Below are positions 1-64,000 of a stretch of DNA of 64,000 nucleotides, one piece after another. Location of the stretch: NCBI RefSeq assembly GCF_002573715.1, contig NZ_PDHM01000017.1, positions 372,001-436,000 of the forward strand, given 5' to 3'. Made by a program: the position numbers and the translations under genes. The DNA comes from Paenibacillus sp. EZ-K15. GTDB lineage: Bacteria > Bacillota > Bacilli > Paenibacillales > Paenibacillaceae. How positions within the stretch are numbered: the first letter of the stretch is position 1; each line of letters opens with the position of its first letter. The notes beneath the pieces were generated by a model that saw only the letters and a list, made by a program, of their open reading frames with translations, had not been told where the DNA came from and did no database searches.

Positions 1-1
1 G

Positions 2-97
2 TTCGCTATCGGAGCATTTACCGTTACCTCCCGCTGCCATCAGCTGGATCAAGAGCATATGGGTTTAACGCCTCTGGCATCGGCAAAGGCTTCGTAG
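2..97 (+). CDS. 3' end of a gene entering from the left (unidentified)
   Basis: Frame 2 is open from the window edge to TAG at 95-97 and gives about 31 residues ending LTPLASAKAS. Frame 1 is also open, to TGA at 133-135, so the frame is not certain. The strong terminator about 100 bp downstream on the same strand supports a rightward transcription unit ending here. The fragment is too short to name. The hydrophobic start (FAIGAFTVTS) would fit a membrane-protein C-terminus, but this is a guess. Confidence 0.3.
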   Translation, partial: FAIGAFTVTSRCHQLDQEHMGLTPLASAKAS

Positions 98-202
98 AAA
101 GCCCCTATTCAATCCTTCTCATTTTTCTCTTCTGATCGACAACCAGACCATCGTATCGGGATGGGAAACATTCCAGATCAGCGTTCATTAATCGTTAAAT
201 TC

Positions 203-244
203 AAAAAGCTTACCCGTTATGTAACGGCGTAAGCTTTTTGTTTT
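203..244 (+). terminator. intrinsic terminator
   Basis: A near-perfect hairpin with arms AAAAAGCTTAC and GTAAGCTTTTT and an inner CGTTA/TAACG pairing is followed by GTTTTA. It closes the unit entering from the left and also has a T-tract on the reverse strand. Confidence 0.8.
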
Positions 245-246
245 AC

Positions 247-795
247 TGTTATTCAGTTTATCAGGCATGCTTGAATGACAGTCGACCATATGCCTGTTAG
301 CCGTGTACAGATTTCCTTATTATGATACGGCCATCCAGCATTGTTAAAGTCCATGGATTTGCGATATTTGAGGACACTGGTTCCGCTATTTCTTTGTTTT
401 TACGCTTTTCGTAGCAATATGCGGACAAGAGATCCGTTATTGCGGGATAATTGGGGGATTAACCCGTTATTATGGTGCAATAACGGATCCTGTGTCCGCG
501 TGAACTCCATAATGGGCTGATTTCGGCAGAATAACGAATCCTCTGTCCTCATGTTCTCCTAACTCCTAATGGGCGAATTCCAGTATATAGCGGAGACTAC
601 TCTGTCTGCATGTGCCCCAAAGTAAGCCGATTTCCGCAATATAACAGATCCTCTGTCTTCATCATCTCTTATTGGGCGAATTTGAGCATATGACGGGACT
701 CTTCTTTCTGCATGTGCCCAAAAATAGGCTGATTTCGACGAAATAGCGGATGCTCTGTCTGCATCTGCCCAATTTGTCCGATTTCTGCGTATAAT
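247..795. repeat. intergenic repeat block, copy A
   Basis: This non-coding block starts at TGTTATTCAGTT and is followed directly by a second copy (796-1172). A leader (about 300-477) contains GGACACTGGTTCCGCTATTT and an inverted relative of the unit motif. About six degenerate units of roughly 50 bp follow. Each begins like AATAGCGGATCCTCTGTC, continues with CATG and a CTCC or GCCC stretch, and ends near GGGCGATTTCGGC. Unit starts lie near 479, 530, 586, 639, 690 and 741. No supported gene lies inside. Confidence 0.75.
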
Positions 796-1172
796 TGTTA
801 TTCAGTTCAGCAGCGATAGCCGTGTACCGAATCCCTCATTATGATCCGCCACCCGGCATCGTTAATGTCCATCGAGTTTCGATATTTGAGGACACTGGTT
901 CCGCTATTTCTTTGTTTTTACGCTTTCCGTAGCAATATGCGGACAAGAGATCCGCTATTGCGAGATAATTGGGGGATTAACCCGTGATTATGGTGCAATA
1001 GCGGATCCTGTGTCCGCGTGAACTCCATAATGGACCGATTTCGGCGAAATAGCGGATCCTCTGTCCCCATGATCTCCATAACGGGCGATTTTCAGCTTAT
1101 AGCGGAGATTACTCTGTCTACATGTGCCCCAAAATAGGCCGATTCCCGCAAATAGCGGTTCTTCCCGCATCG
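796..1172. repeat. intergenic repeat block, copy B
   Basis: This is a direct, shorter copy of the block at 247-795, again opening with TGTTATTCAG. The segment 881-1045 matches 363-527 with about seven substitutions by eye. Copy B keeps three to four of the roughly 50-bp units (from about 997, 1048, 1099 and 1151). Copy A has often mutated AGCGGATCC to AACGGATCC or AACGAATCC, so copy B looks closer to the unit consensus. A 60-codon minus-strand open frame here is made of repeat sequence and is not called. Confidence 0.75.
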
Positions 1173-1193
1173 TCCTCCTGTTCGATGGATGCC

Positions 1194-1529
1194 TTAATTA
1201 AGCAACCATCTCCCGGCATGTTTCGCACATCGGAAGCATGCTTCAGCACATTCCTGGCAGTGCTTCATATCATGCTTCTTACACTCGTTGCCGCATGCTT
1301 CACAGACATCGGCGCAGATCCTGCATATTTCTGTGGCATACATACTGTTCGTGGACATCGCTTGAGCCGCAAATCCGCAAATATCCGCACACTGCCGGTC
1401 CAAGCGAATGCATTCTTTCATCATCGCCACATCATGTTCATCCAAACATGCGGTGTAACAATGGTTACAGGCTACCATACAGCGCAAGCATTCCTCGATA
1501 CATTGTTGAACTTGTTCATGTGACATCAT
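1194..1529 (-). CDS. four-helix cysteine-rich protein, copper-storage (Csp3/DUF326) type
   Basis: This is a 111-residue cytosolic protein with no signal peptide. More than a dozen cysteines are spaced as CxxC or CxxxC along predicted helices: CIEECLRCMVACNHC near residues 11-25, CADIC near 47-51, CRICADVCEACGNEC near 69-83 and CQECAEACFRC near 91-101. This is the layout of the Csp3/DUF326 four-helix bundles, which store Cu(I) through thiols lining the bundle core. The ATG is preceded by a good GAAAGGAGA site. It stands alone, with no copper chaperone or efflux gene next to it. The family call is strong; the metal is inferred from the family. Confidence 0.85.
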   Translation of the reverse strand: MMSHEQVQQCIEECLRCMVACNHCYTACLDEHDVAMMKECIRLDRQCADICGFAAQAMSTNSMYATEICRICADVCEACGNECKKHDMKHCQECAEACFRCAKHAGRWLLN

Positions 1530-1655
1530 CCATTCTCCTTTCGGTCTTAGCGTTCATAGGATTACCTTTTTTCAAGGTTGTATGTAATTAACCAAAACTT
1601 GTGAAGATAATATGAGGATATTTTATAGAGTCGAGATCATTGGTGTGAATAGAAA

Positions 1656-1690
1656 AGACGACTGCGCAGCAGTCGTCTCTCATTTTTCAT
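1656..1690. terminator. bidirectional intrinsic terminator
   Basis: A perfect 10-bp stem, AGACGACTGC/GCAGTCGTCT (1656-1665 with 1669-1678), has a 3-nt loop. It is flanked by CTCATTTTTC on the plus side and by TTTTCT read on the minus strand. It lies about 75 bp beyond the stop of the minus-strand cat gene, which it most likely terminates. Confidence 0.75.
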
Positions 1691-1754
1691 GATTGCCGTG
1701 AATGAACAATTACCCGTTAATATACGGTCGAGTTGAACATTCATAGGGCTTGAA

Positions 1755-2405
1755 TTATGTTAACCAACCTTCACATGAATCCGCCAAACTCTGCAAATCT
1801 TGAAAGAACATACTGGCATGGTAACCATCACACACAGCATGGTGCACCTGCAATGAGACTGGGAGCAGAATACGGCCACCCTGCTCGATATATTTTCCTC
1901 CGGTTATGATAGGAAGAAGATAGTCTGCTTCATTGACAATGTTTAGATTAAATCCGCTAAAGCTTGCCCAGGGTATCATGGATATGGGAAACGTGTTCAG
2001 CGGTGGATTCTCTTTAACGAAAATCCCTTTTGCATCCCGATATAGCTCCATGTCCTGCTCGTAATGATCGTGAAATCGATAGAAATCATTCGAACATGCT
2101 GTCCATAAACAGGAGAAGGTATGGTCATCGTTATGGAAAAAAGTATAGCTTGGCGTCATCCGATCCCAGTAACCCAATTCCCCTTCGGGACTATAGGACG
2201 TTTTAAATTCGACCCGGTTATTGACAACTCTGGTAACCATATAAATAAAAGCAGGATAAAGCTTGAATCCATTAGCTTTTAACGAATACAGCAAGCGAGT
2301 AATGTCGATATCCACGGTAATGCTGAAGGTACATTTATTCGATCGATAATGTTCGTAATAAGGCTTTCTCGTCCACTGTTCAACATCTATAATATGAAAT
2401 TTCAT
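1755..2405 (-). CDS. catA: chloramphenicol O-acetyltransferase, type A
   Basis: This 216-residue protein is of normal length for the trimeric CatA family, which transfers acetyl from acetyl-CoA to the 3-hydroxyl of chloramphenicol in the cytosol. The active-site motif HHAVCDGYH lies at residues 188-196, with the general-base His189 and the structural Asp193. The family N-terminus with its WxRKPYYEHY motif and the central F-SCLWT segment are intact, so the protein should be active. The ATG at 2403-2405 has a GGAGGG site 8 nt upstream, and that site is buried in a hairpin described separately. The gene is flanked by unrelated single genes with no mobile-element sequence, so it looks like a resident chromosomal cat. 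Confidence 0.93.
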   Translation of the reverse strand: MKFHIIDVEQWTRKPYYEHYRSNKCTFSITVDIDITRLLYSLKANGFKLYPAFIYMVTRVVNNRVEFKTSYSPEGELGYWDRMTPSYTFFHNDDHTFSCLWTACSNDFYRFHDHYEQDMELYRDAKGIFVKENPPLNTFPISMIPWASFSGFNLNIVNEADYLLPIITGGKYIEQGGRILLPVSLQVHHAVCDGYHASMFFQDLQSLADSCEGWLT

Positions 2406-2413
2406 CGTTTATG

Positions 2414-2448
2414 CCCTCCTAAAATAAAATCGTTCTATTTCAGGAGGG
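2414..2448 (-). promoter_or_regulatory. RBS-sequestering hairpin of the cat translational attenuator
   Basis: On the minus strand CCCTCCTGAAATA (2448-2436) pairs with TATTTTAGGAGGG (2426-2414). This gives a 13-bp stem with one G-U pair and a 9-nt loop. The 3' arm contains the cat Shine-Dalgarno sequence, so the folded leader should block cat translation. The 5' arm overlaps the last codons of a 9-codon leader peptide (2440-2469), as in inducible cat genes such as those of pC194 and cat-86. Confidence 0.85.
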
Positions 2449-2469
2449 AAGATCCACTGATCTAATCAC
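2440..2469 (-). CDS. cat leader peptide
   Basis: A nine-codon frame, GTG-ATT-AGA-TCA-GTG-GAT-CTT-CCC-TCC followed by TGA, encodes (M)IRSVDLPS. A GGAG sits 9 nt upstream (2479-2482). Length, the Ser before the stop and overlap with the left arm of the RBS hairpin match the classical cat leader peptides. There a drug-stalled ribosome opens the hairpin and exposes the cat RBS. Expression is inferred from architecture only. Confidence 0.75.
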   Translation of the reverse strand: MIRSVDLPS

Positions 2470-2562
2470 ACGCCATCACTCCAAAGTTTCCGTATTAGCA
2501 GAATGCTGTTACATCTTCGAATGGATCTGATTCTGCCGAAGCATCACTATTATAAATGATAC

Positions 2563-2615
2563 GGCAAGAGGCTTCACTCCTCAAGCAGCTGCTTAAGTCG
2601 TAAAGCCTCTATGCC
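2563..2615 (-). terminator. possible terminator after the surface-protein gene
   Basis: GGCAAGAGGCTT (2563-2574) and AAAGCCTCT-TGCC (2602-2615) form the outer stem of a 53-nt hairpin that contains the palindrome AAGCAGCTGCTT. It lies just after the stop at 2636 of the minus-strand gene. No clear U-tract follows, so it may be a weak terminator or an RNA 3'-end structure. Confidence 0.35.
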
Positions 2616-2635
2616 ATCAAATCTTTATGAAGAAC

Positions 2636-4852
2636 TTAAGGCATTTGGGTAAACAGCAGGTTTACTGGCAAATTGCTTCCCGGCGCAGCTGTCAGCATGA
2701 TTTCAACCTTTTGTTCATAATCACCTGTACGGTAGAGAACCGCTTGCTCGCCAGGAGCTACCTGTCCAAGGGAATAGATCGGTACAATCGTTCCATTAAT
2801 CATGGCATATCCCGAGTACTTACCGCCCCGTGGGTTAAACGAGATCAGGGTATCCGGCGCTACGCGATCCAAAGTAATTTTATATAAGACACCAAAGTTA
2901 CCCGTGTTGTGCGTAATGTCTCCAACCATAGGGTCCATCCCTTCCAGGTTAGGGTCATCCTGATTGTCTCCAAGTACCAGACGTTCGGAATCTGCACCTA
3001 CCAGTTCGGAATAACGGATGACCCGCGTCGAATCCGGATAGGTTCCGCGGTTGTGAACACCATCGCGATTCAGGATCGGCAGCGTGCTCAGAACCTTCAA
3101 TGGATCGGATTTCTCATCAATCATCACGACATCGAACTGAATCGGCAGGTCGCTGTACATATCCGAGTATAGGGAGATGACATGTCCTTGCTTCATTCTA
3201 ACGTCGCTCAGTTCCGTCATGACCAGCTTCTGTTCACCTGGTGCAAGCGTTACTGAAGTTCGCTTCGAATCGTCCTGCATGGATTCGAAGTAATTCAGCA
3301 CAGACTTCTTGCCTGCTGCCGTTGCGATCGGCGACGGGCCTGCAAATCCCAAGTAATCTTGTCTGAGCGTTACCGGAGTGCTGTTCTTGTTTGTTGCAAT
3401 AACGTACATTTTCACATTTTTATTCAAATTGTTCACATGGTGAATCATAAAGCGCATATCGCCAACCGCCGTCTCTTGGTACACAATGCCTTCGGTGTTG
3501 ACGGTTTCGGGACTGTTACTACGAATCAAGGTACTTGGCTCGTCGTAAAAATCATAATTGATCTTTGGACGCGAAGTCACATTACCGAGGAACGTGAATT
3601 TCTCTCCTTCCGGGATAAAGAGCATATTGAAATCCTCTTCTTTATATAACGTCTCGTTCGTCACGTTAATTGTCGCCTCGTAGGTGGAGCTAAGTCCCTT
3701 CTTATCGGTGGCCGTTAACTTGATCGTATAAACGCCCGGTGTGAAGAAAGCATACTGTTTATTCTCCCACTTGTACGTCAGATCCTCAGGCTTGTCCTGG
3801 TCATCAGTACTTAGGTTCGTATAGGTGATCAACTCACCCATTTTATACTCGGACTTATCGGTCTCGAACATGGCAACGGGAGGTAGATTCGGCTGAATGA
3901 CCGTAATCTTTTGGCTATAAGGCTCGCTCCACGCTCCTGTAGAATCCTGAACCGAGTAAGTGACTATGTATTCGCCTGGTGCATCGAAAATATCCTGTTT
4001 GCCTTCCCAGCGTTCGTCGATGATCTCACCTTGTACATTCTCCAGCTGCGGTGTATAAGTCACTGTTGTTTCTCCTGCAAAAATCTCTTTAGGTCCCACC
4101 GTAAACTTGGCTACGGGCTTGGTTTCCAGATTCATGATGACACGTTTGCCTACATTATCCGCTTTATATTTAATATCCAGTGCTTGGGTTATAGCTGTCA
4201 GCGGAACCATGAAGGTGCTATTCGTCTGGTAGGAGGTTCCCTTCATTTCTTTCGTTACGCCATTTACGGTATACTTGCTGCTGTCTGTTTTGAAGCGAAG
4301 CTCAGTGGTTCCTTTGGTAATGACGGTTTCTTTGGTCTTCTTATCGTAAGTGACCTTGAAGCCTACACGGTCCACAAGGGCACGAATGGGAACATAGGAT
4401 ACTCCCTTTTTGACTTGCATCGGCTGCGGTGCATTGTAGGTAACGCCGTCTTGTACCATTTTTGTACTATTAAAATATAGAATAAGTTCTTTACCTGTTA
4501 CAGTTTGTTGGTTATTCTGGTTGCTCGGCTCTTCCGTAGTTGTTGCCGGATCTTTCACTTCGCCAGTTTCCTCAACCGGCACTTCGGTTGTTTCTTCTTC
4601 ATTCGGCACTTGAGACCCTTCAGTCACTGTCTCTGTCTGAGTGGTTGTCTCTGTAGTATCGGTTGTTTCTTGAGCAGCGTCTGTACCCCCGGATTTTAAT
4701 GCTTTGGTTGCCGCAGCGTTTTGCTCGTATACTTCTTGGGTGACTGACTGTTGTGGTTTGTCTGCGGTATTTGCATCCGCGCTCGCCGGATAAGCTGCAG
4801 CTAATTGGGCAACAGCCAATACGGTTAGCAATGATCGTTTCTTCAGTTTCAT
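2636..4852 (-). CDS. secreted surface protein: copper-amine-oxidase-like N-domain plus PKD-like domains
   Basis: This 738-residue protein has a Sec signal peptide (residues 1-26, MKLKKRS then a hydrophobic stretch ending PASADA). A Thr/Glu/Pro-rich linker with several TTE and TTT runs covers about 45-115. A copper-amine-oxidase N-terminal-like (stalk) domain lies at about 120-245, with the typical VPIRALVD and FMVPLTAITQAL segments. Two PKD-like beta domains follow at about 250-320 and 325-398, each with a PGxY-(I/T)-(V/K) strand. About 340 C-terminal residues have no domain I recognise. The enzyme part of amine oxidases is absent, so this is an extracellular structural or binding protein. 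The ATG has an AAGGAG site. It is monocistronic. Function is unknown. Confidence 0.8.
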   Translation of the reverse strand: MKLKKRSLLTVLAVAQLAAAYPASADANTADKPQQSVTQEVYEQNAAATKALKSGGTDAAQETTDTTETTTQTETVTEGSQVPNEEETTEVPVEETGEVKDPATTTEEPSNQNNQQTVTGKELILYFNSTKMVQDGVTYNAPQPMQVKKGVSYVPIRALVDRVGFKVTYDKKTKETVITKGTTELRFKTDSSKYTVNGVTKEMKGTSYQTNSTFMVPLTAITQALDIKYKADNVGKRVIMNLETKPVAKFTVGPKEIFAGETTVTYTPQLENVQGEIIDERWEGKQDIFDAPGEYIVTYSVQDSTGAWSEPYSQKITVIQPNLPPVAMFETDKSEYKMGELITYTNLSTDDQDKPEDLTYKWENKQYAFFTPGVYTIKLTATDKKGLSSTYEATINVTNETLYKEEDFNMLFIPEGEKFTFLGNVTSRPKINYDFYDEPSTLIRSNSPETVNTEGIVYQETAVGDMRFMIHHVNNLNKNVKMYVIATNKNSTPVTLRQDYLGFAGPSPIATAAGKKSVLNYFESMQDDSKRTSVTLAPGEQKLVMTELSDVRMKQGHVISLYSDMYSDLPIQFDVVMIDEKSDPLKVLSTLPILNRDGVHNRGTYPDSTRVIRYSELVGADSERLVLGDNQDDPNLEGMDPMVGDITHNTGNFGVLYKITLDRVAPDTLISFNPRGGKYSGYAMINGTIVPIYSLGQVAPGEQAVLYRTGDYEQKVEIMLTAAPGSNLPVNLLFTQMP

Positions 4853-4982
4853 TCCATAACTCCTTCTAATCCTTTTTTGATATTTATTGAGGTCATACTA
4901 TTAGACGCAAATTTTGGTAAAAAAGTTTCTCTGATCTGTTAATAATATTTACGATTGTATAGATCATTGTTAAACCTATGAA

Positions 4983-5018
4983 AAATCCCGCACCAGCACG
5001 ATGGCCATAGCGGGATTT
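4983..5018 (-). terminator. intrinsic terminator of the phosphatase gene
   Basis: AAATCCCGC (4983-4991) pairs with GCGGGATTT (5010-5018). On the minus strand, which enters from the gene ending at 5030, the hairpin is followed by a short T-rich stretch. This is a fair intrinsic terminator. Confidence 0.6.
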
Positions 5019-5029
5019 AAATATATATT

Positions 5030-5642
5030 TCACGATAGATGCTCCTGCAAATTCGTAGCCGCAATCATCTTTTTCCCGCTCCGATCATATCTCCATAGAT
5101 GAACGCCTGTGTCGCCAGTCGGGATATGAATGTCCGTATGATAAGGAAGATTTAAGAAGCTTCGGAATAACATCGAGATCATCCCGCCATGGGAGACAAT
5201 GCATACTCTTTTCAAGTCAGGCTCGCTATGGATGGTAGTAAACAGCTTGGATATGAATTGTTCGGCTCTTGCTCTGAACTGTACTTCAGATTCTCCACCT
5301 TCAATCGCATCATGCCGCTTTCTCCCTCCAACAGGCAAAGGATATTTAAGTAAAGCCTCTTCTCTCAACATACCGGCTATGACCCCATTGTTTTGCTCCA
5401 TTAAATCATCGTCATAGTACGGGGACCTTTGTCGTTTCAGCTATGGCTGCCGCGGTCTGCCTGGCCCGGTTTAACGTGCTGGAGAAAATGGCATCCACCG
5501 TATGTTCACGATGAATCCACTCCGCTAGAAGCCGCGCCTGCTGCTGGCCAAGATCAGTTAGCGCATAGTCAGCCCGTCCTTCACACCGATTCAAAATATC
5601 CGCTTCCGATTGTCCATGTCTGACGACCAGAATCTCAACCAT
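5030..5642 (-). pseudogene. histidine phosphatase (phosphoglycerate-mutase-like), frameshifted
   Basis: Two adjacent minus-strand frames together make one normal protein of about 200 residues. The first half (5642-5412) has the phosphohistidine motif VRHGQSEAD near residue 8, the SSTLNRARQTA motif and a good GGGGGGA site before its ATG. It stops at TGA (5414-5412). The second half (about 5419-5030) carries the acid EQNNG segment, the second catalytic His in VSHGGM and an intact C-terminus. Removing one base from the CCCC run (minus strand, plus positions 5421-5424) joins them as TKVPYYDDDLMEQNNG. The family dephosphorylates small phosphoesters; the substrate is unknown. This is either a real +1 frameshift or a homopolymer sequencing error. 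Confidence 0.8.
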
Positions 5643-5674
5643 GTCTTGTCCCCCCTTTTTTCACGCTTACGGCG

Positions 5675-6049
5675 CTATAGCTTATTACCAACCGCGATCC
5701 AGCGCCCGTCCACATCCTCAAACACAAACTCGTGATTGTTATAATCCGTCGTCGATAAGGCTCTGACAATCTTCACGTCCAAATCGATAAGCTTTTGCTG
5801 GATTTCCCGTTGTCCATAAGTAATAAAATAAGCATCATACCCATATCCGTAACGGATTCGATTCGGAACAACCTCCATCTCCGTCTTTGTTAATACAATC
5901 TCAACAGAGTCCTTGTAGAGGCACACATGCGGCTCTGCTGCATCAAAATAGTTCACAGCACGGAATCCGATTCGCTCATAAAACTCGCTGGTTTTCTCGA
6001 AGTTAGACGTCGGGAAAATTTGCAAGCAATGGGAAAACCCTTTATTCAT
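5675..6049 (-). CDS. VOC (glyoxalase/bleomycin-resistance) superfamily protein
   Basis: This 124-residue single-module protein has the VOC pattern. It starts with a beta-strand (HCLQIFPTSNFEKTSEFYERIGF, residues 7-29) and has a central HVCLYKDSVEIVL strand. It ends FVFEDVDGRWIAVGN, where the D-x-DG-x turn is typical. Family members are metal-dependent lyases, dioxygenases or drug-binding proteins. No neighbour indicates a substrate. The ATG has a CAGGAGA site. It lies about 33 bp upstream of the frameshifted phosphatase in the same direction and may share its transcript. Confidence 0.75.
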   Translation of the reverse strand: MNKGFSHCLQIFPTSNFEKTSEFYERIGFRAVNYFDAAEPHVCLYKDSVEIVLTKTEMEVVPNRIRYGYGYDAYFITYGQREIQQKLIDLDVKIVRALSTTDYNNHEFVFEDVDGRWIAVGNKL

Positions 6050-6195
6050 CGTTCGATCTCCTGTTCAAGCTTATTTATGATCCTTCTCATTACCACGCTT
6101 AAAATTCCCGGTCACTTTAACCATAATTAGTTGGGCTCAGTCGGATTGCGTTTATCCACATTGCCCATCTTTTCATACTCCTCTAGATCGTAACT

Positions 6196-6345
6196 CTATT
6201 GTTTATTCTTTAATTCACGTATATCTTTGATCATAAGATCGAGTCTCTCAATGATTCTCTCGTCATTATCCAACTTCTTTTTGAGTCTGACCTCAATCAC
6301 AATGAGTTCAATAATAAGCACCACGATAAGTACGCCGATGATCAT
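6196..6345 (-). CDS. 49-residue single-span membrane protein
   Basis: The start is ATG 6345-6343 with a GAAAGGAG site. It gives a short protein with one hydrophobic helix (MIIGVLIVVLIIELIVIEV) and then a charged, probably helical tail ending ELKNKQ. Its start overlaps the stop of the upstream small gene as ATGA, so translation is coupled. The frame is open further upstream, but that part reads as a shadow of the upstream gene. There is no recognised family. The tail could form a coiled coil for protein contacts. Confidence 0.55.
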   Translation of the reverse strand: MIIGVLIVVLIIELIVIEVRLKKKLDNDERIIERLDLMIKDIRELKNKQ

Positions 6346-6533
6346 AGCCCGCTCCTTTCTGAACCTGATACACCAGTTCCAAACAGATGAACGATCGCCA
6401 GGTAGAATGGGTACAACGCCAAAACTGCAATGGCAATGAGTCCTGTTACTGGATTCGGTTTGTCTGCCGGATTCATAATCGGAAACCATGCATACAAAAA
6501 ACTCGATATATTTAATCGCATGAAGAAGCTCAT
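6342..6533 (-). CDS. 63-residue small membrane protein
   Basis: ATG at 6533 is preceded by CAGGAGAGTGAAC, which favours it over an upstream in-frame ATG at 6578. The product starts MSFFMRLNISSFLYAWF. It has an amphipathic first segment, an NPADKPNP turn and one strong transmembrane helix (VTGLIAIAVLALYPFYLAIV). It ends with the 4-bp ATGA overlap to the next small gene. There is no known family. The pair looks like a two-subunit membrane micro-operon. Confidence 0.5.
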   Translation of the reverse strand: MSFFMRLNISSFLYAWFPIMNPADKPNPVTGLIAIAVLALYPFYLAIVHLFGTGVSGSERSGL

Positions 6534-6592
6534 GTTCACTCTCCTGAAACTTATATAACTGAAGCCAATCGTTGGCATGGTAAATAAATGTT

Positions 6593-7105
6593 TTATTTAA
6601 CGAGCTCTTTAATCAGATACAGATTCAAATCGTCATCCGCACATACCATGTCACCGGGCACCACAGGTTCATTGCTGTACATAATCCCGTTGCCATCAGG
6701 AATATAATCGCGACGGACATAGATTCTTTGTGCCGCACCATAGTCTCTGTACAATCCCACACCGATACCGATACGCGGCATTTTTTGACGGACGATGTTC
6801 TCGAATTCTTCTAGGATGCTGTTAGCTATGCCGTTTCTCTGGTACGCTGGGAACACATTCAGATCATTAATTTCCGGAATATTCTGATCTCGAAAATATG
6901 GATAACTCGATTCGTATTTCAAGTGGGAAACACCAGCCAGCTCCTCATCAACAAAAGCCAACAAGGTGACACGCTTGCCGATTTGGTTCTCATATTCGCA
7001 ATAATCATAATACTCATCCGGGCGCTTTATATTTTGCTGTTGAAACGCTTCTTTCCAGATGCTTTTCAGCTCCGTGTTATCTAACACCTTTAATGTAACG
7101 TTCAT
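6593..7105 (-). CDS. GNAT family N-acetyltransferase
   Basis: This is a 170-residue protein with the GNAT fold. The acetyl-CoA-binding segment is INDLNVFPAYQRNGIANSILEEFE (residues about 80-103), where V-x-P-x-Q-R-x-G-I-A matches motif A (usually Q/R-x-x-G-x-G/A). A later ARIGIGVGLYRDYGAAQRIYVRRDYIPDG-type segment corresponds to motif B (GAAQRIY, then Y at the gamma-turn). The start has a modest GCGAGGT site. Substrate unknown. It follows an APH-like kinase on the same strand, and the two may form a small-molecule-modification pair. Confidence 0.8.
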   Translation of the reverse strand: MNVTLKVLDNTELKSIWKEAFQQQNIKRPDEYYDYCEYENQIGKRVTLLAFVDEELAGVSHLKYESSYPYFRDQNIPEINDLNVFPAYQRNGIANSILEEFENIVRQKMPRIGIGVGLYRDYGAAQRIYVRRDYIPDGNGIMYSNEPVVPGDMVCADDDLNLYLIKELVK

Positions 7106-7159
7106 TGGTTTACCTCGCTGTTATGTATTTTAATGGTAGGATTCAACTCTGATATTGTC

Positions 7160-8032
7160 TCATCTAAAATCTCGTATGCCTGCCTCAAACGCCTCAGCGT
7201 CTTGATGAATAACTCCATGCAGCGCCTCTTGCAAGGCAAATGTGCTTCTGTAAAAATGTACACGCTCCGCGATTTGGTCTCCATTCGGATACATGGCGAT
7301 GCACTTTTCGAAGAACTCTTGACCGTACCCCGACAGAATTCCCGCTAGATCATAAGCCGGATCTCCCATCCCTGAGCCTCCAAAATCTATAATACCCGTA
7401 ATTCGGCCTTTCTCCGGACTCCAGAGGATGTTGGACGTGCCAAAATCACCATGAATGCAGGTTGGACGAATGTCATGATTGCCAAGGTTGTTCAGAAACC
7501 TGGTGAAGTTGCTTGAAATTTCCTCTTGTGCATCAGGCCTGATATAACGAAACAATTGGTCTTGAATTTTAGTGTACAATCCGGACATCTCTTCGTGGAC
7601 ATTTACGATATCCGTATCGTCAGCGATCCATTCATTGATCTGCACAGCATGAAGTTGAACGAGAAATTCGACCATCTGTTCCGCTACCCTATCCTCGATG
7701 TTCGAATTCCGGTGTGGAAGCAGATCTTCTGTCCATAACGGTTGACCCTCGATTAACGGATAGCCCATGAACATTTTGCCCACCTGCATATCGTCAAATG
7801 AAACGTACATCGGATTCGGTATAGGCAGCGTTACCTTGGTCTTGATCCCATTCAATAATTGTGTTTCTCTGATCATGGCTTTGAGACTTGCTGCGTACTT
7901 GGGAAATCTGAAGACTAGCGTTTGATTCACAATCAACACATCGTTGTTCTGACCGATGCTGTCAATCTCAACGTCTTGAATATGTAAATGTGGATAAACT
8001 TCTTGTATGCGCTGGGTATATGATGGATTCAT
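7160..8032 (-). CDS. APH (aminoglycoside phosphotransferase) family kinase
   Basis: This 290-residue protein has a protein-kinase-like fold. The catalytic loop is CIHGDFGTSNIL near residue 193, with the HGD-x-x-x-x-N signature. The metal-binding IIDFGGSGMGDPAYDLA lies near residue 215. The N-lobe contains a FRFPKY strand and an ExxLL helix. Close families include APH(2'')-type resistance enzymes, homoserine and choline kinases, and macrolide kinases. The substrate cannot be read from sequence. Start ATG follows AGAAGGAGTTATAC. It lies 54 bp upstream of the GNAT gene in the same direction. Confidence 0.82.
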   Translation of the reverse strand: MNPSYTQRIQEVYPHLHIQDVEIDSIGQNNDVLIVNQTLVFRFPKYAASLKAMIRETQLLNGIKTKVTLPIPNPMYVSFDDMQVGKMFMGYPLIEGQPLWTEDLLPHRNSNIEDRVAEQMVEFLVQLHAVQINEWIADDTDIVNVHEEMSGLYTKIQDQLFRYIRPDAQEEISSNFTRFLNNLGNHDIRPTCIHGDFGTSNILWSPEKGRITGIIDFGGSGMGDPAYDLAGILSGYGQEFFEKCIAMYPNGDQIAERVHFYRSTFALQEALHGVIHQDAEAFEAGIRDFR

Positions 8033-8210
8033 GTATAACTCCTTCTACTTGCGAATGTCATTAACCTCTATTTTAATGCTTTTCCTTAACTTGGTAAATC
8101 ATTACAGAGCAATTTTGGCAATTTCGTTGGAATTTCTCTTGCATGACAAGTCCAAAGATGACATTATATTCCACATAATGAATCTGCCGCGATGAGGAGA
8201 GAAACCGGAT

Positions 8211-9179
8211 ATGAAATGTTTAGGGAAAGCGCTGGCTGTAACTCTGCTAACGACTTGTTACATTGGGTCGAATAGTGTGTTTGCACTAGCAGAAGAGATT
8301 CCATTCAAGGATGTACCATTGAATCATTGGGGTTACTCTCACATTCAATGGGCCGTGGAGCAAGACGTAGTTGATGGGTATCCGGATGGAACCTTCAAGC
8401 CGAAACGGACCGTGACACCAAGCGAATTTTTGACGATGCTCATTCGAGCTGCCAACCCGAAGCTTATCCCTCACGACTCCTCAACGACACCTTGGGAAGA
8501 ACCCTATATCACGTATGCCCAGAATTTAGGCTGGAAGGTTACGTCACCGAAAAAGAAGCTTACGCGCGGATTGGCAGCTCAGTTGTTAGCGAACGCCACC
8601 GGTAAAAATTACGATCTAAAGGACTCCATCCAATACATGCTTGACCTAGGCATTGCGCAAGGGATATCAGGAAATAACATTGAGGGCTATCAAGCAAATC
8701 AAGAAATCACACGTGCTGAGGCCGTGACCCTAATCGAGCGGTTCTCCATGAAATACAATGAACTGTATAACGTATCTCCAACCTTGGGGATTTACTCTCA
8801 CGCTGATTTATTCCACAAGTATACAAACAGTACCTATCACTTTCGACTCGAGATTCCCAAGAGCTGGGACACGCGCTATGAAGTCCGTGATCAATCCGTC
8901 GGGAACAGCCATCATCTGAATTTCGTCAATACAATGACCCAGGGCACACTGTTCACCATCTCCGTCTGGTCCAAGAATGACTGGGCTGAGCAGGAGGAAG
9001 AAATCAAGGGACAAATACCAGCGGTACAGGTCGGAGAACGAGGTAATCAGGTGTATGTATTCCACACGCCTACCGATGTCCAATACGATCCATCGGATAA
9101 TAACGCCAAGATCGACTATCAAGGCATGTTTTTAGACGTACAAAATATCAAAAGTTCGTTCCAAATTTCTGATAAGTAA
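8211..9179 (+). CDS. S-layer homology (SLH) domain surface protein
   Basis: This 322-residue secreted protein has a signal peptide (residues 1-28, ending VFALA-EE). SLH repeats follow at about 31-75 (FKDVPLNHWGYSHIQWAVEQ, then YPDGTFKPKRTVTPSEF), 85-125 and 140-185 (LGIAQGISG, ITRAEAVTLIERF). SLH triplets anchor proteins to pyruvylated secondary cell-wall polymer. The C-terminal 120 residues (YHFRLEIPKSWDTRYE onward) form an unassigned beta-rich domain. A terminator follows within 15 bp, so it is monocistronic. Confidence 0.85.
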   Translation: MKCLGKALAVTLLTTCYIGSNSVFALAEEIPFKDVPLNHWGYSHIQWAVEQDVVDGYPDGTFKPKRTVTPSEFLTMLIRAANPKLIPHDSSTTPWEEPYITYAQNLGWKVTSPKKKLTRGLAAQLLANATGKNYDLKDSIQYMLDLGIAQGISGNNIEGYQANQEITRAEAVTLIERFSMKYNELYNVSPTLGIYSHADLFHKYTNSTYHFRLEIPKSWDTRYEVRDQSVGNSHHLNFVNTMTQGTLFTISVWSKNDWAEQEEEIKGQIPAVQVGERGNQVYVFHTPTDVQYDPSDNNAKIDYQGMFLDVQNIKSSFQISDK

Positions 9180-9195
9180 CTTTTTTTAATTTAAA

Positions 9196-9230
9196 AGCGG
9201 CCAGGACAAGTGACCTAGCCGCTCTTTCCT
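9196..9230 (+). terminator. intrinsic terminator
   Basis: AGCGGC-C-AGG pairs with CCT-A-GCCGCT (9196-9205 with 9214-9223), followed by CTTTCCTT. It lies 16 bp after the stop of the SLH gene. Confidence 0.7.
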
Positions 9231-9281
9231 TCTGGTGATTAATGCTATATAACAGTCTTACTAAATTATCTATGATCTCGC

Positions 9282-9554
9282 CTATTTCATTCGTTCTGCC
9301 CGAATAATTCTACGGATCGATTGCTCCGTTAAATAATATCGTTCTGACAATGTACGGATGGAGTCGCCATGCAAATAACTTTTGAAAATGCTCCGATTCC
9401 GAATATCCAGATCCTTCTTGACCCCAGTTTGTTCACCCCAGGACTTCCGATTCTCCGTCTTTCTCGGAATATAAATATAACTTCCATCAATATATTGTTG
9501 AATGGTTTTGATTACATGTTCAGGCAAAATATCTAGTGCTTTCTCGTATTTCAT
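9282..9554 (-). CDS. Mor-like helix-turn-helix protein (CD3324 family type)
   Basis: This 90-residue protein begins MKYEKALDILPEHVIKTIQQYIDGSYIYIP. The middle is basic, and a C-terminal HTH reads DSIRTLSERYYLTEQSIRRIIR. This layout (LPxxLxxxIQxYIxGxxxYIPx, then HTH) is that of the CD3324/Mor transcription activator-like family. These are small DNA-binding proteins seen in Firmicutes genomes and mobile elements. The start has a GGAGCAGGGAGA site. No target is evident. Confidence 0.75.
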   Translation of the reverse strand: MKYEKALDILPEHVIKTIQQYIDGSYIYIPRKTENRKSWGEQTGVKKDLDIRNRSIFKSYLHGDSIRTLSERYYLTEQSIRRIIRAERMK

Positions 9555-9772
9555 TCTCCCTGCTCCTATCTACATAGAATCTTGTAAATAGTGAGCAAAG
9601 CCGGCACATGAAATATTGCAGCTCTAATTAATGTTGAAGAAGGCTCCGAACAAATTCTATGCTCGATATTTCCGTGCTGCTTTGCCCGGAGCCTGATTTA
9701 ACGACTTGAACGGTTGTGCTTCTAACGTGAGCCATTAAGATTTTCACCTCGCCAAATTGGATGATTCAAAGT

Positions 9773-10240
9773 TCACTCGCTTCTACTCTCTATTCTAACA
9801 AATTCAATTTCCTTTGCACCAGGCTCGAATAACAAAATAACGGATAAGCGATCCACATTCCCGTTCGAGTTCGTAAGAAAAGTCGCTTTGGTTTTAATAT
9901 CAAACTCCGTAACATGGAGTTCAAACTGATTGGCATTTTGATGTGTGAGGGGGAACAGCATTGAATTGAATCCTGCCCGAAGCTCTCCATCTGTAAGTTC
10001 AACCATCATTTCTCCATACCCTGCATGAACATACGTCCCCGTTAAATCCATCAAGGATACGGACAATGGGACAAAGGGTTCTTTCGCGTCTGAAGTTGCC
10101 TCACTGTTGGTTCCAGGCTCGCTCGCAACGGTAGCTTCCTTCTTTTGTCCCAACGCTTGCTCACTCCAGTCCTTGACCTCACCACCAAGCATTGAATCGA
10201 ATATGTAATTCGCTATACATACAGGAAGCGGAGTATTCAA
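9773..10240 (-). pseudogene. C-terminal remnant of a beta-lactamase-family serine hydrolase (DUF3471-type domain)
   Basis: The 155-codon frame begins right after an in-frame TAG at a TTG with no ribosome binding site. It starts mid-protein (LPVCIANYIFDSMLGG, then DWSEQ). The rest, LTGTYVHAGYGEMMVELTDGELRAGF through KEIEFVR, resembles the C-terminal beta domain (DUF3471) that follows the catalytic domain in class C beta-lactamase-like hydrolases. The catalytic SxxK and YxN motifs are absent and do not appear in the 206 bp upstream. I read it as a 5'-deleted remnant. A novel small protein is less likely. Confidence 0.65.
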
Positions 10241-10446
10241 CTATGCAATTTTATGAAACGAAATATATGGATCGACAACCAATGCATCATACATCATTCG
10301 ACACTCTAAGACACATTTCCTCGCTAACCGACACACTACTCTCAAGTGACTAGGACCTTGTTCCCCTTTTAACCATCAGTCCGGATTGGACTCCCTCGGC
10401 ATGGTATACTTTTCCCAAAATCCAGTTATAGAAGGAGTCTCCTTTC

Positions 10447-11727
10447 GTGTTAAAAGAACGCATTGATTTCTTGTGCAAGAAAAAAGGAATATCCCGCAAA
10501 GAGCTAGTTGAAGGATTAGTGACAACCACCCATTTTGCGAACATCCTTGCCGATCGTTATCCACTGGCCGAGGACCTTGCCGAACATCTGGCACAGCGTT
10601 TGCAAGTGACCCCCTCCTACTTAGTCAATGCAGCTAATTCCGATAAGGATACACTCGAGACCGCGGAACATATCTTTGAAGAATTATCCCACTCGGTCTC
10701 TCACGTTACAGAGGATCGCATACACGATCTTCCGGATCGACATGACAGTCTTACGGTAGAACTCACAACGGCCTTAATGAAGGCGGTCTATTATCAACAA
10801 GTGAACGATGCGGTGTCCCATGAATATCTGCACCAGAATTACCTCAATTTTTATTTAGAAAAATACGGCCGTCCCGATGACGCTGATCTCCCGCTGCCCG
10901 CGAAAAAAGCGATGCTGTTCTATAAAATCCAGTTCTATCGATCCAAGAACCGCTATCATGAGGCTTTAAGCCAAGTGAACCGGTTAAGCGAACATGTTCA
11001 GATCGGCACCGATTCATGGCTGACCACCCAAAACTTCAAGATGGAGGCCTGTATCTTTTTGAAGCAATATGACCAGGCCAAGCAGGTGTTTGAAGGAACG
11101 ATGAGACAGGTTTATGAAGACCGCTTGTTTCACCGCTTATCCGATCTGTACATCGCGTACAGCGGCTACTGTTATTCCATGGGACTGTATCAGGAGGCGC
11201 TGGTTACCCTCTCCATGGCCGAAGCCCATTTGGTCTATGCGGTAAACCAGGGGAACATGGTGTCAACCATCTTGAACAACCGGATCATCATGCTGACGAT
11301 GCAGGGAGATCATGAAAAAGCGGAAGAAGAAATCAACCGTTTTGAAGGACTTCTCGCGCGGGAAGCAGTGGAAGTACGGCAGCAATTCCGTCCAGTCCTA
11401 TTGATTTACCGGTGTGAATTGGCGTTAGCACAAAAGCAGTGGGGGCTTTTAACCCAGTATATTCGAGAGCTGAAAGCGATAGAGCTAACAACGGATCAAG
11501 AGATGTCGGTTGCCTACTACCAATGTCAGCTAGCCTTGGCTCACGGTCATCATGATGAATTCATGGGGTATGCCCTGTCTTGTCTACCATACTACGAGTC
11601 CAATCAGCTTACATTGCGACTTGAATCCTTATATGAAGCATTGGCAACGGTATCGGAGGAATTAAGGAAATACAAAGAGTCAGCATCTTACTACAAAAAG
11701 CTGGTCTATCTGCTTCGAAGTAAATAA
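10447..11727 (+). CDS. XRE-type HTH regulator with TPR repeats (RRNPP-like architecture)
   Basis: This 426-residue protein starts at GTG 10447 behind AAGGAGTCTCCTTTC. The N-terminal 60 residues form an XRE-like HTH (MLKERIDFLCKKKGISRKELVEGL). After a linker, the rest consists of helical TPR-like repeats (for example NRYHEALSQVNRLSE, KQYDQAKQVFEG, GLYQEALVTLSMAEAH, GDHEKAEEEINRF, KYKESASYYKKLVYLL). HTH plus TPR is the layout of the RRNPP group (PlcR, Rgg, NprR), which bind short secreted peptides. No convincing pheromone gene adjoins it. An inverted-repeat region follows. Its target genes are unknown. Confidence 0.8.
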   Translation: MLKERIDFLCKKKGISRKELVEGLVTTTHFANILADRYPLAEDLAEHLAQRLQVTPSYLVNAANSDKDTLETAEHIFEELSHSVSHVTEDRIHDLPDRHDSLTVELTTALMKAVYYQQVNDAVSHEYLHQNYLNFYLEKYGRPDDADLPLPAKKAMLFYKIQFYRSKNRYHEALSQVNRLSEHVQIGTDSWLTTQNFKMEACIFLKQYDQAKQVFEGTMRQVYEDRLFHRLSDLYIAYSGYCYSMGLYQEALVTLSMAEAHLVYAVNQGNMVSTILNNRIIMLTMQGDHEKAEEEINRFEGLLAREAVEVRQQFRPVLLIYRCELALAQKQWGLLTQYIRELKAIELTTDQEMSVAYYQCQLALAHGHHDEFMGYALSCLPYYESNQLTLRLESLYEALATVSEELRKYKESASYYKKLVYLLRSK

Positions 11728-11736
11728 TTCATGAGC

Positions 11737-11849
11737 TTAAAAGGTTGCGATAGCATGCCCCACCCGCAAAACTTTTGCCGTTCCCTTCATTTTAATCGCT
11801 GTACGACAGGATAAAGAGTGCACAAACCTTTTAATTCGGCAAAAGTTTT
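11737..11849. other. interleaved inverted repeats (pseudoknot-like order)
   Basis: Four arms occur in the order A-B-A'-B'. TTAAAAGGTT (11737-11746) is complementary to AACCTTTTAA (11825-11834). AAAACTTTTGCCG (11768-11780) is complementary to CGGCAAAAGTTTT (11837-11849). The two stems cannot nest, so they would form either alternative hairpins or a pseudoknot. The region lies just after the TPR regulator and could be its 3' structure or a DNA-binding locus. Confidence 0.4.
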
Positions 11850-11976
11850 TGAAAAAGTATCGTGTTGATTCACTCCTAACGCCGGAAGTTTTGTATCCTT
11901 GCCAAACCATTGTCTCCTCAGAGCCCCACGGGTAACATGGAATTATAAATGATTCTACTAGTGAGGTGCTGAGCTT

Positions 11977-12390
11977 ATGGGATGGTTTGGAAAAAAGAAA
12001 AGTCCGCAGGATGCGCTGGAAAAAGCAGATAAAATGATGAACAAAGGTTTAACCGGCATGATGATGAAAGGTTTTGTACCGAAGGAGCATCGCAATGCCA
12101 TCAATCAAAGTTTGGAGCAGGCGAAGCAAGCGCAGATGGCAGCGACCGGAGCCCTGGCATTAACGGCCACCGCTAAAGTACGAACCGTACGGGATACCGG
12201 AAAGCTGATCAATTTCGACCCGGTTGTCATCCTGGAATTGGATGTAACCGAGAACGATGGAAGCCAATATACCAAAACGCTGGAGACCCTCGTATCGAAA
12301 CTACAAATTCCTAGAGCCGGTGATATCATTGGTCTTGCCCAGCATCCGGCCAATTCGTCCGAACTTGTCTATATGGGACCGATTGGATGA
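11977..12390 (+). CDS. conserved-looking hypothetical cytosolic protein
   Basis: This is a 137-residue protein starting MGWFGKKKSPQDALEKADKMM behind GTGAGGTGCTGAG. The first half is helical and methionine-rich (MMNKGLTGMMMKGF). The second half is a beta-rich domain (TAKVRTVRDTGKLINFDPVVILELDVTE, then IPRAGDIIGLAQHP), an OB- or SHOCT-like arrangement I cannot assign. There is no signal peptide or membrane segment. A strong terminator follows 15 bp after the stop. Confidence 0.6.
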   Translation: MGWFGKKKSPQDALEKADKMMNKGLTGMMMKGFVPKEHRNAINQSLEQAKQAQMAATGALALTATAKVRTVRDTGKLINFDPVVILELDVTENDGSQYTKTLETLVSKLQIPRAGDIIGLAQHPANSSELVYMGPIG

Positions 12391-12404
12391 ATACAGGCAA
12401 ATTA

Positions 12405-12431
12405 AAAAAGGACCTCATTCAGGTCCTTTTG
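12405..12431. terminator. bidirectional intrinsic terminator
   Basis: AAAAGGACCT/AGGTCCTTTT has a 5-nt loop (12406-12415 with 12421-12430). It separates convergent genes and carries A- and T-tracts on both sides, so it can serve both. Confidence 0.85.
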
Positions 12432-13535
12432 TCATGTGCTCACAGCTTCCTGCAATTTCTCATTCAACAATTGGAAAGCCTTTTGAATGCTTTCTCTCGG
12501 TGTTTTACCGTACCGTTCCCCAATGTGAACTTCCGTATAACATTGAGTTTCCCCCGCTTCGTTTAAATAACTGAGCAATCCGATGCCCGTCGTGCGGAAA
12601 ACCTCGATAAGAATCGGTTCAAGCTGTTCTTTATTCAATTCAAAATGTACATGAAACATATTCGATACGGGCACAACAGGCTTCGTATTCACGCCCTCGC
12701 ATTGATTAAACAGCGCTGCGAGCTCTTTTGCTTCCTCGTAATACCGGCCCATGTTACCGATTCTTTCCGTGTAATAATAATTCGAGCTGATGATATACGG
12801 GTATAGGCTGACCAGATCACCGCCATGACGCCTTTTCCATACTTTAGACTTCGCCACGAAATCGGTGCCGCCAGCCAGAATGGCGCCGGCAATCCCACCT
12901 ATACCTTTATAGAAGGACACATATACACTGTCAAATAGAGCACAGATTTCTGCCGCCGTTTTTTGATAATAAGGGGTGATCTCGAACAATCTTGCCCCGT
13001 CCAGATGCAGCTTAATGCCTTGCGAACGGCAATACGCCGATATCGCTTCCAACTCTTCGTATTCGGGCAGCTGCCCTCCGATTTCACGCTGCGGCAATTC
13101 CAGCAGCAAACAAGCAATATCGCGATCCAGACGCTGCACGTCTTCAAGCGTAATCAAACGCTCCTTATCGGCAAGAAGAATCGGCTCAATATGATGCAGC
13201 TCCTTAAGCCCGTCCTCTTCGTGAATCTCCAGATGGCAGAGGGGATGATAGGCCACTCGTTTCAGCTCCGCATCATCACACCAGATCCGCAAAGCAATCT
13301 GCTGCGCCATGGTTCCGCTTGGAAAAAAGACAGCGGATTCCTTGCCCAGAACTTCTGCCATGCGTGCCTGAAACTCCTCAATGATGGCGCCTTTGCCGTA
13401 TGTATCCCCCATCTGCGACCCATCCACATCCCGAAATGCCTCAAGCAACACCTCGAGATTCCTGCTGCTATGTCCAATCAATGGATAGGCTGTTTCGCCA
13501 TAAGCTTCACTAATCGATTTACGTTGTTCTCCCAT
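12432..13535 (-). CDS. L-threonine aldolase family PLP enzyme (beta-eliminating lyase)
   Basis: This 367-residue fold-type I PLP enzyme starts at ATG 13535 behind AAGGAGTGATATGCGAC. A GTG at 13547 lies within the RBS. Family landmarks are GDTYGKG (about 43-49), FFPSGTMAQQIALR (about 70-83), the cofactor-binding LHLDGARLFE with Asp179, and the Schiff-base lysine in YVSFYKGIGGIAGA (Lys210). Low-specificity threonine aldolases cleave threonine or allo-threonine to glycine and acetaldehyde. That would feed the glycine cleavage system elsewhere in the window, although substrate preference is inferred. It is monocistronic. Confidence 0.85.
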   Translation of the reverse strand: MGEQRKSISEAYGETAYPLIGHSSRNLEVLLEAFRDVDGSQMGDTYGKGAIIEEFQARMAEVLGKESAVFFPSGTMAQQIALRIWCDDAELKRVAYHPLCHLEIHEEDGLKELHHIEPILLADKERLITLEDVQRLDRDIACLLLELPQREIGGQLPEYEELEAISAYCRSQGIKLHLDGARLFEITPYYQKTAAEICALFDSVYVSFYKGIGGIAGAILAGGTDFVAKSKVWKRRHGGDLVSLYPYIISSNYYYTERIGNMGRYYEEAKELAALFNQCEGVNTKPVVPVSNMFHVHFELNKEQLEPILIEVFRTTGIGLLSYLNEAGETQCYTEVHIGERYGKTPRESIQKAFQLLNEKLQEAVST

Positions 13536-13675
13536 GTCGCATATCACTCCTTCTCTTCAACCGATAATAAGAACAAATCATCACACGAAAAATTTAATTT
13601 CCTCGCTTATCAAGCATACTAGATAAATGAATAAGTGAGAAATCATTTTCACTTCCACAAAACCTTCGGAAAAAC

Positions 13676-13727
13676 TTGACAAAAACAAACGGAGGGATTA
13701 CATTGTATATGAGCATATGCTCATATT
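13676..13727 (+). promoter_or_regulatory. promoter with ArsR/CzrA-type metal-sensor operator
   Basis: A -35 TTGACA (13676-13681), 17 bp and a -10 TACATT (13699-13704) are followed immediately by the perfect palindrome ATATGAGCATATGCTCATAT (13708-13727). It covers the expected start site. Palindromes of this TGA(A/G)CA...TG(T/C)TCA form are bound by ArsR/SmtB repressors such as CzrA and CadC, which release DNA on Zn, Cd or Co. No such repressor gene is in the window. Confidence 0.75.
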
Positions 13728-13796
13728 ATATATAATAGAATTGTTTTATGATCTTTGATTACAATCAACAGATGGATCCGAAGGGAGTTTTCGATT

Positions 13797-14720
13797 ATGC
13801 ATCATCATAACCACCATCATGGACATGATCACAGCCACCATGATCATGCCCGCTCAGGAAACAAAAAAGGACTTGCCATTGCCCTCATCATCACAATTGG
13901 CATCATGATTCTAGAGTTTATAGGGGGCTTGCTAACCAACAGCTTGGCTCTGTTATCCGATTCCGGACATATGTTAAGTGATGCCAGCGCATTGCTGCTC
14001 AGTCTGGTCGCATTATGGTTTGCTACGAAGCCAGCATCGCCGAATAAAACCTACGGCTTTTACCGTTTTGAAATATTGGCAGCACTATTAAATGGAGTCG
14101 CCTTGTTTGTCATCGCCGGTTTTATCGTATGGGAAGCGATTCAGCGCTTTGATAACCCGCCGACCGTCGCCAGCGGAAGCATGATGCTCATTGCAGCCCT
14201 CGGGCTGTTGGCCAACCTTCTCAGCGCCTGGTTCTTGATGCGGACGGGGGATGTGAAGAACAATGTGAACCTCCGCAGCGCATACCTCCATGTTATCGGT
14301 GATGCACTCGGCTCTGTCGGCGCAATTATCGCCGGGATCGTGATGATTGCCTTCGGATGGTACATTGCGGACCCGATCATATCCATCCTGGTGTCAATCT
14401 TGATTCTGAAGAGCGCCTGGAGAATCATACAGAATACCGTTCATATTCTGATGGAGGGCGCACCGGCAACAATAAACTCTGAAGAGGTAACCAAGTCCCT
14501 CCTGTCTATTCCTGGGGTCACCGGCATCCATGATCTTCATATTTGGACGATTACGTCCAATTTCGACTCCTTGAGCTGCCATCTCGTCGCCCAAGATGAC
14601 GCGAACAGTTATGAGATCCTGCAACAAGCGATTGATTTTCTGGACAGCCGATTCCACATCGAGCATTCAACGATCCAGATTGAGAATTCCACCATCACGC
14701 ATCGTGATCATAAAGTCTAA
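13797..14720 (+). CDS. czcD: cation diffusion facilitator, CzcD-type metal efflux protein
   Basis: This 307-residue protein starts at ATG 13797 behind AAGGGAG. An upstream in-frame ATG at 13755 lacks an RBS. The N-terminus is His-rich (MHHHNHHHGHDHSHHDH), typical of Zn/Cd/Co CDF exporters. Six transmembrane helices cover residues about 25-210. The metal-site helices contain SDSGHMLSD (TM2) and HVIGDALGS (TM5), both with the H-x-x-x-D pair. The C-terminal cytosolic alpha-beta domain (IHDLHIWTITSNFDSLSCHLV) is present. The protein exchanges metal for protons at the membrane. The operator at its promoter supports metal induction. Confidence 0.92.
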   Translation: MHHHNHHHGHDHSHHDHARSGNKKGLAIALIITIGIMILEFIGGLLTNSLALLSDSGHMLSDASALLLSLVALWFATKPASPNKTYGFYRFEILAALLNGVALFVIAGFIVWEAIQRFDNPPTVASGSMMLIAALGLLANLLSAWFLMRTGDVKNNVNLRSAYLHVIGDALGSVGAIIAGIVMIAFGWYIADPIISILVSILILKSAWRIIQNTVHILMEGAPATINSEEVTKSLLSIPGVTGIHDLHIWTITSNFDSLSCHLVAQDDANSYEILQQAIDFLDSRFHIEHSTIQIENSTITHRDHKV

Positions 14721-14875
14721 TCTCTTCTCTGCGGTAGTCCTTTAGTTCATGAAAAGGGGAAAAAGGGCTGCCAAGGTTTACACTTTTTACAAATTCGGTT
14801 GACCTCCATAATGAGAGTATCAAGACATTCTACTGGCGTTACAGCGAAATCCGAATGTCTGATAGGGAGGTTAAC

Positions 14876-15082
14876 ATGAACAACGATGTATATACACTGG
14901 AAAAACTGAACGAATACCAGCAAGCAAAATGGGACGAACTTGATCGTCAAGGAAGATTCATTATTCATGACGATATCGCATGTGAATCGCAGCATACCTC
15001 AACCCATATTCGAATTCTCGATAAACTTCATGGCTTCTTTCGAAAGCGGAGATCCCGAAGAAGCCGTACGAAATCCTTATAA
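14876..15082 (+). CDS. 68-residue hypothetical basic protein
   Basis: ATG at 14876 has a good GGGAGG site 6 nt upstream and is preferred over the ATG at 14855. The product (MNNDVYTLEKLNEYQQAKWDE at the start) is mostly helical. It ends in a strongly basic tail (FFRKRRSRRSRTKSL) that could bind nucleic acid or membrane. A perfect terminator follows within 5 bp, which supports a real transcription unit. I do not recognise a family. Confidence 0.6.
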   Translation: MNNDVYTLEKLNEYQQAKWDELDRQGRFIIHDDIACESQHTSTHIRILDKLHGFFRKRRSRRSRTKSL

Positions 15083-15086
15083 GTAA

Positions 15087-15122
15087 AAAGAGCAAGCGCG
15101 GTTATTCGCGCTTGCTCTTTTT
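15087..15122. terminator. bidirectional intrinsic terminator
   Basis: A 14-bp perfect stem (AAAGAGCAAGCGCG with CGCGCTTGCTCTTT, 15087-15100 and 15107-15120) has a 6-nt loop and T- and A-tracts. It serves the converging genes on each side. Confidence 0.9.
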
Positions 15123-15133
15123 ATGGGAAGAAA

Positions 15134-16921
15134 TCATTCTCTCCAAATCTGCTTGAAATCCAGCCATCCCAGATTATTGATGACAACCCCTTTATAAGAA
15201 GGATCCAAGCTTGCGTAAAATCTCGTGTGAGTCAAGAATGATACATGCGCTTCCTCCCGAAGCCTCTCTTCAATATGCGATAAAATACTCAAACGCTCCT
15301 CATACCATTCGCTGGCAAGCGCATCATCTATGCATTCTTTCACCCAATGATGCAGCGAAGGATCCATGAACTCTTTAACTACGCTTCCCTTCTGCACGTA
15401 GTTCTCGATTAAACATACTTCTTCACCTGGAAGAACAAGGCCGTGCAAGATACAATCCATGCTGTGCATTACATCCAGTTGGTGTAAGGTATCCATCCTC
15501 TCCTCTCGGATGATCAATGGAATCCCGATGGAAGCGCATTGATTCTGAACCCATTCGGCGTCTTTAATATGCTTAGCGAGCGTAGCCATCGTAATGGGAG
15601 AGCCGTCATAACCCGACTGTTTCAGCAGTGACTTTGCGAGTTCGGGATCATATCGGTCTTTACGGTAAGGCGCTTGCTCATCCATGATGAAGCCTTTGGC
15701 TGGGTAAAGCCGATTGTCGCCAAGTTCACGAATCATCTCCATTCGGTTCAGAATCAGGCTGAATGCCCGGCGAAAATCGATGGACTGATAGGGCCCCGGT
15801 TTTTTCATATTCCATGTAATCAACGTCGTGCAGCCTTCAGAAGATTCGATGACATCAACAGCATGTTTCTCACCGTTATGATCGATATGCGCCGGATCCC
15901 GTAGCAGCCGCTCCCAGCTGACCTCGCAATGCTCCGCATCTTCCGGCATCAAGATAATGTGGATGTTGTCCAAATGCGGCCGCCCATGATAATAATGGGG
16001 GTTAGCATGAATGGTCAGCCGATCATCGGTCCATTCCTCTACCCGAAAGGGTCCCGTTCCGACAGGCTGCTTCCAGAACTGTTCTTCATGGACGCTTGCC
16101 AAATGTTTAGGCACGATGGACATGCATGTGGAGCTAAGAAAACGGATAAAAATTCGATTCGGCTTGTTTAGAATAAAACGAACCTCACGAGGGGACACCA
16201 CCTCTACCCGTTGCAGTTCACGCACGATCCAAGCATTACGTTTATCCCGTCCCAGGCGCTCTACCGTGAATTTCACGTCCTCCGCCGATAATTCTTTACC
16301 GTCATGGAACCGTATTCCTTTACGCAGATGAAAAGTCCAGATCGTTCCATCCTCGTTGCTCCTCCAATAATGCGCAATAACCGGGAGGTATTGATCGTTT
16401 GCATTATCGTATATCACCAACCGGTCAAATATCTGCTGGACCATGTGCGCTTGAAAACTGTAGTAGCATTCGGCAGGATCCAACGTTTCAATCAGGCGGT
16501 AAACCGGAAGACGCAGCGAATCCCTTGCTTCTTCTTCCCCTTCGTTCATTTCCTTGCTAAAGCCAAAATGCCCGTTCATCCATTCCACGTAAGAATCGTT
16601 GGTGTGCATACCCTGACCATAGGTACGCAGCAGTTCGAAGGCTTGCTTATATTCCCCTTTTATCGCGAGCTGCTGCCCTGCCTCCTGTAGCAGATTTGCT
16701 TGATCGGCCAGAAAGGTAAGCTTGGAACGGATTCCGCGCCCACGTCCCGCCTTCCATATAATCCAACCCTTCTCTTCCAGCTTGCGTATAACGAGCTTGG
16801 CATTCCGCGTTGTGCAATACAGCGTATCGGCAATCTGCTCAAGTGTCACTTCCGTAGCTGTATTCGCTGGAGCGTTAACAGCAAGCTTTTGGTGCAGCAT
16901 AAAGAATTGTTCGTGCAGCAT
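15134..16921 (-). CDS. SgrR-type regulator: wHTH fused to peptide/solute-binding domain
   Basis: This is a 595-residue protein. Residues about 1-110 form a winged HTH (VTLEQIADTLYCTTRNAKLVIRKLEEKGWI, then AGRGRGIRSKLTF). Residues about 140-595 are a family-5 extracellular-solute-binding fold (RLIETLDPAECYYSFQAHMVQQIFDRL; WTFHLRKGIRFHDGKELSAEDVKFTVERL; PVGTGPFRVEEW). There is no signal peptide or lipobox, so it is cytosolic and uses the binding domain as a sensor, as in SgrR of enterobacteria. The ligand is unknown, and no transporter adjoins it. Start ATG follows GGGGGAGCGG. Confidence 0.82.
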   Translation of the reverse strand: MLHEQFFMLHQKLAVNAPANTATEVTLEQIADTLYCTTRNAKLVIRKLEEKGWIIWKAGRGRGIRSKLTFLADQANLLQEAGQQLAIKGEYKQAFELLRTYGQGMHTNDSYVEWMNGHFGFSKEMNEGEEEARDSLRLPVYRLIETLDPAECYYSFQAHMVQQIFDRLVIYDNANDQYLPVIAHYWRSNEDGTIWTFHLRKGIRFHDGKELSAEDVKFTVERLGRDKRNAWIVRELQRVEVVSPREVRFILNKPNRIFIRFLSSTCMSIVPKHLASVHEEQFWKQPVGTGPFRVEEWTDDRLTIHANPHYYHGRPHLDNIHIILMPEDAEHCEVSWERLLRDPAHIDHNGEKHAVDVIESSEGCTTLITWNMKKPGPYQSIDFRRAFSLILNRMEMIRELGDNRLYPAKGFIMDEQAPYRKDRYDPELAKSLLKQSGYDGSPITMATLAKHIKDAEWVQNQCASIGIPLIIREERMDTLHQLDVMHSMDCILHGLVLPGEEVCLIENYVQKGSVVKEFMDPSLHHWVKECIDDALASEWYEERLSILSHIEERLREEAHVSFLTHTRFYASLDPSYKGVVINNLGWLDFKQIWRE

Positions 16922-17037
16922 TGCAATCCGCTCCCCCTGGTAAAATCTATACGCTTTATTCTACTTGGAGATCATTTCGAGCGCGAGTACCTTTTCGGTA
17001 AAAATCCATTATATTCGAAAAATAACAAAGGCATTCA

Positions 17038-18321
17038 TCATTCACAGGTTTGAATGATAAGCTCTACCGCTTCCTGCAGAGTCAGTGTAAGCTCTGTGCC
17101 CTCGGTCATTTTCTTCAATCGAAGGACGCCTGCCGCCGCTTCATCTTCACCAATCAGAATGGCATAAGGGATGCTTTCAGCTGAAGCGGAAGCTAATGTT
17201 TTTTTCAATTTGCGCCGGTTGCTCGCCAATCGGGTATGAATCCCGCGATTCCGGAGTGCCGCTGCTGCCGTCAACCCTTCCGGGACAGTTTCTCCTATCG
17301 GGATAACGATAACGAGCGGCTTGTTCGTTTCAATCGACCGGTTCCGGATCATCTCCATGATGGATTCCATGCCAAACGAAAGCCCCACCGTAGGATAGGC
17401 AATATCCTCACGTCCAACGAGCTGCCCGATAATCGCATCATATCTGCCGCCACCGCCCAAGCTTGAACGGAAATCGTGCGATGCATCAAAAATTTCGTAT
17501 ACGGTTCCCGTGTAAAATGACAAACCTCTTGATAGAAACGGATCAAATACGCAGATGTCTTGCAACCCGACGCGCTGCAGCATATTTTGCAGGATCTGTA
17601 CTTCTCTGGCGCCGCGCTCGTTGCCCACGTTGTATTTGATTGTTATCTGCTCAAATGTCGGCTCCTTGAAATCAACAAAATCCAGAATTTGACGACAAAT
17701 CTCCGGAGCGAGTACCTTGCCCGCAAGCTCTTGCCGAACCCCCTCCTTGCCAATCTTATCGAGCTTATCCAGCGTCAGCATGACGGATGGTTTCATCTCT
17801 TCCGGTACGCCCATAGCGCCAAGAACTTCACCCAGAAAGCTTCGATTGTTCCACCTGAGAATGATCGGAATGTCAAGTCTCCGAAACACTTCGGCTGCAA
17901 GCTGCATTAGCTCAACTTCCGCTTCTGGTCCCGAGATCCCCACCACATCAACGTCGCACTGCAGAAACTCCCGCAATCTTCCCCGTTTGACGGGGCCATC
18001 CCGGAATACCTTCCCCATCTCATAACGCTTGAATGGCTGGCTGATGGCGGGATTCAGCGCGATCACCTTAGCGAATGGAATCGTCAGATCGTACCGGAGC
18101 CCCAGACGTCGCGTGCCTTGATCCGTCAGCTGGTACATTTCCTTCAGAATTTCTTCCCCTCCTGCGTATTTTGAAGACAACAGGTCCGATTCATTCAGAA
18201 TGGTTGTCTCCATTTCAGCATAGTCATAACATTCAAACACTTCACGCAGCGTCGATTGCACCTTTCTTCGGACCGCCTGCTCTTGGCCAAAATAATCATA
18301 CGTTCCTTTTACGTTCTGCAT
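17038..18321 (-). CDS. hisS: histidine--tRNA ligase
   Basis: This 427-residue class II synthetase charges tRNA(His). Motif 1 lies near the N-terminus. Motif 2 appears as RYEMGKVFRDGPVKRGRLREFLQCDVDVVG (about 99-128). The HisA-type histidine motif is LSRGLSFYTGTVYEIF (about 265-280), and motif 3 has GGGGRYDAIIGQLVG (about 292-306). The C-terminal anticodon-binding domain (IPIGETVPEGLTAAAALRNRGI to the end) is present, so it is a synthetase and not the truncated regulator HisZ. The GPVKRGRxREF loop differs from the RPERPQKGRxREFHQ form of the usual bacterial HisS, which suggests a second, divergent copy. The RBS is AAAGGATGAG. Expression is probably controlled by the attenuator upstream. Confidence 0.88.
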   Translation of the reverse strand: MQNVKGTYDYFGQEQAVRRKVQSTLREVFECYDYAEMETTILNESDLLSSKYAGGEEILKEMYQLTDQGTRRLGLRYDLTIPFAKVIALNPAISQPFKRYEMGKVFRDGPVKRGRLREFLQCDVDVVGISGPEAEVELMQLAAEVFRRLDIPIILRWNNRSFLGEVLGAMGVPEEMKPSVMLTLDKLDKIGKEGVRQELAGKVLAPEICRQILDFVDFKEPTFEQITIKYNVGNERGAREVQILQNMLQRVGLQDICVFDPFLSRGLSFYTGTVYEIFDASHDFRSSLGGGGRYDAIIGQLVGREDIAYPTVGLSFGMESIMEMIRNRSIETNKPLVIVIPIGETVPEGLTAAAALRNRGIHTRLASNRRKLKKTLASASAESIPYAILIGEDEAAAGVLRLKKMTEGTELTLTLQEAVELIIQTCE

Positions 18322-18351
18322 CGCTACTCATCCTTTCGTTCTAATGAAAAT

Positions 18352-18456
18352 AAAAAACGCGCCGGACCTCATGGTCCCGCGCGCTGGATATGCGGCAGGG
18401 AGGCCAACGCGAACAGCGTTAGCCCACCCTGTAGAATGACAGGCGTGCTAACGCTG
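18352..18456 (-). promoter_or_regulatory. ribosome-mediated transcription attenuator of hisS
   Basis: On the minus strand, the end of the His leader peptide overlaps segment 1 CAGCGTTAGC (18456-18447). It pairs perfectly with segment 2 GCTAACGCTG (18423-18414), with an inner CCTGT/ACAGG helix. Segment 2 can instead pair with segment 3: GGCTAACGC (18424-18416) with GCGTTGGCC (18410-18402), extended by CAGGG/CCCTG. Segment 3 CGCGTTGG (18411-18404) can also pair with CCAGCGCG (18387-18380). That pairing would break the left arm of the terminator hairpin CGCGC-G-GGACC/GGTCC-G-GCGCG (18383-18358), which is followed by TTTTTT (18357-18352). The set fits a switch in which stalling at His codons favours readthrough. 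Confidence 0.72.
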
Positions 18457-18495
18457 CTTGTGATGATGAAGTTGATTGAATTTAATGTTTATCAT
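18448..18495 (-). CDS. His leader peptide, MINIKFNQLHHHKQR
   Basis: This 15-codon frame has ATG 18495-18493 and an AAGGGGA site 8 nt upstream (18503-18509). It carries three consecutive His codons (CAT-CAT-CAC) at positions 10-12 and ends TAG inside segment 1 of the attenuator. The position of the His codons just before the first hairpin arm is what a ribosome-stalling sensor of charged tRNA(His) needs. Translation has not been shown. Confidence 0.7.
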   Translation of the reverse strand: MINIKFNQLHHHKQR

Positions 18496-18518
18496 ATTTG
18501 TATCCCCTTCACCTTTTT

Positions 18519-18545
18519 TAGCCAGTGATTAAAGCCAGTGATTAA
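18519..18545 (-). repeat. 13-bp direct duplication in the hisS leader
   Basis: TTAATCACTGGCT occurs twice in tandem on the minus strand just downstream of the predicted transcription start and upstream of the leader-peptide RBS. Its role is unknown. It may be a slippage duplication or part of a 5' structure. Confidence 0.55.
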
Positions 18546-18550
18546 GGGGG

Positions 18551-18579
18551 ATTATAGCGCAATCCATTTATTAATTCAA
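18551..18579 (-). promoter_or_regulatory. promoter of hisS
   Basis: The minus strand has -35 TTGAAT (18579-18574), a 17-bp spacer and -10 TATAAT (18556-18551). The start site is predicted near 18544. This places about 220 nt of leader before the ATG, starting just before the duplicated 13-mer. The promoter lies just beyond the katE stop codon. Confidence 0.75.
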
Positions 18580-18592
18580 GGGCAATCCATTC

Positions 18593-20662
18593 TTAGATGG
18601 TGCGCGACCAATGGCGATGCGCCGCGATCGCCTCAATGAAGGCTTCGCCAAACGGCTTCAGATCCTCATTCTCCTGAGCAACAACGATCCCTTCGCCGCT
18701 GGATGAAGGAAGTAAATTAGCCCCTTCGGCGATGGCTGCGATCGGTTTGAAATGCTGATACGCTTCCTTGACGAAATCCAGCACCTTCTGCTCCGCCAGG
18801 AGCTCCGATACACTTAACGCGCCGCCTGCGACAAGCACCGCATCGAACAAGACTGAATCCGCCCCCAGCAGCGAATGGTTCACTTCCAATTCCGCGCCGG
18901 CCTTGCCTTGAATGACGCCAAGCTTCGCGCTAACCACTTCGGTGATGATGCCGGCTTGCTGCAGCTGCGTAAGCACAAACGGGAGTTCGTCCGTGAATCC
19001 GTTGCCTGCCAGCACCGCCACTTTACGGGTTAACGGGAGCTTCACGGTATTCATCATGCTCAGTGCCGGAGAAGACTCGCTGGAAGCGGAGCCGCTGGTT
19101 TGCGGAGGTATGGTTCCAATGCCCTCCGAAATCCGTGTGGCAAGTCCGCTATCGACGTTGGCGAACAAGTCGACGACTTGCTGGCGAATTTCCTTTCGCT
19201 GCACTTTACCAAGCTCGAACTGGAATGCGGCTACGATATGCTGCTTCTCGACCTCAGACATGCTGTTCCAGAACAGGGCTGCTTGACTGAAATGATCCTT
19301 AAAGCTGTCACTGCGTGCCTGCACCTTACGCCCTTCCACCTTCTCGGTGTAATGCTCGTAACCGCCGCGCTTCACCGGAACCGGCTTCGGCGTGTTGCCG
19401 GCAATACCGTTCTTATGATAGCTGACCGGTCCCTTATTGATGGTCATGCGGTGCATCCCGTCACGCTGATTGTTATGAACCGGTGCGATCGGTCGGTTGA
19501 TCGGAATTTCGTGGAAATTGGGTCCGCCGAGCCGTGAAAGCTGGGTGTCAGTATACGAGAATAAACGGCCTTGCAGAAGCGGATCGTTGGTAAAATCGAT
19601 TCCCGGTACGACATGTCCCGGATGGAATGCAATCTGTTCCGTCTCCGCAAAGTAATTATCCGTATTACGATTGAGCGTCATCTTACCGATGATTTTGACG
19701 GGAATGAGTTCTTCAGGCCAAATCTTGGTCGGATCAAGGATATCAAAACCAAAATTGAATTCCTCATCCTCCCGAATCATTTGAACGCCAAACTCAAATT
19801 CCGGATAATTCCCTGATTCGATCGCGTCCCACAGATCGCGGCGGTTAAAGTCAGGATCCTTGCCTGCCAGCTTCTGCGTTTCATCCCATACGAGGGAATG
19901 CGTGCCGAGCACGGGCTTCCAGTGAAACTTCACGAAATGCGCTTTCCCTTCTTCGTTCACGAAACGGAAGGTATGGACGCCGAAGCCCTCCATCATTCGG
20001 AAGCTTCGCGGAAGCGAGCGGTCGGACATCGCCCACATAATCATGTGCGCGCTTTCCGAATTGTTTGCGAAAAAATCCCAGAACGTATCATGGGCGGATT
20101 GCGCCTGTGGAATCTCGTTATGAGGCTCAGGTTTAACAGCGTGAATAAAATCAGGAAACTTCATGGCATCCTGTATGAAAAAGACCGGCATATTGTTGCC
20201 AACCAGATCATAATTCCCTTCTTCCGTATAAAACTTGGTTGCGAAACCGCGTACGTCCCTGACCGTGTCGGCAGATCCCCTGGAGCCCGCAACCGTGGAG
20301 AAACGGACAAACACCGGGGTGACGACGGAAGGGTCCTGCAGAAATTTGGCTTTTGTATAATCTTTCATGGATTCATATAGCTGAAAATAACCGTGAGCCC
20401 CAAAACCGCGGGCATGCACGATCCGTTCCGGAATCCGCTCATGATCGAAATGCGTCATCTTCTCTCTGAAATGGAAGTCCTCCATCAGGGTCGGACCGCG
20501 CTCGCCCGCTTTAAGCGAATGTTCATCCTCAGAGACCTTAAGTCCCTGATTGGTTGTCAGTTCCTTAGCGTCATTGTCTACCGTGAATTGTTCCAGCTGT
20601 TGGTCCTTGCTCGTCTTGTTGTAGCTGCTGTTAGCATTCGAATTGGCGTTTGAATTATCCAT
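18593..20662 (-). CDS. katE: large-subunit catalase (HPII/KatE type)
   Basis: This is a 689-residue monofunctional haem catalase of the large-subunit clade. ATG at 20662 follows CAGGAGGTTCCGACAA; an upstream ATG at 20716 has no RBS. After a polar Asn-rich N-terminus, the core has the catalytic His region [19 protein letters not shown], the Asn region in [13 protein letters not shown] and [12 protein letters not shown], and the proximal Tyr region [14 protein letters not shown]. The extra C-terminal DJ-1/PfpI-like domain (residues about 540-689, [17 protein letters not shown] onward) defines this clade. It decomposes hydrogen peroxide in the cytosol. There is no clear terminator before the hisS promoter. 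Confidence 0.94.
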
Positions 20663-20854
20663 TTGTCGGAACCTCCTGGTATGTAGGTAGTAGATGAGTG
20701 TCTGACGAAGTTGCACTTGGTAATAGATCCGCTTGCGAACCCGAAATGTAATTACCCTGCAAAATGGAATACGAATCCAGTTTCAAACATCCTTCATGAA
20801 AAGCTCATCTAAACCGTTCGATTGGGTTTTCGCGCCTGCATCTCCTGTCTCCAG

Positions 20855-20887
20855 CAAAAAAACAGCCCCCTTCCTAGAGGTGGTCTG
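20855..20887 (-). terminator. possible terminator of the MocR gene
   Basis: On the minus strand CAGACCACCT and AAGGGGGCTG form an imperfect stem around CTAGG, followed directly by a run of seven T. The T-run is convincing; the stem has three mismatches. Confidence 0.4.
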
Positions 20888-20900
20888 CTCTGATTGTACT

Positions 20901-22382
20901 TCAACGATTTTCCAAACATATGCTGCGATTTTGCACATAACACACCCGTTCCGATATCTCGATGAGACGACGTATCCCTTCTTCCAGCTGAATCTCGCTG
21001 ATATACGAATAACTCAGCCTGATCCACGAATCCATCTGATCCAGCGGGTCGCATATACGCCCCGGCACAAAAGCTACGGATTCCGCCAGGCATTGCTGCA
21101 GCAACGCATCCACGTTGATATTCTCCGGCAGCCGTATCCACAGATTCAAGCCGCCGCCGGGGCTGTTCCATCGCCATTCTGTAGGCTCAAGCAGCTTCTC
21201 CATCCTCGCTTTACGAAGCTCCAGCGCAATCCGCAGCTTGGCCACATGCTCCTGAAGTCTGCTCGAGAAGAAATAATGCTGGAAAATCTTTTGCGTCAGC
21301 AGCGGGGTCCCGTTGTCCGACAGCGCCTTGATCGGAAGGATGACATTCATCAGTTCCGGACGGGCAGCCAGGACCGATATCCGCAAGCCGGGGGCCACAT
21401 ATTTGCTGAAGCTTCGAATGTGAATAACATAACCTTCGGTGTCGTAGTAAAAAAACGGCAGCGGCGGCGGATCTCCAAAATAAATGTCGTGATACACCTC
21501 ATCCTCCACCAGAATGCACTGATATCGCTCCGCCAGTTCAACCAGCGCCTTGCGCTGTGTGATCGGCACCGTATATCCCGTCGGATTCTGAAACGTTGGG
21601 TTCATATAGAACAGCTTCGGTTTCTCCGCTCGCATAAGACCTTCAATTCGTTCAAGATCGTACCCTTCCGGTGTAATCTCAATTGGAAGCAGTTTGACAT
21701 TTTGCTGCACAAAAACATCGATCGCCGGACTATACGTCGGCCGTTCGATCAACACACAGTCTCCGCTTTTGACGAGCGAACGCGAGATCAAGTCGATCGC
21801 TTGCTGGGATCCCGTTGTAATGAGCAGCTCTTCCGGATGGACCGTTATGCCTTGTTTGTCCATAAAATAACGAGCCATCTCCTCGCGCAGCTCCAGATCT
21901 CCGGACACGGAAGAATACGTGCTTAATACCTTCGGATACATGTCAAACACTTGTTTCACGTGATTGGACAAGAATGCATTTGGCAGCAGCCCAGGATCAA
22001 TCAGCGCTTCCGACATCTGGTATTCGACCTGATGCCTGTGAATGTCGGACAAGCGACTGCGATTGACATACATCGATTTGGCCTGATATGCCCATCGCGG
22101 GCTGGATGTATGGGATTCCAATAATGCGTCTTCCGTCTTACCCGCTACGAAGTACCCTGATTTATATTTTACTTCCACGATCCCGTCCTCAAGCAGCTGC
22201 TGATAAGCCTTCAGCACCGTTAATCGGTGAACATTCAAACGCTCGGCCATCGCCCTCACGGACGGGATTTTGTCAGTCTCCTTCCACTCTCCCCGAGCAA
22301 TTCCTTCCAGTATCGTGTCATAGACCGACTGCTGTAATGTTCGCTTACCTTTATTTTTGTCGTCCAGCGTTGATAATTCCAT
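20901..22382 (-). CDS. MocR/PdxR-type GntR regulator with aminotransferase domain
   Basis: This 493-residue protein starts at ATG 22382 behind GGGGAGGAG. The N-terminal GntR winged HTH covers about 10-75 (QQSVYDTILEGIARGEWKETDKIPSVRAMAERLNVHRLTVLKAYQQL). A long linker leads to a fold-type I aminotransferase domain (about 120-490). This has the PLP motifs SGDLELREEMARYF, NPTFQNPTGY and the lysine motif SFSKYVAPGLRIS. Such proteins use PLP and an amino compound to switch DNA binding. It is divergent from an EamA permease gene, with two 10-bp direct repeats between them, so that permease is the probable target. Confidence 0.88.
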   Translation of the reverse strand: MELSTLDDKNKGKRTLQQSVYDTILEGIARGEWKETDKIPSVRAMAERLNVHRLTVLKAYQQLLEDGIVEVKYKSGYFVAGKTEDALLESHTSSPRWAYQAKSMYVNRSRLSDIHRHQVEYQMSEALIDPGLLPNAFLSNHVKQVFDMYPKVLSTYSSVSGDLELREEMARYFMDKQGITVHPEELLITTGSQQAIDLISRSLVKSGDCVLIERPTYSPAIDVFVQQNVKLLPIEITPEGYDLERIEGLMRAEKPKLFYMNPTFQNPTGYTVPITQRKALVELAERYQCILVEDEVYHDIYFGDPPPLPFFYYDTEGYVIHIRSFSKYVAPGLRISVLAARPELMNVILPIKALSDNGTPLLTQKIFQHYFFSSRLQEHVAKLRIALELRKARMEKLLEPTEWRWNSPGGGLNLWIRLPENINVDALLQQCLAESVAFVPGRICDPLDQMDSWIRLSYSYISEIQLEEGIRRLIEISERVCYVQNRSICLENR

Positions 22383-22410
22383 CTGCTCCTCCCCAATCCA
22401 CATAAATCAC

Positions 22411-22440
22411 ATCTGTTCTACGAACCGCCAATCTGTTCTA
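22411..22440. promoter_or_regulatory. direct-repeat operator for the MocR regulator
   Basis: ATCTGTTCTA occurs identically at 22411-22420 and 22431-22440. The 20-bp period places both copies on one face of the helix. MocR-family proteins are known to bind direct repeats. The second copy sits where the -35 of the permease promoter would be (-10 candidate TATAGT at 22453-22458), which suggests activation. Assignment to the adjacent regulator is inferred. Confidence 0.6.
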
Positions 22441-22479
22441 TCAACTACCTATTATAGTATAGAAAAAGGAGGATGCTAC

Positions 22480-23394
22480 ATGATTATTTTTAACTACTTG
22501 CTTATGTGCGCCATATTCAGCACGACGTTTCTCGCTATCAAGATTGGCGTTGAAGCAGGACTGCCGCCGTTTCTCTCAGCGGGACTTCGATTTCTTCTGG
22601 CGGGCGCCTTCATCTTCCTATGGATGATATTGCAGCGGAAGGCAAAACCGAGCCTTCTCTTGCGAAAGGAATTCCTTCTAATCGGGATGACCAGCACATT
22701 CTTGACGTTTGCAACGCTGTATTGGGCCGAGCAGCACGTGTCCTCAGGGATCGCCGCCATCCTATCGGCAACAGGCCCCATGATGATTCTGATGATCCAA
22801 TCGGTCGTGATGCGGAAGAATGCCCGGCGCAGTGATTATTGGGGGTGCGCGGTCGGTTTTGCGGGGGTATGTTTGCTCATTATGCCCGAGTTAGCGATGG
22901 GGAGCGATCTCATCTGGATTCTGAGCTGTATCGCAATTCTTATAGGCGAAATCGGTTATAGTGTGGGCTCCCTAGCTACCCGGAAATTGTCCTTTGACAT
23001 GCCGAATGTCTCACCGATTACGATCAATGCGGTGCAGATGATGTATGGCGGCGCAGCCCTATTGCTGTTATCCCTGTTCAGTGAACAGGTACAATGGAAT
23101 GGTATTCTAACTTTGCCAGCCATCGGATCTGTCTTGTATTTGACGATGGTTGGCTCGATGCTGGGCCATAGTCTGTATGCCTGGCTGCTAAAAGCAACGA
23201 ATGCCTTTTTCCCGTCCACCTGGCTCTTTGTCTCTCCAATCATCGCGTTGGGACTGGGCGCATTTCTGTACGACGAAGCGATTTCTTCCTATTCCATCAT
23301 TGGCAGCATGCTCATCATCGGCGGGATTCTGATCGTGAATCTGCCTGAGCTTCGAGCACGCCGGATCGCGCGCCGTGTGGCTTCAAGCACTTGA
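22480..23394 (+). CDS. EamA/DMT-family permease
   Basis: This 304-residue membrane protein has about ten transmembrane helices in two EamA repeats. ATG at 22480 has an ideal AAAGGAGG site; the longer frame upstream overlaps the operator and is rejected. The first repeat starts FNYLLMCAIFSTTFLAIKIGVEAGLPPFLSAGLRFLLAGAF and includes RFLLAG and TALYWAEQHVSSGIAAIL-like family features. The second ends LIIGGILIVNLPE. These drug/metabolite transporters export amino acids or metabolites. The divergent MocR gene suggests an amino-compound substrate. Confidence 0.85.
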   Translation: MIIFNYLLMCAIFSTTFLAIKIGVEAGLPPFLSAGLRFLLAGAFIFLWMILQRKAKPSLLLRKEFLLIGMTSTFLTFATLYWAEQHVSSGIAAILSATGPMMILMIQSVVMRKNARRSDYWGCAVGFAGVCLLIMPELAMGSDLIWILSCIAILIGEIGYSVGSLATRKLSFDMPNVSPITINAVQMMYGGAALLLLSLFSEQVQWNGILTLPAIGSVLYLTMVGSMLGHSLYAWLLKATNAFFPSTWLFVSPIIALGLGAFLYDEAISSYSIIGSMLIIGGILIVNLPELRARRIARRVASST

Positions 23395-23437
23395 TATCGA
23401 ACCTGCAAGGTTCCAAGCATTAACACAAAAAATTTAA

Positions 23438-23479
23438 AACGGCTGCAACTCGTAAACCTCATCACGAGTAGCAGCCGTT
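23438..23479. terminator. bidirectional intrinsic terminator
   Basis: AACGGCTGC-A-ACTCGT pairs with ACGAGT-A-GCAGCCGTT. It lies between the converging permease and gcvH genes, with AT-rich flanks on both sides. Confidence 0.8.
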
Positions 23480-23511
23480 ATGTTTCATTATTCAAGGTTA
23501 TGATTCAATAC

Positions 23512-23901
23512 TTAATCCACTTTGGCACGATATGCCTCTGAGGTGAGCAGCTTTCCGAGTGCTTCCTCCAGGTCACCTTCCACCTCAACCTCAATGATCC
23601 ATCCGCCTTCGTACGGCTCTCCGTTCACAAGCTCCGGCTGATCTTCCAGGGAAGTATTCACTTTCGTGATGGTACCGGATACAGGGGAATACAGTTCCGA
23701 TACGGTTTTGACCGACTCAATGGTACCGATGCTGTCACCTGCGGCAACGACAGCGCCCGCCTCGGGGAGTTCTACGAATACGATATCGCCCAGCTGGCAT
23801 TGCGCATGATCAGAAATACCGACGCGCACCACATTTCCATCTACCTTCAACGCCCACTCATGATCGTCGCTGTACACCAAATTCTCTCTGATTTCACTCA
23901 T
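23512..23901 (-). CDS. gcvH: glycine cleavage system H protein
   Basis: This 129-residue lipoyl carrier of the glycine cleavage complex shuttles the aminomethyl group from the P protein to the T and L proteins. The lipoylation lysine is Lys65 in GTIESVKTVSELYSPVSG. The N-terminal VYSDDHEWALKVDGNVVRVGIS and C-terminal YEGGWIIEVEVE match the family, and the length is normal. It is transcribed away from gcvT-gcvPA-gcvPB under its own tandem glycine riboswitch, so glycine is expected to induce both arms. Confidence 0.96.
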   Translation of the reverse strand: MSEIRENLVYSDDHEWALKVDGNVVRVGISDHAQCQLGDIVFVELPEAGAVVAAGDSIGTIESVKTVSELYSPVSGTITKVNTSLEDQPELVNGEPYEGGWIIEVEVEGDLEEALGKLLTSEAYRAKVD

Positions 23902-23950
23902 TACGGATACTCCTCTTTTCTTAAAGAAATGAAATTAAGGTGAATAAATG

Positions 23951-24190
23951 AAAAAAAGGACGCGAAAAAAGGCATTCGCCTTCTCTCTGTCCTCGGTACC
24001 TGAGAGTTTATGATCGACCGCTGCTTGTTTTCGGTTCGACCTTTCCCCTTGGGTGGCTTGCGCACTCTCCAGAGCTGCGTCAGATGGCGGTTCGTTTACC
24101 TGAGAGATTACTCGTCAGCCTGGCAGGCGTAACGGTTTGCTCCTTCGGTGCCGCCAAGGCTTCAACCTTCGCGTGGCGGTCTCTCCCATC
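23951..24190 (-). promoter_or_regulatory. tandem glycine riboswitch with terminator, upstream of gcvH
   Basis: The minus strand carries two glycine aptamers. The first (about 24190-24095) opens GGGAGAGACCGCC and closes AATCTCTCAGGTAAA. The second (about 24078-23982) opens CTCTGGAGAGTG and closes AACTCTCAGGTACCGAGGACAGAG. The expression platform is a hairpin from GGAC (23992) through AGAAGGC-GAAT-GCCTTTTTT to GTCC (23958), followed by seven T (23957-23951). Part of the hairpin overlaps the 3' end of aptamer 2. Glycine binding should prevent termination. Confidence 0.9.
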
Positions 24191-24228
24191 CATCATCATC
24201 CGCATATTCGGTTGGCTTATTCTCCCAC

Positions 24229-24257
24229 AGAATAAAACAGGGATGAAGTGATGTCAA
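24229..24257 (-). promoter_or_regulatory. promoter of gcvH
   Basis: The minus strand has -35 TTGACA (24257-24252), 17 bp, and -10 TATTCT (24234-24229). It starts transcription about 30 bp before the first aptamer. Confidence 0.7.
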
Positions 24258-24306
24258 GATATCTGACAAAAATTTTAAGAATGAAAATATTTTGGTGAAA
24301 TAAAGG

Positions 24307-24337
24307 TTGACACTTTATGGAGCGGCACGTTTATAAT
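24307..24337 (+). promoter_or_regulatory. promoter of gcvT-gcvPA-gcvPB
   Basis: TTGACA (24307-24312) and TATAAT (24332-24337) are separated by 19 bp, slightly longer than ideal. The element lies about 50 bp upstream of the plus-strand riboswitch. Confidence 0.65.
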
Positions 24338-24389
24338 AATCACAAGAACGTAGAAAGATCTGACAACTCAATAATTTTCACGCGGATGA

Positions 24390-24662
24390 TGGTAGCGGGA
24401 GAGATTACCGACAAGATTGACAGGTAGCGCCGAAGGAGTAAGCCCTAACACGGTGAATCTCTCAGGCAAAAGGACCTTTACCGGACGCACCTCTGGAGAG
24501 AATTCTGAATGTAGAATCACCCACGGGGAAACTCACACACGCTTGACATTATACTTACATGACATGTGGGGTAACTCTCAGGTACCAAGGACAGAGCAGA
24601 AGGATTACGCAACGAGCGGGCTTTTTCAGCGCAGCTTGTTTTCCTTCTGTCTGTCCTTTTTT
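24390..24662 (+). promoter_or_regulatory. tandem glycine riboswitch with terminator, upstream of gcvT
   Basis: Aptamer 1 (about 24392-24480) runs from GCGGGAGAGATTACCG to AATCTCTCAGGCAAAAGGAC. Aptamer 2 (about 24490-24597) runs from CTCTGGAGAGAATTC to AACTCTCAGGTACCAAGGACAGAG. The terminator stem pairs GGACAGAGCAGAAGGA (24589-24604) with TCCTTCTGTCTGTCC (24642-24656), followed by six T. Its 5' arm uses the 3' end of aptamer 2, so ligand binding and termination compete. Confidence 0.92.
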
Positions 24663-24705
24663 GGTGTTTCCCCGATTGATCATGCCAATTAGAAGAGGTG
24701 AAGAG

Positions 24706-25818
24706 ATGAGTTCATTACAACGTACACCGCTTTACCCGCTTTATTCCGAATTTCCTTCTGCCCGCTGCATCGACTTCGGCGGTTGGGAGCTGCCCGTGCA
24801 ATTTTCCGGCATTGTGCAAGAGCATGAAGCCGTACGCAAGCACGCCGGCCTGTTCGACGTCTCCCATATGGGTGAATTTATCGTCACCGGACAAGACGCT
24901 GAAGCTTTTATCCAGAAGATGACCACAAATGATGTAACCCGCATATCGATTGGCCAGGCCCAATACACGTTAATGTGTTACGACAACGGCGGTACTGTAG
25001 ATGACCTGCTTGTGTATAAACTGTCGGCAGATCGATTCATGCTGGTTGTAAACGCATCCAACATCGACAAAGACCTCCAGTGGCTTCAAGATCATCTTGC
25101 AGGTGATGTCACCATCCGTAATGTGTCCGCTGAGACGGCTCTCATTGCACTTCAGGGACCTGCCGCCGTGAACATCATGTCACAGGTAACCAATGAGGCG
25201 CCAAGCGAACTCCCTTCCTTCCATTTTATTCAGAACGCACAGGTATGCGGCTGCACCGCCCTGCTCTCCCGCACCGGTTATACCGGAGAAGACGGCTTTG
25301 AAATCTATTGCTCCGCTGGGGATGCTCCCGCAATTTGGAGAGAACTATTAGCTGCCGGAGAACCACATGGTCTTGTTCCAACCGGACTCGGCGCCCGCGA
25401 TACACTCCGTTTCGAAGCGAAATTGCCCTTGTACGGGCAAGAGCTTTCGAGCACGATTTCTCCGCTTGAAGCCAGTCTCGGTTTCTTCGTGAAGCTGGAC
25501 AGCGGCGATTTCATCGGCCGGGAAGCGCTTCAACAGCAGAAGCAAGACGGTGTACCGCGTAAGCTTGTCGGCATTGAACTCATCGAGCGCGGAATTCCGC
25601 GCTCCCACTATCCCGTATTCAACCATGAAGGAGAACCAATCGGTGAAGTGACCAGCGGTACCCAATCCCCTTCACTCAAGCGAAATCTCGGATTGGCCCT
25701 GATCGAAACCCCATATACGGGCCTCGATTCCGAGGTATGGGTCGAGATCCGCGGTAAGAAGTTACAAGCCAAAGTGGTAAAGACACCATTTTACAAAAGA
25801 GGAGCTGCCTTAACATGA
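24706..25818 (+). CDS. gcvT: aminomethyltransferase, glycine cleavage T protein
   Basis: This 370-residue protein starts at ATG 24706 behind AGAGGTGAAGAG; the frame extends upstream only through the riboswitch terminator. It transfers the methylene group from lipoyl-H protein to tetrahydrofolate and releases ammonia. Landmarks are [17 protein letters not shown] near the N-terminus, [10 protein letters not shown], the folate-site Asp region [30 protein letters not shown], and [21 protein letters not shown]. The C-terminal OB-like domain ends KTPFYKRG. Its stop overlaps the start of gcvPA by 4 nt. Confidence 0.95.
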
Positions 25819-27164
25819 AGCATCGTTACTTGCCTATGACGGATCAGGATCAAGCCGATATGCTTGCTGCAGTCGGCGCGGAAAAGATCGAAGATCTGTT
25901 TGCCGATATCCCACAAGCGGTCCGTTACAACGGCGTCCTTCCCATGTCAAAACGGCTGGGTGAGCCTGAACTTCTAAAGCATATGCGCCGCCTATCGGAC
26001 CGCAATGCCGATTTTGACCGTTATACAAGCTTTCTGGGGGCCGGTTTGTACGACCACCATATTCCGGTCGTGCTCAATCATGTGATTTCCCGCTCTGAAT
26101 TCTACACGGCCTATACGCCATACCAACCGGAGATCAGCCAAGGCGAGCTGCAAGCGATTTTTGAATTTCAATCCTATATCTGTGAATTGACCGGCATGAA
26201 AGTTGCCAATGCCAGTATGTATGACGGCTCCACGGCACTTGCTGAGGCTGCGGCGCTCGCCAGCGGGGCAACCAAACGGAAGAAAATCGTCATTTCGCGT
26301 GCCGTCCATCCCGAAGCCCGGGAAATCGTTCTGACTTCGGCTCACGGCCTCGATCTGGAAGTCGTGGAAGTCGACATCGTTAATGGCGTTACCGACCAGG
26401 ATGCTCTCGCCGCTGCCATAACGGAAGATACCGCCGCCGTCCTTCTGCAATCACCTAACTTCTTCGGTTGCATTGAAGACGTGAAATCGATCGAGCCGCT
26501 GGTTCATGAGAAAAAAGCACTGCTTGTACTGAGCGTAAACCCGCTGTCCCTCGGTTTACTGGAATCCCCTGGCGTGCTTGGCGCCGACATCGTTGTCGGC
26601 GATGCCCAGCCGCTTGGCATTCCGGCATCTCTCGGCGGACCGACCTGCGGATTCTTTGCGGTATCCGAGCCGCTGATGCGCCGCATTCCTGGTCGTATCG
26701 TGGGTCAAACCGTCGATCAGGACGGCAAACGCGGATTTGTACTGACACTGCAGGCGCGGGAACAACATATTCGCCGTGAAAAGGCAACGTCGAACATCTG
26801 CTCGAACCAGGCGCTGCTCGCGCTGTGTGCGTCCGTATATATGTCTACCCTAGGTAAAGCCGGCATGCAGGAAGCAGCGCTGCTGAATGTGCGCAAATCC
26901 CATTACGCTGCCGACCGTGTCGCAAACGGCTCCCTCTCCCTCCCGTTCAGCTCGCCGTTCTTTAATGAATTTGTGGTGAAACTGCCTGAAGGAACAAACG
27001 TGGATGAGGTCAACTCGAAGCTTCTGGGTGCAGGTTATATCGGAGGTTATGATCTTGGCGCTGTGTACCCTGAGCTTCAAGGATGCATGCTGATCGCCGT
27101 GACCGAACGGCGGACGAAGGAAGAAATCGACCAATTTATTGGTGAATTGGAGGCGATCGTATGA
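25815..27164 (+). CDS. gcvPA: glycine dehydrogenase (decarboxylating), subunit 1
   Basis: This is the 449-residue N-terminal half of the two-subunit glycine decarboxylase. It begins [29 protein letters not shown] and carries [29 protein letters not shown] and [12 protein letters not shown] as in the family. With gcvPB it decarboxylates glycine on PLP and passes the aminomethyl group to lipoyl-GcvH. It overlaps gcvT and gcvPB by 4 nt at each end (ATGA), which indicates translational coupling. The true PLP-lysine is in the partner subunit. Confidence 0.95.
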
Positions 27165-28618
27165 AACCGGAAAAAGCCTTGATATTTGAACTCAGCAAGC
27201 CCGGCCGTGTCGCCTATTCCCTGCCCGAATGCGACGTCCCGGAGACCGACGCCGCTTCATTGATTCCGGAAAGCCTGCTTCGCAGCAAACCGGCCGAACT
27301 GCCCGAAGTATATGAAGTGGATGTCATTCGTCACTATACCGAGCTGTCGAGACGGAACTTCGGTATCGATAACGGCTTCTATCCGCTCGGCTCATGCACG
27401 ATGAAATACAACCCGAAGATCAACGAGGATGTTGCCCGTTTTGCCGGCTTTGCCAAGATTCATCCGTACCAGCCTGAAGAAAGCATACAAGGCGCTCTGG
27501 AGCTGCTCTATACCCTGCAGAATGATCTCGCTGCACTGACCGGCATGGATCAAGTAACGCTTCAGCCCGCTGCGGGAGCGCATGGGGAATGGACAGGGCT
27601 GATGCTGATCCGTGCTTACCATGAAAGCCGTGGCGAGAAGCGAACCAAGGTGATTGTTCCCGACTCCTCGCACGGTACCAACCCCGCTAGTGCAACGGTT
27701 GCCGGTTACGACACGATCACGATTAAGTCCAATGAACGCGGCATGGTGGATTTGGAGGCCCTGCGCGCCGTCGTTGGTGATGATACGGCCGCACTGATGC
27801 TGACGAACCCTAGCACACTGGGGCTGTTCGAAGAGCAAATCGTGGAAATTGCGGAAATCGTGCACGAAGCTGGTGGCCTGTTATACTATGACGGAGCCAA
27901 TTCCAACGCCATCATGGGCATTACCCGTCCCGGCGACATGGGCTTCGACGTGGTCCATCTCAACCTGCACAAAACGATGAGCACGCCGCATGGCGGCGGC
28001 GGTCCCGGTGCAGGCCCAGTCGGCGTGAAGAGCCTGTTGATCCCGTTCCTGCCAAAACCGATCGTATCCAAACGCGAGGACGGCACCTTCTATTGGGATT
28101 ACGACCGTCCACAGTCGATCGGGCGCGTGAAGGCGTTCTATGGCAACTTTGGCATCCTGGTCCGGGCCTACACGTATATTCGAACCTATGGACCGGAAGG
28201 ACTTCGCCGCGTCTCGGAGCTCGCCGTGCTGAATGCCAACTACATGATGCATCGTCTGGCTCCATACTACGAAGTAGCTTACCCGGGGCTGTGCAAGCAC
28301 GAATTCGTGCTGTCCGGCAAAAAACTGAAGGAGTACGGCGTGCGCACCCTCGATGTTGCCAAGCGGCTGCTTGATTTTGGTTATCATCCGCCAACCATCT
28401 ACTTCCCGCTCAATGTGGAGGAATGTATCATGATTGAGCCGACCGAGACGGAGAGCAAAGAAACGATGGACGGTTTCATCGACACGATGATTCAGATCGC
28501 CAAGGAAGCCGAAACCACGCCGGAGGTTATCATAGGCGCCCCTTATACCACGGTCGTGAAACGACTCGACGAAACGACGGCGGCACGTAAACCGGTTCTG
28601 AACTGCACCTGCGGTTAA
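27161..28618 (+). CDS. gcvPB: glycine dehydrogenase (decarboxylating), subunit 2
   Basis: This 485-residue PLP-bearing subunit has the Schiff-base lysine Lys271 in [18 protein letters not shown]. The glycine-rich loop after it and [16 protein letters not shown] (about 73-88) are diagnostic. The C-terminus ends LNCTCG, with two cysteines close together; whether they bind metal is unknown. It is the last gene of the operon; a strong terminator follows. The L protein (lipoamide dehydrogenase) is not in this window. Confidence 0.95.
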
Positions 28619-28644
28619 TATTGAGTTGATCTATACTCCTTAAG

Positions 28645-28694
28645 AAAGGGTGTCCCTCGCCGTAGGATCGGCGGTAAGAGACACCCTTTTTTTG
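28645..28694 (+). terminator. gcv operon terminator, then a gene-free stretch
   Basis: AAAGGGTGTC-CCT and AGAGACACCCTTT (28645-28690) form a long stem with an inner CGCCG/CGGCG helix, followed by seven T. The remaining sequence to 28981 holds a short plus-strand frame (28729-28917) without an RBS or recognisable protein, and I see no gene in it. Confidence 0.85.
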
Positions 28695-28981
28695 TGCTGG
28701 ACAACATAGGGATTTAGTCACCTGTTTAATGACTATTTCAGCAGCAGCCAACTTCCCCTCTTACGATGGGACTAACTCCCCGGATAAAATTGGGTGGTCA
28801 TTCCATTCCAGCCCAATAAACCTACTGTCATTCTACAAACTATCCATGCTATCCATTAGCAGAGTCCCTTCCGCCTCCTTCTTGTTCTCTATTAGAAAGC
28901 CCAAATATATGATATAAAGTATATAATTATATACGGCTTACTTCTACCAAGCTGACCAAAGACGAAAGATGCGGTGATCGA

Positions 28982-29764
28982 ATGAGTAACCCGATTCATG
29001 GCCTGGACGTAAACCAATATCTTGAGCGTATTGGATACACGGGCCCGATTGTGAACAGCGCTTATATGCTCGCCAGATTGCAGGAACAGCATGTGCATAC
29101 CGTACCCTATGAAAATCTCGATATCCTTGATCGAATTCCACTTTCCCTGGATATCCCCGATCTTTACGATAAAATCGTAACCCGGCATCGCGGCGGCTAC
29201 TGCTTCGAGCTCAATGCGCTATTTGGCTGGCTGCTGCAGGAACTGGGATTTAAGGTCACTCATTATTTCGGACGCTTCTGGCGGGATGAAACCGATACGC
29301 CTGCCAAGCGTCGGCATCATATTCTGCAAGTGGATATCGAAGAACAGCGGTATATTGCCGATGTCGGCGTCGGAGGAGCAGGGTCGCGCCACCCTCTGGA
29401 ATTGGTTGATGGCCTTGTGCAGACCCAGGGGAACGAGACCTACCGGCTAGTCCAAACCGAAGCATATGGCTGGATGCTCGAAGAGTGGAAAAAAGAAGCC
29501 TGGGATCCCGTCTTCTCCTTTACGGAGGAACCTAACTTACCGAGAGATTTCATCACCACCTCATTCTGGTGCGAGTATGCCCCCGATTCGCCGTTTAATA
29601 AAACAGCTCGGGTATCCATACGTACGGCCGAAGGCAGAAACACCGTGGATGATGACGAATTCAGAATTTACAAGGCCGGCGGCGTCCACACCTTTAAACC
29701 GGGCAATGCGCAGGAATATGCCGAAGCGCTCTATACATATTTCGGCATCCCTATCCATAAATAA
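28982..29764 (+). CDS. nat: arylamine N-acetyltransferase
   Basis: This 260-residue protein has the NAT catalytic triad. The Cys is Cys74 in RHRGGYCFELN, the His is in RRHHILQVDIE (His112/113) and the Asp is in IADVGVGG (Asp127). It transfers acetyl from acetyl-CoA to arylamines or hydrazines through an acetyl-cysteine. The N-terminal helical bundle, with PYENLDIL, and the C-terminal lid are complete. The RBS (GGTGAT) is weak. It is monocistronic, with a terminator 5 bp after the stop. Confidence 0.92.
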   Translation: MSNPIHGLDVNQYLERIGYTGPIVNSAYMLARLQEQHVHTVPYENLDILDRIPLSLDIPDLYDKIVTRHRGGYCFELNALFGWLLQELGFKVTHYFGRFWRDETDTPAKRRHHILQVDIEEQRYIADVGVGGAGSRHPLELVDGLVQTQGNETYRLVQTEAYGWMLEEWKKEAWDPVFSFTEEPNLPRDFITTSFWCEYAPDSPFNKTARVSIRTAEGRNTVDDDEFRIYKAGGVHTFKPGNAQEYAEALYTYFGIPIHK

Positions 29765-29768
29765 GAAT

Positions 29769-29805
29769 AAACCGGGCTTTCCCATGCAGGGAGCCCGGTT
29801 TTATT
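29769..29805. terminator. bidirectional intrinsic terminator
   Basis: AAACCGGGCT-TT-CCC pairs with GGG-AGCCCGGTTT, followed by TATTATT. It separates the converging nat and guanine deaminase genes. Confidence 0.88.
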
Positions 29806-29806
29806 A

Positions 29807-30286
29807 TTAATATTTGATTTTGCGCTCAGCAGAGCTCCACGCTTGAAATGGCAGTAAATAATCCTCTGTTTGAACCTGCTTCATAGGGATGGAGCGCTGG
29901 TCCATCGGCATCGCGATTTCATCGTATATAAAATGATCATCGAATCCGATCTCAGCCGCATCCTTCTTCGTGCTTGCATAATAAACGGCATCGGGCCTGG
30001 ACCAGTAGATGGCCCCCAGACACATCGGACAAGGCTCGCAGCTGGTATAAATCGTACAGCCTTTTAATTGGAAATCCTCCAGGTGCAGACATGCTTCCCT
30101 TATGGCTTGCACCTCGGCATGAGCCGTCGGGTCGTTCAGCGCGGTAACCAGATTCCGGCCCCTGCCAATCACTTGACCCTCCTTCACCACAATCGCTCCA
30201 AAAGGACCACCCTCCACAAGTTGAACGTTTCGATGGGCCTCTGCAATCGCTTGACGCATCCAGTACTCATGATGATGTTCACTCAC
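29807..30286 (-). CDS. guaD: guanine deaminase (cytidine-deaminase fold)
   Basis: The chosen start is GTG 30286 behind GGGAGCTG. It gives 159 residues, close to the length of the Bacillus GuaD I recall. An alternative ATG at 30340 behind AGGAGA would add 18 residues. Zinc-site motifs are NDPTAHAEVQAI (His56, Glu58) and TSCEPCPMCLGAIYWSRP (Cys86, Cys89). The SRPDAVYYAS and FDDHFIYDEI segments and the aromatic C-terminus (LPFQAW) are GuaD-like and unlike the tRNA deaminase TadA. It hydrolyses guanine to xanthine and ammonia in purine salvage. Confidence 0.88.
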   Translation of the reverse strand: MSEHHHEYWMRQAIAEAHRNVQLVEGGPFGAIVVKEGQVIGRGRNLVTALNDPTAHAEVQAIREACLHLEDFQLKGCTIYTSCEPCPMCLGAIYWSRPDAVYYASTKKDAAEIGFDDHFIYDEIAMPMDQRSIPMKQVQTEDYLLPFQAWSSAERKIKY

Positions 30287-30430
30287 AGTGTACAGCTCCC
30301 TTCCCATGTTCATTCTGATCCCGGTGTGCGTATTCATCATCCATGACAATCTCCTGGGACAGCTAATTATCATCATAGCATATCTACCATCGATCTCCTC
30401 AATTTTTCCAATCCAATGGAGAAAAACAGA

Positions 30431-30486
30431 TTGACGAATCGTATACAAATGTATACAATCACTTTAAGTGGTATACAAACGTATAC
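30431..30486 (+). promoter_or_regulatory. promoter with four phased GTATAC boxes
   Basis: -35 TTGACG (30431-30436), 17 bp and -10 TACAAT (30454-30459) are present. GTATAC occurs at 30441, 30451, 30471 and 30481, that is at spacings of 10, 20 and 10 bp. They form two GTATACAAAYGTATAC operators. The first lies in the promoter spacer and the second just after the start site. All boxes face the same side of the helix, which indicates cooperative binding by a dimeric repressor. Its gene is not evident nearby. Confidence 0.75.
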
Positions 30487-30513
30487 GTTATTATCGTTGA
30501 GGAGGTTGATATT

Positions 30514-30855
30514 ATGCTCCAAGAGGAACAGGATACATCGAGTCAAGAACGGTCGGAGCCTCGCGACCGAGATAACCACCGGCACGGCGGGAGACACGGA
30601 AGACGGCGTGAGGAAGGCCACGGCGGCAGGGAAGGCGGCAAGATGGCGCAGACGTTCCGCCGGGGGCGCGCGCTTTCTTTTCTCGACAATTTGGTTGTGA
30701 AACGGGAGACCTTGAAGAAGCAAGTCAATGACCCGGACTTTGAAGCCATCAGAGAAGTAGTCAGCGGAGAGTTGAAAGCAGTAGACCAGATCATTCAGGA
30801 GTACATTCAGGCTTTTGAGCTGTATGATACGAAACCATCGCAAGACAGCCCCTAA
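30514..30855 (+). CDS. small protein with Arg/His/Gly-rich tail, ABC-exporter partner
   Basis: This 113-residue protein is behind a GAGGAGG site. Residues 1-50 are disordered and rich in Arg, His, Gly, Glu and Asp (for example DRDNHRHGGRHGRRREEGHGG). Residues 50-105 form a compact helical domain (FRRGRALSFLDNLVVKRETLKKQ, then ISGELKAVDQIIQEYIQAFELY-like sequence). It has no HTH or membrane helix that I can see. It is the first gene of a unit with the ABC exporter 63 bp downstream, behind the phased operator. It may be an accessory or sensor protein; the function is unknown. Confidence 0.65.
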   Translation: MLQEEQDTSSQERSEPRDRDNHRHGGRHGRRREEGHGGREGGKMAQTFRRGRALSFLDNLVVKRETLKKQVNDPDFEAIREVVSGELKAVDQIIQEYIQAFELYDTKPSQDSP

Positions 30856-30918
30856 TGGCTGTCCGCTAATCTTAACCCAATAACCCTGACAGAGGTAGAA
30901 CCTGGAGTGTGATAATTC

Positions 30919-32625
30919 TTGATCAGAAAGTTTTTTTCGTACTATCGGCCGTACAAGGGATTGTTTATTTTGGATTTTACATGTGCCGTTATTGCCGGAC
31001 TGCTGGAGCTTGCTTTCCCGCTTGCCGTCAGCAAATTCATTGACGATCTGCTGCCAAGCCAGGATTGGCCGCTTATCCTGATTGCCTGCATCGTCCTTCT
31101 CTCCATCTATGCGCTGAATACCGCGCTGCAGTACATCGTAACTTACTGGGGGCATATGCTCGGCATTAATATCGAGACGGATATGCGAGAGAAAATGTTC
31201 TCCCACATTCAGAAGTTATCCTTCCGTTTCTTTGATAATAACAAAACTGGACATCTTATGGGGCGCATCACGAATGATCTTAATGATGTCGGAGAAGTAG
31301 CCCACCATGGACCGGAAGATGTATTCATCGCCGTTATGACGCTGCTCGGTTCCTTCTCCTTAATGGCTTACATCAACCTGGAGCTAGCGCTGCTTACCTT
31401 TATCATCGTGCCGCTGATGGCATGGCTGATCATTAAGTTCGGCAGCAGAATGACCACGACCTATCGTCAACTGTTCCGTAATGTAGGGAATTTCAATGCC
31501 CGCATCGAAGACAATGTTGGCGGTATCCGTGTGGTCCAATCGTTTGCAAACGAAGAGCATGAGAATAAATTATTTCAGGAAGAGAACAAGCAATTCCGGG
31601 CCACCAAACTGCTGGCTTATAAAACAATGGCAAAAAGCTCATCCATCAGCTACATGCTGATGCGTTTGATCACGGTATTCGTCATGATCTGCGGCGCGTG
31701 GTTCTTCATCCAAGGCAAAATTGAAATGGGTGAATTCATGGCCTTCCTGCTGCTCTCCAACATCTTCTTCCGTCCGATCGAGAAGATCAATGCCGTCATT
31801 GAGAGCTATCCCAAAGGCATTGCCGGCTTTAAACGCTACCTGGAGATTATGGATACCGATCCAGAGATCGCCGATGTACCTGACGCCGTATCCCTGTCCT
31901 CAGTGCGGGGAGATATCCGCTTTGAAGGTGTTACCTTCGGATACGAACCTTCTCGAACGATACTGAATAACATACATCTCACGATCCGTGCTGGAGAAAC
32001 GGTCGCGTTTGTCGGACCGTCCGGCGCGGGAAAGACAACCATCTGCAGCCTTCTCCCCCGCTTCTATGATGTGGATCAGGGCAAGATCACGGTGGATGGA
32101 ATCGATATCCGGAATATCAAATTGCAAAACCTCCGCAAGCATATCGGCATCGTGCAGCAGGATGTGTTCCTGTTCTCCGGTACGATCCGCGACAACATCG
32201 CTTATGGCGATTTACATGCAACGGACCAGCAAATCTGGGAAGCCGCACGGCGTGCTTCGCTAGATGAACTGATTCGAAGCTTGCCGGACGGTATGGAAAC
32301 GGTGATCGGGGAACGTGGGGTTAAGCTGTCTGGCGGACAGAAGCAGCGCCTGTCCATCGCGAGAATGTTCCTTAAGAATCCACCGATCCTGATCCTGGAC
32401 GAGGCCACGTCGGCACTCGACACAGAGACGGAAGCGCAAATCCAGAAGTCCCTGGCTGAGCTGTCCGTCGGCAGAACAACGCTGGTAATCGCTCACCGAC
32501 TGACCACCATTCAGAGCGCGGACCGAATTATCGTCGTCAATTCCGATGGTATTGCCGAGCAGGGAACGCACCAGGAATTGATTCATTCCGGCGGTGTGTA
32601 CAGCAGGCTTCATCAAGCTCACTAA
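30919..32625 (+). CDS. ABC exporter half-transporter (permease-ATPase fusion)
   Basis: This 568-residue protein starts at TTG 30919 behind GGAG. A six-helix exporter transmembrane domain (about 15-305) is followed by a nucleotide-binding domain. Walker A is VGPSGAGKTT (about 373-382), the signature LSGGQKQR (about 474), and Walker B LILDEATSALD (about 494-504), with an intact catalytic Glu and switch His (IAHRLTT). All sites are canonical, so it can work as a homodimer. These proteins export drugs, lipids or peptides. Probably induced through the GTATAC operator upstream. A strong terminator follows. Confidence 0.9.
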   Translation: MIRKFFSYYRPYKGLFILDFTCAVIAGLLELAFPLAVSKFIDDLLPSQDWPLILIACIVLLSIYALNTALQYIVTYWGHMLGINIETDMREKMFSHIQKLSFRFFDNNKTGHLMGRITNDLNDVGEVAHHGPEDVFIAVMTLLGSFSLMAYINLELALLTFIIVPLMAWLIIKFGSRMTTTYRQLFRNVGNFNARIEDNVGGIRVVQSFANEEHENKLFQEENKQFRATKLLAYKTMAKSSSISYMLMRLITVFVMICGAWFFIQGKIEMGEFMAFLLLSNIFFRPIEKINAVIESYPKGIAGFKRYLEIMDTDPEIADVPDAVSLSSVRGDIRFEGVTFGYEPSRTILNNIHLTIRAGETVAFVGPSGAGKTTICSLLPRFYDVDQGKITVDGIDIRNIKLQNLRKHIGIVQQDVFLFSGTIRDNIAYGDLHATDQQIWEAARRASLDELIRSLPDGMETVIGERGVKLSGGQKQRLSIARMFLKNPPILILDEATSALDTETEAQIQKSLAELSVGRTTLVIAHRLTTIQSADRIIVVNSDGIAEQGTHQELIHSGGVYSRLHQAH

Positions 32626-32695
32626 CGAAGCCAACGATCCAATGTTATACATGGATATTAAACTGAAAGTCATGAAATTCCGCAACAAATATGTA

Positions 32696-32737
32696 AAAGG
32701 ATGACTCCGCACGGAAGGGAGTCATCCTTTTTTTCGA
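32696..32737 (+). terminator. intrinsic terminator of the ABC exporter unit
   Basis: AAAGGATGACTCC pairs with GGAGTCATCCTTT (32696-32708 with 32718-32730), followed by more T. Confidence 0.9.
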
Positions 32738-32881
32738 TAATATACTTATGAATCTAATCGCTATGCCAAGCTGTCATGATATAACACGAGAGAACTTTCG
32801 TTTCATTGTCCTTGGATAAAAAAGTTGCCGCGTGGAAACATTAATGGCGTACTACAAAGACATCGTTACAGGAGGCGCTTT

Positions 32882-33229
32882 ATGTTTTATATCTACAGTG
32901 TCGGTCTACTTTTCGGCGGGCTGTCGATCATCAACCTTGTCTTCTCGTACCAAACCAAGCATATCCAGCATTTGTTCTGGCCAACGCTGCAGTTTCAGTT
33001 ATTCATGCTTCCTCTGTTTCTCATTGCCAACATGTGCATCGGATACGGAATCCGTTATGGATATAAAGCCACCGACCAGTTAGGCTATACATTGATCTTC
33101 TCCAAATGCCTGGAAATCCTGATTTCGTTAGGAGTGGCTTACTTGTTCCTGAAGGAAGTTCCAACATGGAAAAATTGGGCCGGCATCGGGATCATTGCGC
33201 TGGGCATATTCCTTGTTAAACAGAAATGA
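32882..33229 (+). CDS. small four-helix membrane protein (SMR/EamA-like)
   Basis: This 115-residue protein starts at ATG 32882 with an excellent AGGAGG site; the longer upstream frame lacks one. It has four transmembrane helices. The last segment, FLKEVPTWKNWAGIGIIALGIFLVKQK, is typical of the end of small multidrug-resistance and EamA half-repeat proteins. The conserved Glu14 of true SMR pumps is not visible in helix 1 (MFYIYSVGLLFGGLSIINLVF), so drug export is uncertain. It is monocistronic. Confidence 0.65.
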   Translation: MFYIYSVGLLFGGLSIINLVFSYQTKHIQHLFWPTLQFQLFMLPLFLIANMCIGYGIRYGYKATDQLGYTLIFSKCLEILISLGVAYLFLKEVPTWKNWAGIGIIALGIFLVKQK

Positions 33230-33300
33230 ACGCGTACACTCCCTGGACGTCTCTCTGGCTCGCTTAAAGTCATTCTTTAATATTGACACGGGCGTGACCG

Positions 33301-33954
33301 TTATCTCTTCCCCATCCACCCTTGTTCAAAGGCATAACGGGTCAGCTGTACCCGATTTTCCAAATGGAGCTTTTGCAAAATGTTCTTCAGATGGTTCTTG
33401 ACCGTATTCTCGGATATACACAAGGCAACCGAAATATCGCGGTTAGACAACCCCTCGGCTACGAGTCCCAAAATTTCTTTTTCCCGCGCCGTTAATGGAC
33501 TATTGCTTGGATTCGGCTTGTCATGCTGCGAAAACTCCTTCAGGATACGGAAAGCAAGCTCCCTGCTCATCGGTGCTTCGTCCACGGCAATGGCTTTGAG
33601 GTACTCGTGCCATGATTCGGGATTCAGATTCTTCAGCAGATAGCCTTGCGCTCCACGTTTCAGGGCGTCAAACAAATGAGCGATATCGTCGGACACCGTA
33701 ACCATGACAATTTTAACGTAAGGAAACTTGTCCTTCACTCGCTTGGTCGCTTCCAATCCGTCCATCCCAGGCATCTGAATATCCATCAGGATAATATCAG
33801 GCATCCATATTTCGGTCAGCTCCAGCGCTTCCTCGCCGCTTTGTCCTTCGGCCACGACCTCAAAGGTCGGGTCGCTGCTTAGAATGGTGCGAATTCCTTC
33901 TCTCGCAAGATCGCTGTCATCAATGATTAACACGCGAAAAGGCTGCTCGTTCAT
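33301..33954 (-). CDS. NarL/FixJ-family response regulator
   Basis: This 217-residue protein has a receiver domain (1-125) with phospho-acceptor Asp58 in DIILMDIQMPGMDG, an acidic pocket IDDSD (11-15) and Lys near 109 (YLLKN). The C-terminal LuxR-type HTH (about 150-215) reads LTAREKEILGLVAEGLSNRDISVALCISENTVKNHLKNILQKL. Its ATG overlaps the stop of the sensor kinase gene by 4 nt (ATGA). The regulon is unknown. The adjacent small membrane protein or the hydrolase could be targets, but nothing in the sequence shows it. Confidence 0.92.
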   Translation of the reverse strand: MNEQPFRVLIIDDSDLAREGIRTILSSDPTFEVVAEGQSGEEALELTEIWMPDIILMDIQMPGMDGLEATKRVKDKFPYVKIVMVTVSDDIAHLFDALKRGAQGYLLKNLNPESWHEYLKAIAVDEAPMSRELAFRILKEFSQHDKPNPSNSPLTAREKEILGLVAEGLSNRDISVALCISENTVKNHLKNILQKLHLENRVQLTRYAFEQGWMGKR

Positions 33955-34778
33955 GCGGTATTCTCCTTCCGAATGCTGATTATCGTCTTGTTGTTATGTC
34001 TTTCCACCATGAACTTCCAGCCCATGGCCTCGGCCCGGTCCTTCATGATTTTGATTCCATACCGGTTGCTGCCGAGCGGCTTGTCCAAATCAAAACCTTT
34101 GCCATCATCACTGACGGAGCAGTGCCAGCTTGAATCCGCCGCTGTCGCGGTTATCTTCACATGGTTCGCTTCGGCGTGCTTATGAATATTCAACAAAGAT
34201 TCCCTGATTGAAGCCAACAGCTCCACCTTTTCTTTGGCGGACAGCATGGCATCCGGGATTTCCCACTGAACGTCGAAATGCAGATTGGTCTCCTGCTTGA
34301 TTTCCTCAATTAAGCTGTTCATGCTATGCATCCACGGAATGGCCTGCGGATCTGCCGGATACCGGAGATTAGCAATGGCTTCTCTAACGTAGGTATTGGT
34401 CCGGTGGACACTTTCCTTAATTTCCTGGTATGGAATTTCTCCGGTTACTCCCGATTTCTCAATTCGATCAATTTGTGCGTTTAGCAAAAACAAGGATTGG
34501 GCGATTCCGTCATGAAGCTCCCGGCCAATCTTCTCCCGTTCATGCATGGCGGCTTGCAATGCCCTGGATTGGTTCAGTTCCTCCTGGTTTCGTTCAATCA
34601 ATGCGAACAACTGGGTAAGAAACAGTATGGAAACCAAGAACACGATAACAGGTGCCAGCAGATTGCCAAGATCCATCGATATATAAGGCAGCAGGAACTC
34701 ATGCCGAACATACTCCCAAATGCCAATCGTCAAAGTAGGAATGATCAGAATCAACCATTTCATTTGTTTGTAGGACAT
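33951..34778 (-). CDS. sensor histidine kinase, NarX/DegS-type (HisKA_3)
   Basis: This is a 275-residue protein. Two transmembrane helices (about 7-22 and 38-60) enclose only a short loop, so it may sense the membrane. After a linker, the H-box REKIGRELHDGIAQSLFLLNAQ carries His89. The ATPase domain has SLLNIHKHAEANHVKI (N-box) and VSDDGKGFD, and ends with the NRYGIKIMKDRAEAMGW G2 region. The RBS is AGGAGG. It forms a two-gene operon with the downstream response regulator. Confidence 0.9.
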   Translation of the reverse strand: MSYKQMKWLILIIPTLTIGIWEYVRHEFLLPYISMDLGNLLAPVIVFLVSILFLTQLFALIERNQEELNQSRALQAAMHEREKIGRELHDGIAQSLFLLNAQIDRIEKSGVTGEIPYQEIKESVHRTNTYVREAIANLRYPADPQAIPWMHSMNSLIEEIKQETNLHFDVQWEIPDAMLSAKEKVELLASIRESLLNIHKHAEANHVKITATAADSSWHCSVSDDGKGFDLDKPLGSNRYGIKIMKDRAEAMGWKFMVERHNNKTIISIRKENTA

Positions 34779-35018
34779 ACCTTTCCTCCTATTTCAATCT
34801 AAAACATGAATATACCCGCCTCTTTACTTATCATGTTACCACTAGATATCCCTTCATTGTAATCAAATTTGGCCATGAACGGAATGACTCTAAAGAGCTA
34901 CTGACCTTACCGGTTTCACCCGTTCTGTAATAACCTATTTACAATTCGACTATAAATCGCGTATAAAGAGTAAAAGATATCCATTCATTCCATTTCCGAT
35001 GAAGGGAGCTGCAGTTAG

Positions 35019-35864
35019 ATGAAGCAAAAAATTGCAGTGATCATTGTACACGGATTGGGAACACAAAAGAAAGACTATGCGGATAAATTTATGAAAAAAT
35101 TAAGAGAGACTTTCTCTCAAACCTCCGGTATTCCGCATGAGCAACTGGCCATGGAGGCTGTTCATTGGGCCGATGTATTCGCGGCACGCGAGTCTGAGTT
35201 AATCAGCAGCAGCATTAAACCTTACCGTTTACGTTATCAGCACCTTCGGCAGTACGTGATCCACAATCTGGCGGATGCCGTGGCTTATCAGCCCGTGGAA
35301 ACCGAAGATCAGAACTATGAGGCCGTTCATCGGACGATCAGTGAGGCGCTGCACCGTCTTGCCCTCTCTGCCGGCCCCGAGGCTCCATTATGCGTGATCT
35401 CTCATAGCCTGGGATCTGTAATCGCCAGCAATTTCTTCTATGATCTGCAATTTTCCTCCCGCGGGTATCGTCTGGTCGTTGACCCAAAAGCTCCGCTGGA
35501 GCGCGGAGAACTCCTGACCTTATTCTATACGCTGGGAACCACCTTACCATTGTGGAGCATGCGGTACCGCGATTTTGACAAGCCGATCAACGTCCCTTCC
35601 GGGCATCTGAAGCACTATCATGATCAACTGCTGGGGGAATGGGTCAATTTCTATGATAAAGACGATATCCTTGCTTATCCCCTTAAGAGTATAAATGAAG
35701 CATATGACCGCACGGTGCGAAACGATGTATCCGTTAACGTGGGAAACTGGTTGACCTGCTGGAATCCCCTGTCCCACAGCGGTTATTTCTACAGCAAACC
35801 GATTCTGGAGTATATTGCTTCAAATTTGGAAGCTACCTGGCGGAGCGTCAACCAAGTAAAATAA
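35019..35864 (+). CDS. alpha/beta hydrolase
   Basis: This 281-residue cytosolic protein begins with a beta-strand and oxyanion-type motif (IAVIIVHGLGTQKKDYA, residues 5-21). The nucleophile elbow is CVISHSLGSVIASNFFYD (Ser near 129). Candidate acid and His residues lie in WVNFYDKDDILAYPL and near NPLSHSGYF. These motifs indicate a lipase/esterase-like or PGAP1-like hydrolase. Substrate unknown. The start has AAGGGAGCTGCAG. It is monocistronic, with a terminator 5 bp after the stop. Confidence 0.75.
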   Translation: MKQKIAVIIVHGLGTQKKDYADKFMKKLRETFSQTSGIPHEQLAMEAVHWADVFAARESELISSSIKPYRLRYQHLRQYVIHNLADAVAYQPVETEDQNYEAVHRTISEALHRLALSAGPEAPLCVISHSLGSVIASNFFYDLQFSSRGYRLVVDPKAPLERGELLTLFYTLGTTLPLWSMRYRDFDKPINVPSGHLKHYHDQLLGEWVNFYDKDDILAYPLKSINEAYDRTVRNDVSVNVGNWLTCWNPLSHSGYFYSKPILEYIASNLEATWRSVNQVK

Positions 35865-35868
35865 AGCA

Positions 35869-35904
35869 ATGCCGCAAAGACCAGGTGTCTTTGCGGCATT
35901 TTTA
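35869..35904. terminator. intrinsic terminator
   Basis: ATGCCGCAAAGAC pairs perfectly with GTCTTTGCGGCAT (35869-35881 with 35887-35899), followed by TTTTA. It also reaches the convergent GNAT gene. Confidence 0.88.
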
Positions 35905-35906
35905 TA

Positions 35907-36383
35907 TCAGATGGCTATATTCATAACCCATTGTTCTCCCGTAGGCCCGATCCTTCTCCTGCCCGTATCTTCGAAACCAACCCGTTCATACAGCTGCTGA
36001 GCCGGAACATTCTTATGGTTCACGACCAACACCACTTCATCGCAGGAAGGAAACTGACTTCGAATGAACGATGGCAGCGCAAGCATTCCTCTTCTGGCAT
36101 ACCCCTTACGCTGCTGACGATGGTCAATGGATAAGGTAGTAAGCAGCATGGCATGAGAATTGCTTGTATACTCCTTGACGCGCTCCGTGGCGTGCAGGAT
36201 AAAGAAGCCGACAGGATGATCATCAGCTAAAATGACGATGGGAAACTGACCTTCCACTAGGTTTAATGCTTCTTTCGGATGAGCGGTAAATTGGACTTGA
36301 TCATCCGGAAGCTCGAATTCATTCAAGATAGGCAGGTGTTCTGCCGAACGGAATTCCAGCTGAATTTGTTCCGCTTTTTGCAT
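35907..36383 (-). CDS. GNAT family N-acetyltransferase
   Basis: The start is ATG 36383 behind GAGGAGATAT; the frame is open further upstream to 36422 without an RBS. The product is 158 residues. Motif A is TTLSIDHRQQRKGYARRGMLAL (Q-x-x-x-x-G-x-A form), and motif B NHKNVPAQQLYERVGFEDTGRRRI contains the N-x-x-A-x-x-L-Y-x-x-x-G-F signature. It is a typical spermidine/spermine- or protein-acetyltransferase-like GNAT. Substrate unknown. Confidence 0.82.
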   Translation of the reverse strand: MQKAEQIQLEFRSAEHLPILNEFELPDDQVQFTAHPKEALNLVEGQFPIVILADDHPVGFFILHATERVKEYTSNSHAMLLTTLSIDHRQQRKGYARRGMLALPSFIRSQFPSCDEVVLVVNHKNVPAQQLYERVGFEDTGRRRIGPTGEQWVMNIAI

Positions 36384-36458
36384 GGGGGGATATCTCCTCT
36401 GTCTATGGTGAAATGGATACATCTTTTACTCTATCGATTGCAATCTTGATCTTACTTA

Positions 36459-38321
36459 TTATCCTGTTTCTTCGCCATACCACAGCTGCCGGAAACTTTC
36501 GCTTGAAGCCAGCAGCTGTTCTGCCGTGCCTTCAGCCTCAATCTCTCCGCCATTCAACACGATGATATGGTCCGCATGGTGAAGTGCTGCTTTTCGATGT
36601 GATACGACAAGGCAAGTCGCCCCGCCGCGCTCGCTGAACAGCCGCTCCCATAACTTACGCTCGGTCTCAACATCCAATGCGCTGGATAAATCGTCGAATA
36701 CATACAGCTCCGCGTCCCGTACCAGCATCCTTGCGGCCGCTGTCCGCTGAGCTTGACCGCCGGACAGCTTGACTCCTCGTGGTCCTACCATCGTCTCCAG
36801 GCCATGCTGCAGATGCTTGATATCTTCTTCCATTACGGCCGCATGGAGTGCCCGGTCCAGACTGCCAGGCTCCTCGGTTATGCCTAGCAGGATGTTGTTT
36901 CGCAGTTTATCACTGTACAGCCTAGGAACCTGCGCTGTATATGCACTCTGAGGAGGTATAAAGAAATCAGCAGGCTCTGTTACCCTTTCGCTGTTCCACC
37001 GGATTTCACCCTTTTCGGCAGGTAGCAAACCCAGCAATGTGCGAACTAGCGTCGTTTTACCGCTGCCGATCATCCCTGTAACGACAGTAAAGGTACCGCG
37101 CTTAAGGGTCAGATTGATATTCGAGATGCCACGGCCGGTTTCCGGATATTGATACGACAAACCTCGCGCTTCCAGCAGCGAGAGAGGAGGTGCCTCAATA
37201 TAAGCTGTTTCTACGCCGTCTTCGGCTACGGAAATGGCAGAAGGATGGAATCTTTCAGTGGTCAACAAATCTTTCTGTGTCCTACGATTAGGATTAGCTT
37301 CCTTCTCTTTATTCTGTTTGTTCTTAACCTTACCGATACCGATATAATTGGCTGCTGTAAGCAGCGAAGCCGGTGCCCCTTGCAGCATGGATTTGATGCG
37401 CTGAAAGCTGACGCTCATCTGCTTGTAGTAGGTCATGAAGTTGCCTACGTTCGATATAAGCTGTGTGACAAAAGTTAAATAATATACAAAGAGCGACAAA
37501 TCCCCAACCGTAAAATCGCCACCACGCATCTTAAGACTCGCAAGCACGAGGATCAATCCTGTGCCGAGGTTAACGGAATTGGTGAATACGGAAGATAAGG
37601 TTTCCGTTAACAGCTTATCCTTTACCATGGATTGACGCCGTTTCTCACTAAGGCTTACAAACCGCTCCACTACGCGTTTCTCAGCCCCTGCGACTTGAAT
37701 GGCTTGCACGTTGGCAAACATTTCGCTAATCGCACCCGTTACCTTTGCCGTCGATTCCCGACTCGCGGCCCTGTATTTCTGGATGCGTGCGGTCGCAATC
37801 TGGGCTGCAGTGACCACTAGTATCAAAGGTACGAACACGAGAATCGTCAGCTGCAGATCAATGGATATAAGAATCCAGCTGGCAACGATAACGAATCCGA
37901 CCAGTCCTAAAGTATCCACGGACCAGCTTGTCGCTTCTTCGGCCTGATCGACGTCATCCCGGAAATTGCTGATGGCTTCACCCGGCGAGCAAGGTATTGC
38001 CCGTGCTCCAGGCTCTTTCATTACATGGGACAGCATATTGCGGCGAAGCAAGGTGCTGATGCGGAAGCGGAAATGCACGTCTGTCATGAAACCGCCGAAG
38101 ATCAGCGCAATCCGGGCTAAAGCAGCGCCAATGAGCAGCACGGCAATCGCCCAAACGCCGTAGGGAAAAGCATATGTACCTTCCAGATGGTCAAAGAAAG
38201 CCTTGGTTAACAGTCCGGGGATCAGTGGTGCCATATGGATAAGGGACCATGCCAGCAGGTTGATCAGATATAAACCCGGCCGGTACAGAATCAACCGCCA
38301 GAAAAAATGTCTTGTTTTCAT
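36459..38321 (-). CDS. ABC exporter subunit B (degenerate ATP site) of a heterodimer
   Basis: This 620-residue permease-ATPase has exporter-type transmembrane helices in residues about 15-320. A charged insert follows (NKQNKEKEANPNRRTQKD, about 335-360) before the nucleotide-binding domain. Walker A is TGMIGSGKTT and the signature VKLSGGQAQR. Walker B is LYVFDDLSSALD, in which the catalytic Glu is replaced by Asp. The switch His is present (VVSHRKA). Its canonical LSGGQ complements the partner. Its start overlaps the partner's stop by 4 nt, so the two subunits are co-translated. Confidence 0.9.
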   Translation of the reverse strand: MKTRHFFWRLILYRPGLYLINLLAWSLIHMAPLIPGLLTKAFFDHLEGTYAFPYGVWAIAVLLIGAALARIALIFGGFMTDVHFRFRISTLLRRNMLSHVMKEPGARAIPCSPGEAISNFRDDVDQAEEATSWSVDTLGLVGFVIVASWILISIDLQLTILVFVPLILVVTAAQIATARIQKYRAASRESTAKVTGAISEMFANVQAIQVAGAEKRVVERFVSLSEKRRQSMVKDKLLTETLSSVFTNSVNLGTGLILVLASLKMRGGDFTVGDLSLFVYYLTFVTQLISNVGNFMTYYKQMSVSFQRIKSMLQGAPASLLTAANYIGIGKVKNKQNKEKEANPNRRTQKDLLTTERFHPSAISVAEDGVETAYIEAPPLSLLEARGLSYQYPETGRGISNINLTLKRGTFTVVTGMIGSGKTTLVRTLLGLLPAEKGEIRWNSERVTEPADFFIPPQSAYTAQVPRLYSDKLRNNILLGITEEPGSLDRALHAAVMEEDIKHLQHGLETMVGPRGVKLSGGQAQRTAAARMLVRDAELYVFDDLSSALDVETERKLWERLFSERGGATCLVVSHRKAALHHADHIIVLNGGEIEAEGTAEQLLASSESFRQLWYGEETG

Positions 38322-40105
38322 GCCAGCACCTCCTCCATTCCAACGGCCAGCATGCGGCTAAACCGTGATTGCGGGTCTAAGGCAAGCTCTTCCCGACGAC
38401 CACTTTCGAGCATTCGACCATTCTCCAGAATAAGAATCCGGTCGGCACGTTGAACCGTAGCCAAGCGGTGGGCAATGATAATACACGTCTTCTCCTGCAG
38501 CAGACGCGTAATGGCTGCTTCAATCCGGTATTCCGTTAACGGATCGAGGCGGGATGATGCTTCATCAAGGATGACAAGACCTGGATCCGTCAGAAAGACA
38601 CGGGCAAATGCCAACAGTTGGGCCTCACCAGCCGACAGGCTCCCCCCGCCTGAGGCCAGGTTCGTATCGAGCCCTTCCGGAAGCGAAGCATACCAGTCCC
38701 CAAGTCCAAGCTCCTCTAGCACGGATATGATTCGGCTATCCGCGATGCCTTCATCAAACAAGGTCAGATTATCACGAACAGTCCCTTCCAAAATCTCAAT
38801 ATTCTGCGTAACCATGGCGACCTTGCGCCTCAGTTCATGAAGCTTGAAGGCCCGGATATCCGTTCCTGCCAGTTCGACGCTTCCCTCTTGAGGATCATAG
38901 AAACGCAGCAGCAAGCGGGCGATCGTCGTTTTGCCGCTGCCTGTACGCCCAAGCAGCCCTAGAGTCTGGCCTGGCTCGAGCCGCAGCTGCAGATTATTGA
39001 GCGTAGCCTGCCCGCCCTCTTCATATGAGAAGTTTAGGTTACGGAATTCCACCGACAACGGACCTGACGGAAGCGGAGTTCCAGGTCCATCTTTGATCTG
39101 GGGCTCGGTTGCCAGCAATTCCCGGACCCGCATCAAGCTGGCATCTGCCTTTTGTAAGTCCTCCAATTGGGTACGGATCTTCTCAATCGGCTTGGCTAAC
39201 AGCTCGGTATAATAAAATACCAAATAGATGGAGCCGATCGTTAAACCGCCCTGTCCGTTCTTCCACAGTATGGCGCAGACGATAAATGCGGCCGCATTGC
39301 CCAGCGCAAATACCAATATCGTTGTACTCCACATAAGGAAAAATCCGATGAATGCACGAACTCGAACCGGCAGCATGCGTCTGGCCATCTCGTAGAATCG
39401 GTTCATGACATATCCAGCCGCCCCGTTGGCACGCGTATCTTCAGTACCTTCGAGGTGTTCGCCAATGAATCCGTAGAAATCCGCATTCAGCTCGCGCCAG
39501 CGCTTCCATACCGGTATCGCAAATCGCCGGATATGCTGAATGACGTAGATGCTGCCGACAACAAACACCGTCATGACAAAACCAATCCAGAAGTTCTCTC
39601 GATATAGAAGAGCCAGGATTCCGATCATAAGGAGCAGATTGCCGAACAGATGAATAATAAAGCTGGAGAAGAAATTGGCAAGCGCATTCACATCGCCATC
39701 GACCCGTTCGATTAAAGAGCCGGACGTGTGGGTTTTGTGAAAGCTCATATCCAGCGAGAGACAGTGCTCCGCCAATTCAGCACGAAGCTTGTTGGTTGTC
39801 GTCCAGCCCAGATTCTCGCTGTAGTAAGCAGCCGCAATGGAAACGCCTTGTTGGAGCAAGGAAAATACGATAAAAAAACCTGCCGCATAATAAAGGGATG
39901 TCAGATTTCCCTCTCCTTGAGCCGTATCGATAAAATACCGGATGATCTGCGGATTAATCAGTTGCAGCCCGATTGAAAATAACAGCAGCATCGTTAGCGC
40001 TGCCAGCAGTTTCTTATGCGGGAATACGTATCGGAATAGCATCTCCCGGTACATGCCAATCCCCGCGGTCCTTCGCTTGCTGTTTAATGTGTGATCGCTT
40101 TGCAT
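38318..40105 (-). CDS. ABC exporter subunit A (catalytic Glu) of a heterodimer
   Basis: This 595-residue permease-ATPase starts at ATG 40105 after GGGGGGATT. The transmembrane domain is followed by a nucleotide-binding domain with Walker A LGRTGSGKTT and Walker B LVILDEASSRLD, with an intact catalytic Glu. The signature is GSLSAGEAQ, where the canonical LSGGQ is changed. Together with the downstream partner, one ATP site is canonical (Glu here, LSGGQ there) and one degenerate. This is the arrangement of TM287/288- and BmrCD-like heterodimeric exporters. The substrate is not evident. Confidence 0.9.
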   Translation of the reverse strand: MQSDHTLNSKRRTAGIGMYREMLFRYVFPHKKLLAALTMLLLFSIGLQLINPQIIRYFIDTAQGEGNLTSLYYAAGFFIVFSLLQQGVSIAAAYYSENLGWTTTNKLRAELAEHCLSLDMSFHKTHTSGSLIERVDGDVNALANFFSSFIIHLFGNLLLMIGILALLYRENFWIGFVMTVFVVGSIYVIQHIRRFAIPVWKRWRELNADFYGFIGEHLEGTEDTRANGAAGYVMNRFYEMARRMLPVRVRAFIGFFLMWSTTILVFALGNAAAFIVCAILWKNGQGGLTIGSIYLVFYYTELLAKPIEKIRTQLEDLQKADASLMRVRELLATEPQIKDGPGTPLPSGPLSVEFRNLNFSYEEGGQATLNNLQLRLEPGQTLGLLGRTGSGKTTIARLLLRFYDPQEGSVELAGTDIRAFKLHELRRKVAMVTQNIEILEGTVRDNLTLFDEGIADSRIISVLEELGLGDWYASLPEGLDTNLASGGGSLSAGEAQLLAFARVFLTDPGLVILDEASSRLDPLTEYRIEAAITRLLQEKTCIIIAHRLATVQRADRILILENGRMLESGRREELALDPQSRFSRMLAVGMEEVLA

Positions 40106-40275
40106 TCGTCTGTAATCCCCCCGATTCAGGTTAACCCTCTTGATAATAATAAGCTTCCTGGGAAGATATGACAAGAACATGGGTTCCTGTTTTTAAAATA
40201 ATTTACAGCCGATTGATTAGCAACACATCTGTCAGCAATATCGCTCTGATTAAGACTCTTTTGAGCCTACGCCAA

Positions 40276-40308
40276 AAAGACCAGCCCCCTGAGCATGGGA
40301 CTGGTCTT
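40276..40308 (-). terminator. terminator of the small anchored-protein gene
   Basis: AAGACCAG-TCCCATG and CTGGTCTT form a stem on the minus strand (40308-40301 with 40284-40277), followed by TTTTT (40278-40274). It lies about 35 bp past the stop at 40343. Confidence 0.75.
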
Positions 40309-40342
40309 CAAAACCGTTTACGTATAGAGAATCAACATTATC

Positions 40343-40588
40343 TTATGTCTCTGCCACTAATTTTAAGAATTGATTAATCATTTCGGGGGTGATTTCCTGG
40401 TTCTCGGGCATTTTGACTGCCGAGCTCTTATTAACGGATTGGATGGCCACATTGGATTTAGCTGCACTTGAAGCGATACCGGATCGGGCTTGTCCATCAT
40501 GCACATTGTCATGGTTAGCTAACATCATCATCAGAAAAGCACTTCCAAGTCCTAACGACCACATACTCATTTTGTTTTTCTTGTTCAT
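40343..40588 (-). CDS. 81-residue membrane-anchored or secreted small protein
   Basis: The start is ATG 40588 behind GGAAGGAGCAACGCAG. The N-terminus MNKKNKMSMWSLGLGSAFLMMMLA is a positively charged stretch plus hydrophobic helix, either an uncleaved anchor or a signal peptide. The rest is a Ser/Asn/Gln-rich polar segment ending PEMINQFLKLVAET. No lipobox Cys is present. No known family. It has its own terminator. Confidence 0.6.
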   Translation of the reverse strand: MNKKNKMSMWSLGLGSAFLMMMLANHDNVHDGQARSGIASSAAKSNVAIQSVNKSSAVKMPENQEITPEMINQFLKLVAET

Positions 40589-40799
40589 CTGCGTTGCTCC
40601 TTCCATCACTTGTAGTGACATACTTAGTATAAGGTCCAAACCTTAACGAGAGATGAAGGCAACCTAAAATCCAGTTAAGTAAAGTGAGGATATGATTATA
40701 TCCATGAAATTCCATCACCTTTGTAAAACGACCCATATTTTATTGGCAGACGCCAATTCGCGGTTTACATAACATAAATTATGTGATATTCAATGTGGA

Positions 40800-40911
40800 T
40801 TACTTCCAAATCTGATCGAGCTTATCCGAATAGAAAGTAATCGTACTTCCAAGTCCAAGCAATGCGCCGCATCGCTCGGGATCTTTCAGTCCGGAAGATC
40901 CCTCTCCCTTA
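40800..40911 (-). other. possible coding remnant in a gene-free gap (40589-41027)
   Basis: The minus strand has a 36-codon open stretch with no start codon and a TAA at 40802-40800. It reads GLKDPERCGALLGLGSTI and then TFYSDKLDQIWK. It looks protein-like but I cannot assign it. The rest of the 439-bp gap holds an ACATAAATTATGT palindrome near 40768-40780 and a terminator hairpin at 40949-40993, and no gene. Confidence 0.25.
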
Positions 40912-40948
40912 TATTACCAGACTCCGTTCGTGCTCGTCAAAATCGGCA

Positions 40949-40993
40949 ACAACCACCCTCATCTCTTACATAACCTTCCGATGAGGCGGTTGT
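40949..40993 (-). terminator. probable terminator of the nitroreductase gene
   Basis: On the minus strand ACAACC-G-CCTCATC pairs with GATGAGG-GTGGTTGT around a 16-nt loop, about 35 bp beyond the stop at 41028. The tail (TGCCGATTTTG) is only moderately T-rich. Confidence 0.5.
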
Positions 40994-41027
40994 CACAAGA
41001 ATTCCTTATTTCGTTACGATTTAGGTT

Positions 41028-41663
41028 TTAGATTTCATTCCAGAAAGCAACGTCTTCAAGCGGCAATCTTACCGTTGGCCGACCTGGAGCGGCTGCTTTG
41101 CCGATGGCAATCAACATGACGCTGCGGTAATGGGATGGAATATTGAACTCTTCCACGAACTGAACTTTGTTATATCCGCCCATCGGTACGGTATCATACC
41201 CTCTGGCACGTGCACTCAGCATCAGCTGCATGGAGATCAATCCGGCATCCACATCCACGATGCTTTCTTTTACGGATTGATCCATATTCGCATAAAGATT
41301 TTCGGCCGTATAGATAAAGCGCTGCTTGACCTCTTCGGTCATATATCCCGCTTCTTCAGATATGGAATAAATCTTCTCGCCCTTCTCATACCACTTCATA
41401 TCTCCCAGCACAGCAATCACGGCCGAGGCTTGAAGTACCTGCTCCTGATTACTGGCAATGGGATGCAGCTTCTTCAAGAGATCAGCATCATCGATCACAA
41501 GAAAGCGCCATGGCTGCAGGTTGCTTGAAGAAGGTGCCAGTGTAGCGTCCATCAGAATCGCTTCCATCTCTTCTCTTGGAATCTTTACCGACGGGTCGTA
41601 TTGACGAACCGAGTGGCGCTCCTGAATCACGGTTTGAAAATCGGGTTTTGTTATTGTAGACAT
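41028..41663 (-). CDS. nitroreductase family FMN protein
   Basis: This 211-residue protein has the family start QERHSVRQYDPSVKIP (FMN phosphate contacts Arg-His-Ser-x-Arg). It also has DATLAPSSSNLQPWRFLV (residues about 39-56) and a C-terminal IAIGKAAAPGRPTVRLPLEDV. It reduces nitro compounds, quinones or similar acceptors with NAD(P)H as a cytosolic homodimer. It lies downstream of an Rrf2 regulator, and a promoter with two TGTGCA-type operators stands between them, so redox-responsive or electrophile-responsive control is likely. The RBS is TTGGAGGG. Confidence 0.88.
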   Translation of the reverse strand: MSTITKPDFQTVIQERHSVRQYDPSVKIPREEMEAILMDATLAPSSSNLQPWRFLVIDDADLLKKLHPIASNQEQVLQASAVIAVLGDMKWYEKGEKIYSISEEAGYMTEEVKQRFIYTAENLYANMDQSVKESIVDVDAGLISMQLMLSARARGYDTVPMGGYNKVQFVEEFNIPSHYRSVMLIAIGKAAAPGRPTVRLPLEDVAFWNEI

Positions 41664-41686
41664 GGTTTATCCCTCCAAAATTATAT

Positions 41687-41770
41687 TGTGCATTTTTTTG
41701 CACAGTTTAGATCGCAAATTAACTGTGTTATTTAATGCACAGTATATAGCAGACTGAAATTCTTTGTCAA
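41687..41770 (-). promoter_or_regulatory. nitroreductase promoter with two inverted-repeat operators
   Basis: On the minus strand, -35 TTGACA (41770-41765), 18 bp and -10 TATACT (41746-41741) are followed by ACTGTG-N10-CACAGT (41743-41722), which overlaps the -10. A second site, TGTGCA-N6-TGCACA (41704-41687), lies in the 5' untranslated region. Both share a TGTGCA/TGCACA-like core. The adjacent Rrf2-family protein is the obvious candidate repressor. Confidence 0.7.
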
Positions 41771-41785
41771 CAACATTTTGAAAGG

Positions 41786-42235
41786 TCACTGAGCGATGTC
41801 CGCAATCGTGCGGGATTCCAGTATTTTCAAAGTACTGTCCTCAATCTCGGATAAAATGCCAACAAAGGATTCCTTGATTTCCTCAGCAAAACAATGACCG
41901 GATGCTGCGTCCAGCATACTGTCACTGATTGAGCTGTGGACCTGGAGAATCGAGTACACTTCAGCCAATGTAATATCGCAGGCGTTCTTCTTCAGCCGGT
42001 ATCCACCATCTCTTCCTTCACGCGATTCAATCATATCGGCTTGCGCGAGTGTTTTCAGCACGCGTCGAATCAACGTCGATTCCGAATGCAGATACGAGGC
42101 GATATCGCCGCTTGAGCATTTGCCGGAGTGACGTTCAAGCGTCACAAGCGCCTGCACGGCGAGACTGAAGGTTTTATAGGTGGACGGGCAGGCCATTGTC
42201 GATTTCTTGGAAGCCACTTCTTTATTTACGCTCAT
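41786..42235 (-). CDS. Rrf2-family transcriptional regulator
   Basis: This 149-residue protein has an N-terminal winged HTH (FSLAVQALVTLERHSGKCSSGDIASYLHSESTLIRRVLKTLAQADMIESREGRDGGYRL), which is the Rrf2 signature including GRDGGYxL. A dimerisation helix follows, and ISDSMLDAASGHCF lies near residue 115. It lacks the three-cysteine cluster of IscR/NsrR, so it is more like YwnA/CymR-type or thiol-sensing members. Single cysteines near residues 16, 40, 85 and 114 could sense oxidants. It probably controls the nitroreductase gene downstream. Confidence 0.85.
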   Translation of the reverse strand: MSVNKEVASKKSTMACPSTYKTFSLAVQALVTLERHSGKCSSGDIASYLHSESTLIRRVLKTLAQADMIESREGRDGGYRLKKNACDITLAEVYSILQVHSSISDSMLDAASGHCFAEEIKESFVGILSEIEDSTLKILESRTIADIAQ

Positions 42236-42379
42236 GTTCCTACCCCCTTTTTAAGAATGAGATTGCCTTTAAACCTTTAATAGGTGTTCTGCAGCAGAAG
42301 CAGATGTTCCCATCATAGCTTTTCATTATTGTAACGTAAACCTGACACTCCATCAAGCACAACAAGGAAGGACCATCAT

Positions 42380-44383
42380 CTAATGGCCCTCGTCTTCAAC
42401 CAGTGCTTGGGACTCATACAAATTCGCCTCTCGGTAATTCACATCCATTCTCAGATGGCTCGCAAGTGCCCGGTCAATATCGCCATGTTCGAACATGCTT
42501 TGAATCTCGTTACGCTCTGACTGAATGGCTTTAAGTTCCAGTTCCCTGCGTTCACTGCTAAGCTTCTGCTTTCTTCGGCTCCATACACGATCATTCTGAA
42601 GAAAATGCTCCATTGCACGATAGTCTGCAATAACCGCTTGCAGGACTTCCTGCCTCTGCGCCGGCTTCACCGTTTGGATCTCATGGATTGCTGCACGAAT
42701 GGCCTCCAGCTTCAATGCCTTATACATCTCCCAATCCGGGTGATCCGGAGACATGGGCATTTCTTTGGACTCGTTTTTTTTCAACAAGCGCTTTAAATTC
42801 CGCCATAAATTCTTCGTGAGCAGCCTGAACTTATATCGGCTGGTAAGCAGCATCTCAACTTTGTTCAGCGAGGACAGGAACTGCTCCGCGACCCTTGCAG
42901 AAGCTTTATGTTCCTTAAGCCATGTTTCTGTAACGTTCCGTTCCGCAGTAAGTCCGATTTTTCTGACGGTGATCGTGGCTTCCCAGAACTCTCGCATGTC
43001 GCTCTTATCCGTTATTTGAGATTGCTGAAGCCGCTTGGTATACGCATAAATAAGCTGAACCGCCTCCTCCCTGTTTTCATCCGTCATTTCTTCCCGCACG
43101 GTACGTATTCCCGCTTGCAGCATATGAAGCCGTGCTTCTTTCTCACGATCAATCACCGCGGCCGTATTCACAGGTTTCTCACGTGTCAGCAGCGGAAGCA
43201 GCACACTCGCGATGACCAGGGTTAACAGGATGACACCCGCGCAGATGAATAACATTAAGCTTCGCTCTGGAAATGGACGATGGTCCGCAAGGGTGAGCGG
43301 GATGGAGAAAGCCGCAGCCAGCGTTAATGCCCCCCGTACGCCCGACAGTGCAGTCAGCAGGGAAGACTTGAACTGGCGGTTCGTTGAAGCCCATACCCAT
43401 ACGAAACGCAGCAATATCAGAACAGCCGTTATTAGGAATATATAACCGAGGACTTGTCCATTGTTATAGGCAGGATCACTCCATATTTGATTGACGACCC
43501 CCGGGATTTCATGCCCGAGCAGAATGAACACCAGCCCGTTTAACGTGAACAGGATTACAGACCAGGTGCTGTCCGATACAACTCTAAGTTTAATGGATGC
43601 TGATCGCATACGATCCCTCTCCACGGCATGGGTGACACCCGCCGCAACGACAGCCAGAATCCCGGATAGATGAAATTCCTCGGCTATAAGGTAGATGATG
43701 AATGGCGTCAGAATGATGATCAGCATATGAAGCGTAACGTCCTCCATACCGAGCCGGCGCAGCAGCATTCTGAACCAAATCACAAGAAATCCTAGAAGCG
43801 CCCCGACAACGATGCCTCCAATTGCAATGACAAAAAAACTGCCGATGGCATTCGTTAAAGAAAAATAACCCGTCACTGTAGCTGCAATCGCAAAATTAAA
43901 CGCAACGAGACCGGACGCATCATTCATAAGCGCTTCGCCTTCAAGTAAATGCATGATTTTCCCCGGCAGCTTCACCCTGCCTGACAGGGAGCCCACCGCA
44001 ACCGCATCGGTAGGCGAGAGTATCGCAGCCAACGCAAAGGCAGCTGATAACGGTATGGTCGGAATAAGCCAATGAATGAAAGGTCCCGCGATCAGAACAG
44101 TTGCAAATACGAGACCTAGCGCCAGCAGCAGAATATTGGACCTGAGCTTCCACAACTCGCTCCGTGGGGTCAACTTCCCATCATTAAACAAGAGCGGTGC
44201 GATAAACAGGACCATGAACAATTCCGGATTCAGGGGCACGTGATGGAACCCGCGGATATAGGCGGCCCCGATCCCAAGCGCAATCTGGATCAACGGGACA
44301 GGAATGAATGGCAGAAATCGATTGATGATGTTGGAAATACCGACAAGAACCAGAAAAATAAGTACCATAAGAAATATTTCCAC
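42380..44383 (-). CDS. Na+/H+ antiporter, CPA1 (NhaP/NhaK-like)
   Basis: This 667-residue protein starts at GTG 44383 (GGAG 12 nt upstream). About 12 transmembrane helices span residues 1-400. They include the ion-site motifs LSPTDAVAVG and EGEALMNDASGLVAFNFA (Asn-Asp pair near 154) and SGVRGALTLAAAFSIPL. A long cytosolic C-terminal region (about 410-667) is charged and helical (REKEARLHMLQAGIRTVREEMTD, then RRKQKLSSERRELELKAIQSERNEIQ) and may be regulatory. It exchanges cytosolic Na+ or K+ for protons for pH and salt homeostasis. Single gene. Confidence 0.9.
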   Translation of the reverse strand: MEIFLMVLIFLVLVGISNIINRFLPFIPVPLIQIALGIGAAYIRGFHHVPLNPELFMVLFIAPLLFNDGKLTPRSELWKLRSNILLLALGLVFATVLIAGPFIHWLIPTIPLSAAFALAAILSPTDAVAVGSLSGRVKLPGKIMHLLEGEALMNDASGLVAFNFAIAATVTGYFSLTNAIGSFFVIAIGGIVVGALLGFLVIWFRMLLRRLGMEDVTLHMLIIILTPFIIYLIAEEFHLSGILAVVAAGVTHAVERDRMRSASIKLRVVSDSTWSVILFTLNGLVFILLGHEIPGVVNQIWSDPAYNNGQVLGYIFLITAVLILLRFVWVWASTNRQFKSSLLTALSGVRGALTLAAAFSIPLTLADHRPFPERSLMLFICAGVILLTLVIASVLLPLLTREKPVNTAAVIDREKEARLHMLQAGIRTVREEMTDENREEAVQLIYAYTKRLQQSQITDKSDMREFWEATITVRKIGLTAERNVTETWLKEHKASARVAEQFLSSLNKVEMLLTSRYKFRLLTKNLWRNLKRLLKKNESKEMPMSPDHPDWEMYKALKLEAIRAAIHEIQTVKPAQRQEVLQAVIADYRAMEHFLQNDRVWSRRKQKLSSERRELELKAIQSERNEIQSMFEHGDIDRALASHLRMDVNYREANLYESQALVEDEGH

Positions 44384-44515
44384 AAAACATCTGCTCCTTC
44401 CTCGAGAAGAATAACCTATGTAACATGGGCATGTCTGTCAATAGGCTGATTTAGGTTGTGTAGAATAGTAAAGGTTTATTTATGAGCTGGAAAAGTTTCA
44501 ACCTTCATGCCGCCA

Positions 44516-44558
44516 CAAAAAAACAAGGCTTCCTAAAGGAGATGTCCTTTAGAAAGCC
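44516..44558 (-). terminator. terminator of the SDR gene
   Basis: On the minus strand GGCTTTCTAAAGG (44558-44546) pairs with CCTTTAGGAAGCC (44539-44527), followed by TTGTTTTTTT. Confidence 0.85.
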
Positions 44559-44578
44559 CTAGCGCTTGCAAATGCTTA

Positions 44579-45337
44579 TTAATAGGCAGTCCAGCCTGCA
44601 TCGGCTGTAACAACAGTACCGTTTACAAAGCTGGCTTCATCTGAAGCCAGGAACAATACCACTTTTGCGATCTCTTCCGGTTCTCCTGCCCGCGGGTTCA
44701 GGTTGATACCAGCCATAGCTCTTTCCATACCAAACGAATTCGGCGCGTTTAGAGTGGTGCCGATATTCGTGCTGACGCCGCCTGGAGCGACCGCATTACA
44801 CCGGATTCCCTGCGTTGCATATTGGAAACCGACATTTTTGGTTAATCCGACAACGGCATGCTTAGCGGCCGTATACGCTGCACCTGCTCTGGACCCCATA
44901 AGACCTCCAGCAGAGGCAATGTTGACAATGACTCCGCTCTTCTTCTCCAGGAAGATTGGCAACGATTTACGAATAGTTCTCATCGGTCCCGTTGTATTGA
45001 TGGCAAATACGCGATCCCACAACTCATCCGTTAGATCCGCAGCCGGTACGAAGTTGTCCATAATGCCAGCATTGTTGATCAAAATATCAAGCGTTCCATA
45101 TGCATTAACAGTAGCATCAACCAGTTGCTGCACATCTTCTTCCTTGGCCACATTCGCTACCAGTGCCAGGGCCGTGCCGCCTTTTGCTGTAATTTCATCA
45201 ACAACGGCTTGCGCCGCCTCAAGACGCAGGTCAGACACGACAACTTTTGCGCCTTCGGCAGCAAACAGTTCCGCTGTCGCTTTTCCCATACCGGAAGCAG
45301 CACCTGTAACAATCGCAACTTTACCTGATAATCTCAT
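44579..45337 (-). CDS. short-chain dehydrogenase/reductase (classical SDR)
   Basis: The start is ATG 45337 (MRLSGKVAIVTG), preceded by GGGGGTATGGAAC; the upstream frame extension is rejected. The product is 252 residues. The cofactor motif is TGAASGMG (11-18) and Asp36 after the second strand suggests NAD preference. NNAG lies at 88-91 and the catalytic residues are Ser142, Tyr155 and Lys159 (YTAAK). The C-terminus (SDEASFVNGTVVTADAGWTAY) is typical of glucose-dehydrogenase/FabG-like enzymes. Substrate unknown. It is divergent from a TetR regulator that may repress it. Confidence 0.88.
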   Translation of the reverse strand: MRLSGKVAIVTGAASGMGKATAELFAAEGAKVVVSDLRLEAAQAVVDEITAKGGTALALVANVAKEEDVQQLVDATVNAYGTLDILINNAGIMDNFVPAADLTDELWDRVFAINTTGPMRTIRKSLPIFLEKKSGVIVNIASAGGLMGSRAGAAYTAAKHAVVGLTKNVGFQYATQGIRCNAVAPGGVSTNIGTTLNAPNSFGMERAMAGINLNPRAGEPEEIAKVVLFLASDEASFVNGTVVTADAGWTAY

Positions 45338-45412
45338 GTTCCATACCCCCATAATAGGTTGTGATATCATTTTAGAAATTAGGGACAACAAATCAACAAC
45401 TGTACAATACAC

Positions 45413-45436
45413 GACATATGTCAATTCTAGTATAAT
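45413..45436. promoter_or_regulatory. candidate TetR operator in the SDR-TetR divergent region
   Basis: A 10-bp palindrome GACATATGTC (45413-45422) lies in the 225-bp divergent intergenic region, just upstream of a plus-strand -10-like TATAAT (45431-45436). It is short for a TetR site, so the assignment is tentative. Confidence 0.35.
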
Positions 45437-45562
45437 CGTAGTATGATTTAGGTCACAATCATTAAAAAACGTGAAAATGTACGATACCGAACAAAAAGCG
45501 TAAATTTGTTTATATTTTAACTATTAAATTCGTTATATCTTTAACCGAAAGGACTCGAATCT

Positions 45563-46171
45563 ATGCAATCGAGCAATAAAATGACCGATCGTCGCATCGT
45601 CCGCAGCAAAGAAGCTTTAAAGCAAGCACTTCTATCACTCCTCTCGCAGAAGAGCTTCTCCAGCATTTCCATTACGGAAATCGTAGAGTTAGCCAATTAC
45701 AATCGAGGAACCTTCTATACCCACTACGACAACAAAGAGGCTCTTCTGGATGATATCCTGACTCCTTTAATGGAGGAACTGATCGCATCCTTCAGGGCTC
45801 CTTACGGGGAAGCCGACGTGTTTCATATCGATGAGCTACCTGCCAATGCGGTAAAAATATTCGATCATATTCATCAAAATGCAGACGTATATACGGCCTT
45901 ATTCAAAAGCGATGTTCTACCGCTTGTCCGGGATAAAATGTTCTCGGCATTAAAACAAATCGCCATGGAGGATTTGGACTACCCCAGGGGAGAACTCAAC
46001 CATGAACTACTCATCATCTACAACATGCACGCCTTACTCGGCCTGGTATTCCACTGGATCGAGAACAATTTCCAATACCCCGTCCCTTATATGAGGGATC
46101 AGCTGGTTCTCATGATCAACTGGAGACCAAGAAGCGTTAGAACACAATTCAAGCGCACGGACCATACATGA
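45563..46171 (+). CDS. TetR/AcrR-family regulator
   Basis: This is a 202-residue protein with an N-terminal HTH (RIVRSKEALKQALLSLLSQKSFSSISITEIVELANYNRGTFYTHYDNKEALLDDIL, residues about 10-65). The ligand-binding half has a TetR_C_7-like HALLGLVFHWIENNF segment. It is divergent from the SDR gene and followed by a strong terminator. It likely represses the SDR gene or itself in the absence of an effector. Confidence 0.85.
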   Translation: MQSSNKMTDRRIVRSKEALKQALLSLLSQKSFSSISITEIVELANYNRGTFYTHYDNKEALLDDILTPLMEELIASFRAPYGEADVFHIDELPANAVKIFDHIHQNADVYTALFKSDVLPLVRDKMFSALKQIAMEDLDYPRGELNHELLIIYNMHALLGLVFHWIENNFQYPVPYMRDQLVLMINWRPRSVRTQFKRTDHT

Positions 46172-46197
46172 AATCAGGGAGCATAAAGTAGAAAAAC

Positions 46198-46242
46198 CAT
46201 CAACCCGTTCAAATAACAAATTGAACGGGTGATGGATTTTTG
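46198..46242 (+). terminator. intrinsic terminator
   Basis: CCATCAACCCGTTCAA pairs with TTGAACGGGTGATGG (46198-46213 with 46221-46235), followed by ATTTTTG. Only one bulge. Confidence 0.85.
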
Positions 46243-46416
46243 ACGTCGATCCTATATTGAGCGCCTAAGGAGCTTTCTTTCTTTAGGTGCGAGGAACAGG
46301 GTGAATCTGAGTGGTTCATCATGAACCAGTATTACCTCCCGCGGATGTTTTTATTCTTGCTATGATTTATACAATAGAGCTAGGTTAACAAGCATTCATT
46401 CAAGGAGGAATACACA

Positions 46417-47397
46417 ATGACAATCAACCTGCACGATCCCATACAAATCGGAACGGTACAATTGAAGAACCGAATGATCATGGCTCCTATGCAGCAAAAT
46501 CAGGGAACGCCGGATTCTTATGCAACCGATTATCATGTGAAATTTTACAGTGAACGGGCAGAACATGTCAGTTTAATCATTATCGAATCTACCGTGGTGT
46601 CCGCAAATGGCCGTCTGTTCCCAGATGATATCGGGATATATACCGAACAGCATACGGCTCCATTACGCAGGATTGTCGATGACGTCCATTCAAAAGGAAC
46701 GCCAATCTTCATCCAATTGACCCACGCCGGCAGAAAAGCATGGCCCAGCGTCACCGATAAAAGATTAGCCCCTAGTTCGATTGCCTACGATGATGAATAT
46801 GGACTGCCACAAACGATGTCCCAAGCCGACATTAACGCAGTCATCGACCAGTTCCGGATGGCTGCCCGTCGAAGCCTGCAGGCTGGCTTTGATGGAATCG
46901 AGCTTCATACCGCCCACGGTCATCTTCTCCACCAGTTTCTCTCTCCGCTGTCAAATCAGCGAACGGACGCATATGGAGGAAGCCTGGAGAACAGAGTCCG
47001 ATTGATCCAAGAAGTTCTGGGGGCCATCCGAACCGAAGTAGGGGTCAGCTACCCGGTGCAATTGCGGGTTTCTGCATCCGACTTTGCCGATGGCGGTCTG
47101 ACACCAGCAGAGGTTGCACTCGCCTTGACGTACCTGGAATCCGAACTGGATGCCGTGCACGTATCTTCGGGCGGTCTCGTTCCTGCAGAACCTTTAGCCA
47201 CACCGGAGGGCTACCAAACACCTTATGCTGCGGTGATCAAACAATATGTAAAAATACCGGTGATCGCGGTCGGCAATATCCGCACCCAAGCGTTCGCCAA
47301 TTTCATTCTAGCAGATGAGATGGCAGATATGGTAGCCATCGGCCGCCCATTGCTGGAGGATGCAAATTTCGGTGAAAAAATGCTGTCCTTAGCCTAA
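46417..47397 (+). CDS. old-yellow-enzyme family NADH:flavin oxidoreductase (NamA/YqjM-like)
   Basis: This 326-residue FMN TIM barrel has LKNRMIMAPMQQNQGTP (FMN site), FIQLTHAGRKA with the flavin-modulating Gln and His, the substrate-anion site HTAHGHLLHQFLSPLSNQRTDAYGG (H-x-x-H), VSSGGL, and IAVGNIRTQAFANFILADEMADMVAIGRPLL at the phosphate-binding end. It reduces activated alkenes with NAD(P)H. The common Cys near residue 26 of YqjM is replaced (APMQQ), so flavin tuning may differ. The RBS is AAGGAGG. Confidence 0.88.
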   Translation: MTINLHDPIQIGTVQLKNRMIMAPMQQNQGTPDSYATDYHVKFYSERAEHVSLIIIESTVVSANGRLFPDDIGIYTEQHTAPLRRIVDDVHSKGTPIFIQLTHAGRKAWPSVTDKRLAPSSIAYDDEYGLPQTMSQADINAVIDQFRMAARRSLQAGFDGIELHTAHGHLLHQFLSPLSNQRTDAYGGSLENRVRLIQEVLGAIRTEVGVSYPVQLRVSASDFADGGLTPAEVALALTYLESELDAVHVSSGGLVPAEPLATPEGYQTPYAAVIKQYVKIPVIAVGNIRTQAFANFILADEMADMVAIGRPLLEDANFGEKMLSLA

Positions 47398-47454
47398 TGC
47401 CTCCGTCTCAAGTGACATATATTCGTTTATTTGCGCACTTCAATAAAAAAGCCA

Positions 47455-47508
47455 AAGGCCGTATCCCCAAAGGTAGGTTTGAACCACCCTTGGATACGGC
47501 CTTTTCTT
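47455..47508. terminator. bidirectional intrinsic terminator
   Basis: AAAGGCCGTATCC pairs with GGATACGGCCTTTT (47455-47467 with 47493-47506), with a 25-nt loop that can fold further (AAGGTAG, CCACCCTT). It serves the converging oxidoreductase and TetR genes. Confidence 0.85.
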
Positions 47509-47527
47509 TAATACCCATCAATTTCAT

Positions 47528-48124
47528 CTATAATCTAAAAATAGCGTCGAGTGTACTTTCGACAATTCGATCGGCCAGCTCACGATTCATCGTAGCGGAG
47601 TTCATCACCCGCAGTCCATAGTAGCTGCTTAAGAATAAGCTGGCCAGCTGCTTCGCAGAGCGTTCAGCCGGAATCTCCCCCGATTTGATCGCCTCTTCCA
47701 TCACGCTGATCAAGTCTTCCTCAAGATCATAAATATATTGCCCGAATATTCGTTCAACCATCGGGTCCCGCCCAGCTCGTTCCATACTGATATTAACCGC
47801 CATGCAGCCGCGGTGATTAGGGTCCGAAAAATCCATGCCGATCGCCCATTCAAACAAGGCGCGCAGCCTTTCCTTAACCGGGATGGACCGGCCCAGAATC
47901 TCTCTGGATATTTCCAGGCCTTCATCATTGTAACGTTGAAGCACCTGCTCGAATAACTCATTCTTGCTGCCGAACGCATTGTACAGGCTCCCTTTACCCA
48001 GCCCTGTCTTCTCGCACAGCTCTTGCGTGGAACTCGCTTCATAACCCTTGGACCAGAACACGTCCGTGGCAGCATCAATGACAGCTTCCTTCTTGAACTC
48101 ACGCGGTCTTCCGTTCGTGGTCAT
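47528..48124 (-). CDS. TetR/AcrR-family regulator
   Basis: The start is ATG 48124 behind GATGAGGGAA, with an in-frame ATG 9 nt upstream as alternative. The product is 198 residues. The N-terminal GRPREFKKEAVIDAATDVFWSKGYEASSTQELCEKTGLGKGSLYNAFGSKNELFEQVL is a classic TetR HTH. The C-terminal half has NHRGCMAVNISMER, typical of YxaF/AcuR-like members that respond to electrophiles or aromatic compounds. The target could be the OYE-type reductase converging on it, but no operator was seen. Confidence 0.85.
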   Translation of the reverse strand: MTTNGRPREFKKEAVIDAATDVFWSKGYEASSTQELCEKTGLGKGSLYNAFGSKNELFEQVLQRYNDEGLEISREILGRSIPVKERLRALFEWAIGMDFSDPNHRGCMAVNISMERAGRDPMVERIFGQYIYDLEEDLISVMEEAIKSGEIPAERSAKQLASLFLSSYYGLRVMNSATMNRELADRIVESTLDAIFRL

Positions 48125-48188
48125 TTCCCTCATCCCTTTTGAACATGATCTTTGTTACCTAAAAGTATAGGGTTTATGTACCACTCAG

Positions 48189-49880
48189 TCAAATATTATC
48201 GGGTTCCCCCGAGAAGATTCGTCGAACGGTTTCATACGCCAGCTTCGGACGACGATATTCATCCACAATACCTTTGCTGTTCCGCGTGCATGAACGATTC
48301 AGCAACCAGCCAAGCCCTTCCGTCACTCGGCAATCGCTAAATTGCCATATGAACATCCCGGAAATGTATTCGCGCTCCATGTATGCCCTCAGATTGCTCG
48401 CAATAATATCGGCCTGACGCTCCTCGGAGCCTTTCTCCCGATTCGGACTGCGGAATCCGTAGAACCCGTCCCCTCCAAATTCACTCATGATCATGGGTTT
48501 TCCTTCTCCGCCCAACGCATCTGCCCAACCCCTAGCCAGATCCGCCAGTTCCCCGGGATTCTCGTCGGTATACCAGCCTGGATAGAGATTGAACGACACG
48601 ATCTCCGCCAAGTCAAAACATTTCTCCTGATCCCGATGATGGGAAGCGAAAGACCGGGGCCTGCTTGGATCAAGCTGCCGAATAATGGTTAACTGCTTCT
48701 CGTAGTGAGCTCTCCCCTCCTCGGTGTGACTGGCGCATTCATTCAGAATGGCCCATATAAGGATGGACGGATGGTTAAAATGCTGCTGCACCATTTCACG
48801 AGTCACCTGCTCGCTCTGCCAACCGAAATTCGGGTGCTGCATCTGCTCCAAACTCAAGCCGCGGGCATGATTTTCTTCCCACACCGCAATACCTCGTTCA
48901 TCGCATAGATCGAGAAACCGCTCATCGTTCGGATAATGGCTCGTCCGAACGGAGTTACAACCAAGCTCTGTCATGAGGTCCAAATCTTTTACCATGAGGG
49001 GCAGCGGTAGTGAGGAACCAGCCATGGGATGGTCCTCATGCCGGTTAACGCCTTTGAATACGAGATCTTGGCCGTTCAATTGGATTTTTCCGTTATGCGT
49101 TGTTATCTCGCGAAAGCCTATGCGGTCCAGCCAATCATCACAATCCGTATCATCAACGGCAAGTACCGCTCGCAGCACATACAAATTCGGGTCGTCCAGC
49201 GACCACTCCAACACGCCTGGATAGCACACGGTGGCTATTCGTTCGACCCGCTCGCCTGGCTTCACTTCAAAGCTTCCGAGCGGTACCTCCACCTCAGCCA
49301 GCGTACCTCGGAGTAATCCTTTCTTCACAAGGCTTCCGGTGTTTCGAATCACGACCTTCCAAGAACCGTGCCAACCCCCGTCCTGTTTATATGGAGTGAA
49401 CATGGCGTTTTCAATGTATAAATCGCTTATCTCTTCCAGGGCAATCGGTCGAATGATGCCGCCGTACGTATAGTAATCATTAGGAACATGAAGGGCTGAT
49501 TCCTCGTTGAAAGAATTATCCACGTACACCAACAGTTCATGTTCACCGGCTTGAACTTCCGGGATGATCATGTCAAAGGCGGTATATGCATTATAATGAG
49601 AGACTGCCAATTCCCCGTTGAAATAGACATGTGCCGTGTGACTAACCCCTTTGAATTCGATTCGCAAATTGGTTTTCCGAGACAGCGAAATGATTTTGCG
49701 GTATACCCCGACTCCCCTATAGTTTCCGAAGCGTGGGTGCATCTCCCAGCAACCGGGAACAGGCAACTTGTCATTGAAGCTGGCCGGTTGCTCCCCCACG
49801 CCGGCTACTGGAGCAAACTCCCATATTCCCTCCAGTTCCTTGCACTTTCGAATTTGGTGAGTATCAAATAATCGCAGCAT
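48189..49880 (-). CDS. glycoside hydrolase family 2 (beta-glucuronidase-like)
   Basis: This is a 563-residue protein with GH2 layout. The jelly-roll domain covers about 1-155 (LPVPGCWEMHPRFGNYRGVGVYRK) and the immunoglobulin-like domain about 155-262. The TIM barrel follows from about 263 (FKGVNRHEDHPMAGSSLPLPLMVKDLDLM). The acid/base is Glu381 in AILNECASHTEEG and the nucleophile Glu467 in MSEFGGDG. The closing WQFSDCR and KGIVDEYRRPKLAY segments resemble beta-glucuronidases. It lacks a signal peptide, so it acts on imported oligosaccharides. It is divergent from an AraC regulator, its probable activator. Confidence 0.88.
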   Translation of the reverse strand: MLRLFDTHQIRKCKELEGIWEFAPVAGVGEQPASFNDKLPVPGCWEMHPRFGNYRGVGVYRKIISLSRKTNLRIEFKGVSHTAHVYFNGELAVSHYNAYTAFDMIIPEVQAGEHELLVYVDNSFNEESALHVPNDYYTYGGIIRPIALEEISDLYIENAMFTPYKQDGGWHGSWKVVIRNTGSLVKKGLLRGTLAEVEVPLGSFEVKPGERVERIATVCYPGVLEWSLDDPNLYVLRAVLAVDDTDCDDWLDRIGFREITTHNGKIQLNGQDLVFKGVNRHEDHPMAGSSLPLPLMVKDLDLMTELGCNSVRTSHYPNDERFLDLCDERGIAVWEENHARGLSLEQMQHPNFGWQSEQVTREMVQQHFNHPSILIWAILNECASHTEEGRAHYEKQLTIIRQLDPSRPRSFASHHRDQEKCFDLAEIVSFNLYPGWYTDENPGELADLARGWADALGGEGKPMIMSEFGGDGFYGFRSPNREKGSEERQADIIASNLRAYMEREYISGMFIWQFSDCRVTEGLGWLLNRSCTRNSKGIVDEYRRPKLAYETVRRIFSGEPDNI

Positions 49881-50078
49881 CTCTTCTCCTCCTATCTATC
49901 ATGCGGCTTGAGGTTTCCCCAAAATCCGGATAGGTATAACACTAGATTATTGTTGCAGGGTACTCCATAGAAAAGCCGATACTAAACATGTAAAAATCGC
50001 TCCTTACGTCCTGGCGATTGTTGTGGTCTTGAGTTATTCTTTTCTTATATCACCTATCGGATTGGAGGCTGGACTGCA

Positions 50079-50918
50079 GTGTATAATACACGTGATTTGG
50101 TTGTACGGATCAACTGGACCTTCCGGAAGATGACCTCTTCCGATTGGTCTGATATCCGTAATAATACAGCGGTGCACAGTTTCTACTGGATCCATGAAGG
50201 CAGTGGGATCTTCCATACGGATCAAGCATATCCGGTAAATCAAGGCATGCTGTTTTATATGGAACCGGGCTTGCAGATGATGCGTATGAAAAGCGCTCCG
50301 GAAGCCCCTCTTACCATAAGCATGGTGCTGTTTGAATGCTGCAGCCTTCATCATTGCCGGTCTGAATGGCAACTCCCTCAAAGCGTTCAGCGGCTAGATA
50401 TCCCATTTACTGCCCATTATCTAGGCGAGAGAGCCATCGGGATGGACCATGCTTTCAACGAGGTGACACGGGCTTGGGTTCCCGGGAATACGGAGAGTGA
50501 ACTGGAGAGCAGTGCCCTTCTTCTAAGGCTAATCGCCAAATTACATCAGCAGAACAAGCCGCCGATAATAGAGCCCGCATATGAGGCATATCAACGGATT
50601 AAATCAAACATCGAGGACCATTACGCCGATCCACTTCATATTGGAGCGTTAGCGAAGAAACATGCCATTTCGGAGTCGTATTTGCGAAAGCTGTTCATGA
50701 AGCATCTGCATGTTTCTCCCAAGGACTACCTGACCGAGATCCGTATGCGGCATGCAGAGCGTTACTTGGTATACACGTCATATACCCTGAGGTTTATCGC
50801 CAACGCATGCGGATTTCATGATGAATTTCATTTCAGTAAAGCATTTCATAAGTACAAAGGTATGGCACCCGCAGAGTTCCGCAAAACCTCAAAAGATGCG
50901 GATCATTCAACCCTATAA
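50079..50918 (+). CDS. AraC-family regulator
   Basis: This 279-residue protein starts at GTG 50079 behind TTGGAGG. The N-terminal cupin-like sugar-sensing domain (about 1-165) is followed by a double HTH (about 180-275: YEAYQRIKSNIEDHYADPLHIGALAKKHAISESYLRKLFMKHLHVSPKDYLTEIRMRHAERYL, then IANACGFHDEFHFSKAFHKYKGMAPAEFRK). It is divergent from the GH2 gene across 198 bp. It probably activates that gene in response to its sugar. After it, to 51133, only a weak 8-bp hairpin (51004-51030) is seen. Confidence 0.88.
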   Translation: MYNTRDLVVRINWTFRKMTSSDWSDIRNNTAVHSFYWIHEGSGIFHTDQAYPVNQGMLFYMEPGLQMMRMKSAPEAPLTISMVLFECCSLHHCRSEWQLPQSVQRLDIPFTAHYLGERAIGMDHAFNEVTRAWVPGNTESELESSALLLRLIAKLHQQNKPPIIEPAYEAYQRIKSNIEDHYADPLHIGALAKKHAISESYLRKLFMKHLHVSPKDYLTEIRMRHAERYLVYTSYTLRFIANACGFHDEFHFSKAFHKYKGMAPAEFRKTSKDADHSTL

Positions 50919-51133
50919 CGGGTTGCTGATTGGTGTCTCGAAGTGTACCTCTAAGATGATTGAAAAAAACCTTATGATGTAGGCGAAATGAAGTTCTAAA
51001 TAAAAATAACGGACTTAAGAGACGTTATTTAGTAGATCAGCAGTAATTCGACTGCCAATACCCCTTCATAACGCCTCTGCCCGTTTTACGTGCAGAATGA
51101 TTCTTTTGTGGAAGATATCGTCTCCAGAAAATT

Positions 51134-52144
51134 TTATGCCGGCGGCGGAGCCGTGGATCGGCGGATGACCAACTTCGGGGGGAGCACAATCCGCTGTGCA
51201 GGTTCTCCCTGGCTGGCCAGATTCCTGACCACAAGGTCCACCGCCAGGCGGCCCATCTGTTCCATCGGCTGGGCAATAACAGTGAGCGGCGGATCTGTTA
51301 CTCGGGCCAGAATCGTATCGTCAAAGCTGACGACCGAACAGTCCTCAGGAACGCGCAGCCCGAGCTCGCGAATCGCCTGTAGGGCGCCGATCGCCAGCAT
51401 GTCGTTGCAGCAAAACAGCGCAGTAGGCGGTTCCTCCAGCTCCAACATAACTTTGGCTCGTCGGAATCCGTCCTCGATCTTATGGTCACAGGCCGCAATA
51501 TAGTCGGGGGAAAGCCCCAAGCCGAACGAGGCGGCAGCTTCGACAAAACCCCTTACCCGCTCATTGCTGCTCGTCACCCGTTCATGCTCGGCAAGTACGG
51601 CCAGCCTGCGGTGACCGAGACGAAGCAGATGCTCGGCAGCGAGACGGCCCCCTTCCAAGTCATGAACCCGAACGCTGCTGGCGCCAAGTGCCGGATTGTC
51701 CCGGGCGATAAGCGCTATAGCCAGCGAATGCTCCTGAAACGGCTTGAGCAGCTCACCATGGGATACGCCCGTACCGATAATAACGCCATCCACCTGCTTT
51801 TGCCTCAGCAGGCTGACATAGCGCTTTACCTTCTCTTCCTGGTTGTCCGTGCTGCAGATGATCACGCTGTATCCAAGCTGATGCCCGTGATCCTCGACCG
51901 AGCGTGCAATCTCGGCAAAAAAGGGGTTGGAGATGTCGGGGACGAGCAATCCCAGGGTATAGGTTTTTTTGCCGGCGAGGGCTGAGGCAATCGCGTTCGG
52001 CCGATAATTCAGGCGCTGCATGATATCCAGAATCTCCTCACGACGTTCGCGACTGATCTTGCCCTTGCCGTTCATGACATGAGAGACGGTAGCAATGGAG
52101 ACGCCGGCTTCGCGCGCAACGTCATAAATAGTCGCTCTTATCAT
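51134..52144 (-). CDS. LacI-family regulator, probable repressor of the iol cluster
   Basis: This 336-residue protein has an N-terminal HTH and hinge (TIYDVAREAGVSIATVSHVMNGKGKISRERREEILDIMQRLNYRPNAIASALAGKKT, residues 4-60). A periplasmic-binding-like effector domain follows (LGLLVPDISNPFFAEIARSVEDHG; CCNDMLAIGALQAIRELGLRVPEDCSVVSFDD). It lies directly downstream of iolB on the same strand. LacI-type palindromes are present at the iol promoter. B. subtilis uses a DeoR-type IolR, so a LacI-type control would be a different solution; the link is inferred from position and operator type. Confidence 0.85.
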   Translation of the reverse strand: MIRATIYDVAREAGVSIATVSHVMNGKGKISRERREEILDIMQRLNYRPNAIASALAGKKTYTLGLLVPDISNPFFAEIARSVEDHGHQLGYSVIICSTDNQEEKVKRYVSLLRQKQVDGVIIGTGVSHGELLKPFQEHSLAIALIARDNPALGASSVRVHDLEGGRLAAEHLLRLGHRRLAVLAEHERVTSSNERVRGFVEAAASFGLGLSPDYIAACDHKIEDGFRRAKVMLELEEPPTALFCCNDMLAIGALQAIRELGLRVPEDCSVVSFDDTILARVTDPPLTVIAQPMEQMGRLAVDLVVRNLASQGEPAQRIVLPPKLVIRRSTAPPPA

Positions 52145-52294
52145 CCCTTGTGCTCCATTTGTTTAATTTTGGCATTTCCATTTATTATGGGCTTTCATCT
52201 CGTTTAACACAAGGCCGTTTTGTCGTTAATACTGCCTGCAGACATGCACACCTAAGGATCCTGGTCCATAGCACGTTCCCTGATTTAGCCTGCT

Positions 52295-53098
52295 TTATCT
52301 CATAAGCCAATCATGATCCGGATCATTGCGGAATTTCCATATTCGCTTCGGCCCCGCCATGACGTTCAGGTAGTACACATCATACCCGGGAGGCGCGGAT
52401 ACCGGATGGTAGCCCTCGGGCACCATTACGGCCTCGCCGTCTTTGACCGCCATCGTTTCGTCCAGCGAACGGTCATCGGTATAGACCCGCTGAACGGCAA
52501 AACCGCGCTCCGGCTGAACCCGGAAGTAGTAGGTTTCCTCCAGCAGCGATTCCTCCGGCAGCTCGTCGCGGTCATGCTTGTGCGGCGGGTAGCTGGACCA
52601 GTTGCCCCCGTTCGTAAACACCTCGACGACCAATAGGCTGTCCGCCGGCTTTTGCTCCGGCAAAATATTATGCACCAGACGCGACATGCTCCCGCTCCCG
52701 CGGTGCTCCACGCCGACATCTTCCGGCGCGATGAGACGGGCCTGGTGAGTGCCTTTCCCCGGGGCAAGGCACACCGCCAGCTCCATTTCGGTTCGTGCCG
52801 TGACCTCGAACTGTTTCTGTGAGGGCACATAAACCGTATAGGGAGGCGTCTTTTCAAACACGCTCATGCGCTTGCCAATGTTGTCCCAGCTCTCTCCCCC
52901 TACCTTCACGTCGGCTCGCCCGGTTAACAGAACAAGAGCCGCTTCTTGATCTCCCGTGGCTCGGCTCAGCGTCTGTCCTTCCCTTAAACGAAATACTTCA
53001 AAGCCCACATATGCCCAGCCTGCGCTTTGCGGCGTAATGGACAGCACGCGCCCGTCCAGGTCAGGGCTCGTTATAGGTACAATAATTAAGTTCGGCAT
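52295..53098 (-). CDS. iolB: 5-deoxy-glucuronate isomerase
   Basis: This 267-residue bicupin protein converts 5-deoxy-D-glucuronate to 2-deoxy-5-keto-D-gluconate in inositol catabolism. Diagnostic segments are WSSYPPHKHDRDELPEESLLEETYYFRVQPERGFAVQRVYTDDRSLDE, with the metal-binding His, His and Glu residues, and VMVPEGYHPVSAPPGYDVYYLNVMAGP. The start ATG follows AGAGGAGGAACACC. It is the last enzyme gene of the iol run, separated from iolG by 221 bp with no clear terminator. Confidence 0.95.
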   Translation of the reverse strand: MPNLIIVPITSPDLDGRVLSITPQSAGWAYVGFEVFRLREGQTLSRATGDQEAALVLLTGRADVKVGGESWDNIGKRMSVFEKTPPYTVYVPSQKQFEVTARTEMELAVCLAPGKGTHQARLIAPEDVGVEHRGSGSMSRLVHNILPEQKPADSLLVVEVFTNGGNWSSYPPHKHDRDELPEESLLEETYYFRVQPERGFAVQRVYTDDRSLDETMAVKDGEAVMVPEGYHPVSAPPGYDVYYLNVMAGPKRIWKFRNDPDHDWLMR

Positions 53099-53319
53099 GG
53101 TGTTCCTCCTCTTTTATGGATCTGGTCTGTTAATGATGTAGTTCCAACAGATACGCTCTCCCGTTTGAGCAAGATAATCCAGCGCTTGGGCGACAGCTTC
53201 TCATATATCGATTCCAAGCAGATATCGAGAGGTTAGCGAACACAAACGATTATATCTTCTTGTTCAGCCAGCTTAGGCATCCTTCCGACATCATGCTGCC
53301 AATTACAGCCTCTCCGGAT

Positions 53320-54351
53320 TTAGCTTGCCGAAATGCCGGTGGTGATCTCGGCCAGCTTTACCGGGCGGCCCTGCTGAAGCGAGCGGTTGGCCGCCAGGGC
53401 AATCAGCTCTGCCTGAAGAGCGTCATGGCCGCTGACCGGCACCGGTGTGCCGTTTTGCAAGCTTTCGATAAATTGCCGCGTCTCGCTCATGTACGCTTCC
53501 TTGTACCGCTCCAGGAAGAAGTACAGCGGTTTGTCGCGAGTAACGCCGTTCGGTCCGCTGACGACAGCGGTGCTTGGATAGTCGTTGTCGACGGAGACGC
53601 TTCCGCCGGAGCCGAACACCTCGATCCGCTGATCATAACCATAGACGGCCTTGCGGCTGTTGTCGATGACGCCGAGCGCTCCATTTTCAAACCGCAACGT
53701 CGTGAGGGCAGTGTCGATGTCGCCCAGCTCTCCGATGGCAGGGTCCACGAATACCGCTCCCTGGGCGTACACTTCGACCACCTCGCTGCCCGATAGAAAA
53801 CGGGCGATGTCGAAATCATGAATGGCCATATCCATAAACAGTCCGCCGGACACTTTAATGTAATCCGGATGCGGCGGGTTCGGATCGCGCGAGGTAATCT
53901 TGATCAGATGCGTTTCCCCGATTCTCCCCTCGGACACAATCTCCCGAACCCGGCTGAAGTTGTGGTCAAACCGGCGGTTGAAGCCGATCTGCAGACTCAC
54001 GCCGGCCGCTTCCACGGCCGCCAGCGCCTCGCGGGTCTGATCCACGCTCATGCTGACCGGCTTCTCGCAGAAAATATGCTTGCCGTTCCCCGCGGCCTGC
54101 TTGATCAGCGGAACATGCGTATCCGTCGAGGAGCAGATCAACACGGCATCGATATCCGGAAGTTCCAAGATATCGTTACTATTAGTCGTAACCACAGGAA
54201 TGCCGCGTTCCGCGGCCCAGGCCCTCAGCTCGTCGCCGGCAAACAAATCGCCGATGGCCGCAATTTTCGCACCAGGCGTGCGCAGCAGATGATCCGCATG
54301 GATTTTGCCGATTCGTCCGGCACCGATAATGCCGATATTAATGGTTTTCAT
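53320..54351 (-). CDS. iolG: myo-inositol 2-dehydrogenase
   Basis: This 343-residue Gfo/Idh/MocA enzyme has a Rossmann motif IGIIGAGRIGKIHADHL (residues 6-22), the catalytic lysine in HIFCEKPVSM and the active-site SGGLFMDMAIHDFDIARF (Asp and His). It oxidises myo-inositol to scyllo-inosose with NAD+, the first pathway step. The RBS is AGAGGAGACG. It lies 24 bp after iolA in the operon. Close paralogues act on other inositols, but the context makes IolG the best call. Confidence 0.9.
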   Translation of the reverse strand: MKTINIGIIGAGRIGKIHADHLLRTPGAKIAAIGDLFAGDELRAWAAERGIPVVTTNSNDILELPDIDAVLICSSTDTHVPLIKQAAGNGKHIFCEKPVSMSVDQTREALAAVEAAGVSLQIGFNRRFDHNFSRVREIVSEGRIGETHLIKITSRDPNPPHPDYIKVSGGLFMDMAIHDFDIARFLSGSEVVEVYAQGAVFVDPAIGELGDIDTALTTLRFENGALGVIDNSRKAVYGYDQRIEVFGSGGSVSVDNDYPSTAVVSGPNGVTRDKPLYFFLERYKEAYMSETRQFIESLQNGTPVPVSGHDALQAELIALAANRSLQQGRPVKLAEITTGISAS

Positions 54352-54375
54352 ATGAACGTCTCCTCTGCATAAGGG

Positions 54376-55821
54376 CTACCAGCGCGCCGTTACCATTTTC
54401 TTGCGGGTATAGAACTCCACGCCGTCCGTTCCGTTCGCATGCAGATCCCCATAGAAAGAGTTTTTCCAGCCGGAGAACGGAAAGAACGCCATCGGCGCAG
54501 GAACGCCAAGGTTGACGCCGAGCATCCCGGCATCGATATGCTCGCGGAACTTGCGGACGTCGCTGCCGTCCTGCGTGAACAGGCAGGCCCCGTTCGCGAA
54601 ATCCGAGCGGTTGGAGATTTCAATCGCTTCCTCCAGCGATTCCGCACGCATGACGGACAGCACCGGGGCGAAAATTTCGTCCTTCCAAATCTTCATCTCG
54701 CTGGTCACTTCATCAAAAATCGTCGGTCCGACAAAATATCCGTCACCGCTCACGGCCTCGTCGCTCCGTCCATCGCGCACCAGCTTGGCACCTTCTTGCT
54801 CGCCCGCCTCGATATAAGAGATCGTGCGCTCCTTGTGAGCTCGCCTGATAACCGGTCCGAGGAAGACACCTTCGTCCGCTCCGTTGCCGATGGTAATCTC
54901 ATCGGCCGCCTGCTTCAGCTTCTCCAGCAGCGCCTCCGCCACGTCACCCACGGCCACGACGACGGAGCAGGCCATACAGCGCTCACCGGCAGAACCGAAG
55001 GCCGCGCTGACGATCTGGGTCACGGCAGCATCCAAGTCAGCAGACGGCATCACGATGCTGTGATTCTTCGCTCCAGCCAAGGCCTGTACGCGCTTTCCGT
55101 GGGAAGAAGCGGTTTTGTACACATACTCCGCCACCGGCTGGGAACCAACGAAGGACACGGCGGCGATGCCGGGATGTTCCAGAATGCCGTTGACCACATC
55201 ATGAGCGCCGTGAACGATATTCAGAACGCCGTCCGGCAGACCCGCTTCGGTGAACAGCTCCGCCAGACGCTGAGCCAAGAGCGGCGTGCGCTCCGACGGC
55301 TTCAGCACGAACGCATTGCCGCAAGCGATGGCGAGCGGGAACATCCAGCACGGCACCATCATCGGGAAGTTGAACGGTGTGATACCCGCCACTACGCCGA
55401 TCGGATACCGGTACATGCCGGACTCCAGGTTGGTGGCGATGTCGGGAAGCTGCTTGCCCATCATCAGCGTAGGCGCACCGGCCGCAAACTCCACGCACTC
55501 GATGCCGCGCTGCACCTCGCCGTAGGCTTCGGTATAGCTTTTGCCGTTCTCCGCCGTAATCAGGCGTGCCAGCTCCTCCCAGTGCTCCACGAGCAGCTGT
55601 TGATACTTGAACAGAATGCGCGCGCGGCGAGGAACGGCCGTTTTGGCCCAGGCACGCCCTGCTTTGGCGGCCGCTTGTACGGCCTGATTCACTTCCTCTT
55701 TGGTGGATAGCGGGACGTAAGCAAGGATCTCTTCCGTCGCCGGATTGTATACCGGATCATTTGTTTCTGATCGGGATGGAACGAATTGTCCGCCGATATA
55801 ATTGCTTAGGGTTTGCGTCAT
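54376..55821 (-). CDS. iolA: malonate/methylmalonate-semialdehyde dehydrogenase (acylating)
   Basis: This 481-residue CoA-dependent aldehyde dehydrogenase starts at ATG 55821 ([16 protein letters not shown]) after GAAAGGGGCAAACC; the longer upstream frame overlaps a repeat-rich spacer. Family features are the Cys nucleophile in [27 protein letters not shown] and the [21 protein letters not shown] cofactor site. The usual distal Glu of hydrolytic ALDHs is replaced (LAGAKNH), as expected for the MMSDH branch. It converts malonate semialdehyde to acetyl-CoA and CO2. Confidence 0.93.
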
Positions 55822-55922
55822 GGCTGGTTTGCCCCTTTCGATTGGATCAGTAAAGATAGTAAAAATGAATGCTCTGCTCTGTAAGTAGAGATGAGTTGGC
55901 AAAATTATGTGAATGCGTGAAA

Positions 55923-56045
55923 TCTCAAGCAAGAGTGTAGTCTCACGAACAGGGGTACTCACAAAACAGGTTTAGTCTCAAAACAGGTTTGATCTCAAAA
56001 ATGCGAAATCTTAAGAACGCGAAATCTCGGTATTGATAGATCTCA
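55923..56045. repeat. roughly 17-bp periodic TCTCA repeat between iolC and iolA
   Basis: TCTCA or a near match recurs at about 55923, 55941, 55957, 55976, 55993, 56010, 56026 and 56041, with spacings of 16-19 bp. Neighbouring copies share longer units such as AAAACAGGTTT and ATGCGAAATCT / ACGCGAAATCT. It occupies most of the 249-bp iolC-iolA spacer. It is non-coding; a role in mRNA processing or protein binding is possible but unsupported. Confidence 0.5.
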
Positions 56046-56070
56046 ATAAAGATCCTGAGCATGGACAAAC

Positions 56071-57084
56071 TTAGGAATTAGCGGTAATTTCGCCTCGCTT
56101 GCAGCGCTCGATATAGTTGTGAACCGCCGCGCTCGTCGGCATCGCATCAGAGCAGCTGTGGCTGGAGATGACGATGCTTGCTGCCGCGCTGCCGAATTCC
56201 ATGCAGCGCTCGATGGGCCAGCCCTGCATCAGGCCGTACAGAAAGCCGGCGGCGTATGAATCCCCCGCCCCGAACGTCTTGATGACCTTCGCCGGAAAAC
56301 TTTGGGCCGTATGACTGGCACCGCCTGGGGTATATGCGATGGAACCTTCCTTGCCGTGCTTGATTATCACAATCTTGGCGTTATAATCAAACCATTTGGC
56401 CGCCGTAATTCGGTCGCTTCGTTCCGGGTTGCCCCCGAACTGCTCCATCATGTCGAACTCCTCGCGTGTGCCGAGGACAATGTCGCATTTTTCCGCCGCT
56501 AAATTGTAATAGGTCGCCGTCTCCTGCCGGGACTTCCAGGTGTACGGACGGTAGTCCAGATCAAACGCGATCACGGCGCCGTGGCGCTTGGCATAGTCCA
56601 GAGCCAGAAACACGGCTTCCCGGGAAGGGCTGGCCGCGAGCGCGGTTCCGGAGATCAGCACCATTTTGGCAGAGGCGATCAGCTCCTCGTTTACGTCCCC
56701 TGTCTCCAGCAGCAAATCCGCGGCATTGTCGCGGTACATCAGAATGCTGCAGTCGGTCGGGCTCTTGATCTCGGTAAAGGCCAGACCCGTTACGGCTCCC
56801 GTACGGTCGGTTGTCACGCCCTTCGTTGCAATCCCGTTATCTTCGAGGTACTTTGTAATAAAACGTCCCATCTGATCGTCCGCGACCTTGCCGATAAAGC
56901 CCGTATTAAGTCCCAGACGCGCCATCCCGATACAAATGTTGGCGGGTGATCCGCCCACGTATTTGGTAAACGTGCTCGTTTCCTCCATCGGCCGGTTAAT
57001 CTCATTGGCATTCAGGTCGATGCACAGTCTCCCTACAGCCACAAAGTCCACCGGTTTTGCGTTATTGAACATGATTTCACTCAT
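56071..57084 (-). CDS. iolC: 5-dehydro-2-deoxygluconokinase
   Basis: This 337-residue PfkB-family sugar kinase has the substrate motif VGRLCIDLNANEIN near the start, KYVGGSPANICIGMARLG (Gly-Gly motif) and the ATP/catalytic motif VIKTFGAGDSYAAGFLYGLM (catalytic Asp). It phosphorylates 2-deoxy-5-keto-gluconate at O6. The start ATG follows AAGGAGG. The IolJ aldolase that would split its product is not in the window. Confidence 0.94.
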   Translation of the reverse strand: MSEIMFNNAKPVDFVAVGRLCIDLNANEINRPMEETSTFTKYVGGSPANICIGMARLGLNTGFIGKVADDQMGRFITKYLEDNGIATKGVTTDRTGAVTGLAFTEIKSPTDCSILMYRDNAADLLLETGDVNEELIASAKMVLISGTALAASPSREAVFLALDYAKRHGAVIAFDLDYRPYTWKSRQETATYYNLAAEKCDIVLGTREEFDMMEQFGGNPERSDRITAAKWFDYNAKIVIIKHGKEGSIAYTPGGASHTAQSFPAKVIKTFGAGDSYAAGFLYGLMQGWPIERCMEFGSAAASIVISSHSCSDAMPTSAAVHNYIERCKRGEITANS

Positions 57085-57292
57085 GGATTAACCTCCTTGA
57101 TCAGATCGTCCGTGGCTGAGCATGCATATGACTGCATGATTCCGTTCGCCAATGGCCGTAATCACTTGCAGCTCTTGATCCTCGGCACTTTGATAAGAGT
57201 GACCGTGACTTAGAGAAGCAAGCTGATAGCTACGTTTTCGAGCTCTGTTGAGTCGCCCATGAGCCTAGTTTTGTCTCACGAGCCGCTAGACT

Positions 57293-58207
57293 TCAGCCCT
57301 GCGGACTTACCCGGCCTTCCAGTCGGTCCAGGTATTCGATGGCCCGCTGAGCGTACTCCTTGGCAGGATGCAGTGCAGGGTCCTGTTCTCCCTCCAGCAT
57401 CGCCCAACCATCGTAGCCGCGCTTTACGAGCTCGCCGATAATCGGCGCAAAGTCAATGCAGCCGTCTCCGGGAACCGTGAATACACCTCTGCGAATACAG
57501 CTCACGAAATCGCAGCGAGCCTGTCGTGCCTGCTCCAAAACATTAAGCCGTACATCTTTCAAATGGATGTACGCGATCCGCTCATAATGCTTGCGTAGCA
57601 GTTCAAGCGGATCTCCTCCCCCGTAATAGACATGACCGGTATCGTACAGGAGAAACACCCGCGATGGATCGGTCATGGCCATCAGGCGGTCGATTTCGTC
57701 CGGCTGCTCCACGACCGTGCCGGCATGGTGATGGTAAGCCAGCTTCATGCCGTAGCTCGCCGCAATCTCGCCAGCCTGGTTCAGTCCCTCCGCCAGGCTT
57801 TCCCATCCGGCGTCATCCAGACGGAGAACGATGCTCTCATACGGCGTCCGGCGGGGGTCGAAGTGAAGTGATCCCCCTATCTCCGCCGTACTGATGACCT
57901 TGCTGCCGAACCCGGCCAGAAACTCCGCGTGCCGTCGGTAATCCTCCAGCTCCTGCTTGCGATAGTCGGGATCGGAGAACAGCACCGACTTCCACTGGGA
58001 GACCAGCTGAATGCCGCGCGCATCCAGCTCCCGTTTCAGTACTGCCCGATCCTTAGGGAATTTTCTTCCCATCTCCGTGCCTGTCAGACCCAAAGCCGTA
58101 ATATCATCTACAATCATCTCAAAGGTCGTGTCGTCCCCATGCTCCCTAACGTCCTCGCCGACCCAGTTAATAGGATGGATCCCAAGCTTGAACAGCCTGT
58201 TGCTCAT
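57293..58207 (-). CDS. iolE: inosose dehydratase (2-keto-myo-inositol dehydratase)
   Basis: This 304-residue xylose-isomerase-like TIM barrel begins KLGIHPINWVGEDV, the IolE hallmark. It has metal-site residues in STAEIGG, YHHHAGTVVEQPDEIDRLM, LYDTGHVYYGG and HLKDVR. It dehydrates scyllo-inosose to the trihydroxycyclohexane dione. The RBS is AAAGGAGCG. It is 22 bp after iolD, in one operon. The 208-bp spacer to iolC holds no gene. Confidence 0.94.
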   Translation of the reverse strand: MSNRLFKLGIHPINWVGEDVREHGDDTTFEMIVDDITALGLTGTEMGRKFPKDRAVLKRELDARGIQLVSQWKSVLFSDPDYRKQELEDYRRHAEFLAGFGSKVISTAEIGGSLHFDPRRTPYESIVLRLDDAGWESLAEGLNQAGEIAASYGMKLAYHHHAGTVVEQPDEIDRLMAMTDPSRVFLLYDTGHVYYGGGDPLELLRKHYERIAYIHLKDVRLNVLEQARQARCDFVSCIRRGVFTVPGDGCIDFAPIIGELVKRGYDGWAMLEGEQDPALHPAKEYAQRAIEYLDRLEGRVSPQG

Positions 58208-58229
58208 AACCAGCGCTCCTTTGTTTTGT

Positions 58230-60095
58230 TTAGTAGGGTCTTGCTTCCCTGCTTCGTGCAGCCATCTGGCGCTGCGCTTCGGTCACCTTGCTTGAGGCCG
58301 ACACCTCCGGCACCTCTACGCGCCACCAGGACTCATAACCGTCGGTGTTCGTTCCCGGGACGACCGGAATCTCGATCAGTGTCGTGACAGTTTCCTTCTG
58401 GGCCTTGAGCAGGGCTTCTTCCAGTGCCTCCGGCGTGTTGGCTTTGTAGGCTTTAGCGCCGAGCGCACGCGCGTGCGCGGCAAAATCAATCGGGAGGTAT
58501 TCTCCGGACAAGCGACCAGTCCCCTCGTCGCGGCGGCGGAACTCGTTGCCGAACCCGTCGCTGCCGTTGCTCCGCTGCAGATTATGAATACACTGGAAAC
58601 CGTGGTTGTTGAACAGCAAAATCGTAATCTTCCGGCCTTCCTGCAAACTGGTGACCAGCTCCGAGTGCATCATCAGGTAACTGCCGTCGCCGACCAGCGC
58701 ATAGACTTCACGGTCCGGCTCCGCGAGGGCCGCTCCCAAGGCGCCGCTCACCTCATACCCCATGCAGGAGAAGCCATACTCCATGTGGTACGTCTTCGGT
58801 TCGGAAGGTCTCCATAACCGATGCAAGTCTCCCGGCAGACTGCCTGCGGCACAGACGATGACGGAAGATGGAGAGATGAACTCATTGATGACGCCAAGGG
58901 CTCTCGTCTGAGACAAGCCGTCCGGATGCTCGGCAGCGTACAAGCGATCCACCTCGCTGTCCCACTCTGCTTTCAACCGTGCAAGCTCTCGATCTTCGTA
59001 ACCCGCTTGATAGCCATCCCGAGACAGCTCCTGATGCAGCGCTTTCAACCCTTCCTTCGCATCGGCAATCAGCGCTTCGCCGCCGAGCTTGGCGCCGTCC
59101 GCGCCGTTGACATTCAGGTTCAGGAACGACACGCCCTCCCTTTGAAACGCCCATTTGGAGGACGTTGTAAAGTCCGAATACCGGGTGCCGATACCGATAA
59201 TCAGATCGGCCTTTGTCGCTGCGCGGTTCGCTGCCAGCGAGCCCGTTACGCCCATGGCGCCCAGGTTCAGGGGGTGATTCCAGGGAAGCGCACTTTTGCC
59301 TGCCTGCGTTTCTGCGACCGGGATGCCGAAAGCTTCCGCAAATGCAGCCAGATCGGCGGTTGCATCGCTGTAGTGCACGCCTCCTCCTGCAATGATGAGC
59401 GGACGCTTGCTGGCTGCTATCCGTGCCGCCGCACGCTTCAGTCCCTCCGCCGACGGAGGGCGGCGGTCGATGACGTGTACCGTTTTCTCAAACAACGAAT
59501 CCGGATAATCATATGCCTCGGCCTGCACGTCCTGTGGCAGCGCCAGCGTAACCGCTCCCGTCTCCGCCGGATCGGTCAGCACACGAATCGCCTGACGGAC
59601 GGCCGCGATAAGCTGCTCCGGCCGGGATATTCGGTCCCAATACCGGCTCACCGGCTTGAATGCATCTGCAGCCGACACGGTGTAATCCGACGGGGCCTCA
59701 ATCTGCTGCAGCACCGGATCAGGCTGGCGGCAGGCGAAGTTGTCCCCAGGCAGCAGCAGTACCGGGATGCGGTTCACCGTTGCCGTAGCTGCCGCGGTGA
59801 CCATATTGAGCGCACCGGGTCCGATGGACGAAGTGCAGGCCCAGATCTGCCGACGGTTCTTTTGCTTTGCGTATGCCACCGCGGCATGCACCATGCCCTG
59901 CTCGTTTTTGCCCTGAACATAAACCAGCTCTCCCGCGCTTCGTTCCAAGGCCTCGCCAAGACCGGTTACATTGCCGTGTCCGAATATTCCCATCACCCCG
60001 TGCACGAATTTCATCTCCACTCCATCGACAGATACATACTGTGCATCCAAAAACTTCAGCAGCGCCTGTGCCATCGTTAATCGTGTCGTCGTCAT
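58230..60095 (-). CDS. iolD: 3D-(3,5/4)-trihydroxycyclohexane-1,2-dione hydrolase
   Basis: The start is ATG 60095 behind AAAGGAGATGAACCGG; an ATG 9 nt upstream lies inside the RBS. The product is 621 residues. It is a ThDP-dependent ring-opening hydrolase. The catalytic Glu region is [20 protein letters not shown] and the ThDP motif is [35 protein letters not shown] (GDGS...NN). [18 protein letters not shown] belongs to the central domain. It cleaves the dione to 5-deoxy-D-glucuronate. It is the first gene of the iol operon. Confidence 0.95.
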
Positions 60096-60148
60096 CCGGT
60101 TCATCTCCTTTTCAACTTTTCATCGTCATTGCATCATAAGAAAAGAGC

Positions 60149-60221
60149 ATTATATGAATCAAGTGCTTAAGCGCTTAATCTATTGGATTTATGCGCCTAA
60201 CCAACTAAGGGTTAAGCGCTT
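60149..60221 (-). promoter_or_regulatory. iol promoter with two LacI-type operators
   Basis: The perfect palindrome TTAAGCGCTTAA (60167-60178) lies directly upstream of a minus-strand -10 TATAAT (60154-60149), covering the -35 position. A second near-copy, TTAAGCGCTT, occurs at 60212-60221, with centres 45 bp apart. The CG-centred palindrome is characteristic of LacI/GalR repressors. The LacI gene at the end of the cluster is the likely ligand-responsive repressor, and two sites would allow looping. Confidence 0.7.
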
Positions 60222-60238
60222 TAAAGAAAGTGTATGCC

Positions 60239-60653
60239 TTACTTACCGCCCAGCATGCCTTTCAATTTTATGATTTCCACGCCCGCCAGCATCATGGTGT
60301 CGGTCCCGTGATTGTCATTCACCACGGTGAGCAGGTCATGCTTGTAGTAATCCCCGGTAAAGGAATACCGGGATCCGCTGCATACTCCGTGCACGCTGCC
60401 CCCGGCGATCGATGGCTTCTCCGGTCAGCCCCTACCATGCCCGAATGGCAGCATCGGCGAACGGTGCGGGATTCTCCAGCCAGGCGAACCGCACCCCTCT
60501 GGCAAAGGCATAGGCGAACATGGCTGTGCAGGATGCTTCCTCATAAGCTTCCAGATCGGTAATGACTTGTCTCCAGAGCCCTGACTCATCCAGATAAGAG
60601 GAATCGACTGTAATCTTGGAATAACGCGGAAGAGGAGTGTCTTCAAAGCAAGG
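60239..60653 (-). pseudogene. decayed C-terminal part of a GH88/GH105-type unsaturated-glycan hydrolase
   Basis: The minus strand encodes the end of a family 88/105 hydrolase in pieces. From about 60653 one frame reads FEDTPLPRYSKITVDSS, then DESGLWRQVITDLEAYEEAS and FAYAFARGVRFAWL, and hits an in-frame TAG at 60434-60432. Downstream the same frame gives GLTGEAID. After a GGGGG run (plus 60400-60404) the reading shifts to GSVHGVCSGSRYSFTGDYYK and NDNHGTDTMMLAGVEIIKLK, and ends at TAA 60241-60239. No N-terminal part is found upstream to 60960. It has two lesions plus a truncation, so it is a pseudogene. Confidence 0.75.
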
Positions 60654-60848
60654 ACTCCTGAAAAGGCATCTTTTACATTACACCGTGGTCATTCTGATTC
60701 GAGAAACGAACTTAGACGATGTTATTAAGGCAAGACTACGAATACTGTCCTCCCCCTCTTCAATCGGTTACTTCCTGCATCATGCGTCACTCCCACCGAA
60801 GAAGCAGTTACTGTCTATCATTTTCTTAACATGGTATGAAAAACCAAA

Positions 60849-60873
60849 AAGCCGCGATTCCGCGGCTTCTTTT
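60849..60873. terminator. bidirectional intrinsic terminator
   Basis: AAGCCGCG and CGCGGCTT flank a 4-nt loop, with AAAA on the left and CTTTT on the right. It terminates the minus-strand Gfo/Idh/MocA gene that ends at 60961. Confidence 0.8.
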
Positions 60874-60960
60874 ACCGGATATGTTTTTGTCCTCTGACAC
60901 CACCTGCATGTGTAAGCTACCGTCCAGCCAAGGCTAAAGTTGCATCAAAATATCGGAAGG

Positions 60961-62010
60961 CTAAACCCCCGTTCCCTTCATGAACTCCGATATCATGACT
61001 TTCCGTCCCGTCTTGGCACTCTCCAGGGCAGCCAGCACCATCGCCATGCTGTAGACGTTGTCGCTGCAATCCGTCTCCGGCTTGATGCCGGCTTCGAGGG
61101 CTTGAAACATATTTTCCAAGCAGCCGTAATGGCCGGTCTTATCCATTTCAGGCAGCGTCCCTTCCATCCGTTCATACTTCCGAATGAAATTGCCTGATTG
61201 ATCCCCTTGCGCCACGATCTCCGCATAAATCTCATCATGACCGTCCCAGATCGCAGTTCCTTTCTCTCCCGTTACGCGCCATGCGGCTTCCCAGGAAGTC
61301 TGAGCGCCTTCGGCACACCAGGAACCGCGATAATTGAACACGGAGCCGTCCGACATTTCATAGATGCATATCGCCATCGCATTACCGGCATACCAGGAAC
61401 CCGGCGGGTTAAACTCCTGACAGTACACGGATACCGGATCGGCTCCGCTGATCATTCGGGCCTGGTCGAAGGTGTGAATGGCCATGTCGAGCAGCAATGG
61501 GCTGTCCATCAGGTCCCGAAACCCGCCAAAATGGGCGCCAAGAAAGAAATCCGCCCCTATGAATCCTGGTTTTCCAATCGTGCCACTGTCTATCAATCCC
61601 TTAAATGCCCTTATTCGCGGATCAAATCGGCGGTTTTGCATGACGGCATGGGTTCTGCCCACAGACTCGGCCAGCTTCACGATATCCAGGCATTCCGTCA
61701 TCGATTCCGCTAACGGTTTTTCGCTGAATACATGGCACCCGTGCTTAAGCGCTGCCGTGCTGATCCCATAGTGGCTGGCGGGAATGGTCACATCAAATAC
61801 GATATCCGCTTCGCTTGAAGTAAGGGCCTCCGTAATATTGGTATATATGGGACAAGAAAGCCCATGCCGATCGGCAAATGCCTTTGCAAACTTCTCTTGG
61901 ATATCTACGAGGCCTACGATTTCAACGTCCTCTCGCCCTTTTGCATAATCCGCCCATGTATTCGCCATACTGCCGCATCCAGCTATCACAACTTTAAATG
62001 TCGTGGTCAT
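60961..62010 (-). CDS. Gfo/Idh/MocA-family oxidoreductase
   Basis: This 349-residue protein has an N-terminal Rossmann domain (KVVIAGCGSMANTWADY, residues 6-22), the EKP motif in HVFSEKPLAESM (catalytic Lys) and MDSPLLLDMAIHTFDQARMI in the active site. The C-terminal beta domain contains YRGSWCAEG and WDGHDEIYAEI. It is an NAD(P)-dependent sugar or cyclitol dehydrogenase of unknown substrate. It is divergent from an AraC regulator, and its neighbourhood (lyase and hydrolase remnant) suggests uronate or oligosaccharide use. The start ATG follows GGGGGAG. Confidence 0.85.
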   Translation of the reverse strand: MTTTFKVVIAGCGSMANTWADYAKGREDVEIVGLVDIQEKFAKAFADRHGLSCPIYTNITEALTSSEADIVFDVTIPASHYGISTAALKHGCHVFSEKPLAESMTECLDIVKLAESVGRTHAVMQNRRFDPRIRAFKGLIDSGTIGKPGFIGADFFLGAHFGGFRDLMDSPLLLDMAIHTFDQARMISGADPVSVYCQEFNPPGSWYAGNAMAICIYEMSDGSVFNYRGSWCAEGAQTSWEAAWRVTGEKGTAIWDGHDEIYAEIVAQGDQSGNFIRKYERMEGTLPEMDKTGHYGCLENMFQALEAGIKPETDCSDNVYSMAMVLAALESAKTGRKVMISEFMKGTGV

Positions 62011-62201
62011 GCCCGCTAACTCCCCCTGAGTACGTCATATTGTTGTAAACCGCTTACAATTCTTCTTCCTAAACCGTTGTCATCATTCCGATATTGGCTT
62101 ATTGTATATGAAGCAACTTCATTATAATGGCGAAACTCAACAATTTCTCTATACAACCTTGTGCATTACCACTCCTATCTTGCGGTCCGAGGTGAATTCG
62201 C

Positions 62202-63089
62202 GTGTCCAATCCAAGAGAGCTCCATGAGAATACGAGACTTGACTATAAAGCCTATCCCGTGCAGGTATTTAATAACTCCTGCTCCCATGCCAAAACGAAA
62301 GACTGTATCCTGTATCTCCACTGGCATGAGCACTTTGAGATCATAAGCATGCGCCAAGGCCACGCGGTATTCCATATTGATACAACTCCGTATGACGTTA
62401 AGGCTGGTGAAGTTATCATCATCCCCGGCGGCAGCCTGCACGTGGGATATGCCCTTGAGGATGGAGACATCCGATTTGACTGTGTCGTGGTGAATGCATC
62501 CCTCTTTAACGATTTTCTTCATGATTCGATTCATGAGCGTTACATCGCTCCCTATATGGAAGGCCGGCTCCGTTTCCCCGTCAAGCCTGCCGAGAGCCAC
62601 CCGTCTAGCGCAGACTGCTATCCGCTGCTGGATGAAGTCATTGAAGAGCTTGTAACACGCCGTCCAGCCTATGAGCTCATTGCCAAGTCCAAGCTGTACA
62701 CCCTGTTCGTTCTGCTGGCGCGCACATTCATGCCCACACAGTTCACGGAGAAGACGTCCGAGCCGTATTTTGCGAATCGGGATCGTTATAAAAAACTCAT
62801 TCAACACATCGAGAGCAACATCGGTGAGAAATTGTCGGTCGAGACCGCCGCTGCGGAGGTCGGTTTGAATCCGTTTCATTTTTGCAAAATGTTCAAACGT
62901 TTAACAGGGCGCACATTCGTGGATTACGTCAACCTGATCCGGATGAATGAAGCGGAGAAGCTGCTTCGTGAACGGACTTTAACCATCACCGAGATTGCCG
63001 GCATCGTCGGCTGCAGCAACCCGAATTATTTTACCAAGCTGTACAAGCAGTACAAGGGCATGACTCCTTCTCAGGCTAGACTGTTATAG
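62202..63089 (+). CDS. AraC-family regulator
   Basis: This is a 295-residue protein starting at GTG 62202 behind GAGGTGA. The cupin domain (residues about 35-110: LYLHWHEHFEIISMRQGHAVFHI, with DVKAGEVIIIPGGSLHVG) binds a sugar. The double HTH (about 190-293) reads KKLIQHIESNIGEKLSVETAAAEVGLNPFHFCKMFKRLTGRTFVDYVNLIRMNEAEKLL, then ITEIAGIVGCSNPNYFTKLYKQYKGMTPSQAR. It is divergent from the Gfo/Idh/MocA gene across 191 bp and is its likely activator. A strong terminator follows about 90 bp after the stop. Confidence 0.9.
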   Translation: MSNPRELHENTRLDYKAYPVQVFNNSCSHAKTKDCILYLHWHEHFEIISMRQGHAVFHIDTTPYDVKAGEVIIIPGGSLHVGYALEDGDIRFDCVVVNASLFNDFLHDSIHERYIAPYMEGRLRFPVKPAESHPSSADCYPLLDEVIEELVTRRPAYELIAKSKLYTLFVLLARTFMPTQFTEKTSEPYFANRDRYKKLIQHIESNIGEKLSVETAAAEVGLNPFHFCKMFKRLTGRTFVDYVNLIRMNEAEKLLRERTLTITEIAGIVGCSNPNYFTKLYKQYKGMTPSQARLL

Positions 63090-63181
63090 ACCCAGATTCC
63101 AGAATCAATCCTTAGCGAATTGTCCCGCCAGGGGCTCTACGATAACGGCAGCTGAATCCATGAGTTTTGTGATGAATATGC

Positions 63182-63230
63182 AAAAAAAGACTCAACATCC
63201 AGCAGCTTTCGCTGAGGTTGAGTCTTTTTT
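63182..63230. terminator. bidirectional intrinsic terminator
   Basis: AAAAAAGACTCAAC pairs with GTTGAGTCTTTTTT (63182-63195 with 63217-63230), with an inner AGC/GCT. It serves both the AraC gene and the converging lyase gene. Confidence 0.9.
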
Positions 63231-63263
63231 GAGAAATCTGGAGCGAATCAGCGCCTCTAAAAC

Positions 63264-64000
63264 TTAATATGCCTTAGGCACTTCAACCTTTCTTGTTTTC
63301 CCATCTTCATTCGTGAAATAGATATGAACCCCATGGTCCTGATCGTCCAGAAAATACGAGACGTATTTACTCTCATTCGCCCTCATAGGAACCAGAAGAG
63401 TAGCAATGCGATGGCTTGCGGCTGATTTGCTCTCAGCATGAAGATGCCACTGTTTATCCAGCCCATCGATTTCTTCGGGGTCGACATCGGTGAACTGATT
63501 ATGTTGATTCAGCGACAAGTCTCCGGATGAACTGTACACGAATCGCCCTTCCATTTCCGCTTTGCTGCCCAACACCCGAAACGTCTGCCCCGACAGCTTC
63601 ATCCGATTCAGCGTATGAAACAGCCACTCGATGCTTGTTGGCTTGGTAAGATCCACCGTATCCACGATGACAAAATAAGATTCGTCAAAAAAATAGATCT
63701 CGCGCACATACCGCTCAAGATAAGGGACATTCTCCAGGTAGGCCTGCGTTGCGTTCATACGGGTGTACCCATAACCCGGTGACGCGTCGACTTGCTCGAC
63801 TTTTCCGCTGGCCTCGATGCAGAGCACCTTATCTTTTCCCGCATACTGACCAAGGCCATCGATGAGAATATTGTTCGTGGAACGCGTCTGCCTCCGCCAA
63901 TTCATATGCATTGTGCTTCCAAAAGCGATGTAATATCCACTCTCAATAGCGAGTGGTTCGCCATACGCGTGCAGCAGGAATCCGTTCTGGTCACCGTGAC
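63264..64000 (-). CDS. heparinase II/III-like polysaccharide lyase, 3' part
   Basis: The frame runs from the window edge (first full codon at 63998) to TAA at 63264, giving about 244 C-terminal residues. An internal ATG at 63911 is not the start. The upstream residues HGDQNGFLLHAYGEPLAIES and GYYIAFGSTMHMNWRRQT match the H-x-D-x-(N/G)-x-F...GE...GYY motif of heparinase II/III-type lyases (PL12/15/17/21 fold). It is followed by N-NILIDGLGQ and a beta-rich domain (YLERYVREIYFFDESYFVIVDTV). Such enzymes cleave uronate-containing glycans by beta-elimination. Substrate and secretion cannot be judged without the 5' part. Confidence 0.85.
   Translation of the reverse strand, partial: HGDQNGFLLHAYGEPLAIESGYYIAFGSTMHMNWRRQTRSTNNILIDGLGQYAGKDKVLCIEASGKVEQVDASPGYGYTRMNATQAYLENVPYLERYVREIYFFDESYFVIVDTVDLTKPTSIEWLFHTLNRMKLSGQTFRVLGSKAEMEGRFVYSSSGDLSLNQHNQFTDVDPEEIDGLDKQWHLHAESKSAASHRIATLLVPMRANESKYVSYFLDDQDHGVHIYFTNEDGKTRKVEVPKAY

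Follow-up and report, generated by a model that had tools for sequence, protein, structure and literature searches.

Attenuation of the enterobacterial his operon (leader family RF00514) follows the B:C / D:E logic and makes use of tandem His codons. In 2010 Naville and Gautheret reported that in bacilli hisZ and the hisS paralogue hisS* are preceded by short open reading frames (ORFs) with a stretch of His codons, which argued for a His leader peptide; the hisS of Bacillus has a T-box (PMC2965389, as excerpted). In 2022 His attenuators were described before the his operons of the B. cereus group, Peptostreptococcaceae and Erysipelotrichales, and in the excerpts of that paper Paenibacillus is placed under HisR and not under attenuators (PMC9413887). 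A Cys leader peptide, uORFC-8-2, precedes cysS in Rhodobacterales (PMC8632094, excerpt).

We analyzed a window of 64,000 nucleotides of Paenibacillus DNA in which a leader with His codons and a terminator stand before a second histidyl-tRNA synthetase gene (hisS*). With the enterobacterial his leader the element shares the B:C / D:E logic and the tandem His codons; it differs in that nothing like segment A was seen, that RF00514 does not match and that the target is a synthetase gene. It is most like the system of 2010, in which a short ORF with a His run and a terminator also precede a hisS paralogue in Bacilli, the main hisS having a T-box; however, the text of PMC2965389 names Bacillus, with no occurrence of Paenibacillus, and the leaders there precede both hisS* and hisZ, whereas here only the hisS* locus matched the element strongly, so that hisZ was dropped as a target of the same leader. 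The systems of 2022 likewise combine His leader, attenuator, antiterminator and terminator in Firmicutes, but what they control are his operons (PMC9413887, excerpts). In uORFC-8-2, too, a tRNA synthetase gene stands under a leader with the codons of its own amino acid, but the amino acid is Cys and the hosts are Alphaproteobacteria (PMC8632094, excerpt).

A sequence-only reading of the window had implied that the element is new. This has to be toned down because His leaders before hisS* and hisZ were already predicted in the excerpted part of PMC2965389: the element is a well-supported new member of the kind predicted in 2010 and not new in kind. The covariation reported below supports that prediction, namely that Firmicutes employ leader-peptide attenuation alongside T-boxes, a single cell having both for its two genes of one enzyme. 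Possibly new are the drift of the control codons from His to Tyr or Phe with at least one His kept, in several lineages; the presence of the cassette before a Nudix hydrolase and an orphan gene, with three copies in one genome; and that no protector segment was seen, hence a gene that should be on if leader translation fails. In the open-licence literature we found no paper pointing to a Paenibacillus hisS leader, a Nudix association or mixed His/Tyr leaders.

The leader region and its gene

All elements are encoded on the minus strand (Table 1), among them a promoter-like site, described as a promoter in the sequence-only reading, and the 15-codon leader with three consecutive His codons that was also described there. 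The promoter-like site is weak taken alone, shuffles giving 0.6 on average. Segment 1 and the 18423-18414 part of segment 2 are perfect complements, forming ten Watson-Crick pairs. The 2:3 hairpin extends over 18431-18396 and shares segment 2 with 1:2; the two are therefore mutually exclusive, as had been claimed. From the ATG to the U run (18495-18352) the RNA folds at −58.1 kcal/mol (z −5.41 against dinucleotide shuffles, 0 of 200 being as low), and 30 bases separate the end of the terminator from the hisS* start codon.

Table 1. Elements of the hisS* leader region, in window coordinates.
Feature	Position	Strand	Basis
Promoter-like TTGAAT-17-TATAAT	18551..18579	-	sequence match, 10/12 consensus positions
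Shine-Dalgarno-like AAGGTGAAGGGG of leader	18504..18515	-	sequence
Leader peptide ORF MINIKFNQLHHHKQR, 15 codons, ATG 18495 to TAG 18450-18448	18448..18495	-	sequence; kept in 61/62 genus orthologues
Three His control codons CAT CAT CAC	18460..18468	-	sequence; codon composition across family
Segment 1 (like B of the enterobacterial his leader), overlapping the stop codon	18447..18456	-	folding; helix 99.5% of cells paired
Segment 2 (like C), partner of segment 1 or segment 3	18414..18431	-	folding and covariation
Segment 3 (like D), partner of segment 2 or terminator left arm	18396..18411	-	folding and covariation
CCUGC, 5' strand of best-kept antiterminator pairing	18395..18399	-	465/465 cells paired with 18380-18376 partner
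Segment 4, terminator left arm and antiterminator 3' strand	18376..18385	-	folding, alignment
Intrinsic terminator with U run	18352..18385	-	folding, alignment; stem 18385-18356, U run ending 18352
Second histidyl-tRNA synthetase hisS* (PRK12420 type), 427 aa	17038..18321	-	NF009085 profile, Pfam

That the leader precedes a hisS was right in that the gene encodes a histidyl-tRNA synthetase; more exactly, it is a second hisS, of the PRK12420 type. The product scores 601 bits against NF009085 (PRK12420, histidine--tRNA ligase; cutoff 540) and has the Pfam matches tRNA-synt_His and HGTP_anticodon. Among proteins of solved structure it is closest to 6nhi and to entries listed as 'Histidine--tRNA ligase, cytoplasmic' (E 7e-56 to 2e-51); 1adj and 1htt, which we take to be the HisRS of Thermus and of E. 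coli, gave E 1e-30 and 1e-26.

The genome has two more HisRS-like loci, 26 and 27% identical. Upstream of L002, presumed to be the main hisS, lies a full-length T-box (L002 1077-1350; RF00230, 77.2 bits, E 6e-17), which is under the Rfam gathering score of 93 and was therefore missed by a scan at that threshold. At L003, presumably the hisZ locus (named from similarity), no Rfam family was found at the gathering score, in a scan to which the T-box of L002 was equally invisible. A second leader copy in the genome was rejected, the next match, L066 (E 0.0025), showing no leader ORF. Since L002, taken for the main hisS, has its own T-box, the gene in the window is regarded as the second hisS, as in the Bacillus case (PMC2965389, as excerpted). 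The L002 T-box serves the presumed main gene of the same enzyme; unlike the leader, it reads the tRNA directly and without a peptide.

Conservation of the leader and covariation of its helices

A close orthologue of hisS* (best E < 1e-100) is present in 62 of 100 genus genomes, among them that of the window, and 61 of these 62 have the leader; 50 leaders with a His run were picked out by a script, and reading the remaining 12 added 11, in which Tyr or Phe codons are mixed among the His codons. The sole orthologue without a leader is L040. Being kept to this extent, the leader is not a chance ORF. Sixty leaders were aligned, L024 being left out because of its deviating segment 1, GCGTCAGC, which is matched by a compensated segment 2. 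In all 60 there is an in-frame start codon with a Shine-Dalgarno-like match. The pairings are almost fully kept in the genus set, with too little variation for a test; no two-sided change was seen in 2:3 in this set alone.

At E 0.01 a covariance model built from the 60 leaders found matches in 93 of 245 family genomes and in 29 of 398 class genomes, numbers in which the genus, weak hits and hits lacking a leader are counted. Six Paenibacillus loci from a protein search (P. glycanilyticus, P. tritici, P. sinopodophylli, P. oceani, P. methanolicus and one uncultured) all match at E 2e-31 or better. From the fetched loci with E under 1e-14 a wide alignment (A4) of 93 leaders was made. It includes 31 of the 62 genus loci, the others having been dropped as near-copies, as were L086, L116, L128, L129, L131, L138, L148, L151 and L164 from other genera; L170 and L175, which passed by score, were excluded for having no visible leader, and L087, L088, L094, L097 and L177 for low scores. 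Cytobacillus, Perspicuibacillus, Viridibacillus and Pseudalkalibacillus likewise have leaders with a His run in front of hisS*. Of eight more distant hisS* loci, five match model R1 weakly (E 7.5e-6 to 0.014). For L186 (Cytobacillus) and L087 (a genome of the class) folding gives a strong hairpin and a terminator (z −7.60 and −4.54).

The A4 alignment demonstrates covariation of both alternative helices. For 1:2, its top stem and the terminator taken together, 95.1% of 2138 cells are paired, with two-sided changes in 10 of 23 pairs; slid controls pair in 23-45%. The 64 two-sided cells compare with a shuffle mean of 15.0, and 0 of 500 shuffles were as high, a count that leans toward the structure because the alignment was fitted to it. 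The 2:3 helix was absent from the model with which the sequences were aligned. It pairs in 91.7% of 1106 cells, 24 of which carry two-sided changes, a count that none of 500 shuffles reached (12.1 in shuffles); only 4 of its pairs show a two-sided change in the wide set, a number reached by 38 of 500 shuffles.

The sequence-only reading had further proposed that 18411-18404 pairs with 18387-18380 as antiterminator. These eight pairs, one of them G-U, exist, and in folding of growing window transcripts they form first, as an intermediate, followed by CCUGC (18399-18395) with GCGGG (18380-18376). In the 93 leaders, however, the earlier pairing is found in 93.9% of 558 cells, 499 of 500 shuffles pairing as well or better, and no two-sided change occurs in it in either the genus set or the 93-leader set. 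The compensatory changes looked for are thus present in 1:2 and 2:3 and absent from this third pairing. CCUGC with GC(A/G)GG, the family form, is constant: all 465 of 465 cells are paired, as compared with 20-64% in slid versions. With one two-sided change in 93 leaders, and with its shuffles paired in 99.8% of cells, the score reflects constancy and not strong covariation. In L080, segment 3 has A in place of G, and the partner base in each of segments 2 and 4 has changed accordingly from C to U. Alignment column 151, which belongs to the terminator's left arm, holds A or G in every one of the 93 leaders and can always pair with U130, yet is mismatched inside the terminator in 60 of the 93, which suggests that the antiterminator constrains it. 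Pairing constancy, L080 and column 151 led us to locate the antiterminator core at 18399-18395 with 18380-18376, the pairing best kept in relatives; that of the sequence-only reading is the weaker of the two.

Control codons and downstream genes in relatives

The control codons were read in the frame fixed by segment 1. The three positions in 93 rows (n = 279) hold His 227 times, Tyr 36, Phe 12, Arg 2, Ile 1 and Cys 1. The conservation expected of the His run was found in so far as His occurs among the last eight residues of every row (93/93), just once in 11 of them. An in-frame ATG or GTG with an upstream Shine-Dalgarno-like match is present in 91 of 93 leaders; in L174 the leader stops one codon earlier and in L158 its frame is broken. 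On a tree of 71 HisS* proteins, the distribution of all-His and Tyr/Phe leaders needs 8 changes, of which at least 4 are forced by supported branches. (L117 was too short for the trees, L153 and L145 were removed as long branches in a second run, and the states of L080 and L164 were assigned by hand.) A natural series of control codons from His to Tyr and Phe is available in the family. The bias from His to Tyr is probably in part mutational, since CAY to UAY is a single transition. A reading in which queuosine-tRNA links the His and Tyr codons was dropped because Phe does not fit it.

By a tblastn recount, hisS* is the downstream gene of 71 of the 93 leaders, and 22 precede another gene. In 11 this is a Nudix hydrolase (one was scanned and is Pfam NUDIX, the others being 70-94% identical to that one) and in 3 an orphan small protein (L120, L163, L172); those of L120 and L163 have no Pfam match, and the third, L172, is 44% identical. 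Three leaders (L150, L161, L162), with the codons Tyr-Tyr-His-Phe, stand before what on reading is a degenerate relative of HisRS, one such protein having E 7e-4 to PRK12420 and no Pfam match; two (L156, L159) precede HisRS remnants, also by reading, and one a putative N-acetyltransferase (Acetyltransf_2). For L079 and L124 no clear call could be made. At L079 a His leader attenuator without hisS* is followed by a tiny ORF, a terminator-like hairpin and an ABC-F gene; the latter was rejected as target because, by reading, this second hairpin intervenes.

A search of 148 family genomes for the Nudix gene gave orthologues in 19 (E 1e-30). The leader attenuator is intact in 7 of these and reduced to terminator remnants (by reading) in 4; none was seen in the other 8. 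In L261, L263, L270 and L276 the attenuator before the Nudix gene has apparently decayed, the terminator being kept and the leader peptide gone. Genome G510 has three copies of the cassette, before hisS*, the Nudix gene and the orphan gene. Together with the series of control codons, the occurrence of the same switch before genes outside histidine metabolism makes it testable what a leader attenuator senses.

The proposed switch and competing explanations

A ribosome covers about 15 bases downstream of its P site. By this footprint a ribosome that has the first His codon in its A site would reach to about 18456, the start of segment 1, and one at the stop codon to about 18438, with all of segment 1 covered. 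In the window the terminator has an equilibrium probability of 0.04 as long as the RNA from 18456 onward is free and of about 1.0 once segment 1 is covered; a ribosome edge at 18453, three bases on from 18456, is enough to raise it to 0.94. Given the value of 0.04 without any ribosome, the window leader is predicted to read through by default. With segment 1 covered, 91 of the 93 leaders have a terminator probability above 0.9; with segment 1 free it is under 0.5 in only 41, and in 2 when segment 1 is shuffled. Locking 1:2 brings it under 0.5 in 46 of 93, as compared with 0 of 93 when segment 1 is covered. Since the equilibrium switch is thus limited to about half of the relatives, in the other half the order in which the RNA folds while being transcribed would have to decide. 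Folding of truncated transcripts was passed by 14 of 93 leaders with a pairing range that included the linker and is uninformative, and by 20 of 93 with a narrower range.

The locus has a translatable short ORF with tandem cognate codons and mutually exclusive hairpins, one ending in the terminator, with compensatory changes in 1:2 and 2:3, as is expected of an attenuator. We consider it very probable that a ribosome-mediated His transcription attenuator controls the second hisS gene. The positions of the ribosome, the order of folding, the response to histidine and the readthrough that we infer would be as follows. When His-tRNA is charged, the leading ribosome would reach the TAG and cover segment 1; 2:3 would then form and the terminator would stop transcription. 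When His-tRNA is scarce, the ribosome would stall on the first of the His codons, its edge not quite reaching segment 1, so that 1:2 could form while it is being transcribed; segment 3, left free, would hold the left arm of the terminator, and hisS* would be transcribed. If the leader carries no ribosome, 1:2 should form as well and the gene be on. The B:C / D:E logic recognized in the sequence-only reading fits this scheme, except that nothing like segment A was seen and that its antiterminator is the weaker of the two pairings: a 6-base complement of segment 1 occurs in 0 of 93 leaders within the approximately 40 aligned upstream bases. With no protector segment seen, failed leader translation should leave the gene on. 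The apparent absence of the segment predicts that a start-codon mutant is on; in the enterobacterial his leader such a mutant behaves in the opposite way.

Between 18300 and 18620 neither the T-box (RF00230) nor the His leader (RF00514) model matches even at E 10; membership in RF00514 is thus ruled out, and the absence of a T-box claimed in the sequence-only reading was borne out. It is extremely improbable that the locus is a degenerate or partial T-box which responds to uncharged tRNA-His and in which AGGGTGGG is a remnant of the antiterminator bulge. Such a remnant would be in keeping with the full-length T-box of the other hisS of the genome, whose score is below 93, and with that of the Bacillus hisS (PMC2965389, excerpt), but besides the failed match, AGGGTGGG is part of segment 2 and sits within the 2:3 hairpin, which covaries, and the 5' part, where Stem I would be, is filled by the leader ORF. 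Hardly less improbable is a constitutive terminator next to a chance ORF, without any regulation. That the equilibrium favors the terminator in both states in about half of the relatives would agree with it; the covariation of mutually exclusive helices and the conservation of the codons and of the 3:4 pairing speak against it.

More weight is due to explanations that keep the switch and change its signal. His and Tyr/Phe share an aminotransferase in Bacilli, and the leader could sense the supply of His plus Tyr/Phe, the all-His version of the window being one end of a range. We think this unlikely: 48 of 52 replacements of control codons are Tyr or Phe and the changes of type on the HisS* tree recur, but part of the bias is probably mutational and the window leader has only His. 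Somewhat less likely still is that the leader senses stalling in general (by antibiotics, the nascent chain or loss of initiation), the His/Tyr/Phe run being slow or prone to stalling. The default readthrough of the untranslated window leader, the missing complement of segment 1, the replacement of His by Tyr/Phe in several lineages and the cassette before the Nudix hydrolase, the orphan gene and once the putative N-acetyltransferase would all suit such a sensor; yet every one of the 93 rows has retained a His codon, and 71 of the 93 leaders precede hisS* itself. A wider proposal, which we put forward tentatively and with the balance somewhat against it, is that Paenibacillaceae-type bacteria possess a portable cassette with His/Tyr/Phe codon drift and default readthrough that was recruited to unrelated genes (Nudix, orphan, possibly N-acetyltransferase) and forms a small regulon responsive to stalling at His or aromatic codons.

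Elsewhere in the window there are glycine riboswitch matches at 24078-24199 on the minus strand (one) and at 24386-24596 on the plus strand (two in tandem). The match on the minus strand lies upstream of an ORF (23512-23901) named GcvH-like by eye.
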